Assembly (NCBI GenBank): GCA_009782775.1
Contig: WRIL01000002.1
Coordinates: forward strand, 62,001-126,000
DNA: 64,000 bases
Direction: 5' to 3'
DNA from: Desulfovibrionaceae bacterium
GTDB taxonomy: Bacteria > Desulfobacterota > Desulfovibrionia > Desulfovibrionales > Desulfovibrionaceae
Shown here: positions 1-64,000 of the stretch, piece after piece
Numbering within the stretch: the first letter of the stretch is position 1
Layout: the number at the start of each line of letters is the position of its first letter
Notes under the pieces: model-generated
Seen by the model: the letters and a program-made list of their open reading frames with translations, nothing else
Told to the model about the DNA's origin: nothing
The model's database searches: none
Made by a program: the position numbers and the translations under genes

Positions 1-884
1 AAAAGGTGCGCCGGCCTTAGCATGCCGAAGTAGCTCAGCAAGCCGACAAGGCTCAGGGAAGCCAGAATGGATAAGAAGATCATCGCCAGGTCAAAGGTAA
101 AAAGCTGTTCAGTCCGTGGATAGGCCTGATCCGCGATCATGTACAAGATCAGGCCTTCGGCCAGTGGTATGCGCTGGTAAGCGGCCACCATGCGTCTGCC
201 TTCCTTGCCTGCGGGGGTGGAAAAATCCGTCTCTTGCAAGGGTTGCTGCCGCAGTTCCCATAGGGAAGAGGCGATTTCCCCAGTTACATCGCTGCCCCCG
301 GCCGGGTAAAGAGGCATGACACTGCCGAGCGCATCCAGGGCGAAGAGCTGTCCGTCCGCGAATATGCCTGTTGGTTTGTAATAGTCCAGAAAACCGGGAT
401 TCACGGAAAGGAAGATCCGGCCGGGGGTTTCACCAGGTTCGTTCAGCCTGGGTGAGGCCAGGCGGAGTACGGTGCGCCCGGTGAAAGGATCCGGCAGAAA
501 AAGGCCCGAGGCGTATTCCTGGAGAGGGATGTTGACGCCGGGCTGGAAGTTTTTGGCCGCGGCCAGGACGTTGCCGACCGAATCAGTAATGTAGATGTTT
601 TCATAATACGGGCTGGCCGGCAGAAAACCCGCGAGTTTTGCTGAAGAAAGGTCCGGTAGGACGCCGGCGGCCGACATCAGGCCGCGGGCGTTCCGCAGAA
701 CGGTTTCCGGGCTTAGAGACAGGAAATTCAGTTGCAGGAGATAATTCTGTTTCAGATTCGCGTCCGCCCCTAGCCGGAACGAGAGGCTGGAAAAAGCCAG
801 GAAGCCCGCCATCGGGAACAGGCAAATCGCCAGGATCAGGTAAATGGCGGAACGTATGGAGTTTGGCCGTAACATCTCGTTCAT
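1..884 (-). CDS. Membrane-bound periplasmic sensor protein, N-terminal part (runs off window)
   Basis: The frame is open from about 884 to the window edge, giving about 294 residues with no stop. It opens with a hydrophobic helix (about residues 9-33), continues with a roughly 230-residue extracytoplasmic region, and reaches a second membrane helix (about 268-290) just before the edge. This is the layout of Cache-type sensor domains found in chemoreceptors, histidine kinases and diguanylate cyclases. The output domain lies outside the window, so the class cannot be decided. The first ATG overlaps the stop of the upstream hybrid kinase (TAATG). A second ATG at 875 has GGAG at better spacing and is an alternative start. 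The coupling suggests the two sensors are made together. Confidence 0.75.
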   Translation of the reverse strand, partial: MNEMLRPNSIRSAIYLILAICLFPMAGFLAFSSLSFRLGADANLKQNYLLQLNFLSLSPETVLRNARGLMSAAGVLPDLSSAKLAGFLPASPYYENIYITDSVGNVLAAAKNFQPGVNIPLQEYASGLFLPDPFTGRTVLRLASPRLNEPGETPGRIFLSVNPGFLDYYKPTGIFADGQLFALDALGSVMPLYPAGGSDVTGEIASSLWELRQQPLQETDFSTPAGKEGRRMVAAYQRIPLAEGLILYMIADQAYPRTEQLFTFDLAMIFLSILASLSLVGLLSYFGMLRPAHL

Positions 885-3778
885 TACTCCGCGGCTGTAG
901 CCTCAGGCCAGTAAGGCAGCAGGTGGGCGATAAAGCTGCCGGCTGTATCCCACTGCTGCTCGTCAATCAGGAGCCGCAATTTTTCCGAACGGCCGACACC
1001 CGCATAGCGGCGTAGAGCGCTGCCTCCCTTGTTGAAGAAAGCTCCCGCCTCGGCGTGGTCATTCTTCAGTCTCAGGTAAAGTTCACGCAGAAAACGTCCC
1101 ACTTGCCCGGACCTGTCCGGATGCATCGGCAGCCAGCGCCGCAAGACTGTAAAAAGGGCGCCCTGGTCTACGGGTTTGAGGACATAATCATCCATGCCGG
1201 CCTTCCGGCAGGCTACAAGCTCCTGGGAACTGCGGCCGGCTGTTAAAGCAATGATCGGGATGTGTCCGGCCCCCAGATAGTTGTCCTGGCGGATGCGCCG
1301 AGCGCTTTCAAAGCCGTCCATGTACGGCATCTGCGGATCCATGAGCACCATATCAAAGGGGCGGTCGCGTCTCGCGGCGGCAAGGGCTTTGAGGGCTTCA
1401 CTCCCGTTACCCACCGCGCACACCTCCATCTGGGCCGCAGTCATCAGGGATGCGGCAATTTGCTGGTGCAACTGGTTGTCTTCGGCCAGCAGGACCCGCA
1501 GGCCGGCAAAATCAGCCGGGTTTTCCCGGTATGGGTCTTCGCCCTTAGCGCCGTTGAGCAAAGTCAGGGCATCCAGCATCAAGGAAGCCTGGATGGGAGT
1601 GGGCAGGAAGGCGTCCGCCCCGAACCTTTCCACCATGTAACGGACCTCGCTGCGGCTGAATGAGGAGGTGACGATGATTTTGGGAATTTTTTCCAGGCGC
1701 ATCCGTTCGCGAATCTGCCGGATAATTCCCTCCAGGTCCAGGGTCGAGTTGCGCCAGCCCAGGATCAGAAAGTCGTACCCGTCGCCCTGGGCATCGGCCT
1801 CGACCAGCGCGCTCAAGGCGGGAGGAACATGTTCGAAGATGCTCACCCGCATGGAGAAACCGTTTAGAAGATTGGCGTGCAGGAGTCTGGAGGAGGAATC
1901 GGCATCGCAGAGCAGCACATGTTTATCCTCCACCAGGCTTGCGGTCTGGTGCTGGCTTTCCGCCTGGTATCCCAGATGCACTATGCAGGAGCAGATAGTG
2001 CCGCGCCCGGGCTCGCTGTTGATAGACATCTCTCCGCGCATCATCCGGATAATCCGGTAAGCCAGCAGTAAACCCAGGCCGTGCCCATGTTCGTGCCAGT
2101 TAAGCAGATGGCTCTCGTCACCGGAAAGTAGTTGTTGCGCAAGACGCAAAAATTCCGGACGCATGCCCTCGCCGGTGTCGGCCACGGTAATGCGCAGGGC
2201 GCAGTCGTTACGGGCAAGGCCGGAGAGGGAGCAGCCGAGGCGCAGGACGCCGTTGCGCGTGTGGCGTACAGCATTGTCCACGAGCTGGTTTAGGGCCTGC
2301 TCCAGGCGCAGGGCGTCGCCCATGAGGATCATGGGCACTTCCTGGGAGACATTCAGGGCGAAGCGTATGTCGCGCTCGCGCATCTCCGCCCGGTAGTTGC
2401 CGGAAATGGAGCTGAAAACGTCCCGGATGGAAAACAGGCTGTCTTTCATGCTGATTTCGCTTTCGGTCAGGTTGTTAAAGTCCAGGGTATCGCCGGCGAT
2501 ATGCAACAGGGTCTTGCCGGCTTCCTGTACCTTGTTGAGGTAGCTTGCCTGTTGCGGGGAGGATGTGTTTTTCAGGGCCAAATAGGTCATGCCGAGGATC
2601 GCGTTCATGGGAGTGCGAATCTCATGGCTGGTATTGGCGAAAAATTCCACTTTGGATTGAGCGGCAAGCTCGGAGGCCAGACGGACGTTTTGCAGATCCT
2701 GTTCCCGTTTTTTCAGTGATTCCGCCATGTCACGCAGACCGTGGGCGTATTCGGCAAAAACCCCTTTTATTTTAGATAATTCGTCTATGGCGGTGAAATC
2801 TCCGGCGGCCAGCCGGTCAGAAAGCCGTAAAAGGCCAGCCAGTGGTTTTTTGAAGAGGTACAGGCAGGCGATGATGACCACGCAGAGCATGGAGGCCGAG
2901 ACCAGGACCAGCCGGAGTATACTGCCGCGCGCCATGTATTTGGCCGAGGCAAATGCTTGATCATAGTTCGCCAGGCCCAGGGTAAACAGGTCCGGCTGGC
3001 CGGGATCCTGGCCGACCAGATTGATAAAGGCGGTCAGAAAGGTTTTTCCTTCATGCCGCAACAGGCAGGCGCCGTGCCCTGAATTTGGGAGTTGCTCCAG
3101 AACCTTCTCCAGCCAGGAGGTCTTGGGGTTGGCCTCGGGAGAAGTTTTTTCCAGAGGCAACCACAGGCCATTGGGGCTGTGTAAAAAGAGGCTGAAGGAT
3201 ATGGGGATGCGCATATCGCGCGGCCAAACCAAATAACGTCTGAAATCTAGCCCGGCGGTGAGAAAAAATTCCACTCCTCCCAATTCGTTCAGCAGGGGTA
3301 GGGCGAAGATGCGTTCGTTCGCGTCGTCGGCCAAGGTAATGAGGAGGTCATCGCCGACCACGCCTCGTTTCAGGAGCGCTCCCGTCCGTTCCGGCAGGGA
3401 TTTGGGTTGGCCCTGCCCGGTCCAGGCCACGGCCTCGCCGGCGGAAGAATATAAAACGAGAGTGTCGGCGAGAGCCGCTGGATTATACAGCTTCAGGGTC
3501 TGGCGCAAAAGATCCGGCGAAGCGTCCGCCTGTGTCCACAGGGTCCTTCCCAAGCCGCTAAGAAGATCGTGTACTCCCCGGTCAATATTTTGTTGATGTT
3601 CGTTTAAGGTTGTGCTGAATTCACCGGCCAGATCCAGGATAAAAGCCTCTCTCTGCCGATAGAGGCTCAATTCGTTGACCGCTATGGCAATAAACAAAGG
3701 TAGGCAGGCCAGCAACACGCAGAAAGCCGCCAGGCGGAAATAGGATCCCAGAAATAAATTTTTTAAGGCGTTTTTCAT
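884..3778 (-). CDS. Hybrid sensor histidine kinase with two receiver domains
   Basis: A 964-residue membrane histidine kinase. In order: a transmembrane helix (about 8-33), a periplasmic sensor region to about 285, a second helix (about 287-310), a HAMP-like linker, and a HisKA box SHEIRTPMNAILGM with phospho-acceptor His385. Next come an ATPase domain (about 490-605, with DNAVRH, DTGEGM and GHGLGL) and two receiver-like domains. The first receiver (about 619-735) has Gly at the phospho-acceptor position (DFLILGWRN) and TP in place of the KP pair, so it looks inactive. The second (about 761-880) has Asp814 in LMDPQMP and Lys868. No histidine phosphotransfer domain follows. An in-frame ATG at 3850 would add 24 Arg-rich residues before the signal anchor, so 3778 is preferred. 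The downstream sensor gene overlaps its stop codon. The ligand is unknown. Confidence 0.9.
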   Translation of the reverse strand: MKNALKNLFLGSYFRLAAFCVLLACLPLFIAIAVNELSLYRQREAFILDLAGEFSTTLNEHQQNIDRGVHDLLSGLGRTLWTQADASPDLLRQTLKLYNPAALADTLVLYSSAGEAVAWTGQGQPKSLPERTGALLKRGVVGDDLLITLADDANERIFALPLLNELGGVEFFLTAGLDFRRYLVWPRDMRIPISFSLFLHSPNGLWLPLEKTSPEANPKTSWLEKVLEQLPNSGHGACLLRHEGKTFLTAFINLVGQDPGQPDLFTLGLANYDQAFASAKYMARGSILRLVLVSASMLCVVIIACLYLFKKPLAGLLRLSDRLAAGDFTAIDELSKIKGVFAEYAHGLRDMAESLKKREQDLQNVRLASELAAQSKVEFFANTSHEIRTPMNAILGMTYLALKNTSSPQQASYLNKVQEAGKTLLHIAGDTLDFNNLTESEISMKDSLFSIRDVFSSISGNYRAEMRERDIRFALNVSQEVPMILMGDALRLEQALNQLVDNAVRHTRNGVLRLGCSLSGLARNDCALRITVADTGEGMRPEFLRLAQQLLSGDESHLLNWHEHGHGLGLLLAYRIIRMMRGEMSINSEPGRGTICSCIVHLGYQAESQHQTASLVEDKHVLLCDADSSSRLLHANLLNGFSMRVSIFEHVPPALSALVEADAQGDGYDFLILGWRNSTLDLEGIIRQIRERMRLEKIPKIIVTSSFSRSEVRYMVERFGADAFLPTPIQASLMLDALTLLNGAKGEDPYRENPADFAGLRVLLAEDNQLHQQIAASLMTAAQMEVCAVGNGSEALKALAAARRDRPFDMVLMDPQMPYMDGFESARRIRQDNYLGAGHIPIIALTAGRSSQELVACRKAGMDDYVLKPVDQGALFTVLRRWLPMHPDRSGQVGRFLRELYLRLKNDHAEAGAFFNKGGSALRRYAGVGRSEKLRLLIDEQQWDTAGSFIAHLLPYWPEATAAE

Positions 3779-3921
3779 GAATAAACGCTCGGCGGATTGC
3801 CGCGCCCCGGTACGGGCGCGGCTACGGACAAGACCATAATATATACACAAATTCGCGATCTGGCAACCAGTCCGGGGCCAGGGTGTGAGCTAAGGCGCTG
3901 TCGCGCAATGATATTTCTAAG

Positions 3922-3950
3922 TTGACATGAGTGTTTTAAAATACTAAATA
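3922..3950 (+). promoter_or_regulatory. Probable sigma-70 promoter for the small HTH gene
   Basis: A perfect -35 hexamer TTGACA (3922-3927) is followed after 17 bases by TAAATA (3945-3950) in an A+T-rich stretch. The small HTH gene begins about 30 bases downstream. This region separates the divergent kinase and HTH genes. Confidence 0.55.
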
Positions 3951-3980
3951 TTAAACAAATATAGTCTAAGACTGTCAAGA

Positions 3981-4295
3981 GTGCCGGAAATGCCTTCAGA
4001 AAGCGTAAAAATGACCTTCACCTTGTCTGAGGCAGCCGAATTGCTTAACTGTCACAAGGCTACCCTGCGCAAGGCTATTAGCGGCGGCGTTTTGCGGGCG
4101 GCCCGGCTGGGGCGGGATTACCGGATCTCCCGTCTGGATCTGCAGAGCTTTTGGGCCGAAAACGGCGGCGGCGCCTTATTTGAGGAAAGCGAAACGGCGA
4201 CGGAAGGCCTCCGGAAAGCGCCGCCCGCAGTGGAAAAATCGGAAGAAGCCTCCGGTTCCCTGGAGAAAGGGCCGCGGCAATTAACCCTGTTTTAG
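3981..4295 (+). CDS. Small helix-turn-helix (excisionase/MerR-like) DNA-binding protein
   Basis: A protein of up to 104 residues. Residues about 11-57 form an excisionase-type winged helix: TFTLSEAAELLNCHKATLRK, then a glycine turn, then RAARLGRDYRISRLDLQSFW. This is the domain called helix-turn-helix domain protein or HTH_17 in many genomes. The C-terminal half is charged and low in complexity. Proteins of this type act as small transcription factors or recombination directionality factors. No integrase or phage gene is nearby, so a regulatory role is more likely. The start may be GTG at 3981 or ATG at 3990, and neither has a strong ribosome site. Targets are unknown. Confidence 0.7.
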   Translation: MPEMPSESVKMTFTLSEAAELLNCHKATLRKAISGGVLRAARLGRDYRISRLDLQSFWAENGGGALFEESETATEGLRKAPPAVEKSEEASGSLEKGPRQLTLF

Positions 4296-4324
4296 GGCAA
4301 TTTTATTAAAAGCTGGGGGATGTC

Positions 4325-4675
4325 ATGATGGAACAGTTCAGCCTGCCTGGTTATAGTGACGGCAATCTTTCATTCAGGGGCCGCATGTTTGCCGAAAATA
4401 TCCACGCGGATGAAGAAAGTGGTTGTATCCTGCGGGTGCGTATGTTCCTTACTGAAGACAATCGCTTGGTTCATTCCATAGTTTTTTCCGCGAACCAGCA
4501 TAAGTACAGCCAGACGCACATCCTTTCCAGAGACGGGGATCTCTGGCTCCTGGACAACGGACTGGAGCGCTTCACCTTGTCGCGGGATCTGCTTTTCATC
4601 CTGGTGAAAGACGCCTCTTCCAAAGACGACAAAGATCTGAACGCCGCCCTGGACAGCCTGATGGCCGTTGCCTGA
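4325..4675 (+). CDS. Conserved-looking hypothetical protein, 116 aa
   Basis: This frame has good coding character and begins just after a GGGGGA ribosome site, with ATG at 4325 or 4328. The product is soluble with no signal peptide or membrane segment. It alternates short charged and hydrophobic strands and has a helical acidic tail (KDDKDLNAALDSL). I do not recognise the family. It follows the HTH gene by 29 bases on the same strand, so the two may be co-transcribed. No function can be assigned. Confidence 0.55.
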   Translation: MMEQFSLPGYSDGNLSFRGRMFAENIHADEESGCILRVRMFLTEDNRLVHSIVFSANQHKYSQTHILSRDGDLWLLDNGLERFTLSRDLLFILVKDASSKDDKDLNAALDSLMAVA

Positions 4676-4824
4676 GATTTTCCGTGCCCGTGACATTCTC
4701 GCTTTGCGACCCGGAGCGGAGTTGCTTCGCCGGGCGGATCTGAAAATTTAGTCCGGCCAGGGAAGTTATTTTTATTTTCTATTCTTTTTTTTAATTCTTT
4801 GTTATTACAGACTATAGGCAAACG

Positions 4825-4854
4825 CTGTAAAAGGCCGTAAAAAGCCGTAAAAGC
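4825..4854 (+). repeat. Three tandem 10-base repeats upstream of the CBM48 gene
   Basis: Three head-to-tail decamers, ctgtaaaagg, ccgtaaaaag and ccgtaaaagc, lie about 55 bases before the CBM48 start codon. One turn of DNA per repeat is the spacing expected for a protein bound repeatedly on one face. A similar ccgtaaaat occurs inside the gene near 4927. The rest of the 4676-4907 gap has an imperfect GC hairpin near 4705-4730 and a T-rich stretch at 4767-4800, but no clear promoter. Confidence 0.45.
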
Positions 4855-4907
4855 GCGGCGTCACAGAAGATATTTTTGTCGGAGCGCTTTTAGAAAAGGA
4901 GTTTATC

Positions 4908-5216
4908 ATGTCATACACGAAAAAATCCGTAAAATCGCGAGCGGCGAGCAAGGTGTGTTTCAGTGTGGACGCGGAACAGGCGCGCGGGAATAAAGCGGTT
5001 TATCTGGTGGGTAGCTTTAATAACTGGGAGCCAAACTCCATGCCCATGAAAAAACAGAAAGACGGTTCCTTTGCCTTGGAGCTCGAACTGCCGACCGGCG
5101 AGAAACACCTTTTCCGCTACTTGGGCGGCGATGGTCAATGGTTTAACGACCTGGACGCGGAAGGCTACGAAGCCAACGGCGTTTGCGACTGCACCAACTG
5201 CGTTATCTGGGTGTAA
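4908..5216 (+). CDS. CBM48 / glycogen-binding-like domain protein
   Basis: A 102-residue protein that is almost entirely one E-set/CBM48 domain, the fold found at the N-terminus of glycogen branching and debranching enzymes and in AMPK beta subunits. The diagnostic stretch is AVYLVGSFNNWEP (about 27-39), followed by the basic strand MKKQKDGSFALELELPTG and HLFRYLGGDGQW. In that family such residues contact alpha-glucan. There is no catalytic domain, so it is presumably a binding or regulatory module. A strong AAAAGGAG site precedes the ATG. The stop overlaps the next start (TAATG), tying it to the methyltransferase. Whether it binds glycogen is inferred from the fold only. Confidence 0.8.
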   Translation: MSYTKKSVKSRAASKVCFSVDAEQARGNKAVYLVGSFNNWEPNSMPMKKQKDGSFALELELPTGEKHLFRYLGGDGQWFNDLDAEGYEANGVCDCTNCVIWV

Positions 5217-5926
5217 TGCGGACCTGCGGGCTTGAAGGGGCTTTCGCCCTGGAGGCCCGGGAATCCTTGGCCAGCAAAATGACTTCCGGTTGGCCTAGGC
5301 GCGGGCGTAAGCTCCTGGAGATCCGTTGCGGAGACGGGTATTTTCTGGAAGCTTTCTGGCAGTCCGGTTTTGATGTGACCGGACAGGAACGCGACCCTGG
5401 GCTTTTTGAAAAAGCCCGTCTCCGTCTTAAGCAGGCTGCGGAGTTCACCCTTGGCCACGAGGAACATTTGCCTTACGACGATGGGGCCTTTGATTATGTG
5501 GTCTGCCTGAACTGGTCGGCCTTTACTTCGGACGTTCAGCCCCTGCTTGAGGAAATGTTCCGCTTGGCTACCGCCGGCATATTGCTGGCCTTTCCCAGCG
5601 TCTGGTCCTGTCATGGATTAGGGCAAAATTTTTTTCCCCAAGCCTCGGCAAAATTTGTTTCTCCATGGAAAATTTATCGCCGGTTGCGCACCCTGGACCC
5701 GGAAGGACGGCCGCGCTGGGCCGCCAACCTGCTTGGTCCGGCCTTCAGTTGGCGGGGCGATGGCCTTCTGGCCCGCCTTAACCGTATTTCCATACCCTTG
5801 CCCCTAGGGGCCTTCAGCCTCGTCCGCCTGGATTTGTCGGCGTCCCAGACCGGCACCCCGTTGATCATCCGCCGCCGCGCCATGGCCCATGAGGCTGCGG
5901 CCAATGGTTTGAGTCGCAACACCTGA
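5216..5926 (+). CDS. Class I SAM-dependent methyltransferase
   Basis: A 236-residue protein. Residues about 25-125 form a Rossmann methyltransferase core: motif I is KLLEIRCGDGYFLEAF, followed by an acidic residue in VTGQERDP and by FDYVVCLNW at the motif IV position. It fits the Methyltransf_11/25 type. The C-terminal half is less typical. The start is ATG at 5216, overlapping the CBM48 stop codon, so translation is probably coupled. A longer upstream start would lie inside the CBM48 gene. The substrate is unknown. The coupling to a glucan-binding-type protein is the only clue to its role. Confidence 0.8.
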   Translation: MRTCGLEGAFALEARESLASKMTSGWPRRGRKLLEIRCGDGYFLEAFWQSGFDVTGQERDPGLFEKARLRLKQAAEFTLGHEEHLPYDDGAFDYVVCLNWSAFTSDVQPLLEEMFRLATAGILLAFPSVWSCHGLGQNFFPQASAKFVSPWKIYRRLRTLDPEGRPRWAANLLGPAFSWRGDGLLARLNRISIPLPLGAFSLVRLDLSASQTGTPLIIRRRAMAHEAAANGLSRNT

Positions 5927-5946
5927 GGGGTTTTGCGGGGGCGCGT

Positions 5947-6657
5947 CTAGCCCGCGCCCAGGTAAGCGTTCTGCACCGCCGGGTTTGCCAGGAGGATCGC
6001 GGCGCTGTCTTCCATGGCCACATGCCCCACTTCCAGCACATAGCCCCGGCTGGCCAGCTTGAGGGCGGCCCTGGCGTTTTGTTCCACCAGGACGATGGCG
6101 ACCCCGGCCCTGTTGATGGATACGATGGTTTCAAAAATGGAGCGGACCAGGATGGGAGCTAGGCCCAAGGAGGGTTCGTCCAGGAGCAGCACTTCCGGAT
6201 TGCCCATCAGGGCGCGGCCGATGGAGAGCATTTGCTGCTCTCCGCCGGAAAGGGTGCCGGCCAGTTGGTGGCGGCGCTCTTCCAGTCGCGGAAAAAGTTC
6301 GTAGATCCAGCGCAGGTTGCTCTTGACGATTTGGGGGTTCTTCAGGGTAAAGGCGCCTAGGCGCAGGTTTTCCAGCACCGTGAGCGGCCCGAACACCCGC
6401 CGCCCTTCCGGGGCCTGGGTAATGCCCAGGCTGACCACCCGGTGACTTGGCAGTGCGTGCAGGGGACGGTTTTTGAAGTATATCCCTCCGGCGCTGGGCC
6501 GCACTAGGCCGCTGATGCTCATCAGAACGGTGGTTTTGCCAGCTCCATTGGCCCCCAGGATGGCGACGATTTCCCCTTCGTCCACCTGCACGTTGATGCC
6601 GTGCAGGACCTTCACGTTGCCGTAGCTGACGTGCAGGTCCCGCAATTCCAGATACAC
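5947..6657 (-). CDS. livF: Branched-chain amino acid ABC transporter ATP-binding protein LivF
   Basis: The 236-residue length is typical of LivF. Walker A is GANGAGKTT (about 34-42), the signature LSGGEQQM is followed by Walker B VLLLDEPSLGLAP, and the switch histidine is replaced by VEQN as usual in this subfamily. LivF is one of two cytoplasmic ATPases of the high-affinity branched-chain amino acid importer LivKHMGF. It starts with GTG after AAGGAG. The other liv genes are not in the window, and its neighbours are flgM and a convergent methyltransferase. It either works with subunits encoded elsewhere or is a detached remnant. Confidence 0.9.
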   Translation of the reverse strand: MYLELRDLHVSYGNVKVLHGINVQVDEGEIVAILGANGAGKTTVLMSISGLVRPSAGGIYFKNRPLHALPSHRVVSLGITQAPEGRRVFGPLTVLENLRLGAFTLKNPQIVKSNLRWIYELFPRLEERRHQLAGTLSGGEQQMLSIGRALMGNPEVLLLDEPSLGLAPILVRSIFETIVSINRAGVAIVLVEQNARAALKLASRGYVLEVGHVAMEDSAAILLANPAVQNAYLGAG

Positions 6658-6733
6658 GGCTCTTGCTCCTTGGTTTTGCTCAAAAGCCTATAGCCTGGAA
6701 CGGGAAAAATTGGAATGCGCATCACTGGGATGA

Positions 6734-6757
6734 AAGCCGCCAGAGAATCAGCGGCTT
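6734..6757 (-). terminator. Hairpin between flgM and livF, possible weak terminator
   Basis: The inverted repeat AAGCCGC (6734-6740) and GCGGCTT (6751-6757) encloses a 10-base loop. On the minus strand it is followed by only a short TTTC, so termination would be inefficient. It sits after the flgM stop codon in the 146-base gap before livF. Confidence 0.35.
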
Positions 6758-6803
6758 ATCGGGATGCCGAAAGAGCCTTGTTGGGATGCCGGGGGGACAC
6801 GGG

Positions 6804-7100
6804 CTAAAAGATTTCCCGTCCGGCTTGGAGCATATTGGCGGAGATATCCTGGCTGCTGATCCGGTAAGTACCGTCTTCCAGGGCGGCCTTGATCCCCTCC
6901 ACCTTGTCCGCCCGGAAATCCGGGGCGGCCAGGGCCGTTTCCAGAGCTGCAGCCTTCAGCCCGGCGCTCTTGATATCAACTGTATCGCCGGCCGGGCCGG
7001 GGCGTTCAGCGGCCTGGGAAGCCGGACGCGAACCGGGCTGGTCAATGTCCAGCCTGGTGACATACTGGTCCAGCTTGTTTACGGTGTTTTTGATTTCCAT
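6804..7100 (-). CDS. flgM: Anti-sigma-28 factor FlgM
   Basis: A 98-residue protein starting at ATG 7100 behind ACGGAG. An upstream in-frame ATG would enter the preceding gene. The C-terminal half (about 55-98) carries the FlgM pattern: VEGIKAALEDGTYRISSQDI followed by a final helix. The N-terminal half is Pro/Ala-rich and probably disordered, as in other FlgMs. FlgM holds sigma-28 (FliA) inactive until it is exported through the finished hook-basal body. It is transcribed with the DVU0524-like gene just upstream, behind a sigma-28-type promoter, so it is probably under feedback control. Confidence 0.88.
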   Translation of the reverse strand: MEIKNTVNKLDQYVTRLDIDQPGSRPASQAAERPGPAGDTVDIKSAGLKAAALETALAAPDFRADKVEGIKAALEDGTYRISSQDISANMLQAGREIF

Positions 7101-7128
7101 GATTAATCTCCGTAATTTCAAGATAAGC

Positions 7129-7542
7129 TTAAAGCATGGTTTCGGCAACCGCCTGCCGGGTAATATCCAATAATTTGCCCATAAGCAGATGTCGTTCGTC
7201 CGCGAGGATCTCTTGGAGTTCCGCTCCGCGCCGGCGGAAAATTTTGAAGTCCAATTCGCCGGGCGGGTATTGGAAGGACAGGGATTCCCCCAAGGCCGTT
7301 TCCAGGCGTTCCTTCACTTCCAGCACCACGGGATTTTCGCTCCCGGCAAAGATCAGGTTATCCACCACCTCGCGGGTAATCCTTTCCACCATCAGCTCTC
7401 GTTGGATTTCCGGCGAAGGCATATCGTCCCGCTGCGGTTTCAGCCCCAACAGACGCTGGTAACGCGCGATTTTTCGTGACGATATGAGCTGCCTGCCATA
7501 TTGCAGCAACATATGCCGGGTATAAAACGATTTGCTCTTCAC
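7129..7542 (-). CDS. DVU0524-family FlgM-associated protein
   Basis: A 137-residue basic, soluble protein with a helical pattern and no membrane segment. Its N-terminus (YTRHMLLQYGRQLISSRKIA) and the later VERITREVVDNLIFAGSENP match my memory of the family that precedes flgM in Desulfovibrio. It starts with GTG behind GAGGGG. The 28-base gap to flgM implies one transcript. The function is not established. The position suggests a late flagellar role, perhaps in FlgM handling. The family name rests on recall and gene order, not on a search. Confidence 0.75.
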   Translation of the reverse strand: MKSKSFYTRHMLLQYGRQLISSRKIARYQRLLGLKPQRDDMPSPEIQRELMVERITREVVDNLIFAGSENPVVLEVKERLETALGESLSFQYPPGELDFKIFRRRGAELQEILADERHLLMGKLLDITRQAVAETML

Positions 7543-7563
7543 GTTTTTATCCCCTCAAACCGC

Positions 7564-7590
7564 TTATCGGAAGAGGAGAAGAACGCTTTA
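7564..7590 (-). promoter_or_regulatory. Sigma-28 (FliA) type promoter for the DVU0524-like gene and flgM
   Basis: On the minus strand TAAA (7590-7587) is followed by exactly 15 bases and TCCGATAA (7571-7564). The flagellar sigma-28 consensus is TAAA-N15-GCCGATAA, so 11 of 12 bases match. The start codon lies about 20 bases downstream with a GAGGGG ribosome site between. Confidence 0.75.
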
Positions 7591-7669
7591 GGCTTTTTGA
7601 TTTTTTTTTTTCAGGCTTGCCCCTGCCTCTCCGGGGTTTATTGTTTATGCGCTTTATGGTTTCCGCCGC

Positions 7670-7698
7670 TTGACGCGGCCTGTTTCCGGGCATAATAT
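7670..7698 (+). promoter_or_regulatory. Sigma-70 promoter of the thi operon
   Basis: TTGACG (7670-7675) and TAATAT (7693-7698) are 17 bases apart. The predicted start of transcription, about 7 bases later, coincides with the 5' edge of the TPP aptamer, which supports the call. Confidence 0.65.
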
Positions 7699-7705
7699 GG
7701 AAAAA

Positions 7706-7802
7706 AGCTGGGGGAGTCCTGGGTGAATCTTCGGCCCCGGACTGAGAGTGGCCCTGCCAGACCCCTTGAACCTGAAGCAGCGTTACTGCCGTAGGGAAGC
7801 TG
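7706..7802 (+). promoter_or_regulatory. TPP riboswitch (THI element)
   Basis: The conserved core of the thiamine pyrophosphate aptamer is present in order: GGGGGAGTCC, the pyrimidine-sensing CTGAGAG (7742-7748), then ACCCCTTGAACCTGAAGCAG and GTTACTGCCGTAGGGA. AGCT at each end can close the P1 helix. It lies directly before an intrinsic terminator and thiS, so rising TPP should shut off the thiSGHED operon. Confidence 0.93.
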
Positions 7803-7812
7803 AATTTATGGG

Positions 7813-7842
7813 ACGGCTTCTTCCGGGCGGGAAGCCGTTTTT
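7813..7842 (+). terminator. Riboswitch expression-platform terminator before thiS
   Basis: The stem ACGGCTTC (7813-7820) / GAAGCCGT (7831-7838) with a 10-base loop runs straight into TTTTT (7838-7842). The thiS ATG is only three bases further on. The best ribosome-site candidate (GGGCGGGAAG) lies in the loop and 3' arm, so the hairpin could block translation as well as end transcription. Confidence 0.8.
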
Positions 7843-7845
7843 GTT

Positions 7846-8064
7846 ATGCAAGAAAACGAAGGCATTACCCTGACGGTTAACGGTGAGTTCCGGTATTGTT
7901 CCGCAGGCTTGACTCTGGCCGCCTACCTGGAAGAATCCGGCATGCCCCGGACGCGCCTGGTGGCGGAGGTCAACGGCCAAATAATCAAAAGCGCGGATTT
8001 TGATCAATATATCCTGCGGTCCGGTGATATTGTGGAATTCGTCCGTTTCGTGGGCGGTGGCTGA
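7846..8064 (+). CDS. thiS: Sulfur carrier protein ThiS
   Basis: The 72-residue beta-grasp protein ends in Gly-Gly-Gly, matching the C-terminal diglycine of ThiS that is converted to thiocarboxylate and donates sulfur to the thiazole ring. The core [20 protein letters not shown] and VAEVNGQII are typical. It is the first gene after the TPP riboswitch and lies two bases before thiG. No thiF adenylyltransferase is in this operon, so activation must be supplied from elsewhere. Confidence 0.92.
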
Positions 8065-8066
8065 AT

Positions 8067-8882
8067 ATGCCGGATGAGTTCATCCTGGGAGGGGTCAGCC
8101 TGAGTAGCCGCCTGTTCATAGGTACCGGCAAATACGGTGATGACGCCCTTATTCCGGCGGTGGCCTCCTCTTCCGGGGCTCAGGTGATCACCTTGGCCCT
8201 GCGGCGGGTGGACTTCAATAATCCGGCGGCCAGCCTGATCAGCCATATACCCGATCACCTGCGGCTTCTGCCAAATACCTCCGGGGCCCGCAGGGCGGAA
8301 GAGGCCGTGCGTTTGGCCCGTCTGGCCCGGGCCGCCGGGGTGGGGGACTGGATCAAGATCGAGGTCATCTCCGATACCCGCCATCTTTTACCCGATGGTT
8401 ACGAAACAGCTAGGGCCACGGAAATCCTGGCCAAAGAGGGTTTTGTGGTTCTGCCTTACATGAATCCGGATTTATACGTGGCCCGCGATTTGGTCAATGC
8501 CGGCGCCGCCGCGGTTATGCCCCTGGGCGCGCCCATCGGCAGCAACCGAGGCCTGGCCACCCGGGAGATGATCGGCATCCTGCTGGAGGAAATCTCCCTG
8601 CCGGTGATCGTGGACGCTGGGCTGGGTCTTCCTTCCCAGGCCTGCGAAGCCATGGAGATGGGGGCCGAGGCCTGTCTGGTCAATACCGGCATCGCCAGCG
8701 CCGCTGACCCGGTAGAGATGGGGGCGGCCTTCGGCGCTGCCGTGCGCGCTGGCCGTCAGGCTTTTCTCGCCGGACCTGGGCGCGTCCTCAGGCATGGAGC
8801 CGCGGATCCTTCTTCCCCTCAGGAGGGTAGCCTGACCGGATTCCTGGAGCAAGGTGGGGCGGAGACATGCGGCCAGCCTTGA
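8067..8882 (+). CDS. thiG: Thiazole synthase ThiG
   Basis: A 271-residue TIM-barrel enzyme joining deoxyxylulose phosphate, dehydroglycine and ThiS-thiocarboxylate into the thiazole phosphate of thiamine. FIGTGKY near the N-terminus, the Schiff-base lysine in WIKIEVI (about residue 94), [11 protein letters not shown] and [11 protein letters not shown] are the family hallmarks. Its 3' end overlaps thiH by 16 bases, indicating coupled translation with the enzyme that supplies dehydroglycine. Confidence 0.95.
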
Positions 8883-10054
8883 GCGGGGGTTTTTACCCGG
8901 AACTTTTGCGCCTGCGGAACGCGGATCCCTTGGCCCGCGAAGCCGGGAGCCGCGAGGTGGATAGCTGTCTGGAGCGCGAGCGTTTTACTCCGGCGGATCT
9001 GCCGGTGTTGCTTTCCCCGGCGGCCGAACCTTTTCTAGAGCGCCTGGCTCGGCGAGCCCAGGCTGAGACCTTGCGGCACTTCGGACGGAGCGTGCAGCTT
9101 TTTACCCCCCTGTACCTGTCCAACTACTGCGTCAACCGCTGTGTTTACTGCGGCTTCAGCCGCCGTCGGAGCATATACCGAAGCCGGCTGAGCCTGGAAG
9201 AAGTTGAAGCCGAGGGCAGGGCCATCGCCACAACCGGTCTGCGCCGAGTCCTGGCCTTGACCGGCGACGATCCCGGGCGTAGTGGCCCTGAATATCTGGC
9301 CGCCTGCCTGCGTGTTCTCTCCAGGCATTTCAGCTCCCTGGGCATAGAGGTTCCCTCCATGAGCGCCGAAGAATACGCCATGCAGGCGGAGGCCGGGGCC
9401 GAGAGCATGACCCTGTTCCAGGAAACCTATAGTCCGGACAGGTACGCCAGACTGCACCCAGGCGGCCCCAAGCGCGACTTCATTTTTCGTCTGGACGCCC
9501 CCCAGCGCGCTCTAATGGGTGGCATGCGCGGGGTCAACCTGGGGCCGCTTCTAGGCCTGGATGACTGGCGCCGGGATGTTTACCACACGGCCAGACATGC
9601 GGAATTTTTGCTGCGGCGTTACCCTGAAGCCGAGATCAGCATTTCTCTCCCCCGTATACGCCCGCATGAAGATGGAGGAGAGACAAGCTTCCAGCCTTGG
9701 CCGGTGAGCGATAAGCACTTTGTTCAGGCCCTGGCCGCTCTGCGCTGCGTTCTGCCTCAGGCCGGTCTGACCCTGTCCACCCGTGAACCGGCCTGGCTGC
9801 GTGATAAGCTTCTACCATTGGGGGTTACCCGCCTTTCCGCCGGAGTATGCACGGCTGTGGGGGGACATGCCTATAGCAAGGGCGATAGCCCCCAGTTCGT
9901 GATCTCCGACGGACGCTCGGTTGAGGAGATGAGCGCGTCTTTGAAGGCGCGTGGCTACCAGCCGGTGTTCTCCGACTGGCTCCTACCCGGGCTGGGCGAC
10001 CAGGAACTGAGTCCGGGAATGGCTAGAGGGCTTCGCTTTTTTCGGCATGCATAG
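8867..10054 (+). CDS. thiH: 2-iminoacetate synthase ThiH (radical SAM tyrosine lyase)
   Basis: A 395-residue radical SAM enzyme that cleaves tyrosine to dehydroglycine and p-cresol for anaerobic thiazole synthesis. The [4Fe-4S] motif is [10 protein letters not shown] (about 86-95). LTGDDPG and the C-terminal biotin/thiamin-synthesis-type region ([11 protein letters not shown]) fit the family. Using ThiH rather than the oxygen-dependent ThiO is consistent with an anaerobe. Confidence 0.94.
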
Positions 10055-10064
10055 GAGTAAGGTG

Positions 10065-10709
10065 ATGAAAAGGATTTTTCCGCGCGTGGACTTATATGGT
10101 ATTACCGATCAGCCTCTTTCCTTGGGACGTAGCAACGTGCGGGTGGTGGAAGAGCTTTTGGGGGCCGGGGTGCGGGTCATCCAGTATCGGGAGAAGGAAC
10201 GCAAGACGGGGGTGATGCTGGAAGAATGCATGGCCATCCGGATTCTGACCAGGGAGGCCGGGGCCTGTTTTCTGGTGAACGATCATGTGGACATCGCCTT
10301 GCTGGTAGATGCGGACGGAGTGCATGTAGGGCAGGAGGATCTGCCGGTGTCCGCAGTGCGGGAACTGATCGGTCCGGATCGGATCATTGGTCTGTCCACC
10401 CATGCGCCGGAGCAGGCCAGGGCTGCGGTGGAGGCCGGGGCGGACTATATAGGAGTTGGGCCGGTTTTCGCCACCAGGACCAAAAAGGATGTCTGCGCCC
10501 CGGTGGGGCTGGAGTATCTGCGTTATGTGGCCAGGAATTTGGATATCCCCTTTACGGCCATCGGCGGGCTGAAGCCGGAGAATCTGGGCGAGGCGGCTAG
10601 GGCGGGGGCTTATTGTTGCGCGATGGTTTCCGCCCTGGTAAGCGCTCCGGATATTCCGGCGGCGGTGGCGGCTGCTAGGAAGGCTCTAGCTGAAGGGAGG
10701 CGAGGGTGA
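10065..10709 (+). CDS. thiE: Thiamine-phosphate synthase ThiE
   Basis: A 214-residue TIM barrel that couples HMP pyrophosphate with thiazole phosphate. Recognisable elements are VIQYREK (substrate pyrophosphate contact), FLVNDHVDIAL, ADGVHVGQEDLP and GVGPVFATRTKKD. The ATG at 10065 follows AGGAGTAAGGTG. The earlier ATG at 10047 overlaps thiH and is less likely. The gene is GTGA-overlapped with thiD, so the two are coupled. Confidence 0.93.
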   Translation: MKRIFPRVDLYGITDQPLSLGRSNVRVVEELLGAGVRVIQYREKERKTGVMLEECMAIRILTREAGACFLVNDHVDIALLVDADGVHVGQEDLPVSAVRELIGPDRIIGLSTHAPEQARAAVEAGADYIGVGPVFATRTKKDVCAPVGLEYLRYVARNLDIPFTAIGGLKPENLGEAARAGAYCCAMVSALVSAPDIPAAVAAARKALAEGRRG

Positions 10710-11536
10710 GTTATCCGAATATTTTGAGCATTGCGGGGTCTGATTCCGGAGGCGGAGCCGGTATTCAGGCGGATCTTAAGACAGTCACGGTCCTGGGAGG
10801 CTTCGGTCTCTCAGTGATTACCGCCCTGACCGCCCAGAACGGGGTGAGGGTGAGAGGCATCCAGGCTGTACCGCCGGAATTTGTCTTGTCACAGTATGAA
10901 ACGTTGCGCGAGGGATTCAGGATCAGCGCCGCCAAGACCGGAATGCTCTGTAACCGGGATATTATGCTGGCCCTTGCCCCACGTCTGCGGCAGCGGGATT
11001 TTCCCCTGGTGGTGGACCCGGTGTGCGTGAGCCAGTCCGGCCATGCCCTGCTGGAGTCCGACGCTTTGGACACCTTGCGGACAGAGATCCTCCCCCTGGC
11101 GGATCTGCTTACTCCCAACCTGCCCGAAGCCGAGGCCCTGACCGGTCTCGTGATTGACGGACCGGAGGCGGCGGAGGCGGCCTGCCGGGCCTTGCGCGGC
11201 ATGGGGGCCTCTGCCGTGCTGCTCAAGGGTGGACACTGCGTTTTCAGTCCGCCGGGGCAGGCGACCGACTGGCTCTGCCTGGAGGAAGGCGTTCCCTTGC
11301 TTTCCCTGACGCATGAGCGGGTGCCGACCCCGAACAACCACGGCACGGGCTGCGCTCTGTCCGCGGCGATTGCCGTCTTTATTGGTCTGGGGGCCGGAGT
11401 GGAGGAGGCAGTGGCCCGGGCGCGGGAGTTTTTGCTTGCGGGCTTGAAACGCAGCTTTACCCCCGGTTTGGGAGCCGGCCCGATCAATTTTATGGCAGGC
11501 GCCGAGTATGAACTTGGCCGTGTCCGCTGGAGCTGA
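10706..11536 (+). CDS. thiD: Hydroxymethylpyrimidine (phosphate) kinase ThiD
   Basis: A 276-residue ribokinase-fold kinase that phosphorylates HMP and HMP-P for thiamine synthesis. SIAGSDSGGGAGIQADLKT at the N-terminus, VVDPVCVS, the NLPEAEAL substrate strand and the anion-hole/catalytic stretch NNHGTGCALSAA are all intact. It starts with GTG overlapping the thiE stop. This is the last thiamine gene. thiC and thiF are absent from the window. Confidence 0.94.
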   Translation: MSYPNILSIAGSDSGGGAGIQADLKTVTVLGGFGLSVITALTAQNGVRVRGIQAVPPEFVLSQYETLREGFRISAAKTGMLCNRDIMLALAPRLRQRDFPLVVDPVCVSQSGHALLESDALDTLRTEILPLADLLTPNLPEAEALTGLVIDGPEAAEAACRALRGMGASAVLLKGGHCVFSPPGQATDWLCLEEGVPLLSLTHERVPTPNNHGTGCALSAAIAVFIGLGAGVEEAVARAREFLLAGLKRSFTPGLGAGPINFMAGAEYELGRVRWS

Positions 11537-11537
11537 G

Positions 11538-12605
11538 ATGGGGGGGCTCGCGGCATTTAATGCCGGCGAAAGGGTGGAAGGGCCGCAAGTGGCGGTCTTT
11601 CGCGCTGATCGCCTCGGGGATGTGGTTTTATCCACGCCGGTAGCTGAATTGCTGAAGACCGGCCTGGGGGCGCGGGTGACTTTTGTGGTACGAAAGTACG
11701 CCAGTCCGGTGCTGGAGGGAAACCCCTTTATCGACCAGGTGCTGACCGTGGACGGACTTGGCTGCAGGGAGCTTGCCGGACGCATCTGCGGCCAGGATGC
11801 CAGTATTGCCCTTTACGCCAGCCGGGAAGCGGTCTGGGCTCCCTGGCTGGGCGGCATCACACTGCGGGTTGGGCCTTTTTCCCGCTTGCGCGACCTCTTG
11901 TTCAACCGGCGTTTTCGACAGCATCGCTCGGCCTGCGCCGCGCATGAGGCGGAATACAATATGGATCTGGCGCGGCGCGGCTTCGGGCTGCAAGGCGCGG
12001 CTTGGCCGCGTATTTTTCTTTCCGGGGAAGAAGAGGAGTGGGCGGCGGAATACCTTAAAGCCCGGCATGGGATTGAAGCGAGACAGGCCTTTGTGCTTCT
12101 GCATCCGGGCAGCGGCGGCTCCAGTAAGGATCTACCTCTGGAGAAATACCGGAGGATCGCCGAAAAACTGGCCGGGGCCGGGGTGCCTTTCCTGGTTTCC
12201 GGGAACGAGGAAGAACTTGCGAAATACCGGGAAGAGGGCGGTTTTAAGGCCGGACTTATGCAAGAAGTCCTGCCCTTGCGGCGCTTTCTGGCTCTCATCG
12301 CCAGGGCCGGACTTTTGGCGGGCAACAGCAGCGGCCCCCTGCACTGCGCCGCGGCCCTGGGTATTTCCACGGTGAGCTTTTATCCGCCTCTGCGGGTTTG
12401 TTCGGTCCGGCGCTGGGGGCCTTTTTCCGCCAGCCCGGAGAAACATCTGGTCTTTTCCCCGGACGGGCCGGTCTGCGACAGATGTTCGCCATCCTGCCGG
12501 CTTTACCCCTGCATGGAGAGCCTGGACGCGGAAGAAATTTTTGTCGGGATATGCAGGATGCTTAAAGGTGGCTCCGCCCTCACGTCTTCGCCAGAAGCGG
12601 GCTGA
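11538..12605 (+). CDS. Glycosyltransferase family 9 (heptosyltransferase-like)
   Basis: A 355-residue GT-B enzyme of the WaaC/WaaF/WaaQ family, which adds heptose to the LPS inner core at the cytoplasmic face. Evidence is the N-terminal VAVFRADRLGDVVLSTP, the nucleotide-sugar motif VLLHPGSGGSSKDLPLEKY, and the late GNSSGPLHCAAALGI. A Cys-rich C-terminal CDRCSPSCRLYPC could be a small metal site. The ATG at 11538 follows GGAG and begins one base after the thiD stop. An upstream ATG at 11508 would overlap thiD. The exact acceptor is unknown. An rfaE2 gene at 45.1 kb supports heptose use. Confidence 0.85.
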   Translation: MGGLAAFNAGERVEGPQVAVFRADRLGDVVLSTPVAELLKTGLGARVTFVVRKYASPVLEGNPFIDQVLTVDGLGCRELAGRICGQDASIALYASREAVWAPWLGGITLRVGPFSRLRDLLFNRRFRQHRSACAAHEAEYNMDLARRGFGLQGAAWPRIFLSGEEEEWAAEYLKARHGIEARQAFVLLHPGSGGSSKDLPLEKYRRIAEKLAGAGVPFLVSGNEEELAKYREEGGFKAGLMQEVLPLRRFLALIARAGLLAGNSSGPLHCAAALGISTVSFYPPLRVCSVRRWGPFSASPEKHLVFSPDGPVCDRCSPSCRLYPCMESLDAEEIFVGICRMLKGGSALTSSPEAG

Positions 12606-12608
12606 TAT

Positions 12609-13355
12609 ATGGAATTCAGCGATCAGGCCATTATTCTGCGTTTGGGGCTCTTCAGGGAAGCGGATATCTGGGTGCGTCTCTTTTCTCCCGGACGCGGGGT
12701 GTTTTCGGCCTTTGCCTTTGGGGGAGGGCGGAGCCGCAGGCGTTTCAGCGGTTGCCTGGATTTGTTCAATGAAGTCCTTTTTCAGATCAGGCGGAGCCGG
12801 CATGGTGATTACCTGGACTTGCGGGAAGGAGCGCTGCTGCACGGCCCGGAGCGGTTGCGCAGGGATTGGCGGCGTCTGGGCATGGCCCGTAACTGCGCCT
12901 ATTTCATGGAGGCCTTGCCCCTGGGGGGCGAGGACGCGGCCGGAGCGCACGCCCTGTTTGTGGATTTGCTGAACAACTTGGAAACGCGGGAAGATCTGCC
13001 CCAGCGTCTGCCGCTGTTTTTTCGCGCCCGGATGATCTTCGCCCAGGGCTATGCCTTTGATCCGGATCATTGCGCTGTCTGCGGGCGAACCTGGGGGGAG
13101 GAATCGGCCGTTTTCCCTCCAGGAGTCTCCGGCCCACTTTGCCTTTCTTGCGCCCGCCCCGCCCTGTCCGGGGGCATCCTGTTGCGGCCGGAAGCCTTGG
13201 TCATGCTGCGCCGAATCTGTAAAGCCTCCCTGGAGTCCTGGGATATGCGGGACATCCCTGAGTGGGCGCAGCAATCCTGCGCTCGCGCCCTGGAGGCTTT
13301 CTGGCAGTCCCACGCGGGGCTACGCTGGGATCACGGCCGTTTCCGCAATGCTTGA
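12609..13355 (+). CDS. recO: DNA repair protein RecO
   Basis: A 248-residue protein matching RecO of the RecFOR recombination-mediator pathway. It has an N-terminal OB fold (residues about 1-80: DQAIILRLGLFREADIWVRL), a helical middle, and a zinc-binding CAVCG...CLSC module about 157-187. It lies three bases after the glycosyltransferase stop and is the last gene of the thi transcription unit. Its presence at the end of a thiamine/LPS operon seems a matter of gene order rather than function. Confidence 0.88.
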   Translation: MEFSDQAIILRLGLFREADIWVRLFSPGRGVFSAFAFGGGRSRRRFSGCLDLFNEVLFQIRRSRHGDYLDLREGALLHGPERLRRDWRRLGMARNCAYFMEALPLGGEDAAGAHALFVDLLNNLETREDLPQRLPLFFRARMIFAQGYAFDPDHCAVCGRTWGEESAVFPPGVSGPLCLSCARPALSGGILLRPEALVMLRRICKASLESWDMRDIPEWAQQSCARALEAFWQSHAGLRWDHGRFRNA

Positions 13356-13396
13356 GATGGGAATCCGGCGGCGCAAGCAAAATAATCCGCCGAAGA

Positions 13397-13425
13397 TTGA
13401 CATTTTTTTATGCGCTTTGTAGTTA
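13397..13425 (+). promoter_or_regulatory. Probable sigma-70 promoter for the HD-GYP regulator
   Basis: TTGACA (13397-13402), 17 bases, then TAGTTA (13420-13425). A GC-rich inverted repeat CGGCGG...CCGCCG (13366-13392) lies just upstream. With the T-run at 13403-13409 it could act as a poor terminator for recO. Confidence 0.5.
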
Positions 13426-13515
13426 AAATCGGAGTGGAGGCCATTGCGAGAGAGCCACGCAGGCGCCGGAAAGGCGCCTTGGGAAGCGTTGATTGTCTGC
13501 GGTGGCGAGGGGATT

Positions 13516-14586
13516 ATGTCGCGCAAAAGGATAATAATTGTTGATGACAGCAGGGCGGACTTATCGCAGGCCAAGTCTTTTCTGGAAGATCGGTTTGAGG
13601 TTGTGACAGCGGTATCCGGGGAAGAGCTTTTCTCCGTGCTTGGTAATTTCTCGCCGGATTTGATCCTGCTTGACGTGGAGATGCCGGTTTTAGACGGCTA
13701 CACTGTAATAAAAATGCTAAGGGCTGACCAGAAATACTCTGGTATACCGGTTATTTTTATCGCCGGAAGAAACGACCCGGCCAGCGAATTGCAAGGGCTT
13801 AACCTGGGTGCGGTTGATTATGTTTATAAGCCGTTTTCTCTTCCGCTACTTAAGAAACGCATTGAAATGCATGTTTTGATTGTAGATCAGAATAAGAAAT
13901 TAATGGAGTATGGCAAGAATCTGCATAAACTGGTTGATGAAAAAGTCAGTGTTATTAAAGAACTGCACAGCATGATATTTGAAATAATGAAAGGGATGAT
14001 GAATCATCGAGGCGTATTCACTGACAACAGCGCCTCAAGGGTGCGGAAAAATTTCGAAATTTTTCTGTCCGCCCTTAAGCATTACGGTGTGTATCAGGAT
14101 GAAATATCCAAATGGGACACGAATTTGCTCTGTTTTTCATCCCAACTGTATGACATCGGCAAGGTAGGCATCTCTGACGCCGTTCTTTTGAAACCCGGGC
14201 GCCTGGACCAGGATGAACTCAATGAAATGCGCCGGCATACGGGCATCGGGGAGGATATTATCAAGCGGGTGGACGTGGACGGCCCTGAGGGTGCCCTAGT
14301 GATGCATGCCCGCATCATGGCGGCCACCCACCATGAAAAGTGGGACGGTACCGGTTATCCCCTGGGCTTGGGGGGCCAGTCCATTCCTTTGCAGGGCAGA
14401 ATTATTGCCCTGGTGGATGTCTATGAGGCCCTGGTATCCGACCGCCCGTACAAACCGGCCTTTTCCCACAAGGAAGCCGTGGAAATCATCGCCGACAACG
14501 GCGGCACCCATTTTGATCCAGCCTTGGTGGAGGTCTTCGTCAAGGTGGCGGATCAGTTCAGATCGGAGGCCGCGCCGTTTCAATGA
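13516..14586 (+). CDS. Response regulator with HD-GYP-like domain
   Basis: A 356-residue two-domain protein. Receiver (3-120): Asp53 in LILLDVEMP and Lys105 in YVYKPF are intact. HD-GYP region (about 160-345): GTGYPLGLGG, H241, the HHE triad at 272-274 and Asp301 are present, which would fit cyclic-di-GMP phosphodiesterases. However the HD dyad reads YD (LYDIGK, 212-213), and the first His of the domain is absent (TDNSASRV where GxH is usual). It may be weakly active, altered in metal use, or a binding protein. The ATG at 13516 has GAGGGG before it. An earlier ATG at 13444 lacks support. It has its own promoter. Confidence 0.85.
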   Translation: MSRKRIIIVDDSRADLSQAKSFLEDRFEVVTAVSGEELFSVLGNFSPDLILLDVEMPVLDGYTVIKMLRADQKYSGIPVIFIAGRNDPASELQGLNLGAVDYVYKPFSLPLLKKRIEMHVLIVDQNKKLMEYGKNLHKLVDEKVSVIKELHSMIFEIMKGMMNHRGVFTDNSASRVRKNFEIFLSALKHYGVYQDEISKWDTNLLCFSSQLYDIGKVGISDAVLLKPGRLDQDELNEMRRHTGIGEDIIKRVDVDGPEGALVMHARIMAATHHEKWDGTGYPLGLGGQSIPLQGRIIALVDVYEALVSDRPYKPAFSHKEAVEIIADNGGTHFDPALVEVFVKVADQFRSEAAPFQ

Positions 14587-14607
14587 ACTAGACAGGGCAT
14601 CGTGTTC

Positions 14608-14685
14608 TTAGCGGATGCTTTTTTGCAGATAGATGACCGCCCCCACGGTGGCGATCAAACCGGCGAAGAAAAATAAAAAATCCAT
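14608..14685 (-). CDS. Putative 25-residue single-pass membrane protein
   Basis: A short frame encodes a hydrophobic helix MDFLFFFAGLIATVGAVIYL followed by a basic tail ending KSIR. AAGGAG lies six bases before the ATG at 14685. An ATG at 14691 abuts AAGGAG and is less suitable. Upstream on this strand TTGCTT and TATCCT are 17 bases apart. The helix-plus-positive-tail pattern with a strong ribosome site is typical of real small membrane proteins. It lies between convergent and divergent neighbours where no other gene is needed. No homologue is known to me. Confidence 0.5.
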   Translation of the reverse strand: MDFLFFFAGLIATVGAVIYLQKSIR

Positions 14686-14784
14686 ATCCATCTCCTTGGG
14701 CAAGGATACATATATTGCGCGGCAAAAGCAATATCCCCTTGATTGGCGCCGCGCTTGAGCGTTACAATTCGTTTGGAGGAGGCC

Positions 14785-15060
14785 ATGCAAGGGCAAGAGA
14801 GCTTTAGGGGGTATATAGTGACGTTGCCGGACGGCTTGGCCGGCGGCGCGAGCGCTAGGGTGGCCCTGCGCGCCGAGGACGGCGTGGAATATCTCATTAC
14901 GCCGAAAGGAATGGGGCTGGAACTCGCGGAGCATATCAACGCCAAGGTGGAAGTGACCGGCAGCGTCCAGCGCGTGGAAGAGGCCGTCTTTCTGACGGTG
15001 CGCGGTTACAGGGTGGAAGACGCCTTTGAGGACGATTGGTATGACGATGATGACCGCTGA
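14785..15060 (+). CDS. Hypothetical acidic protein, 91 aa
   Basis: This 91-residue protein starts at ATG 14785 behind GGAGGAGG. Alternating beta-strand patterns (RVALRAEDGVEYLITP, AKVEVTGSVQRVEEAVFLTV) suggest a small OB- or SH3-like barrel. The tail DAFEDDWYDDDDR is strongly acidic. I do not recognise a named family. It ends five bases before mlaE on the same strand, so it is probably in that operon. No signal peptide is present. Confidence 0.6.
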   Translation: MQGQESFRGYIVTLPDGLAGGASARVALRAEDGVEYLITPKGMGLELAEHINAKVEVTGSVQRVEEAVFLTVRGYRVEDAFEDDWYDDDDR

Positions 15061-15065
15061 CCGCC

Positions 15066-16202
15066 ATGCCCTCCCGAATGGCCACGCGTTCCAACCCTGA
15101 TCCGGAGGGATCGCCCGGCGGGGCGGCGTTTCTTCCAAGCCTGGAACTGCGGGGTGAATTTCTCTGCCTGTCCGGGGAATGGACGGTCTATACCCTGAAG
15201 GCCGCCAGAGCCTGCCTGGGGGAGATCACCGCCCCGTTCAATTCTGTCAGCCTGGATAAGGTCAGCCGGCTGGATACGGCCGGGGCTTTATTGATTAACA
15301 GCTTGCTGGAAAAAGGGATCCGGCTGGAAAACAGCAATCCTGATTTTCAGGCGCTGCTCGCCATCAGCCAAGTTACGCGGGTCGCGCCTGAATTCGGACC
15401 GCCCCGTTGGTTGCGTTTTTTGAACGCCGTCGGTTGGCATGTTCTGGATGAACTCCGTCTGCTGGCCGGGGTGCTCAGTTTTATGGGGGAACTCGTTCGC
15501 CGCGCCCCGCGCTATTGTAGGCCGCGCTCTTTTCCGCTTTCGGCCACGGTCTATCACCTGGAAAGAGTGGGAATTGACGCCCTGCCCATCGTCTGTCTGC
15601 TCAATTTTCTCATCGGCCTAGTTATCGCTTACATGGCCGCTTCCTCCCTCTCGACCTTCGGGGCGCAAATTTATGTTGTGGCCCTGCTGGAGGTAGTGGT
15701 GCTGCGCGAGATGGCCGTGCTGACCACGGCCATCCTGGTGGCCGGGCGTTCCGGATCCGCCTTTACCGCCCAACTGGGCTTCATGCTCTATAATCAGGAA
15801 GTGGACGCCATGCGCGTCATGGGCATGGATCCCATGATCACTCTGGCCTTGCCGCGTATCCTGGCCCTAGGGCTGAGCCTCCCCTGCCTGGTCCTGGTCG
15901 CGGACTTGATGAGCCTGGCCGGAGGTCTCGCCGCGGTATGGGTATCCATGGACATTACTCCGGCGGTTTTTGTCCAGGAATTGCAAAAGCATATCCAGGT
16001 AAGACATATCCTGGTGGGGCTGGTAAAGGCCCCTTTTTTCGCCATGGCCATCGGTTGCGTGGGTTGTTTCCTGGGCTTCCGAGCCAAGGGCGGGGCGGAC
16101 GCCATCGGTCTTTTGACCACCCGTTCCGTGGTGGAGAGCATTTTTTTGGTCATTGCCCTGAACGCTCTTTTCGCTTTAACTTTTCAATACCTGGGGATAT
16201 GA
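15066..16202 (+). CDS. mlaE: MlaE-type lipid ABC transporter permease with N-terminal STAS-like domain
   Basis: A 378-residue inner-membrane permease. Residues about 20-110 look like a STAS domain (VSLDKVSRLDTAGALLINSLL), the role of separate MlaB in E. coli. The rest is a MlaE permease with five or six hydrophobic helices and the family stretch ILVAGRSGSAFTAQLGFM followed by EVDAMRVMGMDP. MlaE with MlaF and MlaD moves phospholipid between the inner and outer membranes. The mlaF ATG overlaps its TGA. Confidence 0.9.
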   Translation: MPSRMATRSNPDPEGSPGGAAFLPSLELRGEFLCLSGEWTVYTLKAARACLGEITAPFNSVSLDKVSRLDTAGALLINSLLEKGIRLENSNPDFQALLAISQVTRVAPEFGPPRWLRFLNAVGWHVLDELRLLAGVLSFMGELVRRAPRYCRPRSFPLSATVYHLERVGIDALPIVCLLNFLIGLVIAYMAASSLSTFGAQIYVVALLEVVVLREMAVLTTAILVAGRSGSAFTAQLGFMLYNQEVDAMRVMGMDPMITLALPRILALGLSLPCLVLVADLMSLAGGLAAVWVSMDITPAVFVQELQKHIQVRHILVGLVKAPFFAMAIGCVGCFLGFRAKGGADAIGLLTTRSVVESIFLVIALNALFALTFQYLGI

Positions 16203-16975
16203 TGCGGGAGACTCCGGTGGTCATCAGCCTGCGCGGCATTGTCAACCGTTTCGGCAACCAGACCGTGCATAACGGGCTGGACCTGGAGGTGCGGCAGGGC
16301 GAGATTTTCGGGCTGATCGGGGGATCCGGGTCGGGCAAGTCCGTGCTCTTGCGTACCATTGTGGGTCTACATAAACCGCAGGCGGGCGGAGTGCGCGTTC
16401 TGGGCGTCGATTTGATCAGGGCCTCCCACGAGGAGTGGGAAAAGGTACGTCGGCAGTGGGGGGTGCTTTTTCAGGATGGCGCGCTCTTTTCCTCGCTGAC
16501 CGTGAAAGAAAATGTCCAGGCCCCCCTCCGGCGCTTCGCGGATCTGCCGTCAGCGGATCTGGATCGGCTGGCGGCCATGAAAATCGCCATGAGCGGACTG
16601 TCCCCGGACAGCCTCGATAAATATCCGGCCGCCTTGTCCGGAGGCATGCGTAAACGGGCGGGTATCGCCCGCGCTCTGGCCCTGGACCCGGCCCTGCTTT
16701 TTCTGGACGAGCCCACGGCCGGACTGGATCCTATGGGAGCGGCGGCTCTGGATTCCCTGATCCTGACCCTGAGCCGCTCCCTGGGGCTTACGGTGTTTTT
16801 GGTCACCCATGACCTGGATACCCTGGTCACGGTTTGTGACCGGGTGGCGGTGCTGATGGATGGGGACATATTGGCCGTGGGCGGACTGGATGAACTCAGC
16901 CGGGTGGATAATGAGTGGATGCGGGCCTATTTCGGCGGCCCGCGCGGGCGCGCGCTGGTAAAACCAGGGGGCTGA
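16199..16975 (+). CDS. mlaF: MlaF-type ABC transporter ATP-binding protein
   Basis: A 258-residue ATPase. Walker A is GGSGSGKS, the Q-loop is VLFQDGALFSSLTV (typical of the MlaF/Ttg2A group), the signature is LSGGMRKRAGIARAL, Walker B is LLFLDEPTAGLDP, and the switch His is in VTHD. The ATG at 16199 (or the next codon, 16202) overlaps the mlaE stop, so the two subunits are coupled. It powers the lipid transporter formed with the flanking genes. Confidence 0.92.
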   Translation: MMRETPVVISLRGIVNRFGNQTVHNGLDLEVRQGEIFGLIGGSGSGKSVLLRTIVGLHKPQAGGVRVLGVDLIRASHEEWEKVRRQWGVLFQDGALFSSLTVKENVQAPLRRFADLPSADLDRLAAMKIAMSGLSPDSLDKYPAALSGGMRKRAGIARALALDPALLFLDEPTAGLDPMGAAALDSLILTLSRSLGLTVFLVTHDLDTLVTVCDRVAVLMDGDILAVGGLDELSRVDNEWMRAYFGGPRGRALVKPGG

Positions 16976-16977
16976 CG

Positions 16978-17859
16978 ATGGAGACCAAAGCCGGATATGT
17001 GGCGGTAGGCCTGGCCGCGATGCTTGCCTTGGCATTGTTTCTGGGTTTTTTGCTCTTTGCCATGAAAATGAATATCGCCGCTGATTTAGCCCTGTACCGC
17101 ATTGAGTTCGAAGACGGGGTATCCGGACTGTCGGTGGGCAACGAGGTGCGGTTCCACGGGCTCCGGGTGGGGGAGGTTCGGCGTATTGAGCTTAATCCCC
17201 AGGATCCTTCCCTAGTCCGGGTGATCATTGCCATAGACTCCACGGTGCCGGTACATGCAGATTGTGAAGCCAGTGTGGAGGCGGTGGGCATCACCGGTCT
17301 TTCGGTGGTTTATCTGAGCGGCGGCAGTCCGTCCAGCCCCCTCCTCCTGCCGGACCAGGGGGAAGACCTTCCCCGGATTAAATCCAAAGAGTCCTCCCTG
17401 CGCAGCGTCTTTCAGAAAACCCCGGAAATACTGGATTCCGCCCAGATCCTGCTGCGCCGTGGCGGTGAACTGCTGTCAGCGGAAAATGAGGAGAATCTGC
17501 GCCGGCTCATCGCCTCCCTGGCCGAGATCAGTTCCGGGCTGGAACAGGAGAGCCGGGATCTGCGCGGCAGCCTCGCTCGTTTTCAGGTGGTGCTGGAAAA
17601 GATGGATACGCTACTCACCGGGGATTTGCCTTCGGCCATAAACGTCTTCAGGAATTCCTTCCAGCGCTTCAACGAGGTGCTGGACCAGGCCGAGCCGGGG
17701 CTGCGCCGTTTTTCCTCCCTGATGGCCGATGATGTGCATCGCCTCCTGAATGAAGGCAACCTACTCATGCATAACCTGAACGCCTTGGTGCAGCGCATTA
17801 ACGCCGATCCGCAGCGCTTTTTTTTCGGCGATGCCGTGCCGGGATACAAAATGAAGTGA
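16978..17859 (+). CDS. mlaD: MlaD/MCE-domain lipid-binding protein
   Basis: A 293-residue protein with one N-terminal membrane anchor (about 6-28) and an MCE domain (about 38-118: RIEFEDGVSGLSVGNEVRFHGLRVGEV, then GITGLSVVYLSGG). A long helical, coiled-coil-like C-terminus (about 150-270) follows, as in MCE proteins that form tunnels. The ATG at 16978 is two bases after the mlaF stop. It would be periplasmic, anchored in the inner membrane, and would pass lipid to or from the MlaE/MlaF pump. Confidence 0.92.
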   Translation: METKAGYVAVGLAAMLALALFLGFLLFAMKMNIAADLALYRIEFEDGVSGLSVGNEVRFHGLRVGEVRRIELNPQDPSLVRVIIAIDSTVPVHADCEASVEAVGITGLSVVYLSGGSPSSPLLLPDQGEDLPRIKSKESSLRSVFQKTPEILDSAQILLRRGGELLSAENEENLRRLIASLAEISSGLEQESRDLRGSLARFQVVLEKMDTLLTGDLPSAINVFRNSFQRFNEVLDQAEPGLRRFSSLMADDVHRLLNEGNLLMHNLNALVQRINADPQRFFFGDAVPGYKMK

Positions 17860-17872
17860 TTGGGAGGCAGGC

Positions 17873-18487
17873 ATGCGTTTTTTGATTTTTTTCGGCGTGG
17901 TGTTTTTGTCCGCGGGCTGCGCGGATTTGTTTCGGTCCGAGCCCTTGCGTATTCTTACGCTCAATGAATTTGCCCAGGCCGAAAGCATGTGCGACGTAGC
18001 CCTGCCGGTTCAGATCCTGGTGGATCTGCCTGAAAGCTATTCCGGCCTGGGGAGCGAGCGCATCGCCCTATTGCTGGAAAATCGAGAGGTGCGCTACCTG
18101 GAAGGGTATAAATGGGATACGTCGGTTCCGCTGTTGGTGCGCGGCGCCTTGGTCAATGCCCTGAACAGCGGCGGCTGTTTCGCCGGAGCCGCCGGGGTTG
18201 GGGACAGCCTGAGCAGCCCTTTCCGCCTGCGGGCGGGTATCCGGCGTATGCACTTTGAGCAGAGCGAGGGGGATCCGCCATCGGTAGCCGTGATTTCCAT
18301 GGATTTGAACCTTCGGGATTTTTCGCGCCAAGGGGGCCTAATCTCCAGGAATCTCTTCACGGTCAGGGAGGAGGGGAATTTATCCAGCCCCTATGCCCTG
18401 GGCGAGGCCATGCAGAAGGCCCTTGGCCGAAGCATGCGCGAGGTGGTTATCTGGTGCCGCTCCGTCATGGAGAGATACCATCCGTAA
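17873..18487 (+). CDS. ABC-type transport auxiliary lipoprotein (PqiC/LetA-associated type)
   Basis: A 204-residue lipoprotein. The signal peptide ends in the lipobox LSAGC (Cys17), so it should be acylated and membrane-anchored on the periplasmic side. It lies 13 bases after mlaD. Position, length and the pattern LPESYSGLGSERIALLLENREVRYLEGYKW fit the auxiliary lipoproteins linked with MCE transport operons, the outer-membrane partner in PqiABC-like systems. The family call is from pattern and context. No mlaC or mlaA is present here. Confidence 0.78.
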   Translation: MRFLIFFGVVFLSAGCADLFRSEPLRILTLNEFAQAESMCDVALPVQILVDLPESYSGLGSERIALLLENREVRYLEGYKWDTSVPLLVRGALVNALNSGGCFAGAAGVGDSLSSPFRLRAGIRRMHFEQSEGDPPSVAVISMDLNLRDFSRQGGLISRNLFTVREEGNLSSPYALGEAMQKALGRSMREVVIWCRSVMERYHP

Positions 18488-18527
18488 AACAGTTTATTTT
18501 TTTCCGGCTATGGGCTAGTAGGAGAGC

Positions 18528-19496
18528 ATGAGCTATTTCCGCAAGACGGATCAGGCCGTTCATTGGTTTACCGGAACTGGCAAGGACCATAAGTGGCTGA
18601 TTCTGATCAGTGCGGACCCGGATTCCATGGCCTCGGCTATGGCCTTACGCCGTATTTTCAAGGGCCGCGGGGTAACGGCGGATATTGCCGCGATCAATGA
18701 GGTGCGCCGTCCCGATAACTTGGCCATGATCCGCTATACCCGCCTGAACATGCGCCGTTATGACGAGGATTTGACAGGCGCCTACAGCCGTTTCGCCCTG
18801 GTGGATTCCCAGCCTTCGCATAATCCGCAGTTTGAGGGGTTGAAATTTTCTCTAGTCGTGGATCACCACCCGCTGGCCACGGCCCCGGAAAAAGATCTGT
18901 TCACGGAGATCAAGCCGGAATACGGGGCGACCAGCACTATTTTCACGGAATACCTGTATAACCTGAAACTGCGCATCGGCAGCCGCCTGGCCACGGCTCT
19001 GCAATTCGGCATCCGCACGGACACCGGGAATTTCCAGCGGCATGTTACGGAAGTGGACTTGCGCGCCTATCAGTATCTGAACAAGTTCGCCGACGCCCAC
19101 CTCCTGACCAGGATCATCCACAGCGAGTTCCTGCTGGGGTGGTTGCCACATGTGGCCAAGGCCATCGCCCACCGCCGGAAGATCGGCAGCGGGCATCTGG
19201 TGGTTCTGGATAAGGTGGACAGCCCGGATATCCTGGTTTTGATCGCGGATTTGCTGACCAGAGTGTACGAGATCCGCTGGTTGATCGTGGCTGGGGTGTA
19301 TGCGGGAGGAGTGGTGCTGATTTTCCGGGGAGATGGCCTGACCGTGGATGTTGGGCGTCTGGCGCAGAGTCGTTTTGACGCCCTGGGATCGGCCGGTGGA
19401 CACAAGGCGATGGCTAGGGCGGAATTTCCGCTGGATGCCATGGGCGGAGAAAGCCTGGCGAATTTTATACGCCAGCGTCTCTCAACCCGCGAATAA
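18528..19496 (+). CDS. DHH-family phosphoesterase (NrnA-like)
   Basis: A 322-residue protein with the DHH domain motifs in order: ISADPDSMASAMAL, LVDSQPS, VVDHHPL, and the C-terminal DHHA1 motif GSAGGHKAMARAEF. Family members degrade short RNA oligonucleotides, cyclic dinucleotides or pAp in the cytoplasm. The first motif has Ser where Asp-His-Asp is more usual (DPDSM), a variation found in some homologues. The ATG at 18528 follows AGGAGAG. It lies 40 bases after the Mla lipoprotein gene and may be read from the same transcript. Confidence 0.85.
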   Translation: MSYFRKTDQAVHWFTGTGKDHKWLILISADPDSMASAMALRRIFKGRGVTADIAAINEVRRPDNLAMIRYTRLNMRRYDEDLTGAYSRFALVDSQPSHNPQFEGLKFSLVVDHHPLATAPEKDLFTEIKPEYGATSTIFTEYLYNLKLRIGSRLATALQFGIRTDTGNFQRHVTEVDLRAYQYLNKFADAHLLTRIIHSEFLLGWLPHVAKAIAHRRKIGSGHLVVLDKVDSPDILVLIADLLTRVYEIRWLIVAGVYAGGVVLIFRGDGLTVDVGRLAQSRFDALGSAGGHKAMARAEFPLDAMGGESLANFIRQRLSTRE

Positions 19497-19519
19497 AAAA
19501 CCGGGTACAGGAAGAAGGA

Positions 19520-19888
19520 ATGAGCCGGAACCGGGTGTTTTTATTTGACCAGGTTAGTCCCGTTCCCAGGGAACTTCCCGGGAACCGGGAGCCCATGCTT
19601 TCACGCTGGGGGGTGGAGCGGGACAAACCCTTGAGCGGAGAGAGTCCGTTTACGGCGCTGATGGTGAACCAGCTTCCCGCGGGATTCGTGATCCCCTGGC
19701 ATGAGCATACCGAGGACGAGGAAATATATGTCATCATCAGTGGTCTGGGCCTTTACCTGGATAATGAGAAAAAGGCCCACGAGGTCAAAGGCGGCGATGT
19801 GGCCATCTGTTTGAAGGGTGAAAAGCACGGTTTGGAAAACTCCGGGCCGGATCCGCTGATCTTCGGCGCGGTCATTGCCCGAAAGTGA
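19520..19888 (+). CDS. Cupin-domain protein
   Basis: This 122-residue single-domain cupin has metal motif 1, PWHEHTEDEEIYVIISGLGLY (residues about 60-80), and motif 2, GDVAICLKGEKHGLEN (about 93-108). The His/Glu set could bind a divalent metal. Such small cupins range from isomerases to sugar- or anion-binding proteins, and the substrate cannot be read from sequence. GAAGGA precedes the ATG, and the gene follows the DHH gene by 23 bases. Confidence 0.82.
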   Translation: MSRNRVFLFDQVSPVPRELPGNREPMLSRWGVERDKPLSGESPFTALMVNQLPAGFVIPWHEHTEDEEIYVIISGLGLYLDNEKKAHEVKGGDVAICLKGEKHGLENSGPDPLIFGAVIARK

Positions 19889-19894
19889 TCGCAT

Positions 19895-19928
19895 CAGCAT
19901 AACGCCAGTTTTCTGGTGGCGTATGCTG
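19895..19928. terminator. Long hairpin after the cupin gene
   Basis: CAGCATAACGCCA (19895-19907) pairs with TGGCGTATGCTG (19917-19928), leaving one bulged A and a 9-base loop. There is no T-run, so it may be a factor-dependent end, an RNA-stabilising stem, or a bidirectional barrier between the plus-strand operon and the minus-strand lipoprotein gene. The rest of the gap to 20084 shows nothing else recognisable. Confidence 0.45.
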
Positions 19929-20084
19929 GTGCAAACTGGTGTGAGGAGGCTTCTCAATGCATGCGCATGTAGAGGCCGTCCAAGATGTTTAGAATCTTTT
20001 CGGGTATGGCGTCCAGGTCAGGTTGCCGCCCAGTTCCAAGTTCTGCACAGCCTAAAAATTTGTTTCTGCTCAGCTAAGGAAGCT

Positions 20085-20915
20085 TCATCCATGTAGACTT
20101 GCCGGGGTTATGGCAGTCTGGTTGCCGGCGGGTTCCGCGGTCTGGCTTTGGAGTTTTTGCAGGTAGCCCACGGATTCCGCCACTACGGCGCGGATCTGTT
20201 TGAAGTCGCGGATCGGGCTGTTGTAGGTGAGGCGCAAAATTTTGCCGTGGCGCCAGAGTAGGGTGTTGGTGTTGCAGATATAAACGGCTTGTTGATTTGG
20301 GGTGGTGTGTTTGATCACTTTAAGGAAACTGATGTGCAACGGACCGGAATCAATCATTCCTAGGTTATAGCTGAAATGCGTCTGGCCGCGTAGCTGGTTC
20401 CGGGCGGCCTCCTCAAAGAAAACCAGGGCGTTCTGGTTGAAGACGATGGATTCTTCCTGCCAGGGCTGCTTGAGCCGCGAGAAATCTATGGTGGAGATGC
20501 CGGCGTTCAGCCATTTGCGCAGGGTACTCACCTGTACTAGGTCTTGCACTTGTCTTTCCTGGCTGTCCGCATCGGCAGTCCTCTCGAAGATGCACAGCAG
20601 GGTTTCTTCGTTACCCAGTTCGGCCTGCAGATCCAGCATGAGCGGATGTTCCGCCGGTAGGCGTTTGAAACCGCTGGGCACCGGCATGGGCATATTCACG
20701 TCGCCTACCAGCAGAGTGGGTTCTTCCAGGGGCTGGGAAGGGGGCTGCCGGACCACCTCGACATTTTGTCGGGGGGGCGGCCCGAAGCTCTTTTCATCAC
20801 AGCCCGCGCTCAGAGAACTGATCGCCAGGGCGAAACACAGGGATATAAACAGGGCCAGCCATAAGGCCGGGGTGAGATCCCCGCCAGAAGGGCTTTCTTC
20901 CGTATATTGAGCCAT
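20085..20915 (-). CDS. Putative lipoprotein of unknown function (paralogue of next gene)
   Basis: A 276-residue protein. It has a hydrophobic segment (about 15-37) ending in lipobox LSAGC, so it is probably an acylated periplasmic protein. The n-region before it is unusually long (about 15 residues, MAQYTEESPSGGD). The mature part has NLGMIDSGPLHISFLKVIK and a C-terminal ILRLTYNSPI stretch whose spacing resembles the neighbouring lipoprotein at 21073-21867. No named family is recognised. The ATG at 20915 is preferred, because the longer frame to 21026 would place about 37 low-complexity residues before the signal. Confidence 0.65.
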   Translation of the reverse strand: MAQYTEESPSGGDLTPALWLALFISLCFALAISSLSAGCDEKSFGPPPRQNVEVVRQPPSQPLEEPTLLVGDVNMPMPVPSGFKRLPAEHPLMLDLQAELGNEETLLCIFERTADADSQERQVQDLVQVSTLRKWLNAGISTIDFSRLKQPWQEESIVFNQNALVFFEEAARNQLRGQTHFSYNLGMIDSGPLHISFLKVIKHTTPNQQAVYICNTNTLLWRHGKILRLTYNSPIRDFKQIRAVVAESVGYLQKLQSQTAEPAGNQTAITPASLHG

Positions 20916-21012
20916 AAGCTTAACCTGCCGTGTTTTAAGAGCGGTTCCTGCACGGCGGGAATTACCCCCCCCGCCGGCTTTCCGCCCAACATTAGTCCTG
21001 TTAAAATTATGC

Positions 21013-21043
21013 AAAAAAAATGCCAATAGTTCTGGTATTTGGC
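21013..21043 (-). terminator. Intrinsic terminator after the lipoprotein gene 21073-21867
   Basis: On the minus strand GCCAAATA and TATTGGC form a stem with one bulge around a short loop, followed by A and eight T (complement of 21013-21020). It lies about 30 bases past the stop codon and separates the two lipoprotein genes. Confidence 0.6.
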
Positions 21044-21072
21044 CTTCCGGTGGGTGGGGTGAAAGAAGTTCT

Positions 21073-21867
21073 TCATGGTTCCGGGGCTTCGGTCGGGGAC
21101 AGGGTGTCGGGGCGGTCAGCGGCGGCGTTCATGAGGTCCATGTATTTCCTGTTGGCGTCCAGGAGGGTGGAGATATCGTCTTCCCCGGCCAAGGGGGCGA
21201 TGAAGTAAATGTTGAAGCAGCGTCTGTTCAGAAAGAGGATGTTCTGCGTCAGGATCCGGTGGCGGCCTCCGGCGAAATGGGACGCGGCCCAAGCCCTGGT
21301 GTCCTTGGGGTCGTCCACTGCCTTCAGCGGAGCAGGGGGCTTGTCCGCCTCGTAGATAATCCGGGCCATGCTCAAGCTGCGCGGGGTGGCGTGAAAAACG
21401 CCCAGGTTATGCGCGAAACCGGTCAGATCCTGGTAATAGCCGCCGGCCAAATAGCGGAAGGACTCCAGGGATGACGGTCCCCAGATGCCGTTGACCCTGA
21501 TGAAATCCCGGCACATGGCTTTGAAGAAATCTGGAGTCGCCTCTTCGTCCATGAATTCCGGACGGGCGCTGATGATGATGATTCCGCGCCCACGTGCGTC
21601 GCGCTCCACATCCCAGGTCTGTACCTGGGGCAGGAGAACGGCGAAGATATTTTCCGGTGGGGTGAACAGGCGATCCGTCCAACTTCGGTCCACAGGGACG
21701 GAGCGATAGCCAGTAGGAGCGAATGCGCGGACGCGTGCCCCCCCCATGCTGAACTCCATCTGGAGCCCGGTCTGGATGAAAGGCAGGGCGCAGCCGGGCA
21801 AGAGCGCAGCCAGACAGCAGAACAGCCCCAGGCATAATAGGCGGGTGGGACTAGGCGGTGGACGCAT
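21073..21867 (-). CDS. Putative lipoprotein of unknown function
   Basis: A 264-residue protein with a clean lipoprotein signal: basic start, hydrophobic core LLCLGLFCCLAALLPGC and lipobox Cys26. The mature part contains FAHNLGVFHATPRSLSMARIIY and ILFLNRRCFNIYFIAPLAG, which parallel segments of the next lipoprotein (20085-20915) in the same order, suggesting an old duplication. It lies five bases after the LarC-like gene and is probably co-transcribed with it. No functional domain is recognised. Confidence 0.7.
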   Translation of the reverse strand: MRPPPSPTRLLCLGLFCCLAALLPGCALPFIQTGLQMEFSMGGARVRAFAPTGYRSVPVDRSWTDRLFTPPENIFAVLLPQVQTWDVERDARGRGIIIISARPEFMDEEATPDFFKAMCRDFIRVNGIWGPSSLESFRYLAGGYYQDLTGFAHNLGVFHATPRSLSMARIIYEADKPPAPLKAVDDPKDTRAWAASHFAGGRHRILTQNILFLNRRCFNIYFIAPLAGEDDISTLLDANRKYMDLMNAAADRPDTLSPTEAPEP

Positions 21868-21872
21868 GTGCC

Positions 21873-22925
21873 TTAACCGCGTGTCCGGACGCGCAAGGAC
21901 GGAAGCCCGCAGTCAAGCTTCGTGGCTTTGGCGGCTAGGTCCTCATATTCGGCCCGCCAAAAACTATCGCCTTCCAGGTCATACTCCTTGCCCTGGAGTT
22001 CGCCCAAGGGAGTAGGCAGACTTTTCCTCCGCCGGGGCAGAAGGATGCGAATCTGCCGGCTGAGGCGCAGGCCGAGGGTATGTGTGTGTTTGAAGATCAG
22101 TTCGCGTGTTTGGGGCAGTTCTTCCGGGCGGCAGAGTATCCGCAGTTCCCCCCCCGGCCGGTTTTTTTTGGTCAGTCCGGGTAACCAGAGCACATCCAGG
22201 GCGTTTTCCCCGAGGATGCGGATGGCATGCCCTAGATCCTCGCCGTTCAGGTGATCCAGGTGACAGGAAAGCTGTATTACTTCGTCCAGGCTCTGTCCCG
22301 GCCCAGCCACTGGAAAAGTTCGCGCGAAAAGATGCAGACAGGTTGAGCGGCCCTCTCCGTCCTGTCCTGAAGCGCTCTTTTCCAGTACGGTGGTTTCGTT
22401 GTCCACCAACTCCGGACCGTAAATCCAGAAACGCTGGATCAGCTGGTCCAGCAACAAGGCCGCGCCGGGGGTGAGCGGTTCCTTGCCGGTTTCACAGGCG
22501 TATCCTTGGTTCCAGGGCTTGCCTTGCATCAATTCCAGGGTGAGGGGCCGGGGCAGGGGGATACCGTCACGGCTGAGGCCTGCGAACCAAGGTGGCGGCG
22601 TGGCCCAGACTTCCGTTGCTTGCACCTGCAAAATGCCCCAGAGGCCCGCCAGGGCCTCGGCCAGGACCTCGGCCGAAATCCGGGAATCGCTGGAATGGCT
22701 TTGCCGCATGGCCTTGAGCAGCCGCTCGGGCAGGGAGGCACCCTTGTTACGTAGGCTTGCCGGAAGCATGGCAGGGAGTTTTTCCCCGGAGGAGAAGCCT
22801 TTTTCCCTCAGGCGGGACAACCCTTTCTTCAGGGGCGAGAAATTCACTCCCAGCGAGGAGAAGGCCGCTTGCATGCTCTCGCCGCTGATCCCTTGGGTGC
22901 AGTCAATGAAAAGACGTTTAGACAT
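21873..22925 (-). CDS. LarC-like nickel-pincer cofactor protein (DUF111), divergent
   Basis: A 350-residue protein. The N-terminus LFIDCTQGISGESMQAAFSSLGV matches the LarC start (DCxxGISGDM), and GHAIRILGENALDVLWLPGLTKKNRPGGELRILC with KHTHTLGLR matches its C-terminal half. LarC inserts nickel into the pyridinium cofactor of lactate racemase and related enzymes using CTP. Here the usual GDM reads GES, and the ANLDDM motif before the C-terminal half reads CHLDHLNGED. No larA, larB or larE is nearby. It could be a functional but divergent LarC or a re-purposed homologue. Confidence 0.72.
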   Translation of the reverse strand: MSKRLFIDCTQGISGESMQAAFSSLGVNFSPLKKGLSRLREKGFSSGEKLPAMLPASLRNKGASLPERLLKAMRQSHSSDSRISAEVLAEALAGLWGILQVQATEVWATPPPWFAGLSRDGIPLPRPLTLELMQGKPWNQGYACETGKEPLTPGAALLLDQLIQRFWIYGPELVDNETTVLEKSASGQDGEGRSTCLHLFARTFPVAGPGQSLDEVIQLSCHLDHLNGEDLGHAIRILGENALDVLWLPGLTKKNRPGGELRILCRPEELPQTRELIFKHTHTLGLRLSRQIRILLPRRRKSLPTPLGELQGKEYDLEGDSFWRAEYEDLAAKATKLDCGLPSLRVRTRG

Positions 22926-23028
22926 GGGAATTCCTTATAACTCCAGCGTAAAAAAAGCAATTCAGGGACTGGCAAATCTGTCCGGGCCGGTATATACTGC
23001 CACATTGCAAGCAGAGGTTTTTGGCAAG

Positions 23029-24102
23029 ATGCGTATTATGCTGATGGAATTCGGCGGATCTGACCGAGAAAAAGAGCGCCGACTTGCGGCTTTGCCGGAT
23101 CTTCGGGAGAGCTGTCCGGACTTGGAACTTTACGCCCTTTGTGCTGAAGGGACTACCCTGGACCGCCTGGCGGAGTCCAGGGGGTTACCCTGTATGCGCA
23201 TGGGTCTGGGCGGGATCAGCAAGGCGCTGGGTAAACTCAGGCTGGCCTGGAAACTGCGCGCTGGCGAAGAACCGTGGATTCTGCACGCTTTTGACCCAGA
23301 GGCTCTGGGCTTGGCTCTGCGTCTGGCTGACCGCAAAACCCCCCTGCAAGTGGTGTATTCCGCCCCCCGGCCTGAATTTGTCCAGCTCAGTCCCAAGGAG
23401 AATCCGGCCCTGTTGAAAGCCGTGATTGTTCCTTCCAAATATGCGGCCGAACGTTTTGCGGATCTGGGGTTGGCCGGGAATCGTCCGCGGGTCATCCGCG
23501 ACTTTTTGGAACAGGGCGTTTGTCGGCCTTGCCGCCGCAAGGACAAGAGGATCATCTTTGTTTGCAGCGACAGCCTGGAGCCAGGAAAAGGCTATGAACA
23601 GCTTCTGCGCGCCCTGCCCCTGCTCTATCAGGTGAAGCGCATGCCGGCTTGGGAATTGCGCATTGCCGGGGGAGGAAGTCTATTTGAGCCCATCATTGAG
23701 CTGGCCAAGGATTTGGGGGTGGATGGACGTCTGGCAATTTTTGGCGCGAACCACGGCGCGGATATCCTCCAGGACGGTGATATGCTAATCGTTCCGGCGG
23801 AAACCGGGGAAGACAGTTCTTTGGCTATTATGGAGGGTTGGGCCAGCGGCCTTCCAGTGCTTTGCTCCGACAGCCCGCCGCACCTGGAAATTGTCCAGGA
23901 CGGAGTTAATGCCCTTTGTTTCAAAGATTCCGACCATATCCACCTGGCCGGAAAAATCGGTGCCCTAGCCCGCGGCAAAAAATTGCGCCAAGGTCTTGCC
24001 AAGGCTGGACAGAAAAGTCTGGCTTCCCATACCCGCGAAGGCTTCTTGCAGGCCCACCTGGAAGTTTACCGCAGCCTCAGCGATGCCTGTCGTCCCCGGT
24101 AG
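23029..24102 (+). CDS. Glycosyltransferase family 4 (group 1)
   Basis: A 357-residue GT-B glycosyltransferase. The C-terminal donor domain contains IIFVCSDSLEPGKGYEQLLRA, LRIAGGG, LAIFGANHGADILQDGDMLIVPA and the EDSSLAIMEGWASGLPVLCSD segment carrying the E-x7-E-type sugar-nucleotide contact. This is the WaaG/RfaG-like or capsule type that builds LPS or other glycans. The ATG at 23029 follows AGAGG. An open frame extends upstream but runs antisense through the LarC-like gene. The acceptor is unknown. Confidence 0.85.
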   Translation: MRIMLMEFGGSDREKERRLAALPDLRESCPDLELYALCAEGTTLDRLAESRGLPCMRMGLGGISKALGKLRLAWKLRAGEEPWILHAFDPEALGLALRLADRKTPLQVVYSAPRPEFVQLSPKENPALLKAVIVPSKYAAERFADLGLAGNRPRVIRDFLEQGVCRPCRRKDKRIIFVCSDSLEPGKGYEQLLRALPLLYQVKRMPAWELRIAGGGSLFEPIIELAKDLGVDGRLAIFGANHGADILQDGDMLIVPAETGEDSSLAIMEGWASGLPVLCSDSPPHLEIVQDGVNALCFKDSDHIHLAGKIGALARGKKLRQGLAKAGQKSLASHTREGFLQAHLEVYRSLSDACRPR

Positions 24103-24250
24103 AAGCCATCTCAAAAATTCTTTTGCGGTCTTCTAACGCCGCCTGCGAGGCCGGCAAAAAATGGTGTATGGAGGGGCTTAATGCCACCCTGGCTCCCATT
24201 GTTGACCGCCTGGCCGACAGCGCCCTGGCGAAGGCGCCGCTTTTCCCTGT

Positions 24251-25450
24251 TTATTCCGCGTCAAAGCTAGCCGAAACCCCATTCTCTTCTATCTCTCGCG
24301 CATCTGCAAGGCGAACCAGCAGTTGATACCCGATATTGGCCGACCAGTTGAAACTATTCTGAAGCACAACAACAGCATGGCTATGTTTTTTATTTATACC
24401 GATAAAACTGGTATATCCGGCGATTACTCCTGTCATGTAATATATCTCATAACCATTAAAACTATCCGCTGTCCAGGCAATGGCATAAGCCTCTCTGGGC
24501 CTTGGTAACCTAACATATAGTGTATCGTTTATCGCGGTTTTCAAATTAAGCGGCTCATCTATATACGCCTTCGCAAGCGTCAGCAAATCTCTCGCGCTTG
24601 AATACATAGAGGCGGATCCTTTCATTGCCTCGGTCATTGACCAATCTGGAACCGGCTGGCCACGTCGAATGAATTTGGGTTGGTCACCGGCATAACCAGA
24701 CGCTTTATTTGTAATATCCGGCATTTCCTCAAGCCTGTAGCCTGTTCGTGTTAAATATAGAGACTGCAAAATTATCTCACCGAGCAAGCTGTCTAGGGAT
24801 TTTTCAGTAATTTTCTCTATGATATAACCAAGTAATCCATAACCGATATTGGAATATTCAGCTTTTTCTTTTGGCGCTCTGAATTTTTCCAAATAATTAA
24901 AAATATATTGCATATCATAGTTGCGATAGAAGTTATTGCCAGTGAAGAGGTATTCGGTAAAGTACAGCATCGTTTTAAATCTATAAGGCTGTCTGGGCAA
25001 GCCTGATGTGTTGGTGGCTAATTGCTCTAAGGTAATAGTCTTGGCGTCATCACTCAATGTCACATCGGGCAATGCTTTCGCCAGGGTGGTATCCCATGAC
25101 AAAACGCCGTCATCAACCAGCTTGGCGGCGATCAATCCCAGAAATACCTTGCTGATCGATCCCACATGAAACACCGTATCGGGATTCATGCGGGCTTGGG
25201 TAATTTTATCCGCGACCCCGTAAGAATAGAATTGGGGATCACCGTCAGGTAGCAATATCCCTACCACCAAGCCGGGAGTCACTTTATTCTCTATAAGAGG
25301 CGTGGCAAGGGAATCAACTTCGAATTGCAGATCGTGGCTGGCCACGTACCGCAGGGTTTGCGAGTCGTCCGGGTCGACGTTGTAGCTGGATAATGTTCCG
25401 CAACCTGTCGTCAGCAAGGTGAAAAGAAGCGCGGCAGATAATTTTTTCAT
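24251..25450 (-). CDS. Serine hydrolase / class C beta-lactamase-like lipoprotein
   Basis: A 399-residue protein. It has a lipoprotein signal ending TTGC (Cys17) and a penicillin-binding/beta-lactamase fold domain (about 50-390). The nucleophile motif is SISK (S-x-x-K, about residue 98-101) and the second motif is YSN (about 199-201). Such proteins include D-alanyl carboxypeptidases, esterases and beta-lactamases. A resistance role cannot be inferred. Its DNA is clearly richer in A and T than flanking genes, suggesting acquisition. It is convergent with the glycosyltransferase gene, and the 148-base gap between them has no clear feature. Confidence 0.82.
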   Translation of the reverse strand: MKKLSAALLFTLLTTGCGTLSSYNVDPDDSQTLRYVASHDLQFEVDSLATPLIENKVTPGLVVGILLPDGDPQFYSYGVADKITQARMNPDTVFHVGSISKVFLGLIAAKLVDDGVLSWDTTLAKALPDVTLSDDAKTITLEQLATNTSGLPRQPYRFKTMLYFTEYLFTGNNFYRNYDMQYIFNYLEKFRAPKEKAEYSNIGYGLLGYIIEKITEKSLDSLLGEIILQSLYLTRTGYRLEEMPDITNKASGYAGDQPKFIRRGQPVPDWSMTEAMKGSASMYSSARDLLTLAKAYIDEPLNLKTAINDTLYVRLPRPREAYAIAWTADSFNGYEIYYMTGVIAGYTSFIGINKKHSHAVVVLQNSFNWSANIGYQLLVRLADAREIEENGVSASFDAE

Positions 25451-25578
25451 GGGTTAGCAGTATCAATGGGAGATACCTTATCCGACTGTCCGAGTTTTTT
25501 CAATGGATACTGAATCGCTGAAATAAGGAGGCAAATAGCCATGACCATAAAATCATCCGACAGCAAGGCACATCACTA

Positions 25579-25648
25579 GGGAACGGCTCGGCCGTATCCT
25601 TGTTCCCTTTCCTTAAGATCAGTGAGTCCGGTCCGGACGGGAACAAGG
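25579..25648. repeat. Three-part inverted repeat downstream of the flavodoxin-like gene
   Basis: GGGAAC (25579-25584), CCTTGTTCCC (25598-25607) and GGGAACAAGG (25639-25648) can form two alternative hairpins, the second a perfect 10-base stem. There is no T-run. A tiny frame of 12 codons behind GGAGG at 25541-25579 overlaps the first element and may be a gene remnant. Nothing else is recognisable in 25451-25649. Confidence 0.45.
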
Positions 25649-25649
25649 G

Positions 25650-26270
25650 CTAACGGATGAAGTTGGTCGCCACTCTGGGGCCGATCTCCGGGTGGGGGAC
25701 GCGATCCTTGGCCAAGTCCAGGCATTTGAGCAGCCAGGCCATGTTTTTGCCCAGCACGCGCATGACGTTCAGCCCTTCCAGGTCCTGTCGCGTTTCTTCG
25801 GCCATGTTGCCGTGCACGGAGTTCCAGTAAACAGAAGAAACCACCGGCATGCGGGCGATGGTGAAGTATTTGTTCAGTCGGTCAAAGGAGGCGCTGGCCC
25901 CGCCCCGGCGGCAACTGACCACGGCGGCGGCGGGTTTGTAAGCGTAGGTCTGGAGCTTGCGGTAGAACATCCTGTCCAGCAGGGCGCAGAGGGTGGCGTT
26001 GGGGCCGGCGAAATACACCGGAGATCCCACCACCAGCCCGTCGGAATTTTCCAGGAGCTCCACGCATTCGTTTACCGGATCGTCGCCGAAGGCGCAGGGT
26101 TTGCCGCCATCGCACTTGCCGCAGGCGATGCAGCCGCGAATGGCCAGATGCCCTACTTGCTTTATGACACTTTCAATGCCTTCCTCCTGCAGGGCGTCCG
26201 CCACCACGCTCAGGGCCGTGTGGGTGGATCCATGAGGATGGGCGCTACCGTTAATCATTAAGACTCGCAT
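25650..26270 (-). CDS. Flavodoxin-fold NAD(P)H-dependent FMN reductase / iron-sulfur flavoprotein-like
   Basis: A 206-residue protein. The N-terminal MRVLMINGSAHPHGSTHTAL is the FMN phosphate-binding loop, and GSPVYFAGPNATLCALLDRM is the second FMN contact. A compact cysteine cluster, CIACGKCDGGKPC (about 47-59), resembles the iron-sulfur flavoproteins common in anaerobes, though the spacing should be compared. It is likely a cytoplasmic redox enzyme of unknown substrate. AGGAGAT precedes the ATG. It lies 27 bases downstream of priA. Confidence 0.85.
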   Translation of the reverse strand: MRVLMINGSAHPHGSTHTALSVVADALQEEGIESVIKQVGHLAIRGCIACGKCDGGKPCAFGDDPVNECVELLENSDGLVVGSPVYFAGPNATLCALLDRMFYRKLQTYAYKPAAAVVSCRRGGASASFDRLNKYFTIARMPVVSSVYWNSVHGNMAEETRQDLEGLNVMRVLGKNMAWLLKCLDLAKDRVPHPEIGPRVATNFIR

Positions 26271-26297
26271 AAGATCTCCTTGAATGGTTATTTACGG

Positions 26298-28673
26298 TTA
26301 ATCCAGTCCCGTCGGGTCCAGATCCAGGCTCAGGCGGCAGGGCGAAGATGACGGCAGGGCGGCGGCGGCGGCGCGGTAAACGGCGCGCAGGCTTTGCCAA
26401 TCCCGGCCTTTGAGCAGGCAGTGGAAGCGCAGACGCTTTTCCCGCAAGGGGCGAGGGGCCGGGGCTGGACCTAGTGCTGTTACCTTCAGTTCTTCTCCGG
26501 CCTGGCGGATTTTTTCGCTCAGGCGTTGGAGGGTCCGCCCGCCCCCGCTCCAGTCCCGCGGGTAATTCAGGCGGAGTAGCGCCAGCCGGCAGAAGGGTGG
26601 GTAATGGCGGCGGCGGCGGCGTTCCAGCTCTTCCCGGTAAAAGCCGGGGTAATCGTGCGCCAGGATATAATGCCAGCAGTAATGGGAAGGGTCCCTGGTC
26701 TGGACGATCACCCGACCTGGGGCCTCGCCGCGCCCGGATCGCCCGGCGGTCTGCAGGATGAGCTGGAAGGTGCGCTCGGCCGCGTTATAGTCCAGCATGT
26801 TCAGCCCCAGGTCGCCGTCGGCCACGATGGAGAGGGTGACCTTGGGAAAATGGTGGCCCTTGGAGATCATCTGGGTACCCACCAGAACTTCGGCCCGGCC
26901 CTGGGCAAAGGCATGCAGGATTTCTTCCTGGCCGCCGGGGTAGGCGGCGCTGTCCCGGTCCAGGCGCAGGGTCCGTGCGCCTGTGGGCAGGGAAAAATTT
27001 AGCTGCTCTTCGAGTTTTTCCGTGCCGTGCCCCAGGGGCAGGTAGTCCGAAGATCCGCAGTCCGGGCAGGGCCGGGGGAAGTCCGCGCTACGGCCGCAGT
27101 AATGGCAGAGCAGTTTTTCCCGGCCTTTGTGATAGGTAAAGGAGATCTCGCAGTCCGGGCAGCGCAGGGATTTGCCGCAGGCCAGGCAATAGATGCTCGG
27201 GGCAAAGCCGCGCCGGTTGAGCAGGATGACCGCCTGTTCGCCCCTTTTCAGGCAGTCTTGCAGGGCGTTGGCGCTGCCTGTGGTCAGGATTCTGCCCTTG
27301 TGGGCCGGGAGCGGCTCCAGGGTGATGGACGGGATCTCCCCGCCGCCCGTGCGTTGATCCAGGCGGTGCATGGGGATGCGCCCCTGTTCGGCGGCATAGA
27401 AGCTCTTCAGGTCCGGGGTGGCCGAGCCCAGGAGCAGTAGAGCTCTGTGCTGATGGGCCAGGAACCAGGCCAGTTCCTTGGCGTTGTAGCTGAAGCGTTC
27501 GTCCTGTTTGAAGGAGGCGTCATGCTCTTCGTCCAGGACAATCAGCCCCAAGTTCTTCAGGGGCAGGAAGAGGGCTGACCTGGCTCCCACAGCCAGATAA
27601 GGGGTCTCGCTCCTGGCCAGTTCCCGGAAGCAGGCCTCCCGCCGGGCCGGGTTCTGATCACTGTGAAAGAGATAGGTGGGCAGACCCGGAAAACGCGCCT
27701 GGGCCTCTTCCTGTAATTTATCGGCCAAGGCGAGTTCCGGGGCCAGGAGGAGCGATCCCCGGCCGGAAAGCAAGGTGCGCGCGGCCAGTTCCAGGTACAC
27801 CGCGCCCTTGCCGCTACCAGTAATGCCGTAAAGCAGGCGGGTTTCCGCCCGGTGAGCCCTCAAGGGTTCAAGACAGCCTTCCAGGGCCGCCATCTGTTTC
27901 GGGTTCAGGGCAAAGGGTGGCGCGGAACGCAGCGTAGGGCCGTGACGCTCCAGCCAGGTTTCCCGGCTTCCGCTCTTTTCCGGCATTTCTGGCTCTTCCC
28001 TGGCGACTTCCACCAGGCCGCGATCCAGCATGCCCTTCAGGGCGGCGGCGCCGTCCGGCCCAAGAGCCTCCAGCAGCTCTCTCCGGCTGGCCTTGCGCCT
28101 CTCTTCCAGAAAATCCAGGAGGCGGATCTGCCTTTTGGCGGAAGGGCGTAGCGGCCAGGGCGGGGAAACCCGCAGGCGGCAGATCTCTTCCTCCCCCTTT
28201 TCCTTGGAGCGTAGGGGAAGGCCCTGCCCGGACTGCCAGAGCCGGGCCAGCGCGGCGCGCTCTTCCGGGGCCAGGCGGGCAGCTTCCGGTAGATCCAGGT
28301 CCAGGGGCCGTCCATCTTTGAAAAAACGCAAGCGAAAGCGCATATCGCGCAGGCCGGCGGGGAGCATGGCGGCCAGGACGCGGCCCAGGGGCTGGGCCTG
28401 GCGCAAGGCCAACTGGCAGGCGAATTCGAGGTATTCCGCGCTCAGCAGTGGGCTTTGTTCCAGGGGCCAGATGATTTCTCTCAGGGTAAAGGCCGTCTTT
28501 TCTCTCGGAAGCGCCGGGCCGCTTTCCAGGAGCACGGCGGCGCGCAAGCTCCGGCCTAAGGGCACGGCCAGGCGCAGGCCGGGCTTCCAGAATTCCGGCG
28601 CGAAACCGGTCGGAAGAATATAGCTCAGCGTGGCGAAGGGAGGACTGAGAAGCGCGGCCTGGGCGACAATCAT
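26298..28673 (-). CDS. priA: Primosomal protein N' (PriA helicase)
   Basis: A 791-residue replication-restart helicase, near the family length. N-terminal DNA-binding region, helicase lobe 1 with GITGSGKG (Walker A) and VLDEEHD (Walker B), paired zinc motifs CLACG, CPDC, CHYC and CPDCG (about 475-515), lobe 2 with GTQMISKGHHFP, and motif VI QTAGRSGRG. The Walker A motif ends in Gly where Thr/Ser normally binds magnesium, which is odd for an otherwise complete enzyme. The ATG at 28673 is preferred over TTG at 28676. Confidence 0.93.
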   Translation of the reverse strand: MIVAQAALLSPPFATLSYILPTGFAPEFWKPGLRLAVPLGRSLRAAVLLESGPALPREKTAFTLREIIWPLEQSPLLSAEYLEFACQLALRQAQPLGRVLAAMLPAGLRDMRFRLRFFKDGRPLDLDLPEAARLAPEERAALARLWQSGQGLPLRSKEKGEEEICRLRVSPPWPLRPSAKRQIRLLDFLEERRKASRRELLEALGPDGAAALKGMLDRGLVEVAREEPEMPEKSGSRETWLERHGPTLRSAPPFALNPKQMAALEGCLEPLRAHRAETRLLYGITGSGKGAVYLELAARTLLSGRGSLLLAPELALADKLQEEAQARFPGLPTYLFHSDQNPARREACFRELARSETPYLAVGARSALFLPLKNLGLIVLDEEHDASFKQDERFSYNAKELAWFLAHQHRALLLLGSATPDLKSFYAAEQGRIPMHRLDQRTGGGEIPSITLEPLPAHKGRILTTGSANALQDCLKRGEQAVILLNRRGFAPSIYCLACGKSLRCPDCEISFTYHKGREKLLCHYCGRSADFPRPCPDCGSSDYLPLGHGTEKLEEQLNFSLPTGARTLRLDRDSAAYPGGQEEILHAFAQGRAEVLVGTQMISKGHHFPKVTLSIVADGDLGLNMLDYNAAERTFQLILQTAGRSGRGEAPGRVIVQTRDPSHYCWHYILAHDYPGFYREELERRRRRHYPPFCRLALLRLNYPRDWSGGGRTLQRLSEKIRQAGEELKVTALGPAPAPRPLREKRLRFHCLLKGRDWQSLRAVYRAAAAALPSSSPCRLSLDLDPTGLD

Positions 28674-28890
28674 CAAGGGTATGTAGCCGGTTTCGCGGGG
28701 CTTGGAAAGGCGCTTTTGAATAAAGCGCGCGTAATAGGAAAATGCCGCCTCAGGGCTTCAAGGCGCGGTAGATAATTTGCAGAATCTCCGGGACGGATTG
28801 GACGCGCGGCGGCTTGCCTTTTGGGGTTTCCTGCATGGCGGTTATGGTTTCGGCATTGCGCCGGCCGCGAAAAAACGGCATAAGCCCGAT

Positions 28891-29340
28891 ATGCGTTTAT
28901 CATGCTATATATATAAAGAAGGCCGGGATTTCGCTTTTACCCCGGCCTTGCGGAAATTGCGTTTCCATCCTTCTTTCCTGGCGATGGAGGATGAAGAAAA
29001 GACCCTGCATCCGCATCCGGAGATCTTTGTGGAAACCCTTGACCCGCAAGCGGCGCATCTTTTTCTCTTTCCTCTGGACATAGGCGTGGCAGTGGATTTC
29101 GGTTTGGCCGGGGAAATAGAGCAGATCCTTGCCTCTCTCCCCTACTTGTCCGGGCGGGAGGAGCGCCATTTGGTTTCGGATATGGCGGACCGCCTGGAAA
29201 GCGTTTCCTTGGGAGTATGCCTGTTCAAGGTCAGCGTAACCGAGGACAGCGGCATGGAAAATCGCGTTGTGATCATGGGCTACCCCACCCCGCCGCATTC
29301 TGGGAGAAGCCCGCCGGAAATTTGGGTTTTGACTTTTTAA
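28891..29340 (+). pseudogene. Truncated ORF of unknown family (possible glycosyltransferase remnant)
   Basis: A 149-codon frame with good coding character over about 125 codons (RLSCYIYKEGRDFAFTPALR, then HLFLFPLDIGVAVDFGLAGE and SLGVCLFKVSV), ending in a low-complexity tail PPHSGRSPPEIWVLTF. The N-terminal pattern recalls bacterial exostosin/glycosyltransferase-like proteins, but this is weak recall. There is no ribosome site before the ATG. After about codon 134 another frame continues open for some 30 codons, so a frameshift or deletion is possible. 28674-28890 holds the divergent upstream region of priA, without a clear promoter. Confidence 0.4.
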
Positions 29341-29451
29341 GCGCTAAGCGAAATGTGTGTAAAATGATTGTTGGCTGGCTTGACGAGTAGCTTGGTTGAC
29401 GAACTTTTGCCGCCTGCGCCGGTTCATCCGCCGGTGGGCGGAAAGCCGGAT

Positions 29452-29721
29452 TCACCTGATGTAATTGGGGATATTCAGGAAGATCTCTCTGGTGAAGGTG
29501 ACGATCTTGTCCATGATCCAGGGGAAGGCCAGGAGCAGGACCAGGAAGATGGAGACGATCTTGGGTATGAAGCTCAAGGTCATTTCCTGGATCTGGGTGG
29601 CGGCCTGGAAGATGCTGACAATCAGCCCCACGGCCAGCCCAACGCCCAGCATGGGCAGGGCGATGGTCAGGGCGAGTTCGATGCTTTGCCGGGCAAAGCC
29701 TATGATAAATTCCGGGGTCAT
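29452..29721 (-). CDS. fliQ: Flagellar export apparatus protein FliQ
   Basis: An 89-residue protein, the standard FliQ length, with two membrane helices (about 15-40 and 55-75) around the QIQEMTLSFIPK loop typical of the family. FliQ packs with FliP and FliR at the core of the type III export gate. It is the last gene of the motor/export operon, seven bases after fliP. A GC-rich hairpin between 29405 and 29442 follows but lacks a T-run. Confidence 0.95.
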   Translation of the reverse strand: MTPEFIIGFARQSIELALTIALPMLGVGLAVGLIVSIFQAATQIQEMTLSFIPKIVSIFLVLLLAFPWIMDKIVTFTREIFLNIPNYIR

Positions 29722-29728
29722 GTCCGCC

Positions 29729-30517
29729 TCAGTAAAAACTGTTCACTAAAGTGCCCACCAAGAGGTTCCATCCGTCCACCATGACAAAGAGCAGGAGCTT
29801 GAAGGGCATGGAAACCATCATGGGCGGGAGCATCATCATGCCCATGGCCAGGAGGATGCTGGAAACCACCATATCCAGGATCAGGAAGGGGATGTAAATA
29901 AGAAAACCGATGATGAAACCGGTTTTAAGCTCGCTGATGATGAAGGCGGCCACCAGGGAGGTGATCGGCACGTCATCGCGGTTTTGCGGCCTGGGCATGC
30001 CGGTGATGGAATAGAAGATGGAAAGGTCCCTTTCCCTGGTCTGTTTGAATAGAAATTCCCGCATGGGGATCTGCGCCCGCTCTAGGGCCACCTGGAAGTC
30101 GATGCGTTCCTCCAGGTAGGGTTGCAGGGCATTGTCGTTGATTTGCTTGCCCACCGGGAACATGATGGCCACGGTCATAAAAATGGCCAGGCTGGCCAGG
30201 ATCTGGTTGGGGGGAAGCTGCTGGGTGCCGATGGCCTGGCGCACGAAGTGAAAGACGATGATGATGCGCGTGAAGCTGGTGGCCGTGAGCACGATGGCCG
30301 GAGCCAGAGAGAGCACGGTTAGCAGAAAGAGGATTTCCAGGAGCATGGAAACGGAACGGGGTTCAATTTCACCGCCGGAAAGGGAAAGCTGCACCTGGGG
30401 CATTACGAAATCCGGAGAGGCCGCTTGCAGAATCGTGGGGAAGACCAGCAGGGCCAGGAGGACCAGCGGGGAGAAGATTTGAAAGATGCGGCGCCTATTT
30501 CTTGCGCATGCGTCCAT
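29729..30517 (-). CDS. fliP: Flagellar export apparatus protein FliP
   Basis: A 262-residue protein. It has a cleavable-looking N-terminal signal (about 10-33, ending LQA), then four membrane helices and the family signatures LTATSFTRIIIVFHFVRQAIG and MGMMMLPPMMVSMPFKLLLF. FliP forms the export gate pore with FliQ and FliR. The ATG at 30517 follows AGGGAG and overlaps the end of fliO by 23 bases. The longer frame to 30595 lies within fliO. Confidence 0.94.
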   Translation of the reverse strand: MDACARNRRRIFQIFSPLVLLALLVFPTILQAASPDFVMPQVQLSLSGGEIEPRSVSMLLEILFLLTVLSLAPAIVLTATSFTRIIIVFHFVRQAIGTQQLPPNQILASLAIFMTVAIMFPVGKQINDNALQPYLEERIDFQVALERAQIPMREFLFKQTRERDLSIFYSITGMPRPQNRDDVPITSLVAAFIISELKTGFIIGFLIYIPFLILDMVVSSILLAMGMMMLPPMMVSMPFKLLLFVMVDGWNLLVGTLVNSFY

Positions 30518-30923
30518 GGAGCAACTCCCTGAATTTGCCGTTGTCCGCCGGGGCGTCCGCAAGCGCGCCCTTTCCCCAGGCGCGGCTTTCATCATCGTCC
30601 GGGCTTTCTTCTTCCGTCGCCGGATTAGGAGCGCTGTCCAGCAGGCTGATCCGCTGATCCGTCACCCCCAGGAGCAGGCGTTTATCATAATAGCGCATGA
30701 CCAGCAGGCTTTTCTTGGGGCCCAAGTTCAGCCGTCCCTCAATTTCCAATCCTGGTGGCTGTCCGAAGAGGCGCAGGGCGCCCCGGTTTTTCAGATAGCG
30801 GAGGGCGAACCAACAGACCCCCAGCAGGAGGAAGAGGATGGAGAGGCCGGTGAAATAGCCGGCCAAGCTGTATTCCGGCAGTTCCGGAGGCGGGGGCTGA
30901 AGGGTTTCCTGGCGTTGTTCCAT
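30495..30923 (-). CDS. fliO: Flagellar biosynthesis protein FliO
   Basis: A 142-residue protein with one membrane helix (about 22-42), then a small cytoplasmic beta domain (LEIEGRLNLGPKKSLLVMRY, KRLLLGVTDQRISLL) and an acidic, poorly conserved tail. This is the FliO/FliZ pattern, and FliO assists FliP assembly. Gene order fliN-fliO-fliP confirms it. Confidence 0.9.
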   Translation of the reverse strand: MEQRQETLQPPPPELPEYSLAGYFTGLSILFLLLGVCWFALRYLKNRGALRLFGQPPGLEIEGRLNLGPKKSLLVMRYYDKRLLLGVTDQRISLLDSAPNPATEEESPDDDESRAWGKGALADAPADNGKFRELLHGRMRKK

Positions 30924-30928
30924 TCAGT

Positions 30929-31438
30929 TCAGCCCAGTTGTTTTACCCGTTCAATGGGGCTGATGATATCGGTCAGACGCACGCCGAATTTTTCATTGAT
31001 GACCACGGCCTCGCCCCTGGCTACCAGCTTGCCGTTCACATAGACCTCCAGGGGTTCTCCGGCCAGTTTGTTCAGCTCCACCACCGATCCCTGGCCGAGC
31101 TGCAAAAGCTCGTTGATCAAAAGTTTGGTATGCCCCAGTTCGGCCGAGACATCCAGGGGGATGTCCAGGATGAAATCCAGATCCCGGCGCTCGGCATCCC
31201 CTCTGGGGGCCTTGGCCTCCTCGCTCAGATCCTTGAAGGCGACCTCCTTGGCTTGGCTGTGCAGGACGGCCTGTTCCTTGGCCTTATGAATATCGGCCTG
31301 CTCGTTCTGCGCCAGGGCTGCAGCCCATTCATCAGCCAAGGCATCGTTGGGATCCTTGGCCTGTGCCGGTTTATTCTCTTGGGATTCCAGGGCCGCAGCC
31401 CACTCCGCCGCCAGATCTTCTTGGTTTTCTTCGCTCAT
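30929..31438 (-). CDS. fliN: Flagellar motor switch protein FliN
   Basis: A 169-residue protein. The C-terminal SpoA domain (about 85-165: ILDIPLDVSAELGHTKLLINELLQLGQGSVVELNKLAGEPLEVYVNG) is standard FliN, part of the C-ring that binds CheY-P and export cargo. The N-terminal extension carries a duplicated acidic motif, LAAEWAAALESQ and LADEWAAALAQN, about 26 residues apart, which may be a binding handle. It lies between fliL and fliO. Confidence 0.94.
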   Translation of the reverse strand: MSEENQEDLAAEWAAALESQENKPAQAKDPNDALADEWAAALAQNEQADIHKAKEQAVLHSQAKEVAFKDLSEEAKAPRGDAERRDLDFILDIPLDVSAELGHTKLLINELLQLGQGSVVELNKLAGEPLEVYVNGKLVARGEAVVINEKFGVRLTDIISPIERVKQLG

Positions 31439-31449
31439 TATACACCCCG

Positions 31450-31959
31450 CTATTGGATCACCAGGTTGTTGAAAAATACCCGCACCACCTTGGGGCCGCC
31501 CAGCACCTGGTTCAGGCGGTCCAGTATCTCGTTGCGCAGAATTTGCTTGCCTTCCGGCGTGGAAAGCTCGGTATGGGTTTTACTGGATAACAGCATGATC
31601 AGGGTATCACGTATGCGGGCGTTCATGGCCTGCACCTCTTTGCCCACTTCCGGAGAGATGATTTCCAGCTCCAGATCCATCCTGATGTAACGCCGGCCTA
31701 GAGGGTCAAAGAGGTTGACCATGAAGCCCGGCAGGGGCACGGTGGAGGTATTCCCCGGTCCAGCCTGCGCTTGCAGCTGTGTGGCCGGACTGGCGGGCGC
31801 GTCTCCGGAGGGGGCGAGTATCTGCCCCAGCAGATCGTCCAGTATGCCGAAGTGCCAGGCTGCGAAGCCGCCGCCGCCCAAGAGCAGGAGCAGGAAAAAG
31901 AACAGAAAAAGTTTGGACGAGCCTTTTTTCTTTACCGGCAGTTCGTCTTCTTGAGCCAT
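31450..31959 (-). CDS. fliL: Flagellar basal body-associated protein FliL
   Basis: A 169-residue single-pass inner-membrane protein. It has a lysine-rich start, one hydrophobic helix with a glycine run (about 16-40), a Pro/Ala/Gln linker, and the FliL periplasmic domain (about 75-169) with RYIRMDLELEII and the ending VRVFFNNLVIQ. FliL rings surround stators and support motor torque. Its place between the motB-like genes and fliN fits. Confidence 0.92.
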   Translation of the reverse strand: MAQEDELPVKKKGSSKLFLFFFLLLLLGGGGFAAWHFGILDDLLGQILAPSGDAPASPATQLQAQAGPGNTSTVPLPGFMVNLFDPLGRRYIRMDLELEIISPEVGKEVQAMNARIRDTLIMLLSSKTHTELSTPEGKQILRNEILDRLNQVLGGPKVVRVFFNNLVIQ

Positions 31960-31993
31960 ATTTTCTCCGTAAGCGGCTACGGGAGCCGTTTAA

Positions 31994-32734
31994 TCAATGC
32001 GAAGCGCCCTCGCTGGTTTTCGGAACGGGGCTTGGCAGTTCCCATAAAATTTCCAGCCGGCCTTGGGGAAACCCGGCGGCATTTTCAAAACCTTCCGGAA
32101 GCTCTGGGCGGCGATCCGCCCCGTAGGCGCTCACGCTGAAGCGCGCGGGCGTATGTCCCCGCCCCAGAAAAACGCCCAGAGCCGCCAGGGCGCGCCGGCT
32201 AGAAGTCAGGTAAGGGTCCGGCCCGGAACCTTTTTCCTCATGCCCGGCTATGCTGATCCGGCCGGGCAGGAGTTCCGGCAAGGGCGCCAGGGCCAGGAGG
32301 ATATTCCGGCCGCCGGGAGTGAATTCGCTGCTCTCCGGCATAAATAGCAGGGCGTTGTTCAGCGTGAACATCAGGCCATCCTTGCGCTCAAAAATGCGGA
32401 TGAGCTGGTCTATTGTACCTCTATCGTAGCCGGGCGGCAAGATCTCCGGTGGAAAGAGCAGCTCTTTGAGGCGGCTTTCCTGACGGTTCAGGTTTTCCGT
32501 GTCCGTCATCAGATTGGCAGCCAAGCGCAGATTTTTGGTAATCCGTCCGCTTTTTCCCCTGTTTCTGGCCTCCCGATTGTCCAGGCCGGAACTGATGTCC
32601 TGGAGGATGGCGCTGTCCACGGAGGACATGCTGAAAATCAGCACAAAGAGCGCCAGCAGCAGGGTAGCCAGGTCCGCGAAGGTGACCAGCCAGCCGTTTC
32701 CGGCTTTGCTGAAGACACGTCTAGCTCTGGGCAT
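31994..32734 (-). CDS. MotB-like OmpA-family motor protein (second copy)
   Basis: A 246-residue protein. The N-terminal membrane helix with the proton-carrying aspartate reads GWLVTFADLATLLLALFVLIFSMS. The C-terminal OmpA/MotB-like domain (about 130-230) contains ISIAGHEEKG and RRALAALGVFL, but some of the usual peptidoglycan-binding residues are altered. It starts one base into the stop codon of the upstream MotB-like gene (TGATG). It may form a mixed stator with its neighbour and MotA. Confidence 0.85.
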   Translation of the reverse strand: MPRARRVFSKAGNGWLVTFADLATLLLALFVLIFSMSSVDSAILQDISSGLDNREARNRGKSGRITKNLRLAANLMTDTENLNRQESRLKELLFPPEILPPGYDRGTIDQLIRIFERKDGLMFTLNNALLFMPESSEFTPGGRNILLALAPLPELLPGRISIAGHEEKGSGPDPYLTSSRRALAALGVFLGRGHTPARFSVSAYGADRRPELPEGFENAAGFPQGRLEILWELPSPVPKTSEGASH

Positions 32735-33573
32735 CAGTTTTCCGGCCTCCTTGCAGGGTTGCCGCCGGGCAGATCCAGGTTGAACTGAAAATCACGAAAA
32801 TGGTATTCCTGTCCTTGTTCCGGAGGCAGCCGCAGATTGCCCAAAAGCCCGCGCAGGTTGGGGTTGCGCCGGTCAATCACCAGGTCAATGCGCCGGTTTT
32901 TGCGTCGTCCTTCGGGGGTCAGGTTGTCAAAGTCCGGGCGGTAACGTCCGTAGCTTTCCACCCGCAGCATGGCCGTGTTCGCTCCTCTGGCGCTGAGATG
33001 ACGGTAAACGGCCAAGGCCCGGTTCAGGGAAATGGCCCAGGAAAAATCCACCGTCCGTCCGTCCAGGGAAAAGACGCTCCAGCCTTCGCCCAAGCCCTGC
33101 GCGCTGTAGCCGGCCACCAGTACCGGGTGGGTGAGTTCCCGCAAGAATGGAGAGATGCGGTCCAGGGCCTGCCTTCCCGCCTCTCCCAGTTCAGATTCGC
33201 CGCCTTCAAAGAGCATGTAGGCGGGCATGGAAATGATTATTTCAGTTTCCGTGTAGCGCACGGCGATGTGCGGGTTATCCGCGAAGAGCCGGGATTCATT
33301 CGCGGCCCCCCCGGACGGCTTATGCGGTCCGTGCGGGCGTGTGTACACCAGTCCCGCAGCTCCCGTCTCCTGCTCGTTCTGCCAGAGTTCCTGGCTGACG
33401 AGGCCGAAGGCGCCGCGCACCGAGGCCGCCGCCCGCTGCATGTCCTGGTAATTCACCACGGAAATGGCGGCCATGATTATAAAAAAGGTCAGCATGAGCG
33501 TGACTATGTCCGTAAATATAATCAGCCAGGGTGGCCGGGTGGGCTGGGGAAAGGTTCTTGCGGGGAGGGGCAT
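32734..33573 (-). CDS. MotB-like OmpA-family motor protein (first copy)
   Basis: A 279-residue protein. The stator helix PPWLIIFTDIVTLMLTFFIIMAA includes the aspartate expected for ion conduction. The C-terminal OmpA-like domain (about 110-245) has VLVAGYSAQG, NRALAVYRHL and GRRKNRRIDLVID, typical of peptidoglycan-anchored MotB. It starts overlapping the motA stop (TGATG). A tandem pair of MotB-like genes after motA is also what I recall from Desulfovibrio. Confidence 0.87.
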   Translation of the reverse strand: MPLPARTFPQPTRPPWLIIFTDIVTLMLTFFIIMAAISVVNYQDMQRAAASVRGAFGLVSQELWQNEQETGAAGLVYTRPHGPHKPSGGAANESRLFADNPHIAVRYTETEIIISMPAYMLFEGGESELGEAGRQALDRISPFLRELTHPVLVAGYSAQGLGEGWSVFSLDGRTVDFSWAISLNRALAVYRHLSARGANTAMLRVESYGRYRPDFDNLTPEGRRKNRRIDLVIDRRNPNLRGLLGNLRLPPEQGQEYHFRDFQFNLDLPGGNPARRPEN

Positions 33574-34367
33574 CAGTCCGCTCCGCCCGCTCCGGAGTGA
33601 GCGTAATCCGGGTTGGGCCTCCGTGTGGCTGGCGGCTGGAAGCTCTCCAGGAGGTCACGCATGATTCTGGGGTTTTCGCCCTTGGCCAGGCATAGGATCC
33701 CGGCCATCTGCATCTCCATGATGCGGACCTCTGCCTGGGAGTTGTGTTTGAGTTTGCCGCACAGGGGCAGAAAAACCAGGTTGGCCAGCACTGCCCCGTA
33801 AAAAGTGGTGATCAGGGCCACAGCCATGGACGGGCCGATGGAGGACGGGTCATTGAGGTTGCGGAGCATCTGCACCAGGCCGATGACCGTGCCCATCATG
33901 CCTAGGGCCGGGGCATAGGTGGCCATGGAGTTCAGCATCTCCACCCCGGTGGCGTGCCGGGCGTGGGTGTTGTCAATTTCCGTTTCCAGAACTAGGCGGA
34001 TGGAGTCCGGCTCCAGACCGTCCACCGTAAGCTGTAGCCCTTTGCGCAGATACAGGCTGTCCAGATTGGGTATGGTCCTCTCCAGAGCCAGAATGCCTTC
34101 GCGTCGGGCCAGGAAGGCGAAATCCATAAACTGCTCAATGACCTGCCTATGGGAAAGAGCGCGGTGGAACAGGGCTTTGCGGATGATCCCGCCGATCCCG
34201 AAGAGCGTGGGTATGGGATAGTTGGTCAGGGTGGCCCCCAAGGTGCCACCCATCACGATCATGACGGCCGGACCGTTAAGGAATATGGTGAAGTCGCCGC
34301 CCAGATTAATGGCTTCTCCCACCAGCACGAAGGAAACCGCCAAGCCCAGCAGGGTTGCAAAATCCAT
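33573..34367 (-). CDS. motA: Flagellar motor protein MotA
   Basis: A 264-residue, four-helix stator protein. It has GDFTIFLNGPAVMIVMGGTLGATL in the N-terminal pair, a charged cytoplasmic loop (about 70-150), and ATYAPALGMMGTVIGLVQML plus FYGAVLANLVFLPLCGKL in the C-terminal pair. This is the MotA/TolQ/ExbB signature with the TVIG pore stretch. It drives rotation with the MotB-like partners encoded immediately after. It lies 23 bases downstream of yggS. Confidence 0.94.
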   Translation of the reverse strand: MDFATLLGLAVSFVLVGEAINLGGDFTIFLNGPAVMIVMGGTLGATLTNYPIPTLFGIGGIIRKALFHRALSHRQVIEQFMDFAFLARREGILALERTIPNLDSLYLRKGLQLTVDGLEPDSIRLVLETEIDNTHARHATGVEMLNSMATYAPALGMMGTVIGLVQMLRNLNDPSSIGPSMAVALITTFYGAVLANLVFLPLCGKLKHNSQAEVRIMEMQMAGILCLAKGENPRIMRDLLESFQPPATRRPNPDYAHSGAGGAD

Positions 34368-34390
34368 TGTTATACCCTGAGTTTCTCCAG

Positions 34391-35164
34391 TTAAAGGTTG
34401 GAATCCCGGTGAATCCGGGGTCCGAAAATATCCGTGCCTACCCGCACCAGGGTTGCTCCTTCTTCCACCGCCGCTTCAAAGTCATGGGACATGCCCATGG
34501 ACAGCTCCGGAAGCGCCAGTCCCAGTTCTTTTTCCCATGCGTCACGTTTTTGACGTAGACGGATGAACCAGGGCCGGCTGGCCTCGGGATCTCCGGCATA
34601 GGGAGGCAGGCACATCAGTCCCCGGATCTCTATGGCCGGAAAGTCCGGCAGGCGGCGCAAGAGTTCCGCCGCGTCCTCCTGGCTGACGCCGGCCTTGCCC
34701 GTTTCCCGCCCCAAGTTTACCTGGATCAACACCGCTTGGCGCGATCCCGGTTCTTTGTCTAGGGTTTTCTGCAAGTTTTGGGCCAAATTCAGAGAATCCA
34801 GGCTGTGGATTAGCCCGAAGCGGCCGGCCAGAATGCGGGCCTTGTTGCTCTGGGCCTGACCGGTGAAATGCCAGTTCGCGGAACCGAGATCGGCGCCCTG
34901 TTTTATGGTCGCTTTCTGCTTGGTCAAGGCCTCCTGGGCATAATTTTCCCCGAACATGGGAAAGCCGCCTGTTTCCTTCCAGTAACGGGCCAGACAGAGA
35001 ATTTTTTCCAGGCTTTGCCACTTGGAGATCGCCAGCAGACGGACCTCGCCCTCCTTTCGGCCGCTATGCCGCAAGGCTTTGCCCAGGCGTTCGCGCACCC
35101 GGTCAAAACGCGCCCGCAGGGTCGCTTCTTCATCCCGGCTCAGGGTTTCATCCTTCAGTTTCAC
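34391..35164 (-). CDS. yggS: YggS-family pyridoxal phosphate homeostasis protein
   Basis: A 257-residue alanine-racemase-fold protein that binds PLP and buffers it. Landmarks are LLAISKW (PLP lysine), FGENYAQEA, WHFTGQAQSNKAR, IQVNLGRETGKAGV, LSMGMSHDFEAAVEEGATLVRVGTDIFG. The start is taken as GTG 35164, because AAGGAG stands five bases before it. The upstream ATGs at 35185 and 35239 have none. It leads into motA on the same strand, so it probably heads the flagellar operon. Confidence 0.9.
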   Translation of the reverse strand: MKLKDETLSRDEEATLRARFDRVRERLGKALRHSGRKEGEVRLLAISKWQSLEKILCLARYWKETGGFPMFGENYAQEALTKQKATIKQGADLGSANWHFTGQAQSNKARILAGRFGLIHSLDSLNLAQNLQKTLDKEPGSRQAVLIQVNLGRETGKAGVSQEDAAELLRRLPDFPAIEIRGLMCLPPYAGDPEASRPWFIRLRQKRDAWEKELGLALPELSMGMSHDFEAAVEEGATLVRVGTDIFGPRIHRDSNL

Positions 35165-35268
35165 TTTGCTCCTTCCGGGGCGCATACGGTCGATGGCCAG
35201 GATATAGCGAAACCTATGGAGGGAAAAAGCCTTTGTCAAGCCGGACCGGATGGTGATAGGGTTGTTTC

Positions 35269-36681
35269 ATGAGTCCGGATCCAAGGCAGACGATGGATCT
35301 TTTGCGGGGCATTGATCCGCTCTTGCGCTACGGCAAGGTCAACAAGGTGGTGGGGCTGGTGGCCGAGGGCAGCGGCCTGTCCGCGCCTCTGGGTTCTTTG
35401 TGCCATATCTTGCCTTACGGAGAAAAGGGCGAGGAAATTCCGGCGGAAGTGGTGGGCTTTCGCGAGGGCAACCTTTTGTTTATGCCGTACGGGGATCTGC
35501 GGGGGGTGCGTCCGGGGAGCCTGATCCGCAATTCCAGTCTGCCGCCTTTTTTCCCGGTGGGACCGGGCCTTTTGGGCCGGGCCTTCGATGCCTTCGGCGA
35601 ACCGCTGGAGGGCATGGAAATCTTGAAAGATATGGGGGCGGAGAGTGCCCCTCTGCATGATCGTCCGGCCTTGGCCCCCATTTACGCCGAACCGCCTTCT
35701 CCATTGTCACGCCCGCGCATTACTGAATCCATGGATGTGGGAGTGCGGGCGATCAACGGCCTGCTGACCCTGGGCCGGGGGCAGCGGGTGGGGATCATGG
35801 CCGGATCCGGGGTGGGCAAGTCCACCCTCATGGGCATGATGGCCCGTTATACCAAGGCCGAGGTCAACGTCATCGCCCTGGTGGGTGAGCGCGGCCGGGA
35901 GGTGCTGGAATTCATTGAAAAAGACCTTGGACCGGAAGGCATGCGCCGTTCCGTGCTGGTTATCGCCACTTCGGATCAGGCCCCGCTTATCCGGATGCGC
36001 GCGGCCTATGCCGGAACCGCAGTGGCCGAGTATTTCCGCGACCGAGGCAAGGACGTGCTCTTTATGATGGATTCGGTAACCCGTTTCGCCATGGCCGCGC
36101 GCGAAGTGGGGCTGGCCGTGGGCGAACCCCCGGCCTCCAAGGGTTACACCCCTTCGGTATTCGCCGCCTTGCCGAAGCTCCTGGAACGATCCGGGCGCAG
36201 CCGGAAAGGATCGATCACCGGGATATATACCGTGCTGGTGGACGGCGACGATTTTAACGAACCGGTGGCCGACAGCGTCCGCTCCATTTTGGACGGGCAC
36301 ATCGTTCTCACCCGCGAACTGGCCGATCAGGGACACTTTCCGGCTATTGACGTGCTGCGCTCCATCAGCCGTCTGCGTTCGGATATCTGCTCGCCGGAAG
36401 AGATCCGGCACGGGAGGCTGGTGATTTCCAGCTTGGCCGCCTACCGCCGGGCCGAAGACATGATCAATATCGGGGCCTATGCCCATGGCGCCAACGCGGA
36501 GATTGACCTGGCCATCACCCTGCTTCCCCGGATTAATGCCTTCCTGCGCCAGGACGTCCAGGAGCCGGGTTCCCTGCAGGATACCTTCCAGGCTTTGGCC
36601 GACATGAGCGAGGGCCGGGAAGAGGTGCCCGTGGCCCCTGGCGTTGTCGCCCGGAACAAGGCTCCCGATTCGTCGGCCTGA
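35269..36681 (+). CDS. fliI: Flagellum-specific export ATPase FliI
   Basis: A 470-residue ATPase of the type III export apparatus. Walker A is GSGVGKST (about 180-187), Walker B is VLFMMDSVTRFA, and the FliI/SctN stretch PPASKGYTPSVFAALPKLLERSG is complete, as is the C-terminal DINL-type region. It energises export of rod, hook and filament subunits. It is divergent from yggS across about 100 bases. In many relatives it sits within a fliF-fliG-fliH cluster, but here it stands alone before an A+T-rich gene. Confidence 0.95.
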   Translation: MSPDPRQTMDLLRGIDPLLRYGKVNKVVGLVAEGSGLSAPLGSLCHILPYGEKGEEIPAEVVGFREGNLLFMPYGDLRGVRPGSLIRNSSLPPFFPVGPGLLGRAFDAFGEPLEGMEILKDMGAESAPLHDRPALAPIYAEPPSPLSRPRITESMDVGVRAINGLLTLGRGQRVGIMAGSGVGKSTLMGMMARYTKAEVNVIALVGERGREVLEFIEKDLGPEGMRRSVLVIATSDQAPLIRMRAAYAGTAVAEYFRDRGKDVLFMMDSVTRFAMAAREVGLAVGEPPASKGYTPSVFAALPKLLERSGRSRKGSITGIYTVLVDGDDFNEPVADSVRSILDGHIVLTRELADQGHFPAIDVLRSISRLRSDICSPEEIRHGRLVISSLAAYRRAEDMINIGAYAHGANAEIDLAITLLPRINAFLRQDVQEPGSLQDTFQALADMSEGREEVPVAPGVVARNKAPDSSA

Positions 36682-36709
36682 TCGCTTGCGCTCTGTGCCA
36701 GGAACGCCG

Positions 36710-37756
36710 ATGCAAACTTCTTTTAATGAACTATGTTCACTCATAGAAAAAGATAAAGCTGTTTTTAAAATTGTTACTAAGACCAAGAATGAAGCGTTCT
36801 TTATAGAAAAATGGATTATTCACCATTTGAACATACTACAAGACACAAAACTTATAATTTTTGATAATATGTCTGATGATGATTATGTTAAAAGCGTATA
36901 TGAAAAATATAAAGATAGTATAATACTCGTTGAATTTAGTGGATATATGGACATTTTGCATATGGCGACATGGTCTATGCAGATATATAAAGCATTGTCA
37001 GCTTCGTCAGAATTTTTTACTATTATAGATTCTGATGAGTATTTATATCTCTGGGATGGGCATAAAATTGTAAAAGACAGTTCGATTATCCAGTTTCTTG
37101 AAGAAAATGACGACTGCAATTTTTTCGCGCCGTTATGGATAGAAAATATATCGGATAATGAGAAATTGTTCTCATTTAATCCGCAGAATCTATCATCGTT
37201 TCACTTTGGAAAACCGATAATCAATACTAAAATAATGCCGCTGTTTGAATCGGCGTTCAAAAAAATAGGCGTTGCCGCCTTACATCATGTTCGACAACTG
37301 CCGATATCGACTTATGGCAAGACCAAGACAAAATTTGTTATTTTACACTTAAAAAATTTGAATAAATATCAACGTATAAAATCCAATATGCAAAAATTGG
37401 TTGCTCTTGATGTTTTAAAACATGATAATGACTTCTATACCTTGCTAAAAATTGATCTGAATGCAATTAATAAAAGTGATTATCGTTCCGCGCGTATAGT
37501 AAATATAAATCGTTATGTGCGTGAAACAAGAAATTTGGTGGAAAAAATCCTGCATACCGAGCAGTCAGGTAATTTACCACAAAATAACACCATTGAGCTG
37601 GCTGAAGAGGGCACGTTGAAATTTACTCCGGAATCATCCGAAGATGATTTTAAGAAACTGATGGATAGTGATTATTTTGATTTAATAAATTTTGATCCTG
37701 GCAAAACCGATATTAACCGGTACACGACGATACAGTCGTTGGATTACTTTTTATAA
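36710..37756 (+). CDS. A+T-rich glycosyltransferase (GT2/GT92-like, PF13704 type)
   Basis: A 348-residue protein. The N-terminal half fits Glyco_tranf_2_4: FKIVTKTKNEAFFIEKWIIH, KLIIFDNMSDDD, then IIDSDEYLYLW, in which DSDE is the metal-binding motif. The C-terminal half has no recognised domain. The gene is strikingly A+T-rich and uses many AAA, ATT and TAT codons, unlike fliI before and ald after it, and the change begins within a few bases of the start. This points to horizontal transfer. AGGAA precedes ATG 36710. The target glycan is unknown. Flagellin is only one possibility. Confidence 0.8.
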   Translation: MQTSFNELCSLIEKDKAVFKIVTKTKNEAFFIEKWIIHHLNILQDTKLIIFDNMSDDDYVKSVYEKYKDSIILVEFSGYMDILHMATWSMQIYKALSASSEFFTIIDSDEYLYLWDGHKIVKDSSIIQFLEENDDCNFFAPLWIENISDNEKLFSFNPQNLSSFHFGKPIINTKIMPLFESAFKKIGVAALHHVRQLPISTYGKTKTKFVILHLKNLNKYQRIKSNMQKLVALDVLKHDNDFYTLLKIDLNAINKSDYRSARIVNINRYVRETRNLVEKILHTEQSGNLPQNNTIELAEEGTLKFTPESSEDDFKKLMDSDYFDLINFDPGKTDINRYTTIQSLDYFL

Positions 37757-37768
37757 AGGAGGTTGCCT

Positions 37769-38893
37769 GTGCGGATCGGCTGTCCCACGGAGATTAAAAA
37801 CAACGAAAACCGGGTGGCGCTTACCCCGAACGCGGTCAGCGCCTATGTGGCCGCCGGGCATGAGGTGTACATGCAGCGGGGAGCGGGGCTGAATTCCAAT
37901 CTGGCGGACGAGGAATACGCGGCCGCCGGAGCGAGCATTCTAGGCAGCGCCGACGAGGTTTGGGCTAAGGCGGAGATGATCGTGAAGGTCAAGGAGCCGC
38001 TCCGGGAAGAGTACCCCAGGATGCGCGAAAACCAACTAGTGTATACCTACTTTCACTTCGCGGCTAGCGAGGAATTGACCAGGGCCTGCCTGGATCGGAA
38101 GATCACCGCCCTGGCATACGAAACCGTGGAAGAGGGCGGCACCCTGCCCCTGCTCAAGCCCATGAGCGAGGTGGCCGGGCGTATGGCCGCCCTGATGGGG
38201 GCTTTTTACCTTGCCAAAAACCACGGCGGCCGGGGTATCCTGCCCACCGGGGCCACCGGCGTGCCTCCGGCCGAGGTGCTGATTCTAGGCGGCGGGGTGG
38301 TAGGGAGCAACGCCGCCAGGGTCGCGGCCGGGCTCGGGGCCAAGGTGGTCATCCTGGATGTCAATCTCGGCCGTCTGGAGCATCTAGGCGAGATCATGCC
38401 GCCCAACGTAACCCCGCTGTACAGCGACCCGATCAGCCTGGAAAACTGTCTGCGCGCCGCCGATGTGGTCATCGGCGCGGTGCTGGTGCCGGGCGCGGTC
38501 GCCCCCAGGCTGGTGCGCCGGGAACACTTGAAAATCATGAAGCCGGGAGCGGTGGTGGTTGACGTGGCCATTGACCAGGGCGGCTGCTTTGAAACCTCCC
38601 GCGTCACCACGCACCAGGAACCCACCTTTATGGTTGACGGCATCCTGCACTACTGCGTGGGCAACATGCCCGGAGCCTACGCCCGCACCTCCACTTTCGC
38701 CCTGAACAACGCCACCCTGCGTTACGGCCTCCTGCTCGCCGCCCAAGACGTGGAAAAGGCCTGCAAGGAAAACCACGGGCTGAAAATGGGGCTGAACATG
38801 TACAGGGGTATAATCACCTATAAGGCTGTGGCCGAGGCCTTTGGCCTCATGGACAGCTACAGGCCAGTAGATTTTATTTTGGGCGGGCGGTAG
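37769..38893 (+). CDS. ald: Alanine dehydrogenase
   Basis: A 374-residue NAD-dependent enzyme interconverting alanine with pyruvate and ammonia. [18 protein letters not shown] with the substrate lysine/arginine, the His in [13 protein letters not shown], the Rossmann motif [21 protein letters not shown], and [15 protein letters not shown] are all typical. GTG 37769 lies six bases after AAAGGAGG, so it is preferred over TTG 37763. It is convergent with trpA. Confidence 0.94.
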
Positions 38894-38902
38894 CCCAAAA
38901 AA

Positions 38903-38927
38903 AGCAACCCGGTGGTCTGCTATTTTT
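38903..38927. terminator. Bidirectional terminator between ald and trpA
   Basis: AGCAACC (38903-38909) pairs with GGT-C-TGCT (38914-38921) with one bulge. An A7 run on the left and TATTTTT on the right give a T-run in both directions, suiting two convergent genes. The trpA stop codon lies inside the structure. Confidence 0.55.
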
Positions 38928-39696
38928 GTTTTATCCAGGGCGCCATGAAGTCCTTGGCGGACTTCCCAGCGGCCAAGTGTTGCAGGAGGGCGCTACCGAA
39001 GACCACGGCCTGCGGGGGCGGGCTCATGGCCCGGATTTGTTCCGGGCTGTGGATGCCGAACCCCAGGGCCACGGGCAGGGTAAAGGCGTTCCGTGCGCGG
39101 CGTACCGTATCCGCGGCTTCGGCCGGGAGTTCCGTGCGCACCCCGGTGGTGCCCATGACCGAGACCACATACACATAGCCGGAGGCGGCAGCGGCGTAAG
39201 CGCGCATGCGCTCGTCCCCGGTATTTGGCCCCACCAGAGGGATGAGATCCAGTCCCCAGGGAGACAGGGCGGCGCGTAGCGGGCCGTCCTCGTCTAGGGG
39301 CAGATCCGGGACGATCAGACCCTGGATCCCGGCCGCGTCTGCGTCCCTGGCCAGCCGTTCCAGCCCGTATTGCAGAAAGGGGTTGTAATAGCCCATGAGA
39401 ACGAGGCTGGCCCTGAGGCCGGGGGCCAGGGAGGCCAGTTCCTTGAGGGTCCGTTCCAGGTTGACGCCCGCAGCCAGGGCCTGGCGAGAGGCCTCTTCCA
39501 CCACCGGGCCGTCGGCCACGGGATCGGAAAAGGGGATGCCGATTTCAATGATATCCGCGCCGCTTTCGTCGAGATCGCGCAGGATCTGCGGGAAGCTGGT
39601 TGGTTCAGGAAAGCCGGCGGTGATGAAGGGGATGAGGGCGACGCGCCTCTGGCTGCCGGCCTGTTCGATCCGTTGTTGCAGGCTTATCGGGCGCAT
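38920..39696 (-). CDS. trpA: Tryptophan synthase alpha subunit
   Basis: A 258-residue TIM barrel. Catalytic Glu in [17 protein letters not shown] and Asp in the same region, [18 protein letters not shown], the [10 protein letters not shown] loop, and [12 protein letters not shown] are the TrpA hallmarks. It cleaves indole-3-glycerol phosphate and passes indole to TrpB through a tunnel. AAGGAG precedes the ATG, and the gene overlaps trpB by 13 bases. It is the last gene of the operon. Confidence 0.95.
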
Positions 39697-40889
39697 GTCG
39701 CATCTCCTTGGAGCAGGGTAAGATGTTGAGAGGCGATGTCCAGGTCCTTGTCGCCACGGCCGGAGAGGTTCACCACCACGTGTGAGTCTGGGGTGAAGGC
39801 TTGGGGGTTTTCCAGGACAAAGGCCAGGGCGTGGGATGATTCCAGGGCAGGGATGATCCCTTCCTTGCGGGACAGGGTTTCAAAGGCGCGCAGGGCCGAG
39901 GCGTCGGTGACAACATGGTATTCGGCCCGCCTGGATCGTTGCAGCCAGGAATGTTCCGGCCCCACGCCAGGGTAGTCAAGACCAGCGGATACAGAATGGG
40001 AGGGTTCGATCTGCCCGTCGGCGCTTTGTAGGAGCATGCTGTACTGCCCGTGCAGCACGCCGGGGCTGCCGAGGTTCAGGGGCGCGGAGGTGTAACAGCC
40101 GGGCTCCCCGGTGCCTCCAGCCTCCAGACCGATGAGGCGCACCGAGGCAGCCTCCGGGTCTGCGGCAAAAGGGTGAAATATGCCGATGGCGTTGGATCCG
40201 CCGCCTACGCAGGCCAGCACGGCATCCGGCAGGCGGCCGATCTGCCGTCGGGCCTGTTCCTTGGTCTCTTTGCCGATGATCGCTTGGAGATCCCGCACCA
40301 GGGTGGGAAAAGGATGGGGGCCGGCTGCGGTGCCGAAGCTGTAATGGGTGTCGGCCTGGCTCACGATCCAGGCGCGCAGGGCCTCGTTGATCGCGTCCTT
40401 GAGCGTGCATGTGCCGCTGGTCACAGGAATGAGCCGTGCGCCGAGCAGCTTCATGCGGCTGACGTTCGGGGCCTGGCGTTCCACGTCCACGGATCCCATG
40501 TAGATGGAGCAACCCATGCCCAGCTTGGCCGCGGCCGCGGCGGTGGCCACGCCGTGTTGCCCGGCGCCGGTTTCCGCGATCAGGTTCTTTTTGCCCATGT
40601 GCTTGGCCAGGAGAGCCTGCCCGATGGTATTGTTCATCTTGTGTGCGCCGGTATGCACGAGGTCTTCGCGCTTGAGCCAGAGGTTGAAGCCCAGATCCCG
40701 CGACAGGGCGTCGCAACGGCTTAGCGGGGTGGGTCGCCCCGCGAAATCGCGCAGCACCTCCGCCAGTTCCCGCTGAAAGGCCGGGGAAGGCAGAATGGTC
40801 TCACAGGCCCGCTCCAGCTCCCGCAAAGGCGGGATGAGCAGCTCGGGCACGAATTGTCCTCCAAAATCGCCGAACCAGCCTTTTTTCAT
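39684..40889 (-). CDS. trpB: Tryptophan synthase beta subunit
   Basis: A 401-residue PLP enzyme joining indole and serine. The PLP lysine is in [18 protein letters not shown] (about 83-100). [24 protein letters not shown] and the C-terminal SGRGDKD complete the site. It starts ATGA-overlapped with the trpF stop, so it is translationally coupled. Length and motifs are those of the common TrpB1 type. Confidence 0.96.
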
Positions 40890-41554
40890 AGCGCTTTCTC
40901 CAGAATATGCCCGGCCTTGAGGCCGGAAGGGGTTTTTATGAGCCGGATCGCTCGGCTCACGAGTTCATGGTCTTTGAGCCCGGGCCGGATCTCCAGGGCG
41001 GAGTTCATATCCACGCCGTCCGGGCCGCCCGGAGCAAAGGCGGCCAGGGTCGGGAGGAGGTTCTTAGGTCCTAGGCCACCGGCCAGCAACCAGGGTCTTG
41101 GGGGACGCAGGCCTCGCATGATGCCTGGGTTCTGGCGTCGGCCACTTCCGCCTCCTCCGCGCCCCGCGTCCAGCAAAAAATATGCGCATACCGGGGCGAA
41201 GCGCTCCATCTCCAGTTTTAGTTCTCCAGGGTCCAGAACTTCCGGCCAAAGGGTCTTGATGACCCGATCCGGCCCTAGGGCGCGGCAGAAATCCGGGTCT
41301 TCCCCGCCGTGCAGTTGGAGGAAGTCCAGGCGGGCGCGGCGGGCGATGTCGCGGACTAGGTCCAGTCCGCTTCCGGCGAACACCCCGGTTCGCCGGGCCG
41401 GGCCGTCAGGAATGGCGGCTACGGCCTCCGGGGTCATATAGCGGGGACTGGCCGTGACAAAGATGAAGCCGAGGAAGTCCGCCCCCAGGCTATGGCACAG
41501 GGCCGCATCCCTGGCCTTGGTCAGGCCGCAGATCTTGCAGAGGAGATCAGGCAT
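40886..41554 (-). CDS. trpF: Phosphoribosylanthranilate isomerase
   Basis: A 222-residue TIM barrel. The catalytic cysteine is in [14 protein letters not shown], and [15 protein letters not shown] and [11 protein letters not shown] follow in order. [10 protein letters not shown] and [16 protein letters not shown] form the phosphate site. The ATG at 41554 overlaps the trpC end (ATGCCTGA). An earlier start at 41593 would lie wholly in trpC. Confidence 0.92.
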
Positions 41555-42329
41555 GGGGGAGGTCCTTGCCCAGCAAGGCGACCAGGGCCGCACCAGGGCT
41601 GGCCGAGCGCATCAGCGCGGTGCCGACGAGGGCGGCGTCAAAGCCTAAGGCCGCGGCCTTCATGAGATCACCGCGCTCGCGGACGCCGCTGGCGCTGATC
41701 CAGAATTCTCCGGGGCCTTTGCCGGCGGCGAGGCGTAGAGAGACAGCCGCGTCGACGCGCATGCTCTCAAGGTCCCGGTTGTTGACCTGGATGATCCGCG
41801 CCCCCGCGTCCTTGGCCCGCTTGAGGTCCTGTTCGTCAAAGACTTCCACCACCGGGGCGAGGGCGAAATTTTCGCAGCGGCGCAAGAGAGCCCGCAGGGA
41901 GGCGTCGTTGAGCAGGCGGACGATGAGGAGAACGGCGGAGGCCGGGGTGGCCGCGCTCTCGTCCACCTGCAATGGGTGAAAGATGAAGTCCTTGCGCAGG
42001 AGAGGTAGGCCCGGGGTGGTCATGCGTTCAAGGTAGGCGATATTTCCTTTGAAGTGTTCGCTTTCCGTGAGCACGGATATGGCCCCGGCCCCGCCCTCCG
42101 CATAGGCGGCGGCGGCCTCTTCCGGGGTGAGGCCGGTATTGATGTCTCCCTCTGAAGGCGAAGCGCGTTTATATTCGGCGATTACCGCTAGGGGAGAGGA
42201 GCGAGCTGTGAGGCTCTCGATGAACGGAGGCCGGGGGTCGGACAGCGGTGGCGGCATTTTGCCCGCAGCGGCTAGTTTTTCCAGGGAGGCTATTTCAGGG
42301 GCCTTGGCCCGGCGAAAGCGTTCAAGCAC
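41547..42329 (-). CDS. trpC: Indole-3-glycerol phosphate synthase
   Basis: A 260-residue TIM barrel that closes the indole ring. VIAEYKRASPSEGDI carries the catalytic lysine, ISVLTESEHFKGN and LLRKDFIFHPLQV the next active-site residues, and IIQVNNRDLESM and ASGVRERGDL complete the set. It starts with GTG behind AGGAGG and overlaps the trpED stop by 8 bases. Confidence 0.95.
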   Translation of the reverse strand: MLERFRRAKAPEIASLEKLAAAGKMPPPLSDPRPPFIESLTARSSPLAVIAEYKRASPSEGDINTGLTPEEAAAAYAEGGAGAISVLTESEHFKGNIAYLERMTTPGLPLLRKDFIFHPLQVDESAATPASAVLLIVRLLNDASLRALLRRCENFALAPVVEVFDEQDLKRAKDAGARIIQVNNRDLESMRVDAAVSLRLAAGKGPGEFWISASGVRERGDLMKAAALGFDAALVGTALMRSASPGAALVALLGKDLPHA

Positions 42330-44853
42330 GGCAGAACCTCCTGCCAGCGCCGGCGGCCACGGCTTCTTTGGCCTGGGCCATGGTCTCGCGCATGCGCTGG
42401 CGGTTATAGCCGCAAGTCGGGTCTAGAGCTTCGCCGGGCTGCTTGCCGCTGCCGAAGAGATACAGGGCCAGGCCGAGGTTGAGAGCCAGCATGTCGGATA
42501 CGGCCCTGGAGCCTTGTCCTGAAAGAGCTTCTCGCAACACCTCGGCGGCATGTTCCGGCCCATCCACCGTCAGATCTTGTTCCGTGCAGGGAGCGATGCC
42601 GTACTCGGCGGGATTGAGGCGGCCGGGCCGGCATTCCAGGCCGTGGACGAAGATCATGGAGGCTTCGCCTAGGGGGGTGATCTCGTCATAATTCCCGGCC
42701 CCATGTACCACTACCCCGGCCTCCGGCTCCAAGCGGGCCAGAGCCGCGGCCACCAGGGAGAGTTGCGTCTGGTCCGCGACCCCCAGGAAGCGGTGCGTGG
42801 GGCGGGCCGGGTTGACTAGGGGGCCAAGGATGTTGAACAGGGTGCGCATGCCTAGCTCCCGGCGTACCGGCATGACATGGAGAAAGGATGGATGATAGAG
42901 GGGAGCGAAGAAAAAGACGAAACCCTCCCGTTCCAGGGTTTCGGCCACGGCCTCCGGCGGGATGTCCAGGGGAAGGCCGAGTTGTTCCAACACATCCGCG
43001 CTGCCGCAGCTGGAGGAAATCGAGCGGTTGCCGTGCTTGAGCACCTTGTATCCCATGCCGGCCAAGGTCAAAGCGGTGGCCGTGGAGCAGTTGAAAGAAT
43101 GCTTGCCGTCGCCGCCGGTGCCCACGATATCTATCGCCGGGCCGGATACGGACGGTATAGGGACGGCCCTGGCCAGTACGGCATTGACTGCGGCCGCCAC
43201 TTCATCCGGGGTTTCCCCCTTGGCACGCAGACCCAGGAGCAGGGCTCCGGCCTGAGAGTGGGAAAGCTCTCCGTCCATGAGCCGGCTGAATGCCGCTGTA
43301 GCCTCTTCCGGGGAGAGATTCCTTCTGCGGGCCAGGTGTTCCATGATGGCGGACATCTGTACGGGGCCGTCGGTCAGGTTAAGATTTTTCGGGGTTGAGG
43401 GGCGTCCTTCATTTGGAGAGGATGGGGCCTGCCGTCCCGGTTCGCCCGCTCCCATCCGTTCAGGGGGAAGCGTTTTCGGGGTTTCCCGGTCCAGGGTCGC
43501 CTGGGCGATGATTTCGGCCTCGGCGCGGCATTCCGCCCAATTTTTTTCCGGCGTGGAGTCATGGGTGACGGCCGCCCCGGTCTGCCAGCACACGCGCCCG
43601 CCGCGCACCCAGAGGCTGCGGAGGGTGATGCCGAAATCCAGGTGCACGGCCTCCTGGTCCAGGCCGATCCAGCCGATGGCCCCGGCATAAGGTCCGCGCG
43701 GGGCGCGTTCCTCAGCGGCGATAATTTCCATGGCCCGGAGCCTGGGTATGCCGCTGACAGTGCCTGCCGGAAAGGTGGCCGCCAGCGTGTCCAGAGCATC
43801 CCGGCCAGGGGCGAGATCCGCCTGGATGCGCGAGGTCAGCAGCAGCGTATGGGAGAAGTGCTCCACCTCCATGAAACGCTCCAGCCTTACGCTGCCAGGC
43901 CGGGCGATACGCTCTAGGTCCCGGCGTCCGAGCTCCACCAGCAGGGCGTGTTCGTTTCTTTGCTTGGGATCCTGTGGCTCATCTTCAAAGAGGATGTTTT
44001 CAGCGTAGTGCGGTCCGGCGCCGCCCACGGGGCAGAGACACAGGCGTCCGTCCTGGCAGCTGACCAGCACTTCCGGGGAGGCCCCTAGCAAAACTTCGGC
44101 CCTCATATCCGGCAGGCGCATGTAAAACATGTAAGGCGAGGGGCTCAGGCGGCGCAGATGCCGGTACAGGTTGAAGGGTTTTTCTGAAAGAGGGGCGCTA
44201 AAGGGAGCGGAGAGGGTCACCTGGGTGGCCTCTCCCTGGTGGATTAACTTCTTTATCCGGCTCACGGCCTCCACGTATCTGTCCTGGTCCGCCAACGGAG
44301 AAAAAGCCTCCTGGGGAGCGGCCGCCGGGGGCGGGGGAGGAAGGGCTTGCGGCTGTTCATTGTCCAGTAGTAGATCCAGGCGGGTGATGCGGTTGTAGCC
44401 GTGGTCAAAGATAATCAGGGAGCCGGGCAGGGCGAGGGAGGCTTCGGCTTCGGGCGGGGGCAGAAAAGGCGTGTTTTGGGGATCGAACAGGCTGGCCATG
44501 CCGTAGCCGAGCCAGCCGTAAAGAGCCCTGGTGATGGGCGGCTGCGTCGGAATTCCATGGATGCGCAGGGAGGCCAGCAACTGGCGCAGCCCCTGTATAA
44601 AAGGCCGGCCGGCAAGGTCGCGCAGGGGGACGAGGCGTTCGTCGGCCGCGCGGAGTTCCAGGAGCCCCTCCCGGCAGGAGGCGGAGATCAGAAAATCGGT
44701 GCCGATGACGCTGTAACGGCCCCAGCGTCCGTCCACCTCCGCGCTTTCCAGAAGTATCCCTGGAAGGTCTCCGGCCAGGCGTAGAAAAAGCCCTACCGGG
44801 GTTTCCAGGTCACTGTCCAGGATAGTGGCGCGTTGGGTAAAGCTGAATTGCAT
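42322..44853 (-). CDS. trpED: Fused anthranilate synthase component I (TrpE-like) and anthranilate phosphoribosyltransferase (TrpD)
   Basis: An 843-residue fusion. Residues 1-455 are TrpE-like: feedback-site LLESAEVDGRWGRYSVIG, GYGMASLFDP, LLGASPEVLV, VEHFSHT, FPAGTVSGIP. A Pro/Ser-rich linker (about 456-497) joins a complete TrpD (500-843): DIVGTGGDGKHSFNCST, KHGNRSISSSCGSADVLE, RTLFNILGPLVNPARP. No glutamine amidotransferase domain or trpG gene is present. In the TrpE half the usual PIAGTRxRG reads PVGGAGPHY (275-283), LGRND reads LGRRD and GAPK reads GIPR, so catalysis may differ. The ATG at 44853 follows AAGGAG. It is preceded by a leader and attenuator. Confidence 0.92.
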   Translation of the reverse strand: MQFSFTQRATILDSDLETPVGLFLRLAGDLPGILLESAEVDGRWGRYSVIGTDFLISASCREGLLELRAADERLVPLRDLAGRPFIQGLRQLLASLRIHGIPTQPPITRALYGWLGYGMASLFDPQNTPFLPPPEAEASLALPGSLIIFDHGYNRITRLDLLLDNEQPQALPPPPPAAAPQEAFSPLADQDRYVEAVSRIKKLIHQGEATQVTLSAPFSAPLSEKPFNLYRHLRRLSPSPYMFYMRLPDMRAEVLLGASPEVLVSCQDGRLCLCPVGGAGPHYAENILFEDEPQDPKQRNEHALLVELGRRDLERIARPGSVRLERFMEVEHFSHTLLLTSRIQADLAPGRDALDTLAATFPAGTVSGIPRLRAMEIIAAEERAPRGPYAGAIGWIGLDQEAVHLDFGITLRSLWVRGGRVCWQTGAAVTHDSTPEKNWAECRAEAEIIAQATLDRETPKTLPPERMGAGEPGRQAPSSPNEGRPSTPKNLNLTDGPVQMSAIMEHLARRRNLSPEEATAAFSRLMDGELSHSQAGALLLGLRAKGETPDEVAAAVNAVLARAVPIPSVSGPAIDIVGTGGDGKHSFNCSTATALTLAGMGYKVLKHGNRSISSSCGSADVLEQLGLPLDIPPEAVAETLEREGFVFFFAPLYHPSFLHVMPVRRELGMRTLFNILGPLVNPARPTHRFLGVADQTQLSLVAAALARLEPEAGVVVHGAGNYDEITPLGEASMIFVHGLECRPGRLNPAEYGIAPCTEQDLTVDGPEHAAEVLREALSGQGSRAVSDMLALNLGLALYLFGSGKQPGEALDPTCGYNRQRMRETMAQAKEAVAAGAGRRFCRA

Positions 44854-44873
44854 ACAAACTCCTTGGTTTCGCG

Positions 44874-44903
44874 AAAAAAAAGGCCGCAAGCTTGCTTGCG
44901 GCC
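44874..44903 (-). terminator. trp attenuator (intrinsic terminator)
   Basis: On the minus strand GGCCGCAAGC-AA-GCTTGCGGCC is a near-perfect hairpin followed by eight T (44881-44874), 20 bases before the trpED start codon. GCGGTC in the leader (around 44947-44942) can pair with GGCCGC of the left arm, giving an alternative antiterminator. Confidence 0.88.
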
Positions 44904-44926
44904 CCTTGATAGCATGGTTTCAGAAT

Positions 44927-45028
44927 TCAGGCATGCACCATGACCGCGCCACTAAAGATCCTCCACCGCCAAAGGGAACGGGTGTTGTCGGCACAAAGGG
45001 CCTTGGAGGGGGGAAAACACATATGCAT
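44927..45028 (-). CDS. trpL: trp leader peptide (TrpL-like)
   Basis: A 33-codon frame between the trp promoter and the attenuator. Residues 19-25 read LWRWRIF, encoded by TTTGG-CGG-TGG, so two Trp codons lie one codon apart. Thirteen bases after the second Trp codon begins the GCGCGGTC segment that can form the antiterminator. The stop lies 24 bases before the terminator stem, as in classical attenuation. There is no good ribosome site at ATG 45028 or 45022. An alternative leader starts at a GTG behind GGAGG near 44952 and has one Trp codon. Confidence 0.65.
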   Translation of the reverse strand: MHMCFPPSKALCADNTRSLWRWRIFSGAVMVHA

Positions 45029-45037
45029 AATGAGTTT

Positions 45038-45066
45038 AGCGTACGCTTGGCTATGGTTTTGGTCAA
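45038..45066 (-). promoter_or_regulatory. Promoter of the trp operon
   Basis: On the minus strand TTGACC (45066-45061) and TACGCT (45043-45038) are 17 bases apart. The -10 box overlaps a perfect palindrome AGCGTACGCT (45047-45038), which could be an operator. It begins 35 bases after the rfaE2 stop. A small GC hairpin with a T7 run between them (45070-45095) may end the upstream transcript. Confidence 0.65.
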
Positions 45067-45100
45067 TAAAAAAATGCGGACAAGCCGCCGCGGCTGAAAA

Positions 45101-45607
45101 TCACAGCTTTTTAATCCGTTGGATCAGGCCGGTGGTGGAAAAACCTTCGAGAAGGGACAGGGAGAGAACCCGGCCACCGGAGGCGGTTACTTCCGCTTCG
45201 CCGACGATATCGGATATGTTCCAGTCTCCGCCCTTGATCAGGACCTGGGGGCGGATAGCCCGGATGAGTTCCAGCGGGGTGTCTTCTTCAAAACCGATGA
45301 TGTAATCCACAGAGCTTAAGTGGGCCAGGACGAAGGCGCGGGCGGCGAAGGGGCAGACCGGCCTTGGCGGGCTTTTGCCTTGGCGGGCGGCCGAGGAATC
45401 GCTGTTCAGGCCGAGGACGAGGAGATCTCCCTCATTCCGGCAGCGGTCCAGGAGATCTGCGTGTCCGGGGTGGAGAAGATCAAAGCAGCCGTTGGTGAAG
45501 ACGATGATTTGTCCGGCGGCGCGGGCTGTGTCCAGTTTGGGGAGTAGGGTCTCCAGTCCCAGGATTTTGGGGTGGGGCGGGATTTTAGGGCAGGCCGGGA
45601 CGGGCAT
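45101..45607 (-). CDS. rfaE2: D-glycero-beta-D-manno-heptose 1-phosphate adenylyltransferase (RfaE domain II)
   Basis: A 168-residue cytidylyltransferase-fold enzyme. VFTNGCFDLLHPGHADLLD is the nucleotide-binding HxGH-type motif, LVLGLNSDSSAARQGK and ISDIVGEAEV complete it. It adenylates heptose phosphate to make ADP-heptose for the LPS core. The kinase half of E. coli HldE is absent, so it must be a separate gene. ATG 45607 is two bases after the trpS stop. Confidence 0.9.
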   Translation of the reverse strand: MPVPACPKIPPHPKILGLETLLPKLDTARAAGQIIVFTNGCFDLLHPGHADLLDRCRNEGDLLVLGLNSDSSAARQGKSPPRPVCPFAARAFVLAHLSSVDYIIGFEEDTPLELIRAIRPQVLIKGGDWNISDIVGEAEVTASGGRVLSLSLLEGFSTTGLIQRIKKL

Positions 45608-45609
45608 GC

Positions 45610-46635
45610 TCAGTACTTCAGGCGCATGGCTGAGCGCACCGCGTCCATGGTCAGGGAATATTCGCGCTGCGCTTTTTCCAGCCCAGCGGCCAGGATATCC
45701 CGGATCAGGCCGGATTTGCCCTGCAAGGCGGTCCGTTTTTCGTGGATCGGGGCCAGGAAGGCGGCCAGGCCCTGGAGGAGGATATTTTTGCAGTCCACGC
45801 AGCCCATGGAGGCGCTTAGGCACCCGGCGCGGATCTCGGTCCTTTCATCCGGGGAACTGAGCAGTTCGTGGTAGGGGTATAGGTTGCAGTTTTCCGGGTT
45901 GCCCGGATCATGCCTGCGCAGACGGGCGGCATCGGTGAGCATGCCGCGTACCTTGGGGGTGATTTCCTCCATGCTCTCACGCAGGAAAATGCCGTTGTCG
46001 TAGCTTTTGGACATCTTGCGCCCGTCCAGTCCGGGGCATTTGGCGCTGGGGGTGAGCCGGGCCGCGGGCTCCGGAAAGACCTCGCCGTACAAGCTGTTGA
46101 AGCGGCGGGTGATTTCGCGGGAAAGTTCCAGGTGGGGGAGCTGATCCGCTCCCACCGGCACCCAGCGGGCCCTGGCGATGATGATGTCCGCGGTCATAAG
46201 CACCGGGTAACCCAGAAAGCCGTAATTGCCCAAATCTTTGCCGGCGATGTTCTGCTGCTGTTCCTTGTAGGTGGGGCAGCGTTCCAGCCAGCCCAGGGGG
46301 GTGATCATGGAGAGGATCAGGTGCAGCTCGGCCAGTCCCTGGATGGCCGACTGGAGGTAAATGACGGATTTTTCCGGGTCCAGCCCGGCGGCCAGCCAGT
46401 CCAGGACCATCTCATCAATATAGGTTTTGATGCCGGAGGTGTCGGCGTAGTCGCTGGTCAAGGCGTGCCAGTCGGCCACGAAGAAATAGCTTTCCAGCTC
46501 CTCCTGCATTTCCACCCAGTTTTTGATGGCCCCGAAGTAATGCCCGAGGTGCAGAGGCCCGGTGGGCCGCATGCCGGAAAGAGCCCGACGGTCCGGGTTA
46601 TGCGGGCAGAGCGGTGGGGTTGGGGTAGTGCTCAT
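45610..46635 (-). CDS. trpS: Tryptophanyl-tRNA synthetase
   Basis: A 341-residue class I synthetase. The HIGH-like motif is GPLHLGHYFG (about 26-35) and KMSKS is GRKMSKSYDN (about 203-212). GADQLPHLELSREI is the usual tryptophan-side segment. It charges tRNA-Trp and is one of the two inputs (with Trp level) to the leader-peptide attenuator downstream. It sits between an M50 protease gene and rfaE2 on the same strand. Confidence 0.95.
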   Translation of the reverse strand: MSTTPTPPLCPHNPDRRALSGMRPTGPLHLGHYFGAIKNWVEMQEELESYFFVADWHALTSDYADTSGIKTYIDEMVLDWLAAGLDPEKSVIYLQSAIQGLAELHLILSMITPLGWLERCPTYKEQQQNIAGKDLGNYGFLGYPVLMTADIIIARARWVPVGADQLPHLELSREITRRFNSLYGEVFPEPAARLTPSAKCPGLDGRKMSKSYDNGIFLRESMEEITPKVRGMLTDAARLRRHDPGNPENCNLYPYHELLSSPDERTEIRAGCLSASMGCVDCKNILLQGLAAFLAPIHEKRTALQGKSGLIRDILAAGLEKAQREYSLTMDAVRSAMRLKY

Positions 46636-46644
46636 GGCGCGGCC

Positions 46645-47322
46645 TTAAAAGATCCCTTTGATGATGGAGTCAAAAATTTCTATTGTCCGGAAGGTCAACG
46701 GACGGAGGATCTGTCCCAGCCAGCCCGGAATGAGGAGCAGGATGATGATCATCATGCCGTAGCGCTCCAGGTTCAGGTAGGGCCGGACGAGGGGGGTGGG
46801 CATTAGGCCGGCCAGAACCTTGCTGCCGTCCAGCGGCGGGATGGGCAGGAGGTTGAACCAGGCCAAGGTGCAGTTGACCAGGATGCCGATCTGGCAGGTT
46901 TTGAAGAGGAAACCGGCCCGATCGACGCGCGGCTCTGTCTGGATAAGATGGTATAAGAACAGGGCGAAGATAAGGGCCAGGATCAGGTTGGCTACGGCCC
47001 CGGCCAGGGAGACCAGGATCATGGCCGCCCGGACGTTGCGGAAGTTCCTGGGGTTGACGGGTACGGGCTTGGCCCAGCCCAGGATGAACGGAGAACCGCT
47101 GGCGGCGCTGCTGAAGGCGGTGACCAGGAAGAACAAGGAACCGGAAAGGCTCAGGTGGGGCAGGGGGTTCAGAGTCAGCCGCCCTTGCCTTTTGGCGGTG
47201 GAATCGCCCATGATGTTGGCGACATATCCGTGGGCCAGTTCGTGCAGAACCAGACCCAGAAGCACGGGCAGGAGGGCGAAGGAGAGTTGCCTGAGGGTTT
47301 GGGTGAGGTTGACGGAATCCAT
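46645..47322 (-). CDS. M50 family (site-2-protease-like) membrane metalloprotease
   Basis: A 225-residue membrane protein of about five or six helices. The zinc motif HELAHGYVA (H-E-x-x-H, about 27-35) and the second site NLLPIPPLDGSKV (third ligand Asp) are intact. KPVPVNPRNFRN is typical of the short bacterial Rip/S2P group. It cleaves membrane-embedded substrates. These are unknown here. ATG 47322 has AAGG upstream, and GTG 47340 is an alternative. Nine bases separate it from trpS. Confidence 0.88.
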   Translation of the reverse strand: MDSVNLTQTLRQLSFALLPVLLGLVLHELAHGYVANIMGDSTAKRQGRLTLNPLPHLSLSGSLFFLVTAFSSAASGSPFILGWAKPVPVNPRNFRNVRAAMILVSLAGAVANLILALIFALFLYHLIQTEPRVDRAGFLFKTCQIGILVNCTLAWFNLLPIPPLDGSKVLAGLMPTPLVRPYLNLERYGMMIIILLLIPGWLGQILRPLTFRTIEIFDSIIKGIF

Positions 47323-47406
47323 GGGGATAAGCCTTATCACTATGCAGCGGGCTGGGCAATATTCGGGTTGGTGGCCGGCTCCAAAAAAAATGGCCGGGGC
47401 TTGCGG

Positions 47407-47437
47407 TTGCCTTTTTGGAATAATGGGGCTATATAAT
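47407..47437 (+). promoter_or_regulatory. Probable promoter of the fabG-acpP-fabF operon
   Basis: TTGCCT (47407-47412), a 19-base spacer and a perfect TATAAT (47432-47437) precede fabG by about 50 bases. The spacer is longer than ideal. Confidence 0.45.
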
Positions 47438-47489
47438 CCGTTCGCTTTTGACGGCTGGGTAAAAAAGCTGTAAGCGCCAAAGGAATAAC

Positions 47490-48233
47490 ATGAGCGGTTT
47501 TGTTGCCACGGCCCTAGTTACCGGCGGGTCGCGCGGCATCGGTCGGGCGGTGGCCCGGACCCTTGCCGGGGAAGGTTTTCAGGTATATCTCACTTACGTG
47601 AGCAAGGCGGCGGAGGCTGCGGCCGTGGTCGCCGAGATCGAGGCCGCGGGAGGCAAAGCCAGGGCCTTCGCCCTGGACGTATCCAGGGCTGAGGCGGTGG
47701 AGGCCTTTTTCCGCGAGGAGATCAAGGAAAAGGTTCTGCTTTCCGTGCTGGTGAATAATGCCGGCATTACCCGTGACGGGCTGATCCTGCGCATGAAGGA
47801 CGAGGACTGGGACAGCGTTCTGGATACGGATTTGCGCGGTCCCTTTGTCTGTCTGCGTGAAGCGTCCAAGATCATGGTCCGGCAACGCCGGGGACGCATT
47901 GTCAATGTGGTTTCCGTGGTGGGGCAGATGGGTAACGCCGGCCAGGCCAATTACAGCGCGGCCAAGGCCGGGCTGATCGGCCTGACCAAATCCGCAGCCA
48001 AGGAACTGGCCGGCCGCGATATCACGGTGAACGCCGTGGCTCCTGGTTTTATCGAAACCGATATGACCGGCGGCCTCAGCGAGGAAGTGCGCAAGGCGTA
48101 TCAGGATCAGATTCCCCTGCGCCGTTTGGGTTCGGCCCAGGATGTGGCCGAGGCGGTGGCTTTTCTGGCTTCGGACAAGGCCGCGTATATTACCGGTCAG
48201 GTGCTGGCCGTGAATGGCGGCATGTATTGTTAA
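47490..48233 (+). CDS. fabG: 3-oxoacyl-ACP reductase FabG
   Basis: A 247-residue short-chain dehydrogenase that reduces beta-ketoacyl-ACP with NADPH. Cofactor motif [14 protein letters not shown], catalytic Ser in [13 protein letters not shown] with Tyr and Lys, and [10 protein letters not shown] are all present. CAAAGGAA precedes the ATG. It is followed within 20 bases by acpP, in line with fatty acid elongation. Confidence 0.95.
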
Positions 48234-48252
48234 GGAACTCATTGGAGGAATG

Positions 48253-48486
48253 ATGTCAGTTGAAGAAAGGGTAAAACAGATTATCGTGGATCAGTTGGGA
48301 GTTGATGCCAACGAAGTGGTGCCGGAAGCCGCTTTCATTGAGGACCTGGGGGCTGATTCCCTGGACCTGACCGAGCTGATCATGGCCATGGAAGAAGAAT
48401 TCAAGGTGCAGATTGGGGATACGGACGCCCAGAAGCTCTTGAAGGTGAAAGACGTTTACAAGTACATCGCTGACCACAGCGCCTGA
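48253..48486 (+). CDS. acpP: Acyl carrier protein
   Basis: This 77-residue acidic four-helix protein has the phosphopantetheine serine in [20 protein letters not shown] (about Ser37). GGAGG stands just before two adjacent ATGs (48250 and 48253), and the second has the better spacing. It carries the growing acyl chain between FabG and FabF, encoded on either side. Confidence 0.95.
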
Positions 48487-48606
48487 ACGGCCTTAATTGC
48501 TTCATCCCGCTGGGCGCGGAAGGCGGAGACCCGCTTTCCGCGCGCCCGCGCTGGCCGTCCTCGTCGGTTGCTGGCCGTTTGCCGCGTAGCGCTCCCTGGA
48601 GTAAAT

Positions 48607-49857
48607 ATGAGTAAGAAACGTGTCGTTGTTACCGGCTTGTCCGCCATTTCCCCCTTGGGCAATGATTTGGAGAGTAGTTGGCGGAATCTGTTGGAGGGCA
48701 GGAGCGGCATCAGACCGATCACCGCTTTTGACGCCGGCGCCTTTGACGCCAAGATAGCCGGGGAAGTCAGGGACTTCAACCCGGAGGATTTCGGCATACC
48801 CGTCAAGCAGGCCAGGCGCATGGATCGTTTCGTGCAGTTGGCCGTGGCCGCCGGCAATGCCCTGGTGCAGCACTCCGGCTATGCGGTGACCGAAGAGAAT
48901 ACGGATGATACGGCGGTCTGCCTGGGGATAGGCTTGGGCGGCCTCAGCACTTTGGAGGTCTTTCATTCCAAACTGCGGGATAGCGGCCCAAGTCGGGTTT
49001 CGCCCTTTTATATACCCATGCTTATTTCCAACATGGCCCCCGGACAGATCTCTATTTTCACCGGGATCAAGGGACCCAATCTGGTGGTGACCAGCGCCTG
49101 CGCCTCCAGCCTGCACGCTATCGGCTACGCCTATTCGGACATTCTGTTAGGACGCTGCAAGGCAGCGGTCACCGGGGGGGTGGAAGCCACCATCACGCCC
49201 ATGGGCATCTCCGGGTTCACCGCCATGAAAGCCCTGTGCACCAGGAATGACGAGCCGGAAAGGGCCTCCCGTCCATTTGATATGGACCGATCCGGCTTTG
49301 TCATGGGCGAGGGGGCGGGGTTTCTTTTCATTGAGGAGTTGGAAAGCGCCAAGGCGCGCGGCGCGTCCATTTATGCCGAGATTATAGGCTTCGGAGCCTC
49401 CGGAGATGCCTACCACATGACCGCCCCTCAGGAAGACGGCCGGGGCATGGCCTCCTCCATGAGCCGCGCCCTGCGCGATGCCGGCCTCTCCCCGGAGGAC
49501 GTGGATCATGTAAACGCCCACGGCACCTCCACCCATCTGAACGATTTGTGTGAGACCAAGGCCATCAAACAGGTCTTTGGAAAGCATGCCTATACTATCC
49601 CGGTGGTCTCCAATAAGTCCCAGGTGGGGCACCTCCTGGGAGGCGCCGGGGGCATCGAAAGCGTGTTCAGCGTTCTGACCCTCTTCCACGGTATTGTCCC
49701 GGGCACGGCCAACTACGAAACCCCTGACCCGGAATGCGATTTGAATTACATGGGCAAAGGCCCGGAGAAGAGAGCGGTCAGAACCGTGCTTTGCAACGAT
49801 TTCGGCTTCGGCGGCACCAACGGCAGCATTATCTATAAACGTTGGGAAGGTAAGTAG
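48607..49857 (+). CDS. fabF: 3-oxoacyl-ACP synthase II FabF
   Basis: A 416-residue condensing enzyme. Catalytic Cys is in VTSACASSLHAIG, the two histidines are in NAHGTSTHLND and KSQVGHLLGGAGG, and NDFGFGGTNGS ends the active site. It elongates acyl-ACP with malonyl-ACP. GGAG lies six bases before ATG 48607. An upstream ATG at 48568 has no ribosome site. The 120-base gap after acpP has no evident terminator. Confidence 0.95.
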   Translation: MSKKRVVVTGLSAISPLGNDLESSWRNLLEGRSGIRPITAFDAGAFDAKIAGEVRDFNPEDFGIPVKQARRMDRFVQLAVAAGNALVQHSGYAVTEENTDDTAVCLGIGLGGLSTLEVFHSKLRDSGPSRVSPFYIPMLISNMAPGQISIFTGIKGPNLVVTSACASSLHAIGYAYSDILLGRCKAAVTGGVEATITPMGISGFTAMKALCTRNDEPERASRPFDMDRSGFVMGEGAGFLFIEELESAKARGASIYAEIIGFGASGDAYHMTAPQEDGRGMASSMSRALRDAGLSPEDVDHVNAHGTSTHLNDLCETKAIKQVFGKHAYTIPVVSNKSQVGHLLGGAGGIESVFSVLTLFHGIVPGTANYETPDPECDLNYMGKGPEKRAVRTVLCNDFGFGGTNGSIIYKRWEGK

Positions 49858-50003
49858 GCCGGGAAGAATTTGCCTGCCCGGCCCCCCGCCGTAGTCGTCG
49901 CGGTTCGCTCCCGGCCCCGCATTATTTCCCAGCCGCTTTGCGAAAAAAGATATGAGTGGGTTTGGGGCGTCCGCCCCAAAAAATTTCACGAGGAAATAAG
50001 GAC

Positions 50004-51231
<1,228 letters not shown>

Positions 51232-51242
<11 letters not shown>

Positions 51243-51696
51243 AGAAGGGCGGTCCGGCCGCCTTCCCTGGCCGGAATACTTCATGGGTATCACCAGGATG
51301 GCGGCCGAGCGTTCCACCTGCCTGCGCCGCAAGGTGGGGGCCATCGCCGTGCGGGATAAGCGCATCTTGGCCACTGGCTACAACGGAGCGCCGGCCGGTT
51401 TGGCCGATTGCCTGGACTTGGGCTGCCTGAGGCAATCCCTGGGCATCAAGTCCGGCGAGCGCCACGAGATGTGCCGTGGACTGCACGCCGAGCAGAACGT
51501 GATCATCCAGGCCGCGGTGCACGGTATTTCCTTGCGCGGTGCGGATCTTTACTGCTCCAACCAACCCTGTTCCATCTGCAGCAAGATGATCATTAACTGC
51601 GGTTTCAAGGTCATTTATTACGCGGATCCTTACCCGGACGCCTTCGCGGAGACCCTGCTACGCGAGGCAGGAATTCCGCTGGAACCCCTGTCATAG
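51232..51696 (+). CDS. comEB: Deoxycytidylate deaminase (ComEB-like)
   Basis: A 154-residue zinc deaminase. [28 protein letters not shown], the zinc/catalytic motif [12 protein letters not shown], and [17 protein letters not shown] (PCxxC) match dCMP deaminases, which supply dUMP. It starts within the last codons of glyA without an obvious ribosome site, so coupling to glyA is likely. Placement between glyA and ribD is the order I recall for Desulfovibrio. Confidence 0.9.
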
Positions 51697-51709
51697 AAAC
51701 GGAGGTAGA

Positions 51710-52831
51710 ATGAAATCCTTCGTTGTGAGCGATTCCTGGGATGATTTTATGCTGGAGGCGATCCGGCTGAGCCGGGATGGTTTCGGGCGCACAGCGCCCA
51801 ATCCCATGGTCGGAGCCTTGCTGGTGCGCGACGGCCGGATTATGGCCAAGGGCTGGCATAGAGCTTGGGGCGAGGCGCACGCCGAGCTGGACGTTCTGGA
51901 AGATGCCCGCAGGCAGGGGCTTGACCCGGCCTCCTGCACTTTGGTGGTAACCCTGGAGCCCTGCAACCATCGCGGGCGCACTCCACCATGCGTGGACGCC
52001 ATTCTGGAGGCCGGCATTCGGCATGTGGTCATAGGCGTCCAGGATCCCAATCCTGTGGCCGCTGGCGGGGCGGAACGCCTGGCCGGAGCCGGGGTCAGGG
52101 TGGAGTTTGGAGCGGTGGTCCGGGAATGTTTGGATAATATAGCGGATTTCCTGCATTTCAGGAACAGTCGGCGCGCTTGGCTGACCCTGAAGCTGGCCTC
52201 TACCTTGGATGGGCGCATTGCCGACCACGCTGGGAGATCCAGGGGGATCAGCTCCACGGAAAGCCTGGAATACGTCCATTGGCTGCGCGGCAGGGTCCAG
52301 GCCGTGCTGGTGGGCGGTGGAACCTTTTACGCGGACAATCCCATGCTCACGAGCAGAGGATCGAACGGGAACTTGCCGGATCAGCCTTTGGCGGTGGTGG
52401 TCGCCTCCCATCTGCCGGAGAAAAGCTCCGCCTTTTCTCTCTTGCGCGAACGGGCCGGCAGCACTATATTTTTCACCGACAAGGCGGCGGCGGAGGGCGC
52501 GCGGGGCAGAGAACTGCGTTCTCTGGGCGTGCGGGTGCATGCGATGGAAGAGATGGGAGGCCTGAGGAAAGTCCTTGAGGTTCTGCGCCAGGATTACGCT
52601 TGTCATTACGTCCTGTGCGAAGGAGGTGGCCGCCTGGGATTTTCGCTTTTGCGTCAAGGGCTGGCGGACGAAATCCTTGTGCATCTGGCTCCATTGGTGT
52701 TGGGGGACAATCAGGGCAAACCCCTGTTTGACGGAGGCGCGCCGCAAAGCCTGGGGGGGGCCTCTCGCCTGCGTCTGGTTTCCATGGAACGGCGTGGCAG
52801 GGATGCTGGTCTCAGGTTTTTTCCGGAATAG
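51710..52831 (+). CDS. ribD: Bifunctional riboflavin deaminase/reductase RibD
   Basis: A 373-residue enzyme. The N-terminal deaminase (about 1-150) has zinc motifs GEAHAELDVLE and LEPCNHRGRTPPC. The C-terminal reductase (about 155-373) has LTLKLASTLDGRIA, VLVGGGTFYADNPMLTSR and LCEGGGRLGFSLL. It performs the second and third steps from GTP to lumazine. CGGAGGT precedes the ATG. No FMN riboswitch was seen upstream. Confidence 0.95.
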   Translation: MKSFVVSDSWDDFMLEAIRLSRDGFGRTAPNPMVGALLVRDGRIMAKGWHRAWGEAHAELDVLEDARRQGLDPASCTLVVTLEPCNHRGRTPPCVDAILEAGIRHVVIGVQDPNPVAAGGAERLAGAGVRVEFGAVVRECLDNIADFLHFRNSRRAWLTLKLASTLDGRIADHAGRSRGISSTESLEYVHWLRGRVQAVLVGGGTFYADNPMLTSRGSNGNLPDQPLAVVVASHLPEKSSAFSLLRERAGSTIFFTDKAAAEGARGRELRSLGVRVHAMEEMGGLRKVLEVLRQDYACHYVLCEGGGRLGFSLLRQGLADEILVHLAPLVLGDNQGKPLFDGGAPQSLGGASRLRLVSMERRGRDAGLRFFPE

Positions 52832-52858
52832 ATCAAACCCGGCGGGTAGTGGAGAAGC

Positions 52859-53500
52859 ATGTTCACCGGACTTGTGCAGAGCATCGGCAGGGTCGCCGCC
52901 ATTTCCCCCTCCGGGCGGGAATTGCGCCTGGTGATCCGGCCGGCCGGCCGGATGGAGGACTGCGCTCCCGGCGAGAGCATCGCGGTGAACGGGGTTTGTC
53001 TGACCGTGGAACAGGCCGGGGCGCTGGAATTTTCCGCCTATGCCTCGGAGGAGACTATCAGCCGCACCAATCTTGTGAGGGCGCGGGCCGGCGACGCGGT
53101 CAATCTGGAGCGTGCCTTGCGCCTTTCCGACCGCCTGGGGGGGCACCTGGTAAGCGGCCATATTGACGCCATGAGTGAGCTGCTTCGTATGGATCAGGCC
53201 GGACTTTCCCTGCGCGGGCGTTTTTCCTGTCCTCCGGAACAATCCCGGTATATCTGCGCCAAGGGCTCGGTCTGCCTGGACGGGATCAGCTTGACGGTCA
53301 ATGAACGGGGAGCGGATTATTTTGAAGTCAACCTGATCCCGGCCACCTGGCAGGCCACCATTGCCCGTGACTGGAAGCCGGGACGGAAAGTGAACCTGGA
53401 AACCGACTTGATCGCCAAGTACCTGGATCAGCTCGCGCAACCGGGTAAACAGGGCGGCGTTGCCCTGGATTTGGATTTTTTCAGACGCAATGGATGGTAG
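52859..53500 (+). CDS. ribE: Riboflavin synthase alpha subunit
   Basis: A 213-residue protein of two similar beta-barrel lumazine-binding domains. It begins [14 protein letters not shown], with [12 protein letters not shown] in the first repeat and [13 protein letters not shown] in the second, plus [10 protein letters not shown]. It dismutates lumazine to riboflavin. It lies 27 bases after ribD. Confidence 0.95.
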
Positions 53501-53513
53501 AGGAGTCTTTTCA

Positions 53514-54716
53514 ATGAGTCTGTGTAAAACCGAGGAAGCCATAGAAGAAATTCGCTCCGGCCGTATGATCATCTTGGTGGACGACGAAGATCGCGAAAAC
53601 GAGGGGGATCTGACCATAGCGGCGCAGTTCGCCACAGCCGAGGTTATAAATTTCATGGCGGTTCACGGCCGGGGGCTTATTTGCCTGCCCTTGGCCCCGG
53701 AGATTTGCGAACAGTTGCATCTGCCGCTGATGGCTAAGACCAACGAATCGGGTTTCGGCACCAATTTCACGGTCTCCATAGAGGCAAGGCAAGGGGTGAG
53801 CACGGGTATTTCCGCGGCGGATCGCGCCCGGACGGTGCAGGCGGCCATAGCCGAAGAGGCCTCCCCGCGCGATGTGGTCAGTCCGGGGCATATGTTCCCG
53901 CTCCGCGCCCAGCCTGGCGGGGTGCTGGTGCGGGCCGGGCAGACCGAGGGTGGGGTGGATTTGGCCCGCTTGGCCGGGTTGCGCCCGGCGGCGGTGATCT
54001 GCGAGATCATGAAAGACAACGGCGAAATGGCCCGGATGCCGGACCTTATGGAGTTCGCGGCCAGACATGGCATGAAGATCGCCACTATAAAGGACTTGAT
54101 CCGCTACCGGGTGCAGTCCGGGGTACTGGCGGTGCGCCGGGCGGCCCAGGCGAAGCTCCCCACGCCCTACGGCGATTTCGGGATCATCGTCTATGAGAAT
54201 GACGTGTTGCCCGCGCCTCATGTGGCCCTGATCATGGGGGATCTGACCAAGGGCGGTCCGGTGCTGGTGCGGGTGCATAGCGAGTGCCTGACCGGGGACG
54301 CCCTGGCCTCGTTGCGTTGCGACTGCGGCGGGCAACTGCACGCGGCCATGCGTATGGTGGCGGAAGAAGGACGGGGGGCGATCCTGTATATGCGCCAGGA
54401 AGGGCGCGGCATCGGTCTGACCAACAAGATTAGAGCCTATTCCCTGCAGGACGAGGGGCTGGATACGGTGGAGGCCAACCTGAAACTTGGCTTCAAGGCC
54501 GATTTGCGCGATTATGGCATCGGCGCGCAGATCCTGGTGGACCTGGGGGTACGCCAGATGCGCCTCCTGACCAATAACCCCAAGAAGATAATTGGGCTGG
54601 AGGGTTACGGCCTGGAAGTGACCGAGCGGGTTCCCCTGGAATTGGGATCTTCCTTGTTCAACGAGGCTTATCTGCGCGCCAAGCAGGAGAAAATGGGGCA
54701 TCTCCTGAAAATGTAG
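53514..54716 (+). CDS. ribBA: Bifunctional DHBP synthase / GTP cyclohydrolase II RibBA
   Basis: A 400-residue two-domain enzyme supplying both riboflavin precursors. RibB domain (about 1-200): [21 protein letters not shown]-type [23 protein letters not shown]. RibA domain (about 205-400): [24 protein letters not shown] with the zinc cysteines, and [19 protein letters not shown] precedes ATG 53514. The frame extends upstream into ribE but that start is unsupported. Confidence 0.95.
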
Positions 54717-54742
54717 CGGGAAAAAAACACAGGAGCTGGATA

Positions 54743-55213
54743 ATGTTGCATATTAAAACCATCGAAGGGCAACTGGAGGCCGGAGGGTTGAAGATCGCCC
54801 TGGTGGTCACGCGGTTTAATGATTTTGTGGTGGACAAGCTTTTGGACGGGGCGGTGGATTACCTGGTTCGCCACGGAGCCGCGCGGGAGGATTTGGAGAT
54901 TATCCGCGTTCCCGGCGCTTTTGAGTTGCCGCTGGTCTGCCAGAAACTGGCCCGTTCCGGGAGCTACGCGGGGCTGGTCGCCCTGGGCGCGGTCATCCGC
55001 GGAGCTACCCCGCATTTTGAGTATGTCTGCGCCGAGGCGATCAAGGGCTTGGCCCAGGTGGCCTTGGCCTCAGGGGTGCCGGTGGGCTTCGGCCTTCTGA
55101 CCACGGATAATTTGGAGCAGGCGGTGGAGCGTAGCGGAGGCAAGAGCGGCAACAAGGGGGCGGAGGCCGCCGCCGCCATGCTGGAGAGCATCCGGGTGCT
55201 GGAACAGCTTTAA
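54743..55213 (+). CDS. ribH: 6,7-dimethyl-8-ribityllumazine synthase
   Basis: A 156-residue protein of standard length. [35 protein letters not shown], the [13 protein letters not shown] substrate loop and [16 protein letters not shown] are diagnostic. It joins DHBP with the pyrimidine to form lumazine, probably as a capsid-like shell. It is the last plus-strand gene before the convergent HmcF-like gene. Confidence 0.95.
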
Positions 55214-55247
55214 GCCTTTGGCGGTAGTCCCAAAAGAGCGAACCGGG

Positions 55248-56627
55248 TCAGCGTAAATGTTCCGGCACGATGGCCATGCTGATGATCAGGGGTTTGAGGA
55301 AGCTATGGCGGATGCCGATATGGTATTCTTCCTCCAGGGCGCGTAAGGCATCCCAGCAGTTGTGGCAGGGGGAGATGACCAAAGTTGCCCCGGTGGCCAG
55401 GATCTGGTCGCGTTTGCATTTGAGGGCCAAGTTGCGCTGCTTGCGAAATAAGCCGATGCCGTTAAGCCCCCCGCCCCCGCCGCAGCAATAGCTGTATTCG
55501 CGATTTTGTTCCATTTCTGTGAAATAGCCGTCCTCCACGATATAACTCATTATTTCGCGGGTAAATACGGCGAGACCGTTGTTGCGCACATAGTTGCAGG
55601 CGTCCTGGATGGTGACTTTTTCGCGGATTTTTTTGGCCGGGTCTATTTTAATCCTGCCGCAGCGCAGAGTTTCGGCCAGCCATTCCACATAGTGGATATA
55701 GGGGGCCGGAGGCTGCCCATCAGGGCGTCCGGCCCAGTAAGGGCCTTCGACCACCGTGGCCCGGTGGGCGTGCCCGCATTCGGTGCCGATGACCCGTTTG
55801 GGCTTCAGGCGCTCAATGGCCGCATAGACTTCCAGGACGTTCCCTTTGGCCCCTTCCCAGTCGCCGGCGAACATGGACATGGAGGTCTGTTCCCAGCCCC
55901 GGCTGGGTACGGTCCAGTTTTCGCCGGCTAGGTGAAAGATGATGGCGGCCTGGGCCACGTCCTCCGGGTAGTGTTTTGGTTCGCGGGCGTTCAGGGTGTA
56001 CATGGTGTCAGCGTTTTCTTTGTCCACAGGGATTTCCAGGCCCGGCCATTCATCCTGTTGCTCCTCGCACATCCATTCGCAGGTCTCCACCCATTCTTCG
56101 CTGCTTACGTCCATCTGGGCCTTGTATATCCGGTGCATGCCCGCGCCGATTTTCAGTTCCCAGGGCACGAAGCCTTGGGAATACAAGAGGCCGCGCAGGT
56201 AGCTGAACATAACCCCCACATCTATGCCGTGGGGGCAAAACTGTCCGCAGCGGTTGCAACAGGTGCAGCGCCCCCAAGCGTATTCCATGGCCCGGCGCAT
56301 GAAGGCGTTATTCACCTTGCCCCGGCGGCGGATCATTTCGCCCAGAGTGCTTTGGATCTTGAAGGCCGGAACTTGCTCCGGGTTCCGATCGCTCACCTGG
56401 TACATGAAGCAGCTTTCAGCGCACAGAGCGCAACGGGCGCAGATTTCCAGCCAAGTGCGGGTGCGGGACTTGCAGGTTTTTTGAATATTCTCCCAGAGCT
56501 CCGCCGCATCAACCTCCAGGCCGGTCATTTCTTCGTAGTATTGCTTGCCGCCGTTATCGCCGAGGAGAGCCTTGAGGGCTTTTTCGGTGGTGACGGGCGT
56601 CTTGTTGCAAAACCGGCCTTCGGGCAT
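55248..56627 (-). CDS. HmcF/TmcB-like iron-sulfur (HdrD-type) redox subunit
   Basis: A 459-residue cytoplasmic-side protein. Two [4Fe-4S] motifs are [11 protein letters not shown] (63-73) and [14 protein letters not shown] (121-134). A C-terminal CCG domain has YCCGGGGG and SPCHNC, the catalytic-cluster pattern of heterodisulfide reductase HdrD/HdrB. Length and layout fit HmcF and TmcB, the subunits that face the cytoplasm in Desulfovibrio Hmc and Tmc complexes, which link periplasmic cytochrome c3 to cytoplasmic electron carriers. AAGGAG precedes the ATG. The membrane partner is encoded 21 bases upstream. No multihaem cytochrome is nearby. Confidence 0.85.
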
Positions 56628-56648
56628 GGCAGGCTCCTTGTATTTGGC

Positions 56649-57332
56649 TTACCAGGGGAAACAGGGTCCGCGGGCGCGCCCGCCGCGTTTTATGGCGTAA
56701 TCCGCTCCCAGTTGCCAGCGTGAGGCAAAGTACAAGACCATGTGGGAGAGTCTGGTAAAAGGGGCGAGGATCAGCAGCAGCTCTCCGGAGATGATGTGGC
56801 AGAGCAGCCAGAAATCATACAGTTCTGTATGCAGGCGGGTGGCGAAACCGGTTACGAAGGGCAAGGTCGCCAAGGCTAGGATGCCATAGTCGCTGACGGT
56901 GGTTAGGATGCGCACTTCGGGCAGGGCCAGCCGCCGCAGCAGGATAAAGGTTGCGCCGGCGATGGTTCCCAGGACCAGGACATCGGCCAAGGGCTGCGGC
57001 ATGGAGGGCCGGGTGAAGCCCAGGGTGTCTTGTAGGATGACGTTGTGCCCGGCGAGGAAGGCGGGCGTCAGCACCGCGCCGGTGTGCAGGAGGAGAAAGC
57101 AGACCGTGAAAAAGGGCTGGGTTCGCCAGCCGCGGGTGCCGAAAGGGATAAGCCATTTGCAGATGGAATGGAAGCCGCCTTTCATGCCTTGGGCCAGGCG
57201 GGCGGTATAGGCCACCCGTTCAAGACGCCAGTCCAGTCCCCTGAAGTAGGAGACCAGCCGGTAGATCATGCCGCCGAAAAATACGGTCATGGAAAGGAGC
57301 AGCATGGGCCCGGTGAGGAAATGGTATAGCAT
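56649..57332 (-). CDS. HmcE/TmcC-like integral membrane redox subunit
   Basis: A 227-residue protein with about five membrane helices (5-28, 73-95, 115-135, 148-165, 176-200) and histidines at 83, 96, 179 and 197 that could bind haem b. This matches HmcE/TmcC, the NarI-like membrane subunit. AAGGAG lies seven bases before ATG 57332. The longer frame to 57521 adds 63 basic residues and is rejected. Gene order (E-like then F-like) follows Hmc rather than Tmc. The 197 bases between this gene and arsR hold no clear promoter. Confidence 0.82.
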   Translation of the reverse strand: MLYHFLTGPMLLLSMTVFFGGMIYRLVSYFRGLDWRLERVAYTARLAQGMKGGFHSICKWLIPFGTRGWRTQPFFTVCFLLLHTGAVLTPAFLAGHNVILQDTLGFTRPSMPQPLADVLVLGTIAGATFILLRRLALPEVRILTTVSDYGILALATLPFVTGFATRLHTELYDFWLLCHIISGELLLILAPFTRLSHMVLYFASRWQLGADYAIKRGGRARGPCFPW

Positions 57333-57529
57333 GTGGGCTTCTCCTTGCGGCGCGGCATAGCGCCGCCGAAGGTCCGGGGCGGCATGGGTCTTTCCCCGGT
57401 TACTTGTGGCAACCGATGCCAGTTGCGATGGTAATAATCCTTGCGTGCCCCTAGGGACCATGTCCAAGGCAGGGCCGGTTTTTATGTCTTTAGAACTATG
57501 GCGGCGGGTGTTTTTTTTCAAGGATTTTT

Positions 57530-57871
57530 TCAGGGCAAGGCGTTTTCGCCCTTGGGCTTTTCCAGGCCGTCCCGGATGTGCAGATGCATCTGCCGCAGGG
57601 CGTCAAGAATGGAATCATAAGCCACGGAGTAGATGGTCTGGCGTCCGTTCTTGCGCATGCGCAATACGCCGTTGTTGTGCAGCACGGTAAGATGGTGCAC
57701 GATGGTGGTGCGTCCCAAATCGAATTGGTCCGCGATTTCTTTGATGGAAAGTTCCTCGCCGGGTTTCGGCAACATGATGATTTCCTGGCGGATGGTATTG
57801 CCCAAGGCGGCGAAAACCAGAGTGGCACGGCGCAGATCTTCCGGCAGGCTTTTGCTGGTGGGAGTAAGCAT
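57530..57871 (-). CDS. ArsR-family transcriptional regulator
   Basis: This 113-residue winged helix-turn-helix protein has ALGNTIRQEIIML, then LSIKEIADQFDLGRTTIVHHLTVLHNNGVLRM as the DNA-recognition region and RKNGRQTIYSV as the wing. It has no cysteine pair of the ArsR/SmtB metal site, so it may sense something else. AAGGAA precedes the ATG. It lies upstream of and in line with the HmcE/HmcF-like pair, suggesting it controls them and itself. Confidence 0.85.
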   Translation of the reverse strand: MLTPTSKSLPEDLRRATLVFAALGNTIRQEIIMLPKPGEELSIKEIADQFDLGRTTIVHHLTVLHNNGVLRMRKNGRQTIYSVAYDSILDALRQMHLHIRDGLEKPKGENALP

Positions 57872-57880
57872 GCTTATTCC
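57861..57880. promoter_or_regulatory. Imperfect 20-base palindrome over the arsR start codon
   Basis: The plus strand reads GGAGTAAGCA-TGCTTATTCC, a 20-base palindrome with one mismatched pair and a perfect 12-base core TAAGCATGCTTA centred on the start codon. ArsR-type regulators bind short palindromes at their own promoters, so this is a candidate autoregulatory operator. Confidence 0.45.
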
Positions 57881-58157
57881 TTGTGTTGTTTGTTTGTAGA
57901 AATGAGTATGCGTGCGCGGATGAACGGGCGAAGGAAAAGAAGAGAATTCGCGGGCGATGGAGGAGAGCAGGCGTCTCAGTCATAGGGATCTGCGCGCAGA
58001 TCCTTAAAACGGATATAACATATTTTTTCGGGCATGCAATACGCCGGAAATAAAAGTCTGTTTTCCGGCGGCATAAATCCTCTTGCCTTTTTGTCTTTCC
58101 TGGCACAAAATAAAAAACAATCTTAAAATTCTGTTTTGGAACAGGGAGTTGTTCAGG

Positions 58158-59324
58158 ATGAATTTGGGAGGGTTACGTTATCTGGTGGTCGGCGCCGGTC
58201 TCTGGGGGCTGGTTCTGGCCGAGCGTATTGCTTCCCAATTGGGCGAAAGGGTGCTGGTGTTGGACCGGCGCAGCCATTCCGGTGGCAACTGCTACGCGGC
58301 GAAAGACTCCGAAACCGGCATCGAGCGGCACATTTACGGAACTCATGTCTTTCATACCTCCCTGCCCAGGGTTTGGGAGTACCTGAACCGCTTCACCTCC
58401 TTTACCAACTACCGCCACCGGGTTTATACCGAATATCGCGGGCGGGTGCACCCGCTACCCCTGGGTTTGGCCGCGATCAACAGCTTTTACGGGTTCAGGC
58501 TGAAACCCTGGGAAATGGAAGAGTTCATCCGGAAAGAATCCGGAGGTGGAGAGTTCCCGGATCCGGCCAACTTGGAGGAAAAGGCCGTTTCCCTGGTGGG
58601 GCGGCCTCTTTACGAGGCCTTTATTAAGGGGTACAGCCAGAAGCAGTGGGGGCGGCATCCGCGCGAATTGCCGCCGGAGATTATTTCCCGCCTGCCGGTC
58701 CGCTCCTCCTACAACACCGACTATTTTGACGATCTCTGGCAGGGTATGCCGTCCCAGGGCTATACAGCCCTTTTTGCCAGGCTCTTGCGCCATCCGCTCA
58801 TTGATCTGCAACTGGGCGTGGAGTATGCCTCCATTGCCGACATGGTTCCCAAGGATTGCCAAATTCTCTACTCCGGACCGATTGACGCCTTTTTCAATTA
58901 CAGCCGGGGAGCCTTGGAATGGCGCGGCCTGCGCTTTGAGTGGGAAACCGTGCCCTATTCCGATTACCAAGGGACCGCGGTAATGAACCAGGCGGACCTG
59001 GAGGTCGCCTGCACCCGGATCCACGAGTTCAAGCACCTGCACCCGGAACGTGGCCATCATGGCCCCAAGAGCGTGATCGCCCGCGAATACCCGACCGCCT
59101 GCCAGCCTGGTGATGAACCGTATTACCCGGTGAACACCACAGACAATGAATGTCTCCATGCCGCTTACCTCCAGGACGCGTCGGAGCTCCCCAGGGTCAT
59201 CTTCGGCGGCCGCCTTGGCTCTTACAAGTACCTGGACATGGACAAGACCATCGCCTCGGCCCTGGAATGCTTTGACCAACTGCGGGCCAGACAGGGCCTG
59301 GACTACTGGGAAAAGAAGTCCTGA
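58158..59324 (+). CDS. glf: UDP-galactopyranose mutase
   Basis: A 388-residue flavoenzyme. FAD motif VVGAGLWGLVLAERIA, GGNCY, IYGTHVFHT, GYSQKQWG and the C-terminal GGRLGSYKYLDMDKTIASAL are characteristic. It isomerises UDP-galactopyranose to the furanose form for O-antigen or capsule. ATG 58158 has CAGGGAG upstream. In 57872-58157 only the arsR upstream region and an A+T-rich stretch are seen. Confidence 0.95.
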   Translation: MNLGGLRYLVVGAGLWGLVLAERIASQLGERVLVLDRRSHSGGNCYAAKDSETGIERHIYGTHVFHTSLPRVWEYLNRFTSFTNYRHRVYTEYRGRVHPLPLGLAAINSFYGFRLKPWEMEEFIRKESGGGEFPDPANLEEKAVSLVGRPLYEAFIKGYSQKQWGRHPRELPPEIISRLPVRSSYNTDYFDDLWQGMPSQGYTALFARLLRHPLIDLQLGVEYASIADMVPKDCQILYSGPIDAFFNYSRGALEWRGLRFEWETVPYSDYQGTAVMNQADLEVACTRIHEFKHLHPERGHHGPKSVIAREYPTACQPGDEPYYPVNTTDNECLHAAYLQDASELPRVIFGGRLGSYKYLDMDKTIASALECFDQLRARQGLDYWEKKS

Positions 59325-59356
59325 AAAGAAATCCTGAAAAAAGTTCTGAAAAGAAG
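59317..59356 (+). repeat. Three short direct repeats over the glf stop codon
   Basis: Three 13-14 base units, agtcctgaaaagaa, atcctgaaaaaag and ttctgaaaagaag, follow each other. The first contains the glf stop codon. This may be slippage-generated. The rest of the 63-base gap has a GC-rich inverted repeat but no T-run. Confidence 0.5.
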
Positions 59357-59387
59357 CCTAGGGACCGGCCGGAAGCCGGACGGGGGC

Positions 59388-60413
59388 TTACAGCTTGCCT
59401 GAGGCCGTGAACCGGTCAAGGTCATTCATGGTCTTATGCAGCCTGTACTTGAGCGAACCGTTGTTATGGCGCAGTATATAATGCAGAAAAACCAGCCCCA
59501 GGTGCTGGGGCAGCAGGGCCGTGTTTTTCAGGATGCGATCCAGGGCGCTGTACTTGTCTGAAATGCCGACGGTGTATTGGATCAGCTGGTCCAGGTCGCG
59601 GTCCATGTCCACGGAGGCGTTAAAACGCAGACCGTCAAAGACGCTCAGAATTAAATCGCTGAAGTATTTATCGCCGAAGGGCAGTTTTTTATGCAGCACG
59701 GCCTCTTCATAAAATTTTTCTGAATTTTTTATGCGGTTGATGTGATTCTGTAGGGAAAACGCCCGGTTGGTCGCCGAGCTAGGGCGAACGCACAGGATAT
59801 AGACCACGTTTTCCAGCCAGATCAGTTTGGGGATCTTGAAAAATATCTGCGCCAGAAACCAGGTGTCCTGGGCGTTGCGCATGGACTCATGGTATTCCAC
59901 CTGTCCTTTCCGGATCAGCTCTAGGGGCAGAAGCCAGAGGTGATGGCTGACCAGCAGTTTCAAATGCCGTATGTCCCGGGCTGGGGTGACCACGGCCCCC
60001 CGGTACTCCGGCATGTATTCCTGGTGTTCGATAAATTCGCCGTTTTCGGCGAGATTCAGGCGCTGCCCGCGCACCACCGCCCCGTATTCTTTCCAGACGG
60101 CATAGCGTTTGCCCAGGGAATCTCTGGGGATAACATCGTCCGGGTCGCAAGCGACCATGGTTTCGCCGGAGGCCCGGCGGATGGCCTCATTGCGCGCGGC
60201 CCCAGGGCCGCGGTTTTCCGGAAAATGCGTGACCTTGATCCTGGGGTCGCGGGCGGCGTATTCTTCCAGGATTCCGGCGCAGTTGTCCGGGGAGGCGTCA
60301 TTGACGCATAGAACTTCGTAATCCTGGAAATTTTGGGCCAGGATGCTGTCCAGGCAACGTCTTAGCTGCTTTTCAACATTATATACCGGCACGATGACGC
60401 TTACGGCGGGCAT
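59388..60413 (-). CDS. Glycosyltransferase family 2
   Basis: A 341-residue GT-A enzyme. The N-terminal domain begins VSVIVPVYNVEKQLRRCLDS, has VNDASPDNC and the metal motif ACDPDDVI (DPDD). The C-terminal 200 residues are helical with no recognised domain and resemble the corresponding part of its neighbour's N-terminal GT2 half (YHESMRNAQDTWFLAQIFFKIPKLIWL). It is cytoplasmic and the acceptor is unknown. It is read just after the CDP-glycerol transferase fusion, from which it is separated by three bases. Confidence 0.88.
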   Translation of the reverse strand: MPAVSVIVPVYNVEKQLRRCLDSILAQNFQDYEVLCVNDASPDNCAGILEEYAARDPRIKVTHFPENRGPGAARNEAIRRASGETMVACDPDDVIPRDSLGKRYAVWKEYGAVVRGQRLNLAENGEFIEHQEYMPEYRGAVVTPARDIRHLKLLVSHHLWLLPLELIRKGQVEYHESMRNAQDTWFLAQIFFKIPKLIWLENVVYILCVRPSSATNRAFSLQNHINRIKNSEKFYEEAVLHKKLPFGDKYFSDLILSVFDGLRFNASVDMDRDLDQLIQYTVGISDKYSALDRILKNTALLPQHLGLVFLHYILRHNNGSLKYRLHKTMNDLDRFTASGKL

Positions 60414-60416
60414 GGC

Positions 60417-62978
60417 TCAGCTTCCGCAATTTTCCGCGGGCCAGAGCCGCAGGATGGCTTCAAAGGTTCTTTGACAGCATTTCCCGTCATCCAGGTTCAT
60501 GGTCCGCTCCATGCGCGCCAGGTAGGCGGTTTCGGGCCGGCAGCTGGCGGCCAGGATTTTTTCCAGGGCGGCCAGTAGGGCCGCCTCGGTGGCGCAGACC
60601 GGGCCGAAGCCGTCGCGATCATGCCGGAAGTAACTCTCTTTGCGTCCCTGAGACTCCAGGAAATGATCCTGGTTTTCAAAGTGGTAGTAAAGAACCGGGC
60701 GGCGCAGTAGGGCCATGTCAAAGGCAATGGAGGAGTAATCGGTGATCAGCAGGGCGGACTCCTGGAGCAGGGTCTGGATGGATTCCCCGGCCGGGGTGCG
60801 GACATGGGCAGGCAGGCTGAATTCCGCCAGGTAGTCGCGGAAGCCGGGGTGCGGCCAGAAGATCGCGGCATAGCCGTAATGCAGGCAAAGCCTCTCCAGG
60901 TCCGGCGAGGCCAGCAGGCTTTTCCAGGTCCGGGCGAAGTCCGAGGCAATGAAGGCCGGGTTGTATTCCCGGCGCTGCCCGGCGCCGTCCCAGACCCCGG
61001 TAAGGTTGGCTCTCCAGGTGGGCATGATGAAGAGGTTTTTCCCGACCCCGGCGTTTTCCCGCAGGCGGTCATGCCGTGCTTGTCCGGCCAGGATGGTCTC
61101 CTTGGCGGTCAGCGTGTAGCCGGTCCCGTCATCCACAATGGAGTGGTATTCTTTCCCGGTGGTGGAGATGGACAGGTCTATGTCCACGTTGTTCAGCCAG
61201 GGCGAGAGGTCGAAATGGATCACCCCGTGCCGCAGGTTGACGTACTTGAAGCGGCGCAGATCCGCGTAGTATTCGTCTTCCAGGAAGGCGTAGATATATA
61301 CGTCCGTCTGGCTGGAGATGACGGCCTTGGCCAGGAGGAAGAGGGCCTTGTGCTCCAGACCGCCGAAGGGAACCAGGCGGAAGCCCTCGGCCCGGAGGCG
61401 GGGCCAGTCCGGGCTTTCCTCGCGCAGCACGAACCAGGCGTTGATTTCCGGATGGTTTTGCCGCACCCAGCGATAAAGGTGTTCGGCGTTGTCATCGGCC
61501 TGGGTGTCGCGGTCCATGAACATCCAGGCGTTCCCGAAGGTCTCCCGCATGGCCGGGGATTGGGCCAGGCGGCGCAGGGCGCGGACATCCGGGGGAAAGG
61601 CGCGGTCATCCAGGGGGGCCGGGGCAAAGGCCCGGAGCACCGCCGCCGGAGTCAGCCCGGTCAGGGAAGACTTCAGGCCGCCGACCCGCAGGTCCAGAAC
61701 GGCATTTTCGTCCGCCTCCGATCCGGCGGCCACGGGCAGCCAGAGGATGCGCTCAGAGATGCTCCAGCCCTCAGCCCGGAAGATCAACCGGTTTTTGGCA
61801 AAGGCCGGGGGCAGCGGCGCATTGTTCTTGGTGAATTTTTCCTCCGGCGGCCGGTCGCAGAAGAGGTAGCGCGCCCGGAGCAGCCCCTGGTCCTGGTCGA
61901 ACTTGTCAAAGACGACCGGATCCTGCCAGCCCCGGCGGCGAATCCGCTCATAGCTCGCGGCCTGTAAAAGATGCGCGGCGGCGGCGCGTCCTTCCAGGAG
62001 GCGCTGGATCATCGAGGGATTCCGGCTGTCCAGGACATGCCGGAGCCAGAACAGCCCGAGGAGGCCGGCGGGCTGCGTTTGCAGCCGTGACCGGCAGCGG
62101 TTGAAGGTCTGGTTTTCTTTGCAGACGCGGGCGGCGGCCAGGATGACCTCTATGGCGTCTGCCTCGGAGCTTTTGCCGGTCGAGGCTTGTTCCAAAAGGT
62201 GCGGCAAATAGACGGACATGTACTCGTTGCAGAAGGCGTCGGCCAGATCCAGGCGTTTGTGCTGGGCGGCCTCGTTGTAAAAGATATCGCAGCAACGGAA
62301 ATAATCGGCATAATGTTCCGGGGTGTATTTGGTGTTGGAGAGTGATCCCGGACGCTTCAGCCAGTGGTAAACGATGTCCGGCAGCCAGACCAGTTTGGAG
62401 ACGTGGAAAAAGAGCCGGGCGAGCATGAAGATGTCTTCGGCGGTGCGCATGTTTTCGCCGTGGAAGATGCCCTCGCGCCGCAACATGTTGGCGGGGAAAA
62501 GCCAGGTCCAGTGGGCGCGTAGAAAGGGGCCGGCCCCTAGGCGTTCGGCTTCTTCAGCCGGATGGCAGACTTCCGGCAGGGAGGGGCGGATTTCATGGTT
62601 GAGGATTTGTCCGTCGTCGGTGGTTTCCTTGTGGCAGGCACGGATGACGGCATTGTGCTTTTTGAAGGCCGCGTAGCGCGCTTCCAGGGAGGCGGGCGGC
62701 AGCCAGTCGTCCGGGTCGGCGAAGCAGATGGTTTCCCCCTCGGCGGAACGGATGCCCAGGTTGCGGGCCGCGCCGGCCCCGCTTTGTTCCGCCTGGCGCA
62801 GCAGTTTGAAACGCCGGTCGCCGACGGTTTCTACCAGGGCGGCGCTGTCATCGCTGGAAGCGTCGTCAATGAACAGGGCCTCGTAATCCCCGAAAGTCTG
62901 CTCTTGTAGGGAGCGGAAGAAGCGCGGCAGGTAGGGAGCGGCGTTACGGGTGGCGATGATGATGGAAATGGCGGTCAT
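60417..62978 (-). CDS. Bifunctional GT2 glycosyltransferase / CDP-glycerol glycerophosphotransferase
   Basis: An 853-residue fusion. Residues 1-240 are a GT2 domain (ISIIIATRNAAPYLPRFFRS, FIDDASSDDS, CFADPDDWL). Residues about 480-840 are a TagB/TagF-like domain: YVNLRHGVIHFDL, PTWRANLTG, ALLITDYSSIAFDMALLRRPVLYYHF, where ITDYSS is the family signature. TagF-type enzymes add glycerol or ribitol phosphate, and in Gram-negatives they build capsule or O-antigen. ATG 62978 is chosen because the GT2 strand begins there. The upstream frame to 63035 is basic and unsupported. Confidence 0.9.
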   Translation of the reverse strand: MTAISIIIATRNAAPYLPRFFRSLQEQTFGDYEALFIDDASSDDSAALVETVGDRRFKLLRQAEQSGAGAARNLGIRSAEGETICFADPDDWLPPASLEARYAAFKKHNAVIRACHKETTDDGQILNHEIRPSLPEVCHPAEEAERLGAGPFLRAHWTWLFPANMLRREGIFHGENMRTAEDIFMLARLFFHVSKLVWLPDIVYHWLKRPGSLSNTKYTPEHYADYFRCCDIFYNEAAQHKRLDLADAFCNEYMSVYLPHLLEQASTGKSSEADAIEVILAAARVCKENQTFNRCRSRLQTQPAGLLGLFWLRHVLDSRNPSMIQRLLEGRAAAAHLLQAASYERIRRRGWQDPVVFDKFDQDQGLLRARYLFCDRPPEEKFTKNNAPLPPAFAKNRLIFRAEGWSISERILWLPVAAGSEADENAVLDLRVGGLKSSLTGLTPAAVLRAFAPAPLDDRAFPPDVRALRRLAQSPAMRETFGNAWMFMDRDTQADDNAEHLYRWVRQNHPEINAWFVLREESPDWPRLRAEGFRLVPFGGLEHKALFLLAKAVISSQTDVYIYAFLEDEYYADLRRFKYVNLRHGVIHFDLSPWLNNVDIDLSISTTGKEYHSIVDDGTGYTLTAKETILAGQARHDRLRENAGVGKNLFIMPTWRANLTGVWDGAGQRREYNPAFIASDFARTWKSLLASPDLERLCLHYGYAAIFWPHPGFRDYLAEFSLPAHVRTPAGESIQTLLQESALLITDYSSIAFDMALLRRPVLYYHFENQDHFLESQGRKESYFRHDRDGFGPVCATEAALLAALEKILAASCRPETAYLARMERTMNLDDGKCCQRTFEAILRLWPAENCGS

Positions 62979-63134
62979 GTTCTTGGCGTTTGCAATTTTT
63001 GTGCCGCGGCATAACGTCCGCTTACAGTTTCGCATATAAATATACGGTAAAAATGCCGGATTGGCGAGGGGGGCATGGCATAAAACTTGCTATTTCCAGA
63101 CAGGGCGGCAAAAAAGGCCGCGCTTGAGGTGGGC

Positions 63135-64000
63135 ATGTCTGACAGCAGGCGATATGTATTTTGTGTGCCGCGCGCCGGTTTCAACGATATCTTGTGCCAG
63201 ATCGAGTGCGTCTGGAGATACGCGGAAAACCACGGGAGAATTCCTGTTATAGACGCCTCGCATAGTTCGTTGGGGGAGGCCTTTTCGAGATATTTCAGCG
63301 CGGAGGCCAAAAATGTCTTTCTACATCCTCCGGAAGGGCTGCTGCGCCATTTTGATCGCCTGAAGGTCTATCCGTCGTGCCTGGCCGGCCGGGTGAGCGG
63401 ACATGCCCGAAAAAGCGTTTACGTCGGGCGTTTTGACGCCATGGCGGATGCCGAAACCGGGCGGCTGCTGACTTTCGACATGTCCCGCCCGTACCGGGAG
63501 GATTTGCTGGTGCATAATGCCTGCGGCGGGGGCGATATAAGCGCGGCCTGTCTGCGAAGGTTGCGGCTGGTTCCGGATGTTGCCCTGGAGATAGCCCGAT
63601 CTCTGGCGATCCTGGGTGAAGACTATGATGCCGTGCATATACGCAACACCGACATCGGCACCGATTACCTGCCCTTTTTCCGGCGGATTTTCCCCCTGGT
63701 GCGGGGGCGCAAACTGCTGATCTGTTCCGACGACCAGGCCTGCCGGGAGGCGGCCGGGAGATTTTTCGTGGAATCACGGGTGCTGACGGTCACGGACATC
63801 CCGGATAGCGGGGGCAAGGCGCTGCACACCTTTCCCCAGGATATTCACGCCAAGAATTTGGCCATGCTGACGGATCTGCTGGCCCTGGCCAGGGCGCGGG
63901 AGCTGTTTACCACCCCGGTTACCGCAGGCAAGGGAATAATGTTCAAGGAAGGGCGGCTGGCCGGCTTTTCCCTTTTGGCCAGGAACCTGCACGCGCAACT
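63135..64000 (+). CDS. Fucosyltransferase-like glycosyltransferase, N-terminal part (runs off window)
   Basis: A frame open from ATG 63135 to the edge gives 288 codons without a stop. FCVPRAGFNDILCQIECVWRYAENH at the start, AVHIRNTDIGTDYLPFF (an HxRxTD-like donor loop), LLICSDDQACREAA and NLAMLTDLLALARARELFTTP follow the order seen in NodZ/O-fucosyltransferase-type GT-B enzymes. GAGGTGG precedes the ATG. It is divergent from the CDP-glycerol transferase across 156 A+T-leaning bases that could hold both promoters. The donor sugar is inferred, not shown. Confidence 0.68.
   Translation, partial: MSDSRRYVFCVPRAGFNDILCQIECVWRYAENHGRIPVIDASHSSLGEAFSRYFSAEAKNVFLHPPEGLLRHFDRLKVYPSCLAGRVSGHARKSVYVGRFDAMADAETGRLLTFDMSRPYREDLLVHNACGGGDISAACLRRLRLVPDVALEIARSLAILGEDYDAVHIRNTDIGTDYLPFFRRIFPLVRGRKLLICSDDQACREAAGRFFVESRVLTVTDIPDSGGKALHTFPQDIHAKNLAMLTDLLALARARELFTTPVTAGKGIMFKEGRLAGFSLLARNLHAQ

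Follow-up and report, generated by a model that had tools for sequence, protein, structure and literature searches.

The window, by which we mean the whole stretch of 64,000 nucleotides that was analyzed, comes from a Desulfovibrio-like sulfate reducer with Desulfovibrio cuneatus and Desulfovibrio MAGs among its closest named relatives. It contains a tryptophan operon with the gene order trpED-C-F-B-A, preceded by a leader region and, upstream of the leader on the same strand, by trpS and the gene for the RfaE adenylyltransferase domain (rfaE2) (Table 1). An earlier note had described a set of regulatory elements without giving a strand; all of them are present at 44874-45066, on the minus strand. 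The 17-spaced promoter is there as TTGACC-17-TACGCT, with a weak score (8/12), as is the 33-codon leader with its two Trp codons in a Trp-Arg-Trp arrangement. The GCGGTC segment (segment 2) is indeed complementary, with one G-U pair, to the left arm of the terminator, GGCCGC (44903-44898), and the terminator, noted as a 10-bp stem, has a stem of 9-13 bp whose right arm, GCGGCC, is followed by the T8 tract. The antiterminator pairs as proposed but is longer than the note had it, since it continues through an inner helix. Likewise, the fused trpED is truly a fusion, but one that joins trpE to trpD(PRT) without trpG.

Table 1. Features of the trp operon and its leader region in the window
Feature	Position	Strand	Remarks
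-35 TTGACC	45066-45061	-	weak sigma70-like leader promoter
Promoter spacer			17 nt, between -35 and -10
-10 TACGCT	45043-45038	-	sequence and promoter scan
Palindrome AGCGTACGCT	45047-45038		perfect, 10 bp; overlaps the -10 of the leader promoter
Leader ORF MHMCFPPSKALCADNTRSLWRWRIFSGAVMVHA	45028-44927	-	33 codons, ATG 45028
Alternative in-frame leader ATG	45022	-	
First Trp codon TGG	44971-44969	-	Trp cluster aligned in relatives
Second Trp codon TGG	44965-44963	-	TGG columns near-invariant in alignment of relatives
Segment 2 GCGGTC	44947-44942	-	5' strand of antiterminator
Antiterminator hairpin	44947-44898	-	GCGGTC/GGCCGC plus inner helix TGGTGCATG/CATG.TATCA
Leader stop TGA	44929-44927	-	
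Intrinsic terminator hairpin	44907-44878	-	core arms GGCCGCAAG (44903-44895) and CTTGCGGCC (44890-44882); pair count 97% over 7 relatives; -20.1 kcal/mol in the window scan of terminator-like sites
T8 tract of terminator	44881-44874	-	
trpE Shine-Dalgarno AAGGAG	44864-44859	-	sequence
Fused trpE-trpD(PRT)	44853-42322	-	843 aa, no trpG domain; ATG 44853
trpC	42329-41547	-	
trpF	41593-40886	-	
trpB	40889-39684	-	TIGR00263 above cut-off
trpA	39696-38920	-	TIGR00262 above cut-off

The two halves of the fusion meet at 43360-43540 (minus strand) with no TrpG between them, and the gap from E to D measures 121 nt in the window versus at least 585 nt in all of the approximately 95 other loci measured. 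No TrpG/PabA above cut-off was found in the organism's own assembly, which is 85% complete; possibly the anthranilate synthase is ammonia-dependent, or trpG is located in the missing sequence. A search of the same assembly (G000) for prephenate dehydrogenase, by PF02153 or as a TyrA homologue, found none, and a search of the relatives for TrpE gave no trpE match in the congeners G002, G005, and G006; the genus seems to have patchy amino-acid pathways.

Taken alone, the window offers weak evidence for regulation by the leader, not above chance or only just. The promoter is not among the sites listed by the promoter scanner, the fold of the whole leader is no better than that of shuffles (z = -0.5), and 32% of shuffled segments pair as well as the 6-bp duplex of segment 2 with the terminator arm; swapping or shuffling the window's own duplex was, like the fold z, uninformative by itself. 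Of 73 sites in the window that loosely resemble terminators, 12 have a WxW motif nearby in some frame. The Rfam model for the Trp leader (RF00513) scores 16.9 bits against a threshold of 41 and has no match in the organism's own genome, and no other Rfam family lies above threshold near the leader site. The leader ATG lacks a Shine-Dalgarno sequence in the window and is located only about 3 nt from the predicted transcription start; if this promoter is the one used, the 5' UTR would be about 3 nt long. That the leader is more than a chance arrangement is shown by the comparative data and not by the window.

For the comparison, TrpE was sought in 149 relatives as well as in named genomes and the DNA upstream was read. 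A Trp cluster followed by a terminator at a spacing of 45-80 nt was found upstream of trpE at approximately 120 distinct loci throughout the order, and cluster and spacing are kept although the genes upstream differ. The close relatives have clusters such as WWW (L002), RWW (L004), WRGFWW (L005), WW (L006), and WRGLWW (L015), and in the alignment the cluster ends the frame at a near-constant distance from the GGCCGC terminator; by inspection, 19 codons separate the ATG from the first Trp codon in the window and 20 in L002. The earlier note had named loss of the Trp codons with persistence of the hairpins in close relatives as evidence that would speak against attenuation; the two persist together, but in the congener L003 (G001) a single Trp codon remains in the leader stretch (GLWRQR). 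Upstream, the relatives have TTGACC/A at 17 ± 1 nt from TAnnnT.

Across 124 distinct attenuators, the cognate duplexes of segment 2 and the terminator arm average -14.65 kcal/mol versus -12.25 ± 0.22 when the arms are permuted, and none of 5000 permutations was as good; the excess holds separately in the free-leader loci and in those loci in which the Trp cluster is the tail of an upstream gene (65 loci, 0/5000). Among seven close relatives the antiterminator is paired in 87% of cells versus 38-48% when it is slid. As to the covariation that the earlier note proposed to look for, both strands of the conserved antiterminator vary at pairs 26-85 and 27-84, but for these seven sequences the count was not significant against the shuffle control (72/500 and 88/500). 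TrpR (PF01371) was found in only one of 39 genomes of the order, within a 736-aa frame, and not in the organism's own genome.

The antiterminator and the terminator are mutually exclusive. In folds of the nascent window RNA, a ribosome held at either Trp codon gives an antiterminator probability of approximately 0.86, while a ribosome that has reached the stop codon masks segment 2 and leaves the terminator as the only hairpin that can form. Without a ribosome, the antiterminator is still favored (0.84), which gives no sign of a strong 1:2 protector hairpin; a stable protector or pause hairpin of this kind is not dominant in the nascent folds of the window. The architecture of antiterminator plus inner helix recurs with other letters in L004, L005, L006, L015, and L170. 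In 88% of 123 cases, half or more of the terminator's 5' arm is taken up by upstream pairing in the nascent folds, and the mean z is -1.32 ± 0.15.

It could be argued that the hairpin is only the 3' terminator of trpS-rfaE2, or that it terminates constitutively within the trp leader, and that the Trp-Arg-Trp ORF arose by chance. The two genes do lie just upstream on the same strand, WxW motifs occur near 12 of the 73 terminator-like sites of the window, and its own fold and duplex statistics are weak. This explanation was already disfavored by the comparison, since the Trp cluster and its spacing to the terminator are kept in relatives with varying upstream genes and segment 2 fits its own terminator arm better than those of others, and we consider it improbable. 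A DNA-binding repressor that acts at the perfect palindrome over the -10 and controls the response to Trp, with the hairpin as a minor addition, is less probable again: TrpR is absent from the genome and nearly so from the order, and by inspection no such palindrome is seen at the promoters of L002-L007. We therefore rejected AGCGTACGCT as an operator. Least probable is that the real leader is a short ORF with a single Trp codon, GTG GCG CGG TCA TGG ... TGA, from approximately 44952. Its GTG is located 7 nt behind a good Shine-Dalgarno sequence (GGAGG), whereas the long leader has none, but neither the GTG nor its frame is conserved in L002 or other relatives, in which the long frame and its Trp cluster are conserved, and a ribosome stalled at the Trp codon of the short ORF would mask segment 2 rather than free it; for these reasons this ORF was rejected as the leader.

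Considering the recurring Trp cluster, its spacing, the cognate antiterminator, and the near-absence of TrpR, ribosome-mediated transcription attenuation at the Trp codons is, with high confidence, the best explanation for control of the trpED-C-F-B-A operon, as the earlier note had read it. RNA polymerase would start at approximately 45031 and a ribosome would translate the leader. With little charged tRNA-Trp available, the ribosome is expected to stop at UGG-CGG-UGG and leave segment 2 free, which could then form the antiterminator with the 5' arm of the terminator and the inner helix before the 3' arm is made, and transcription would proceed into trpE. With ample Trp, the ribosome would reach the stop codon, its footprint covering segment 2, so that the terminator may form and transcription would end at T8. 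Features typical of this class of mechanism are present, namely clustered Trp codons, a terminator before the first structural gene, and a conserved, exclusive antiterminator. Against it speak the missing leader Shine-Dalgarno, the very short predicted 5' UTR, the 8/12 promoter, and the single Trp codon of L003.

Most loci, in all six families of the order that were sampled, have no short leader. There, the Trp cluster is the end of a gene of approximately 260 codons directly upstream of trpE, and a terminator follows this cluster at the same spacing. The matches of this gene are to prephenate dehydrogenase models, below cut-off but in keeping with tyrA. Examples of its end are found in L010 and Nitratidesulfovibrio L173 (both ...VDRAQWWWRSHTERGGVRPS*), L076 (...ALWWWRKQHDAGGPAS*), and L026 (...AQRAGWWWRSS*). 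This TyrA-tail form occurs in the other families of the order and in much of the organism's own family. The window does not belong to it, having a free leader with its own putative promoter, trpS and rfaE2 upstream, and no TyrA found in the assembly. A sigma70-like site of at least 9/12 precedes 23 of the 57 free leaders versus 0 of the 65 TyrA tails. In the TrpE tree, a single clade holds the TyrA-tail types; its root is arbitrarily placed, and transfers (Akkermansia) are likely. The automatic assignment to the two forms is wrong for a few loci; L017, for example, is labelled free in the tree but is really a TyrA tail.

TyrA has a run of at least three Trp residues in 68 of the 72 trp-linked loci with a terminator, 12 of 24 linked loci without one, and 5 of 18 unlinked loci. 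In loci where tyrA and trpE overlap at the tyrA stop, with no remaining terminator, the run reads AWW. Phylogenetically independent pairs for WWW and terminator went the same way in 2.3 cases and the opposite way in 0.1, with a median p of 0.5. Aromatic residues (RWWW, RWW, RWL, WY) are found at the end of unlinked TyrA proteins of the order too, so the WWW tail is in part a protein trait and is alone no proof of regulation. TyrA from outside the order has no such run at the aligned tail (27 loci), with L139 having WGWW. On balance, the trp attenuator of this order probably works normally without a dedicated leader peptide, the ribosome that finishes TyrA being the Trp sensor for a gated aro-tyrA-trp transcript. 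The C-terminal Trp-Trp-Trp of TyrA would be the stall site and the RNA for the subsequent residues the antiterminator, such that a continuous transcript would be gated at the tyrA-trpE junction. The window element may then be regarded as a free-standing relative of this device.

In E. coli, trpL encodes a short leader peptide with adjacent Trp codons, and the 3' half of the antiterminator is shared with the intrinsic terminator. The window element (compare RF00513) resembles it in its Trp-codon leader, in an antiterminator that shares a terminator half, and in the trp operon downstream. It differs in its low Rfam score, in having no clear 1:2 protector/pause hairpin, and in lacking both a TrpR partner and a leader Shine-Dalgarno. 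Alphaproteobacterial and actinobacterial trp leaders are, to our knowledge and without an alignment, unrelated in sequence to that of the window, and we know of no tyrA-tail form among them. They are similar in being leader-peptide trp attenuation outside the enterics, as in peTrpL of S. meliloti (PMC7298713) and in Actinobacteria (PMC1262725). The earlier note held the attenuator to be worth noting in this lineage because such control is best known from enterics; it is found order-wide, usually in the TyrA-tail form, and is already known well outside the enterics.

The supraoperon aroA'>aroB'>aroQ-pheA>aroF>tyrA>[trp operon] of D. vulgaris, which belongs to this order of bacteria, has tyrA followed by the trp operon, as in the TyrA-tail loci, and is listed with a predicted attenuator only at its head, before aroA' (Xie et al., 2005; PMC1173090). 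The passages on it contain no mention of an element like the TyrA-tail one at tyrA-trpE. A broad survey of attenuators covered intergenic regions and short ORFs (PMC2965389), and is therefore unlikely to have picked up a leader that is part of a complete gene. Searches of the full-text literature gave no description of the TyrA-tail form, subscription papers, including comparisons of proteobacterial attenuators, lying outside this scope; the form thus appears new and undescribed, without this being certain, while the free-standing attenuator is of the classic type. With the window element, leader-peptide trp control reaches the Desulfovibrio-like bacteria, in which, TrpR being almost absent, attenuation may be the main Trp control. 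A full-length enzyme gene would be able to double as an attenuation leader, and surveys restricted to short ORFs would miss such leaders. The two forms also hint at how leader peptides and gene tails interconvert and provide a testable case of a protein C-terminus shaped by RNA regulation.

Two leader-terminator units in tandem precede trpE in L011 (G023; WW then WWW), L014 (G040; WW then WRW), and L020 (G007; WW then a single W). A pair of successive leader ORFs is also known from the tandem attenuators of mgtCBR, where signal and genes are different, both units here being Trp leaders (PMC3641672). Akkermansia and other Verrucomicrobia have a TrpE close to that of this group, together with short, Trp-rich frames ahead of a terminator (L174, L177, L178, L188, L197, L205, L229, L233, and L235), with leaders such as SWRWWSYV* in L235 and IWRWRSYV* in L205. 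This combination suggests that the operon was transferred together with its attenuator; the antiterminator is weak in the pairing and nascent-fold tests for several of these loci. The Desulfobacterales-type loci L241 and L243, with a distant TrpE, also have short WWW frames, here followed by a terminator at a longer spacing of approximately 107 nt. Elsewhere in the window, a TPP riboswitch is located at 7700-7814 on the plus strand, scoring 56.1 bits, barely above the Rfam threshold.
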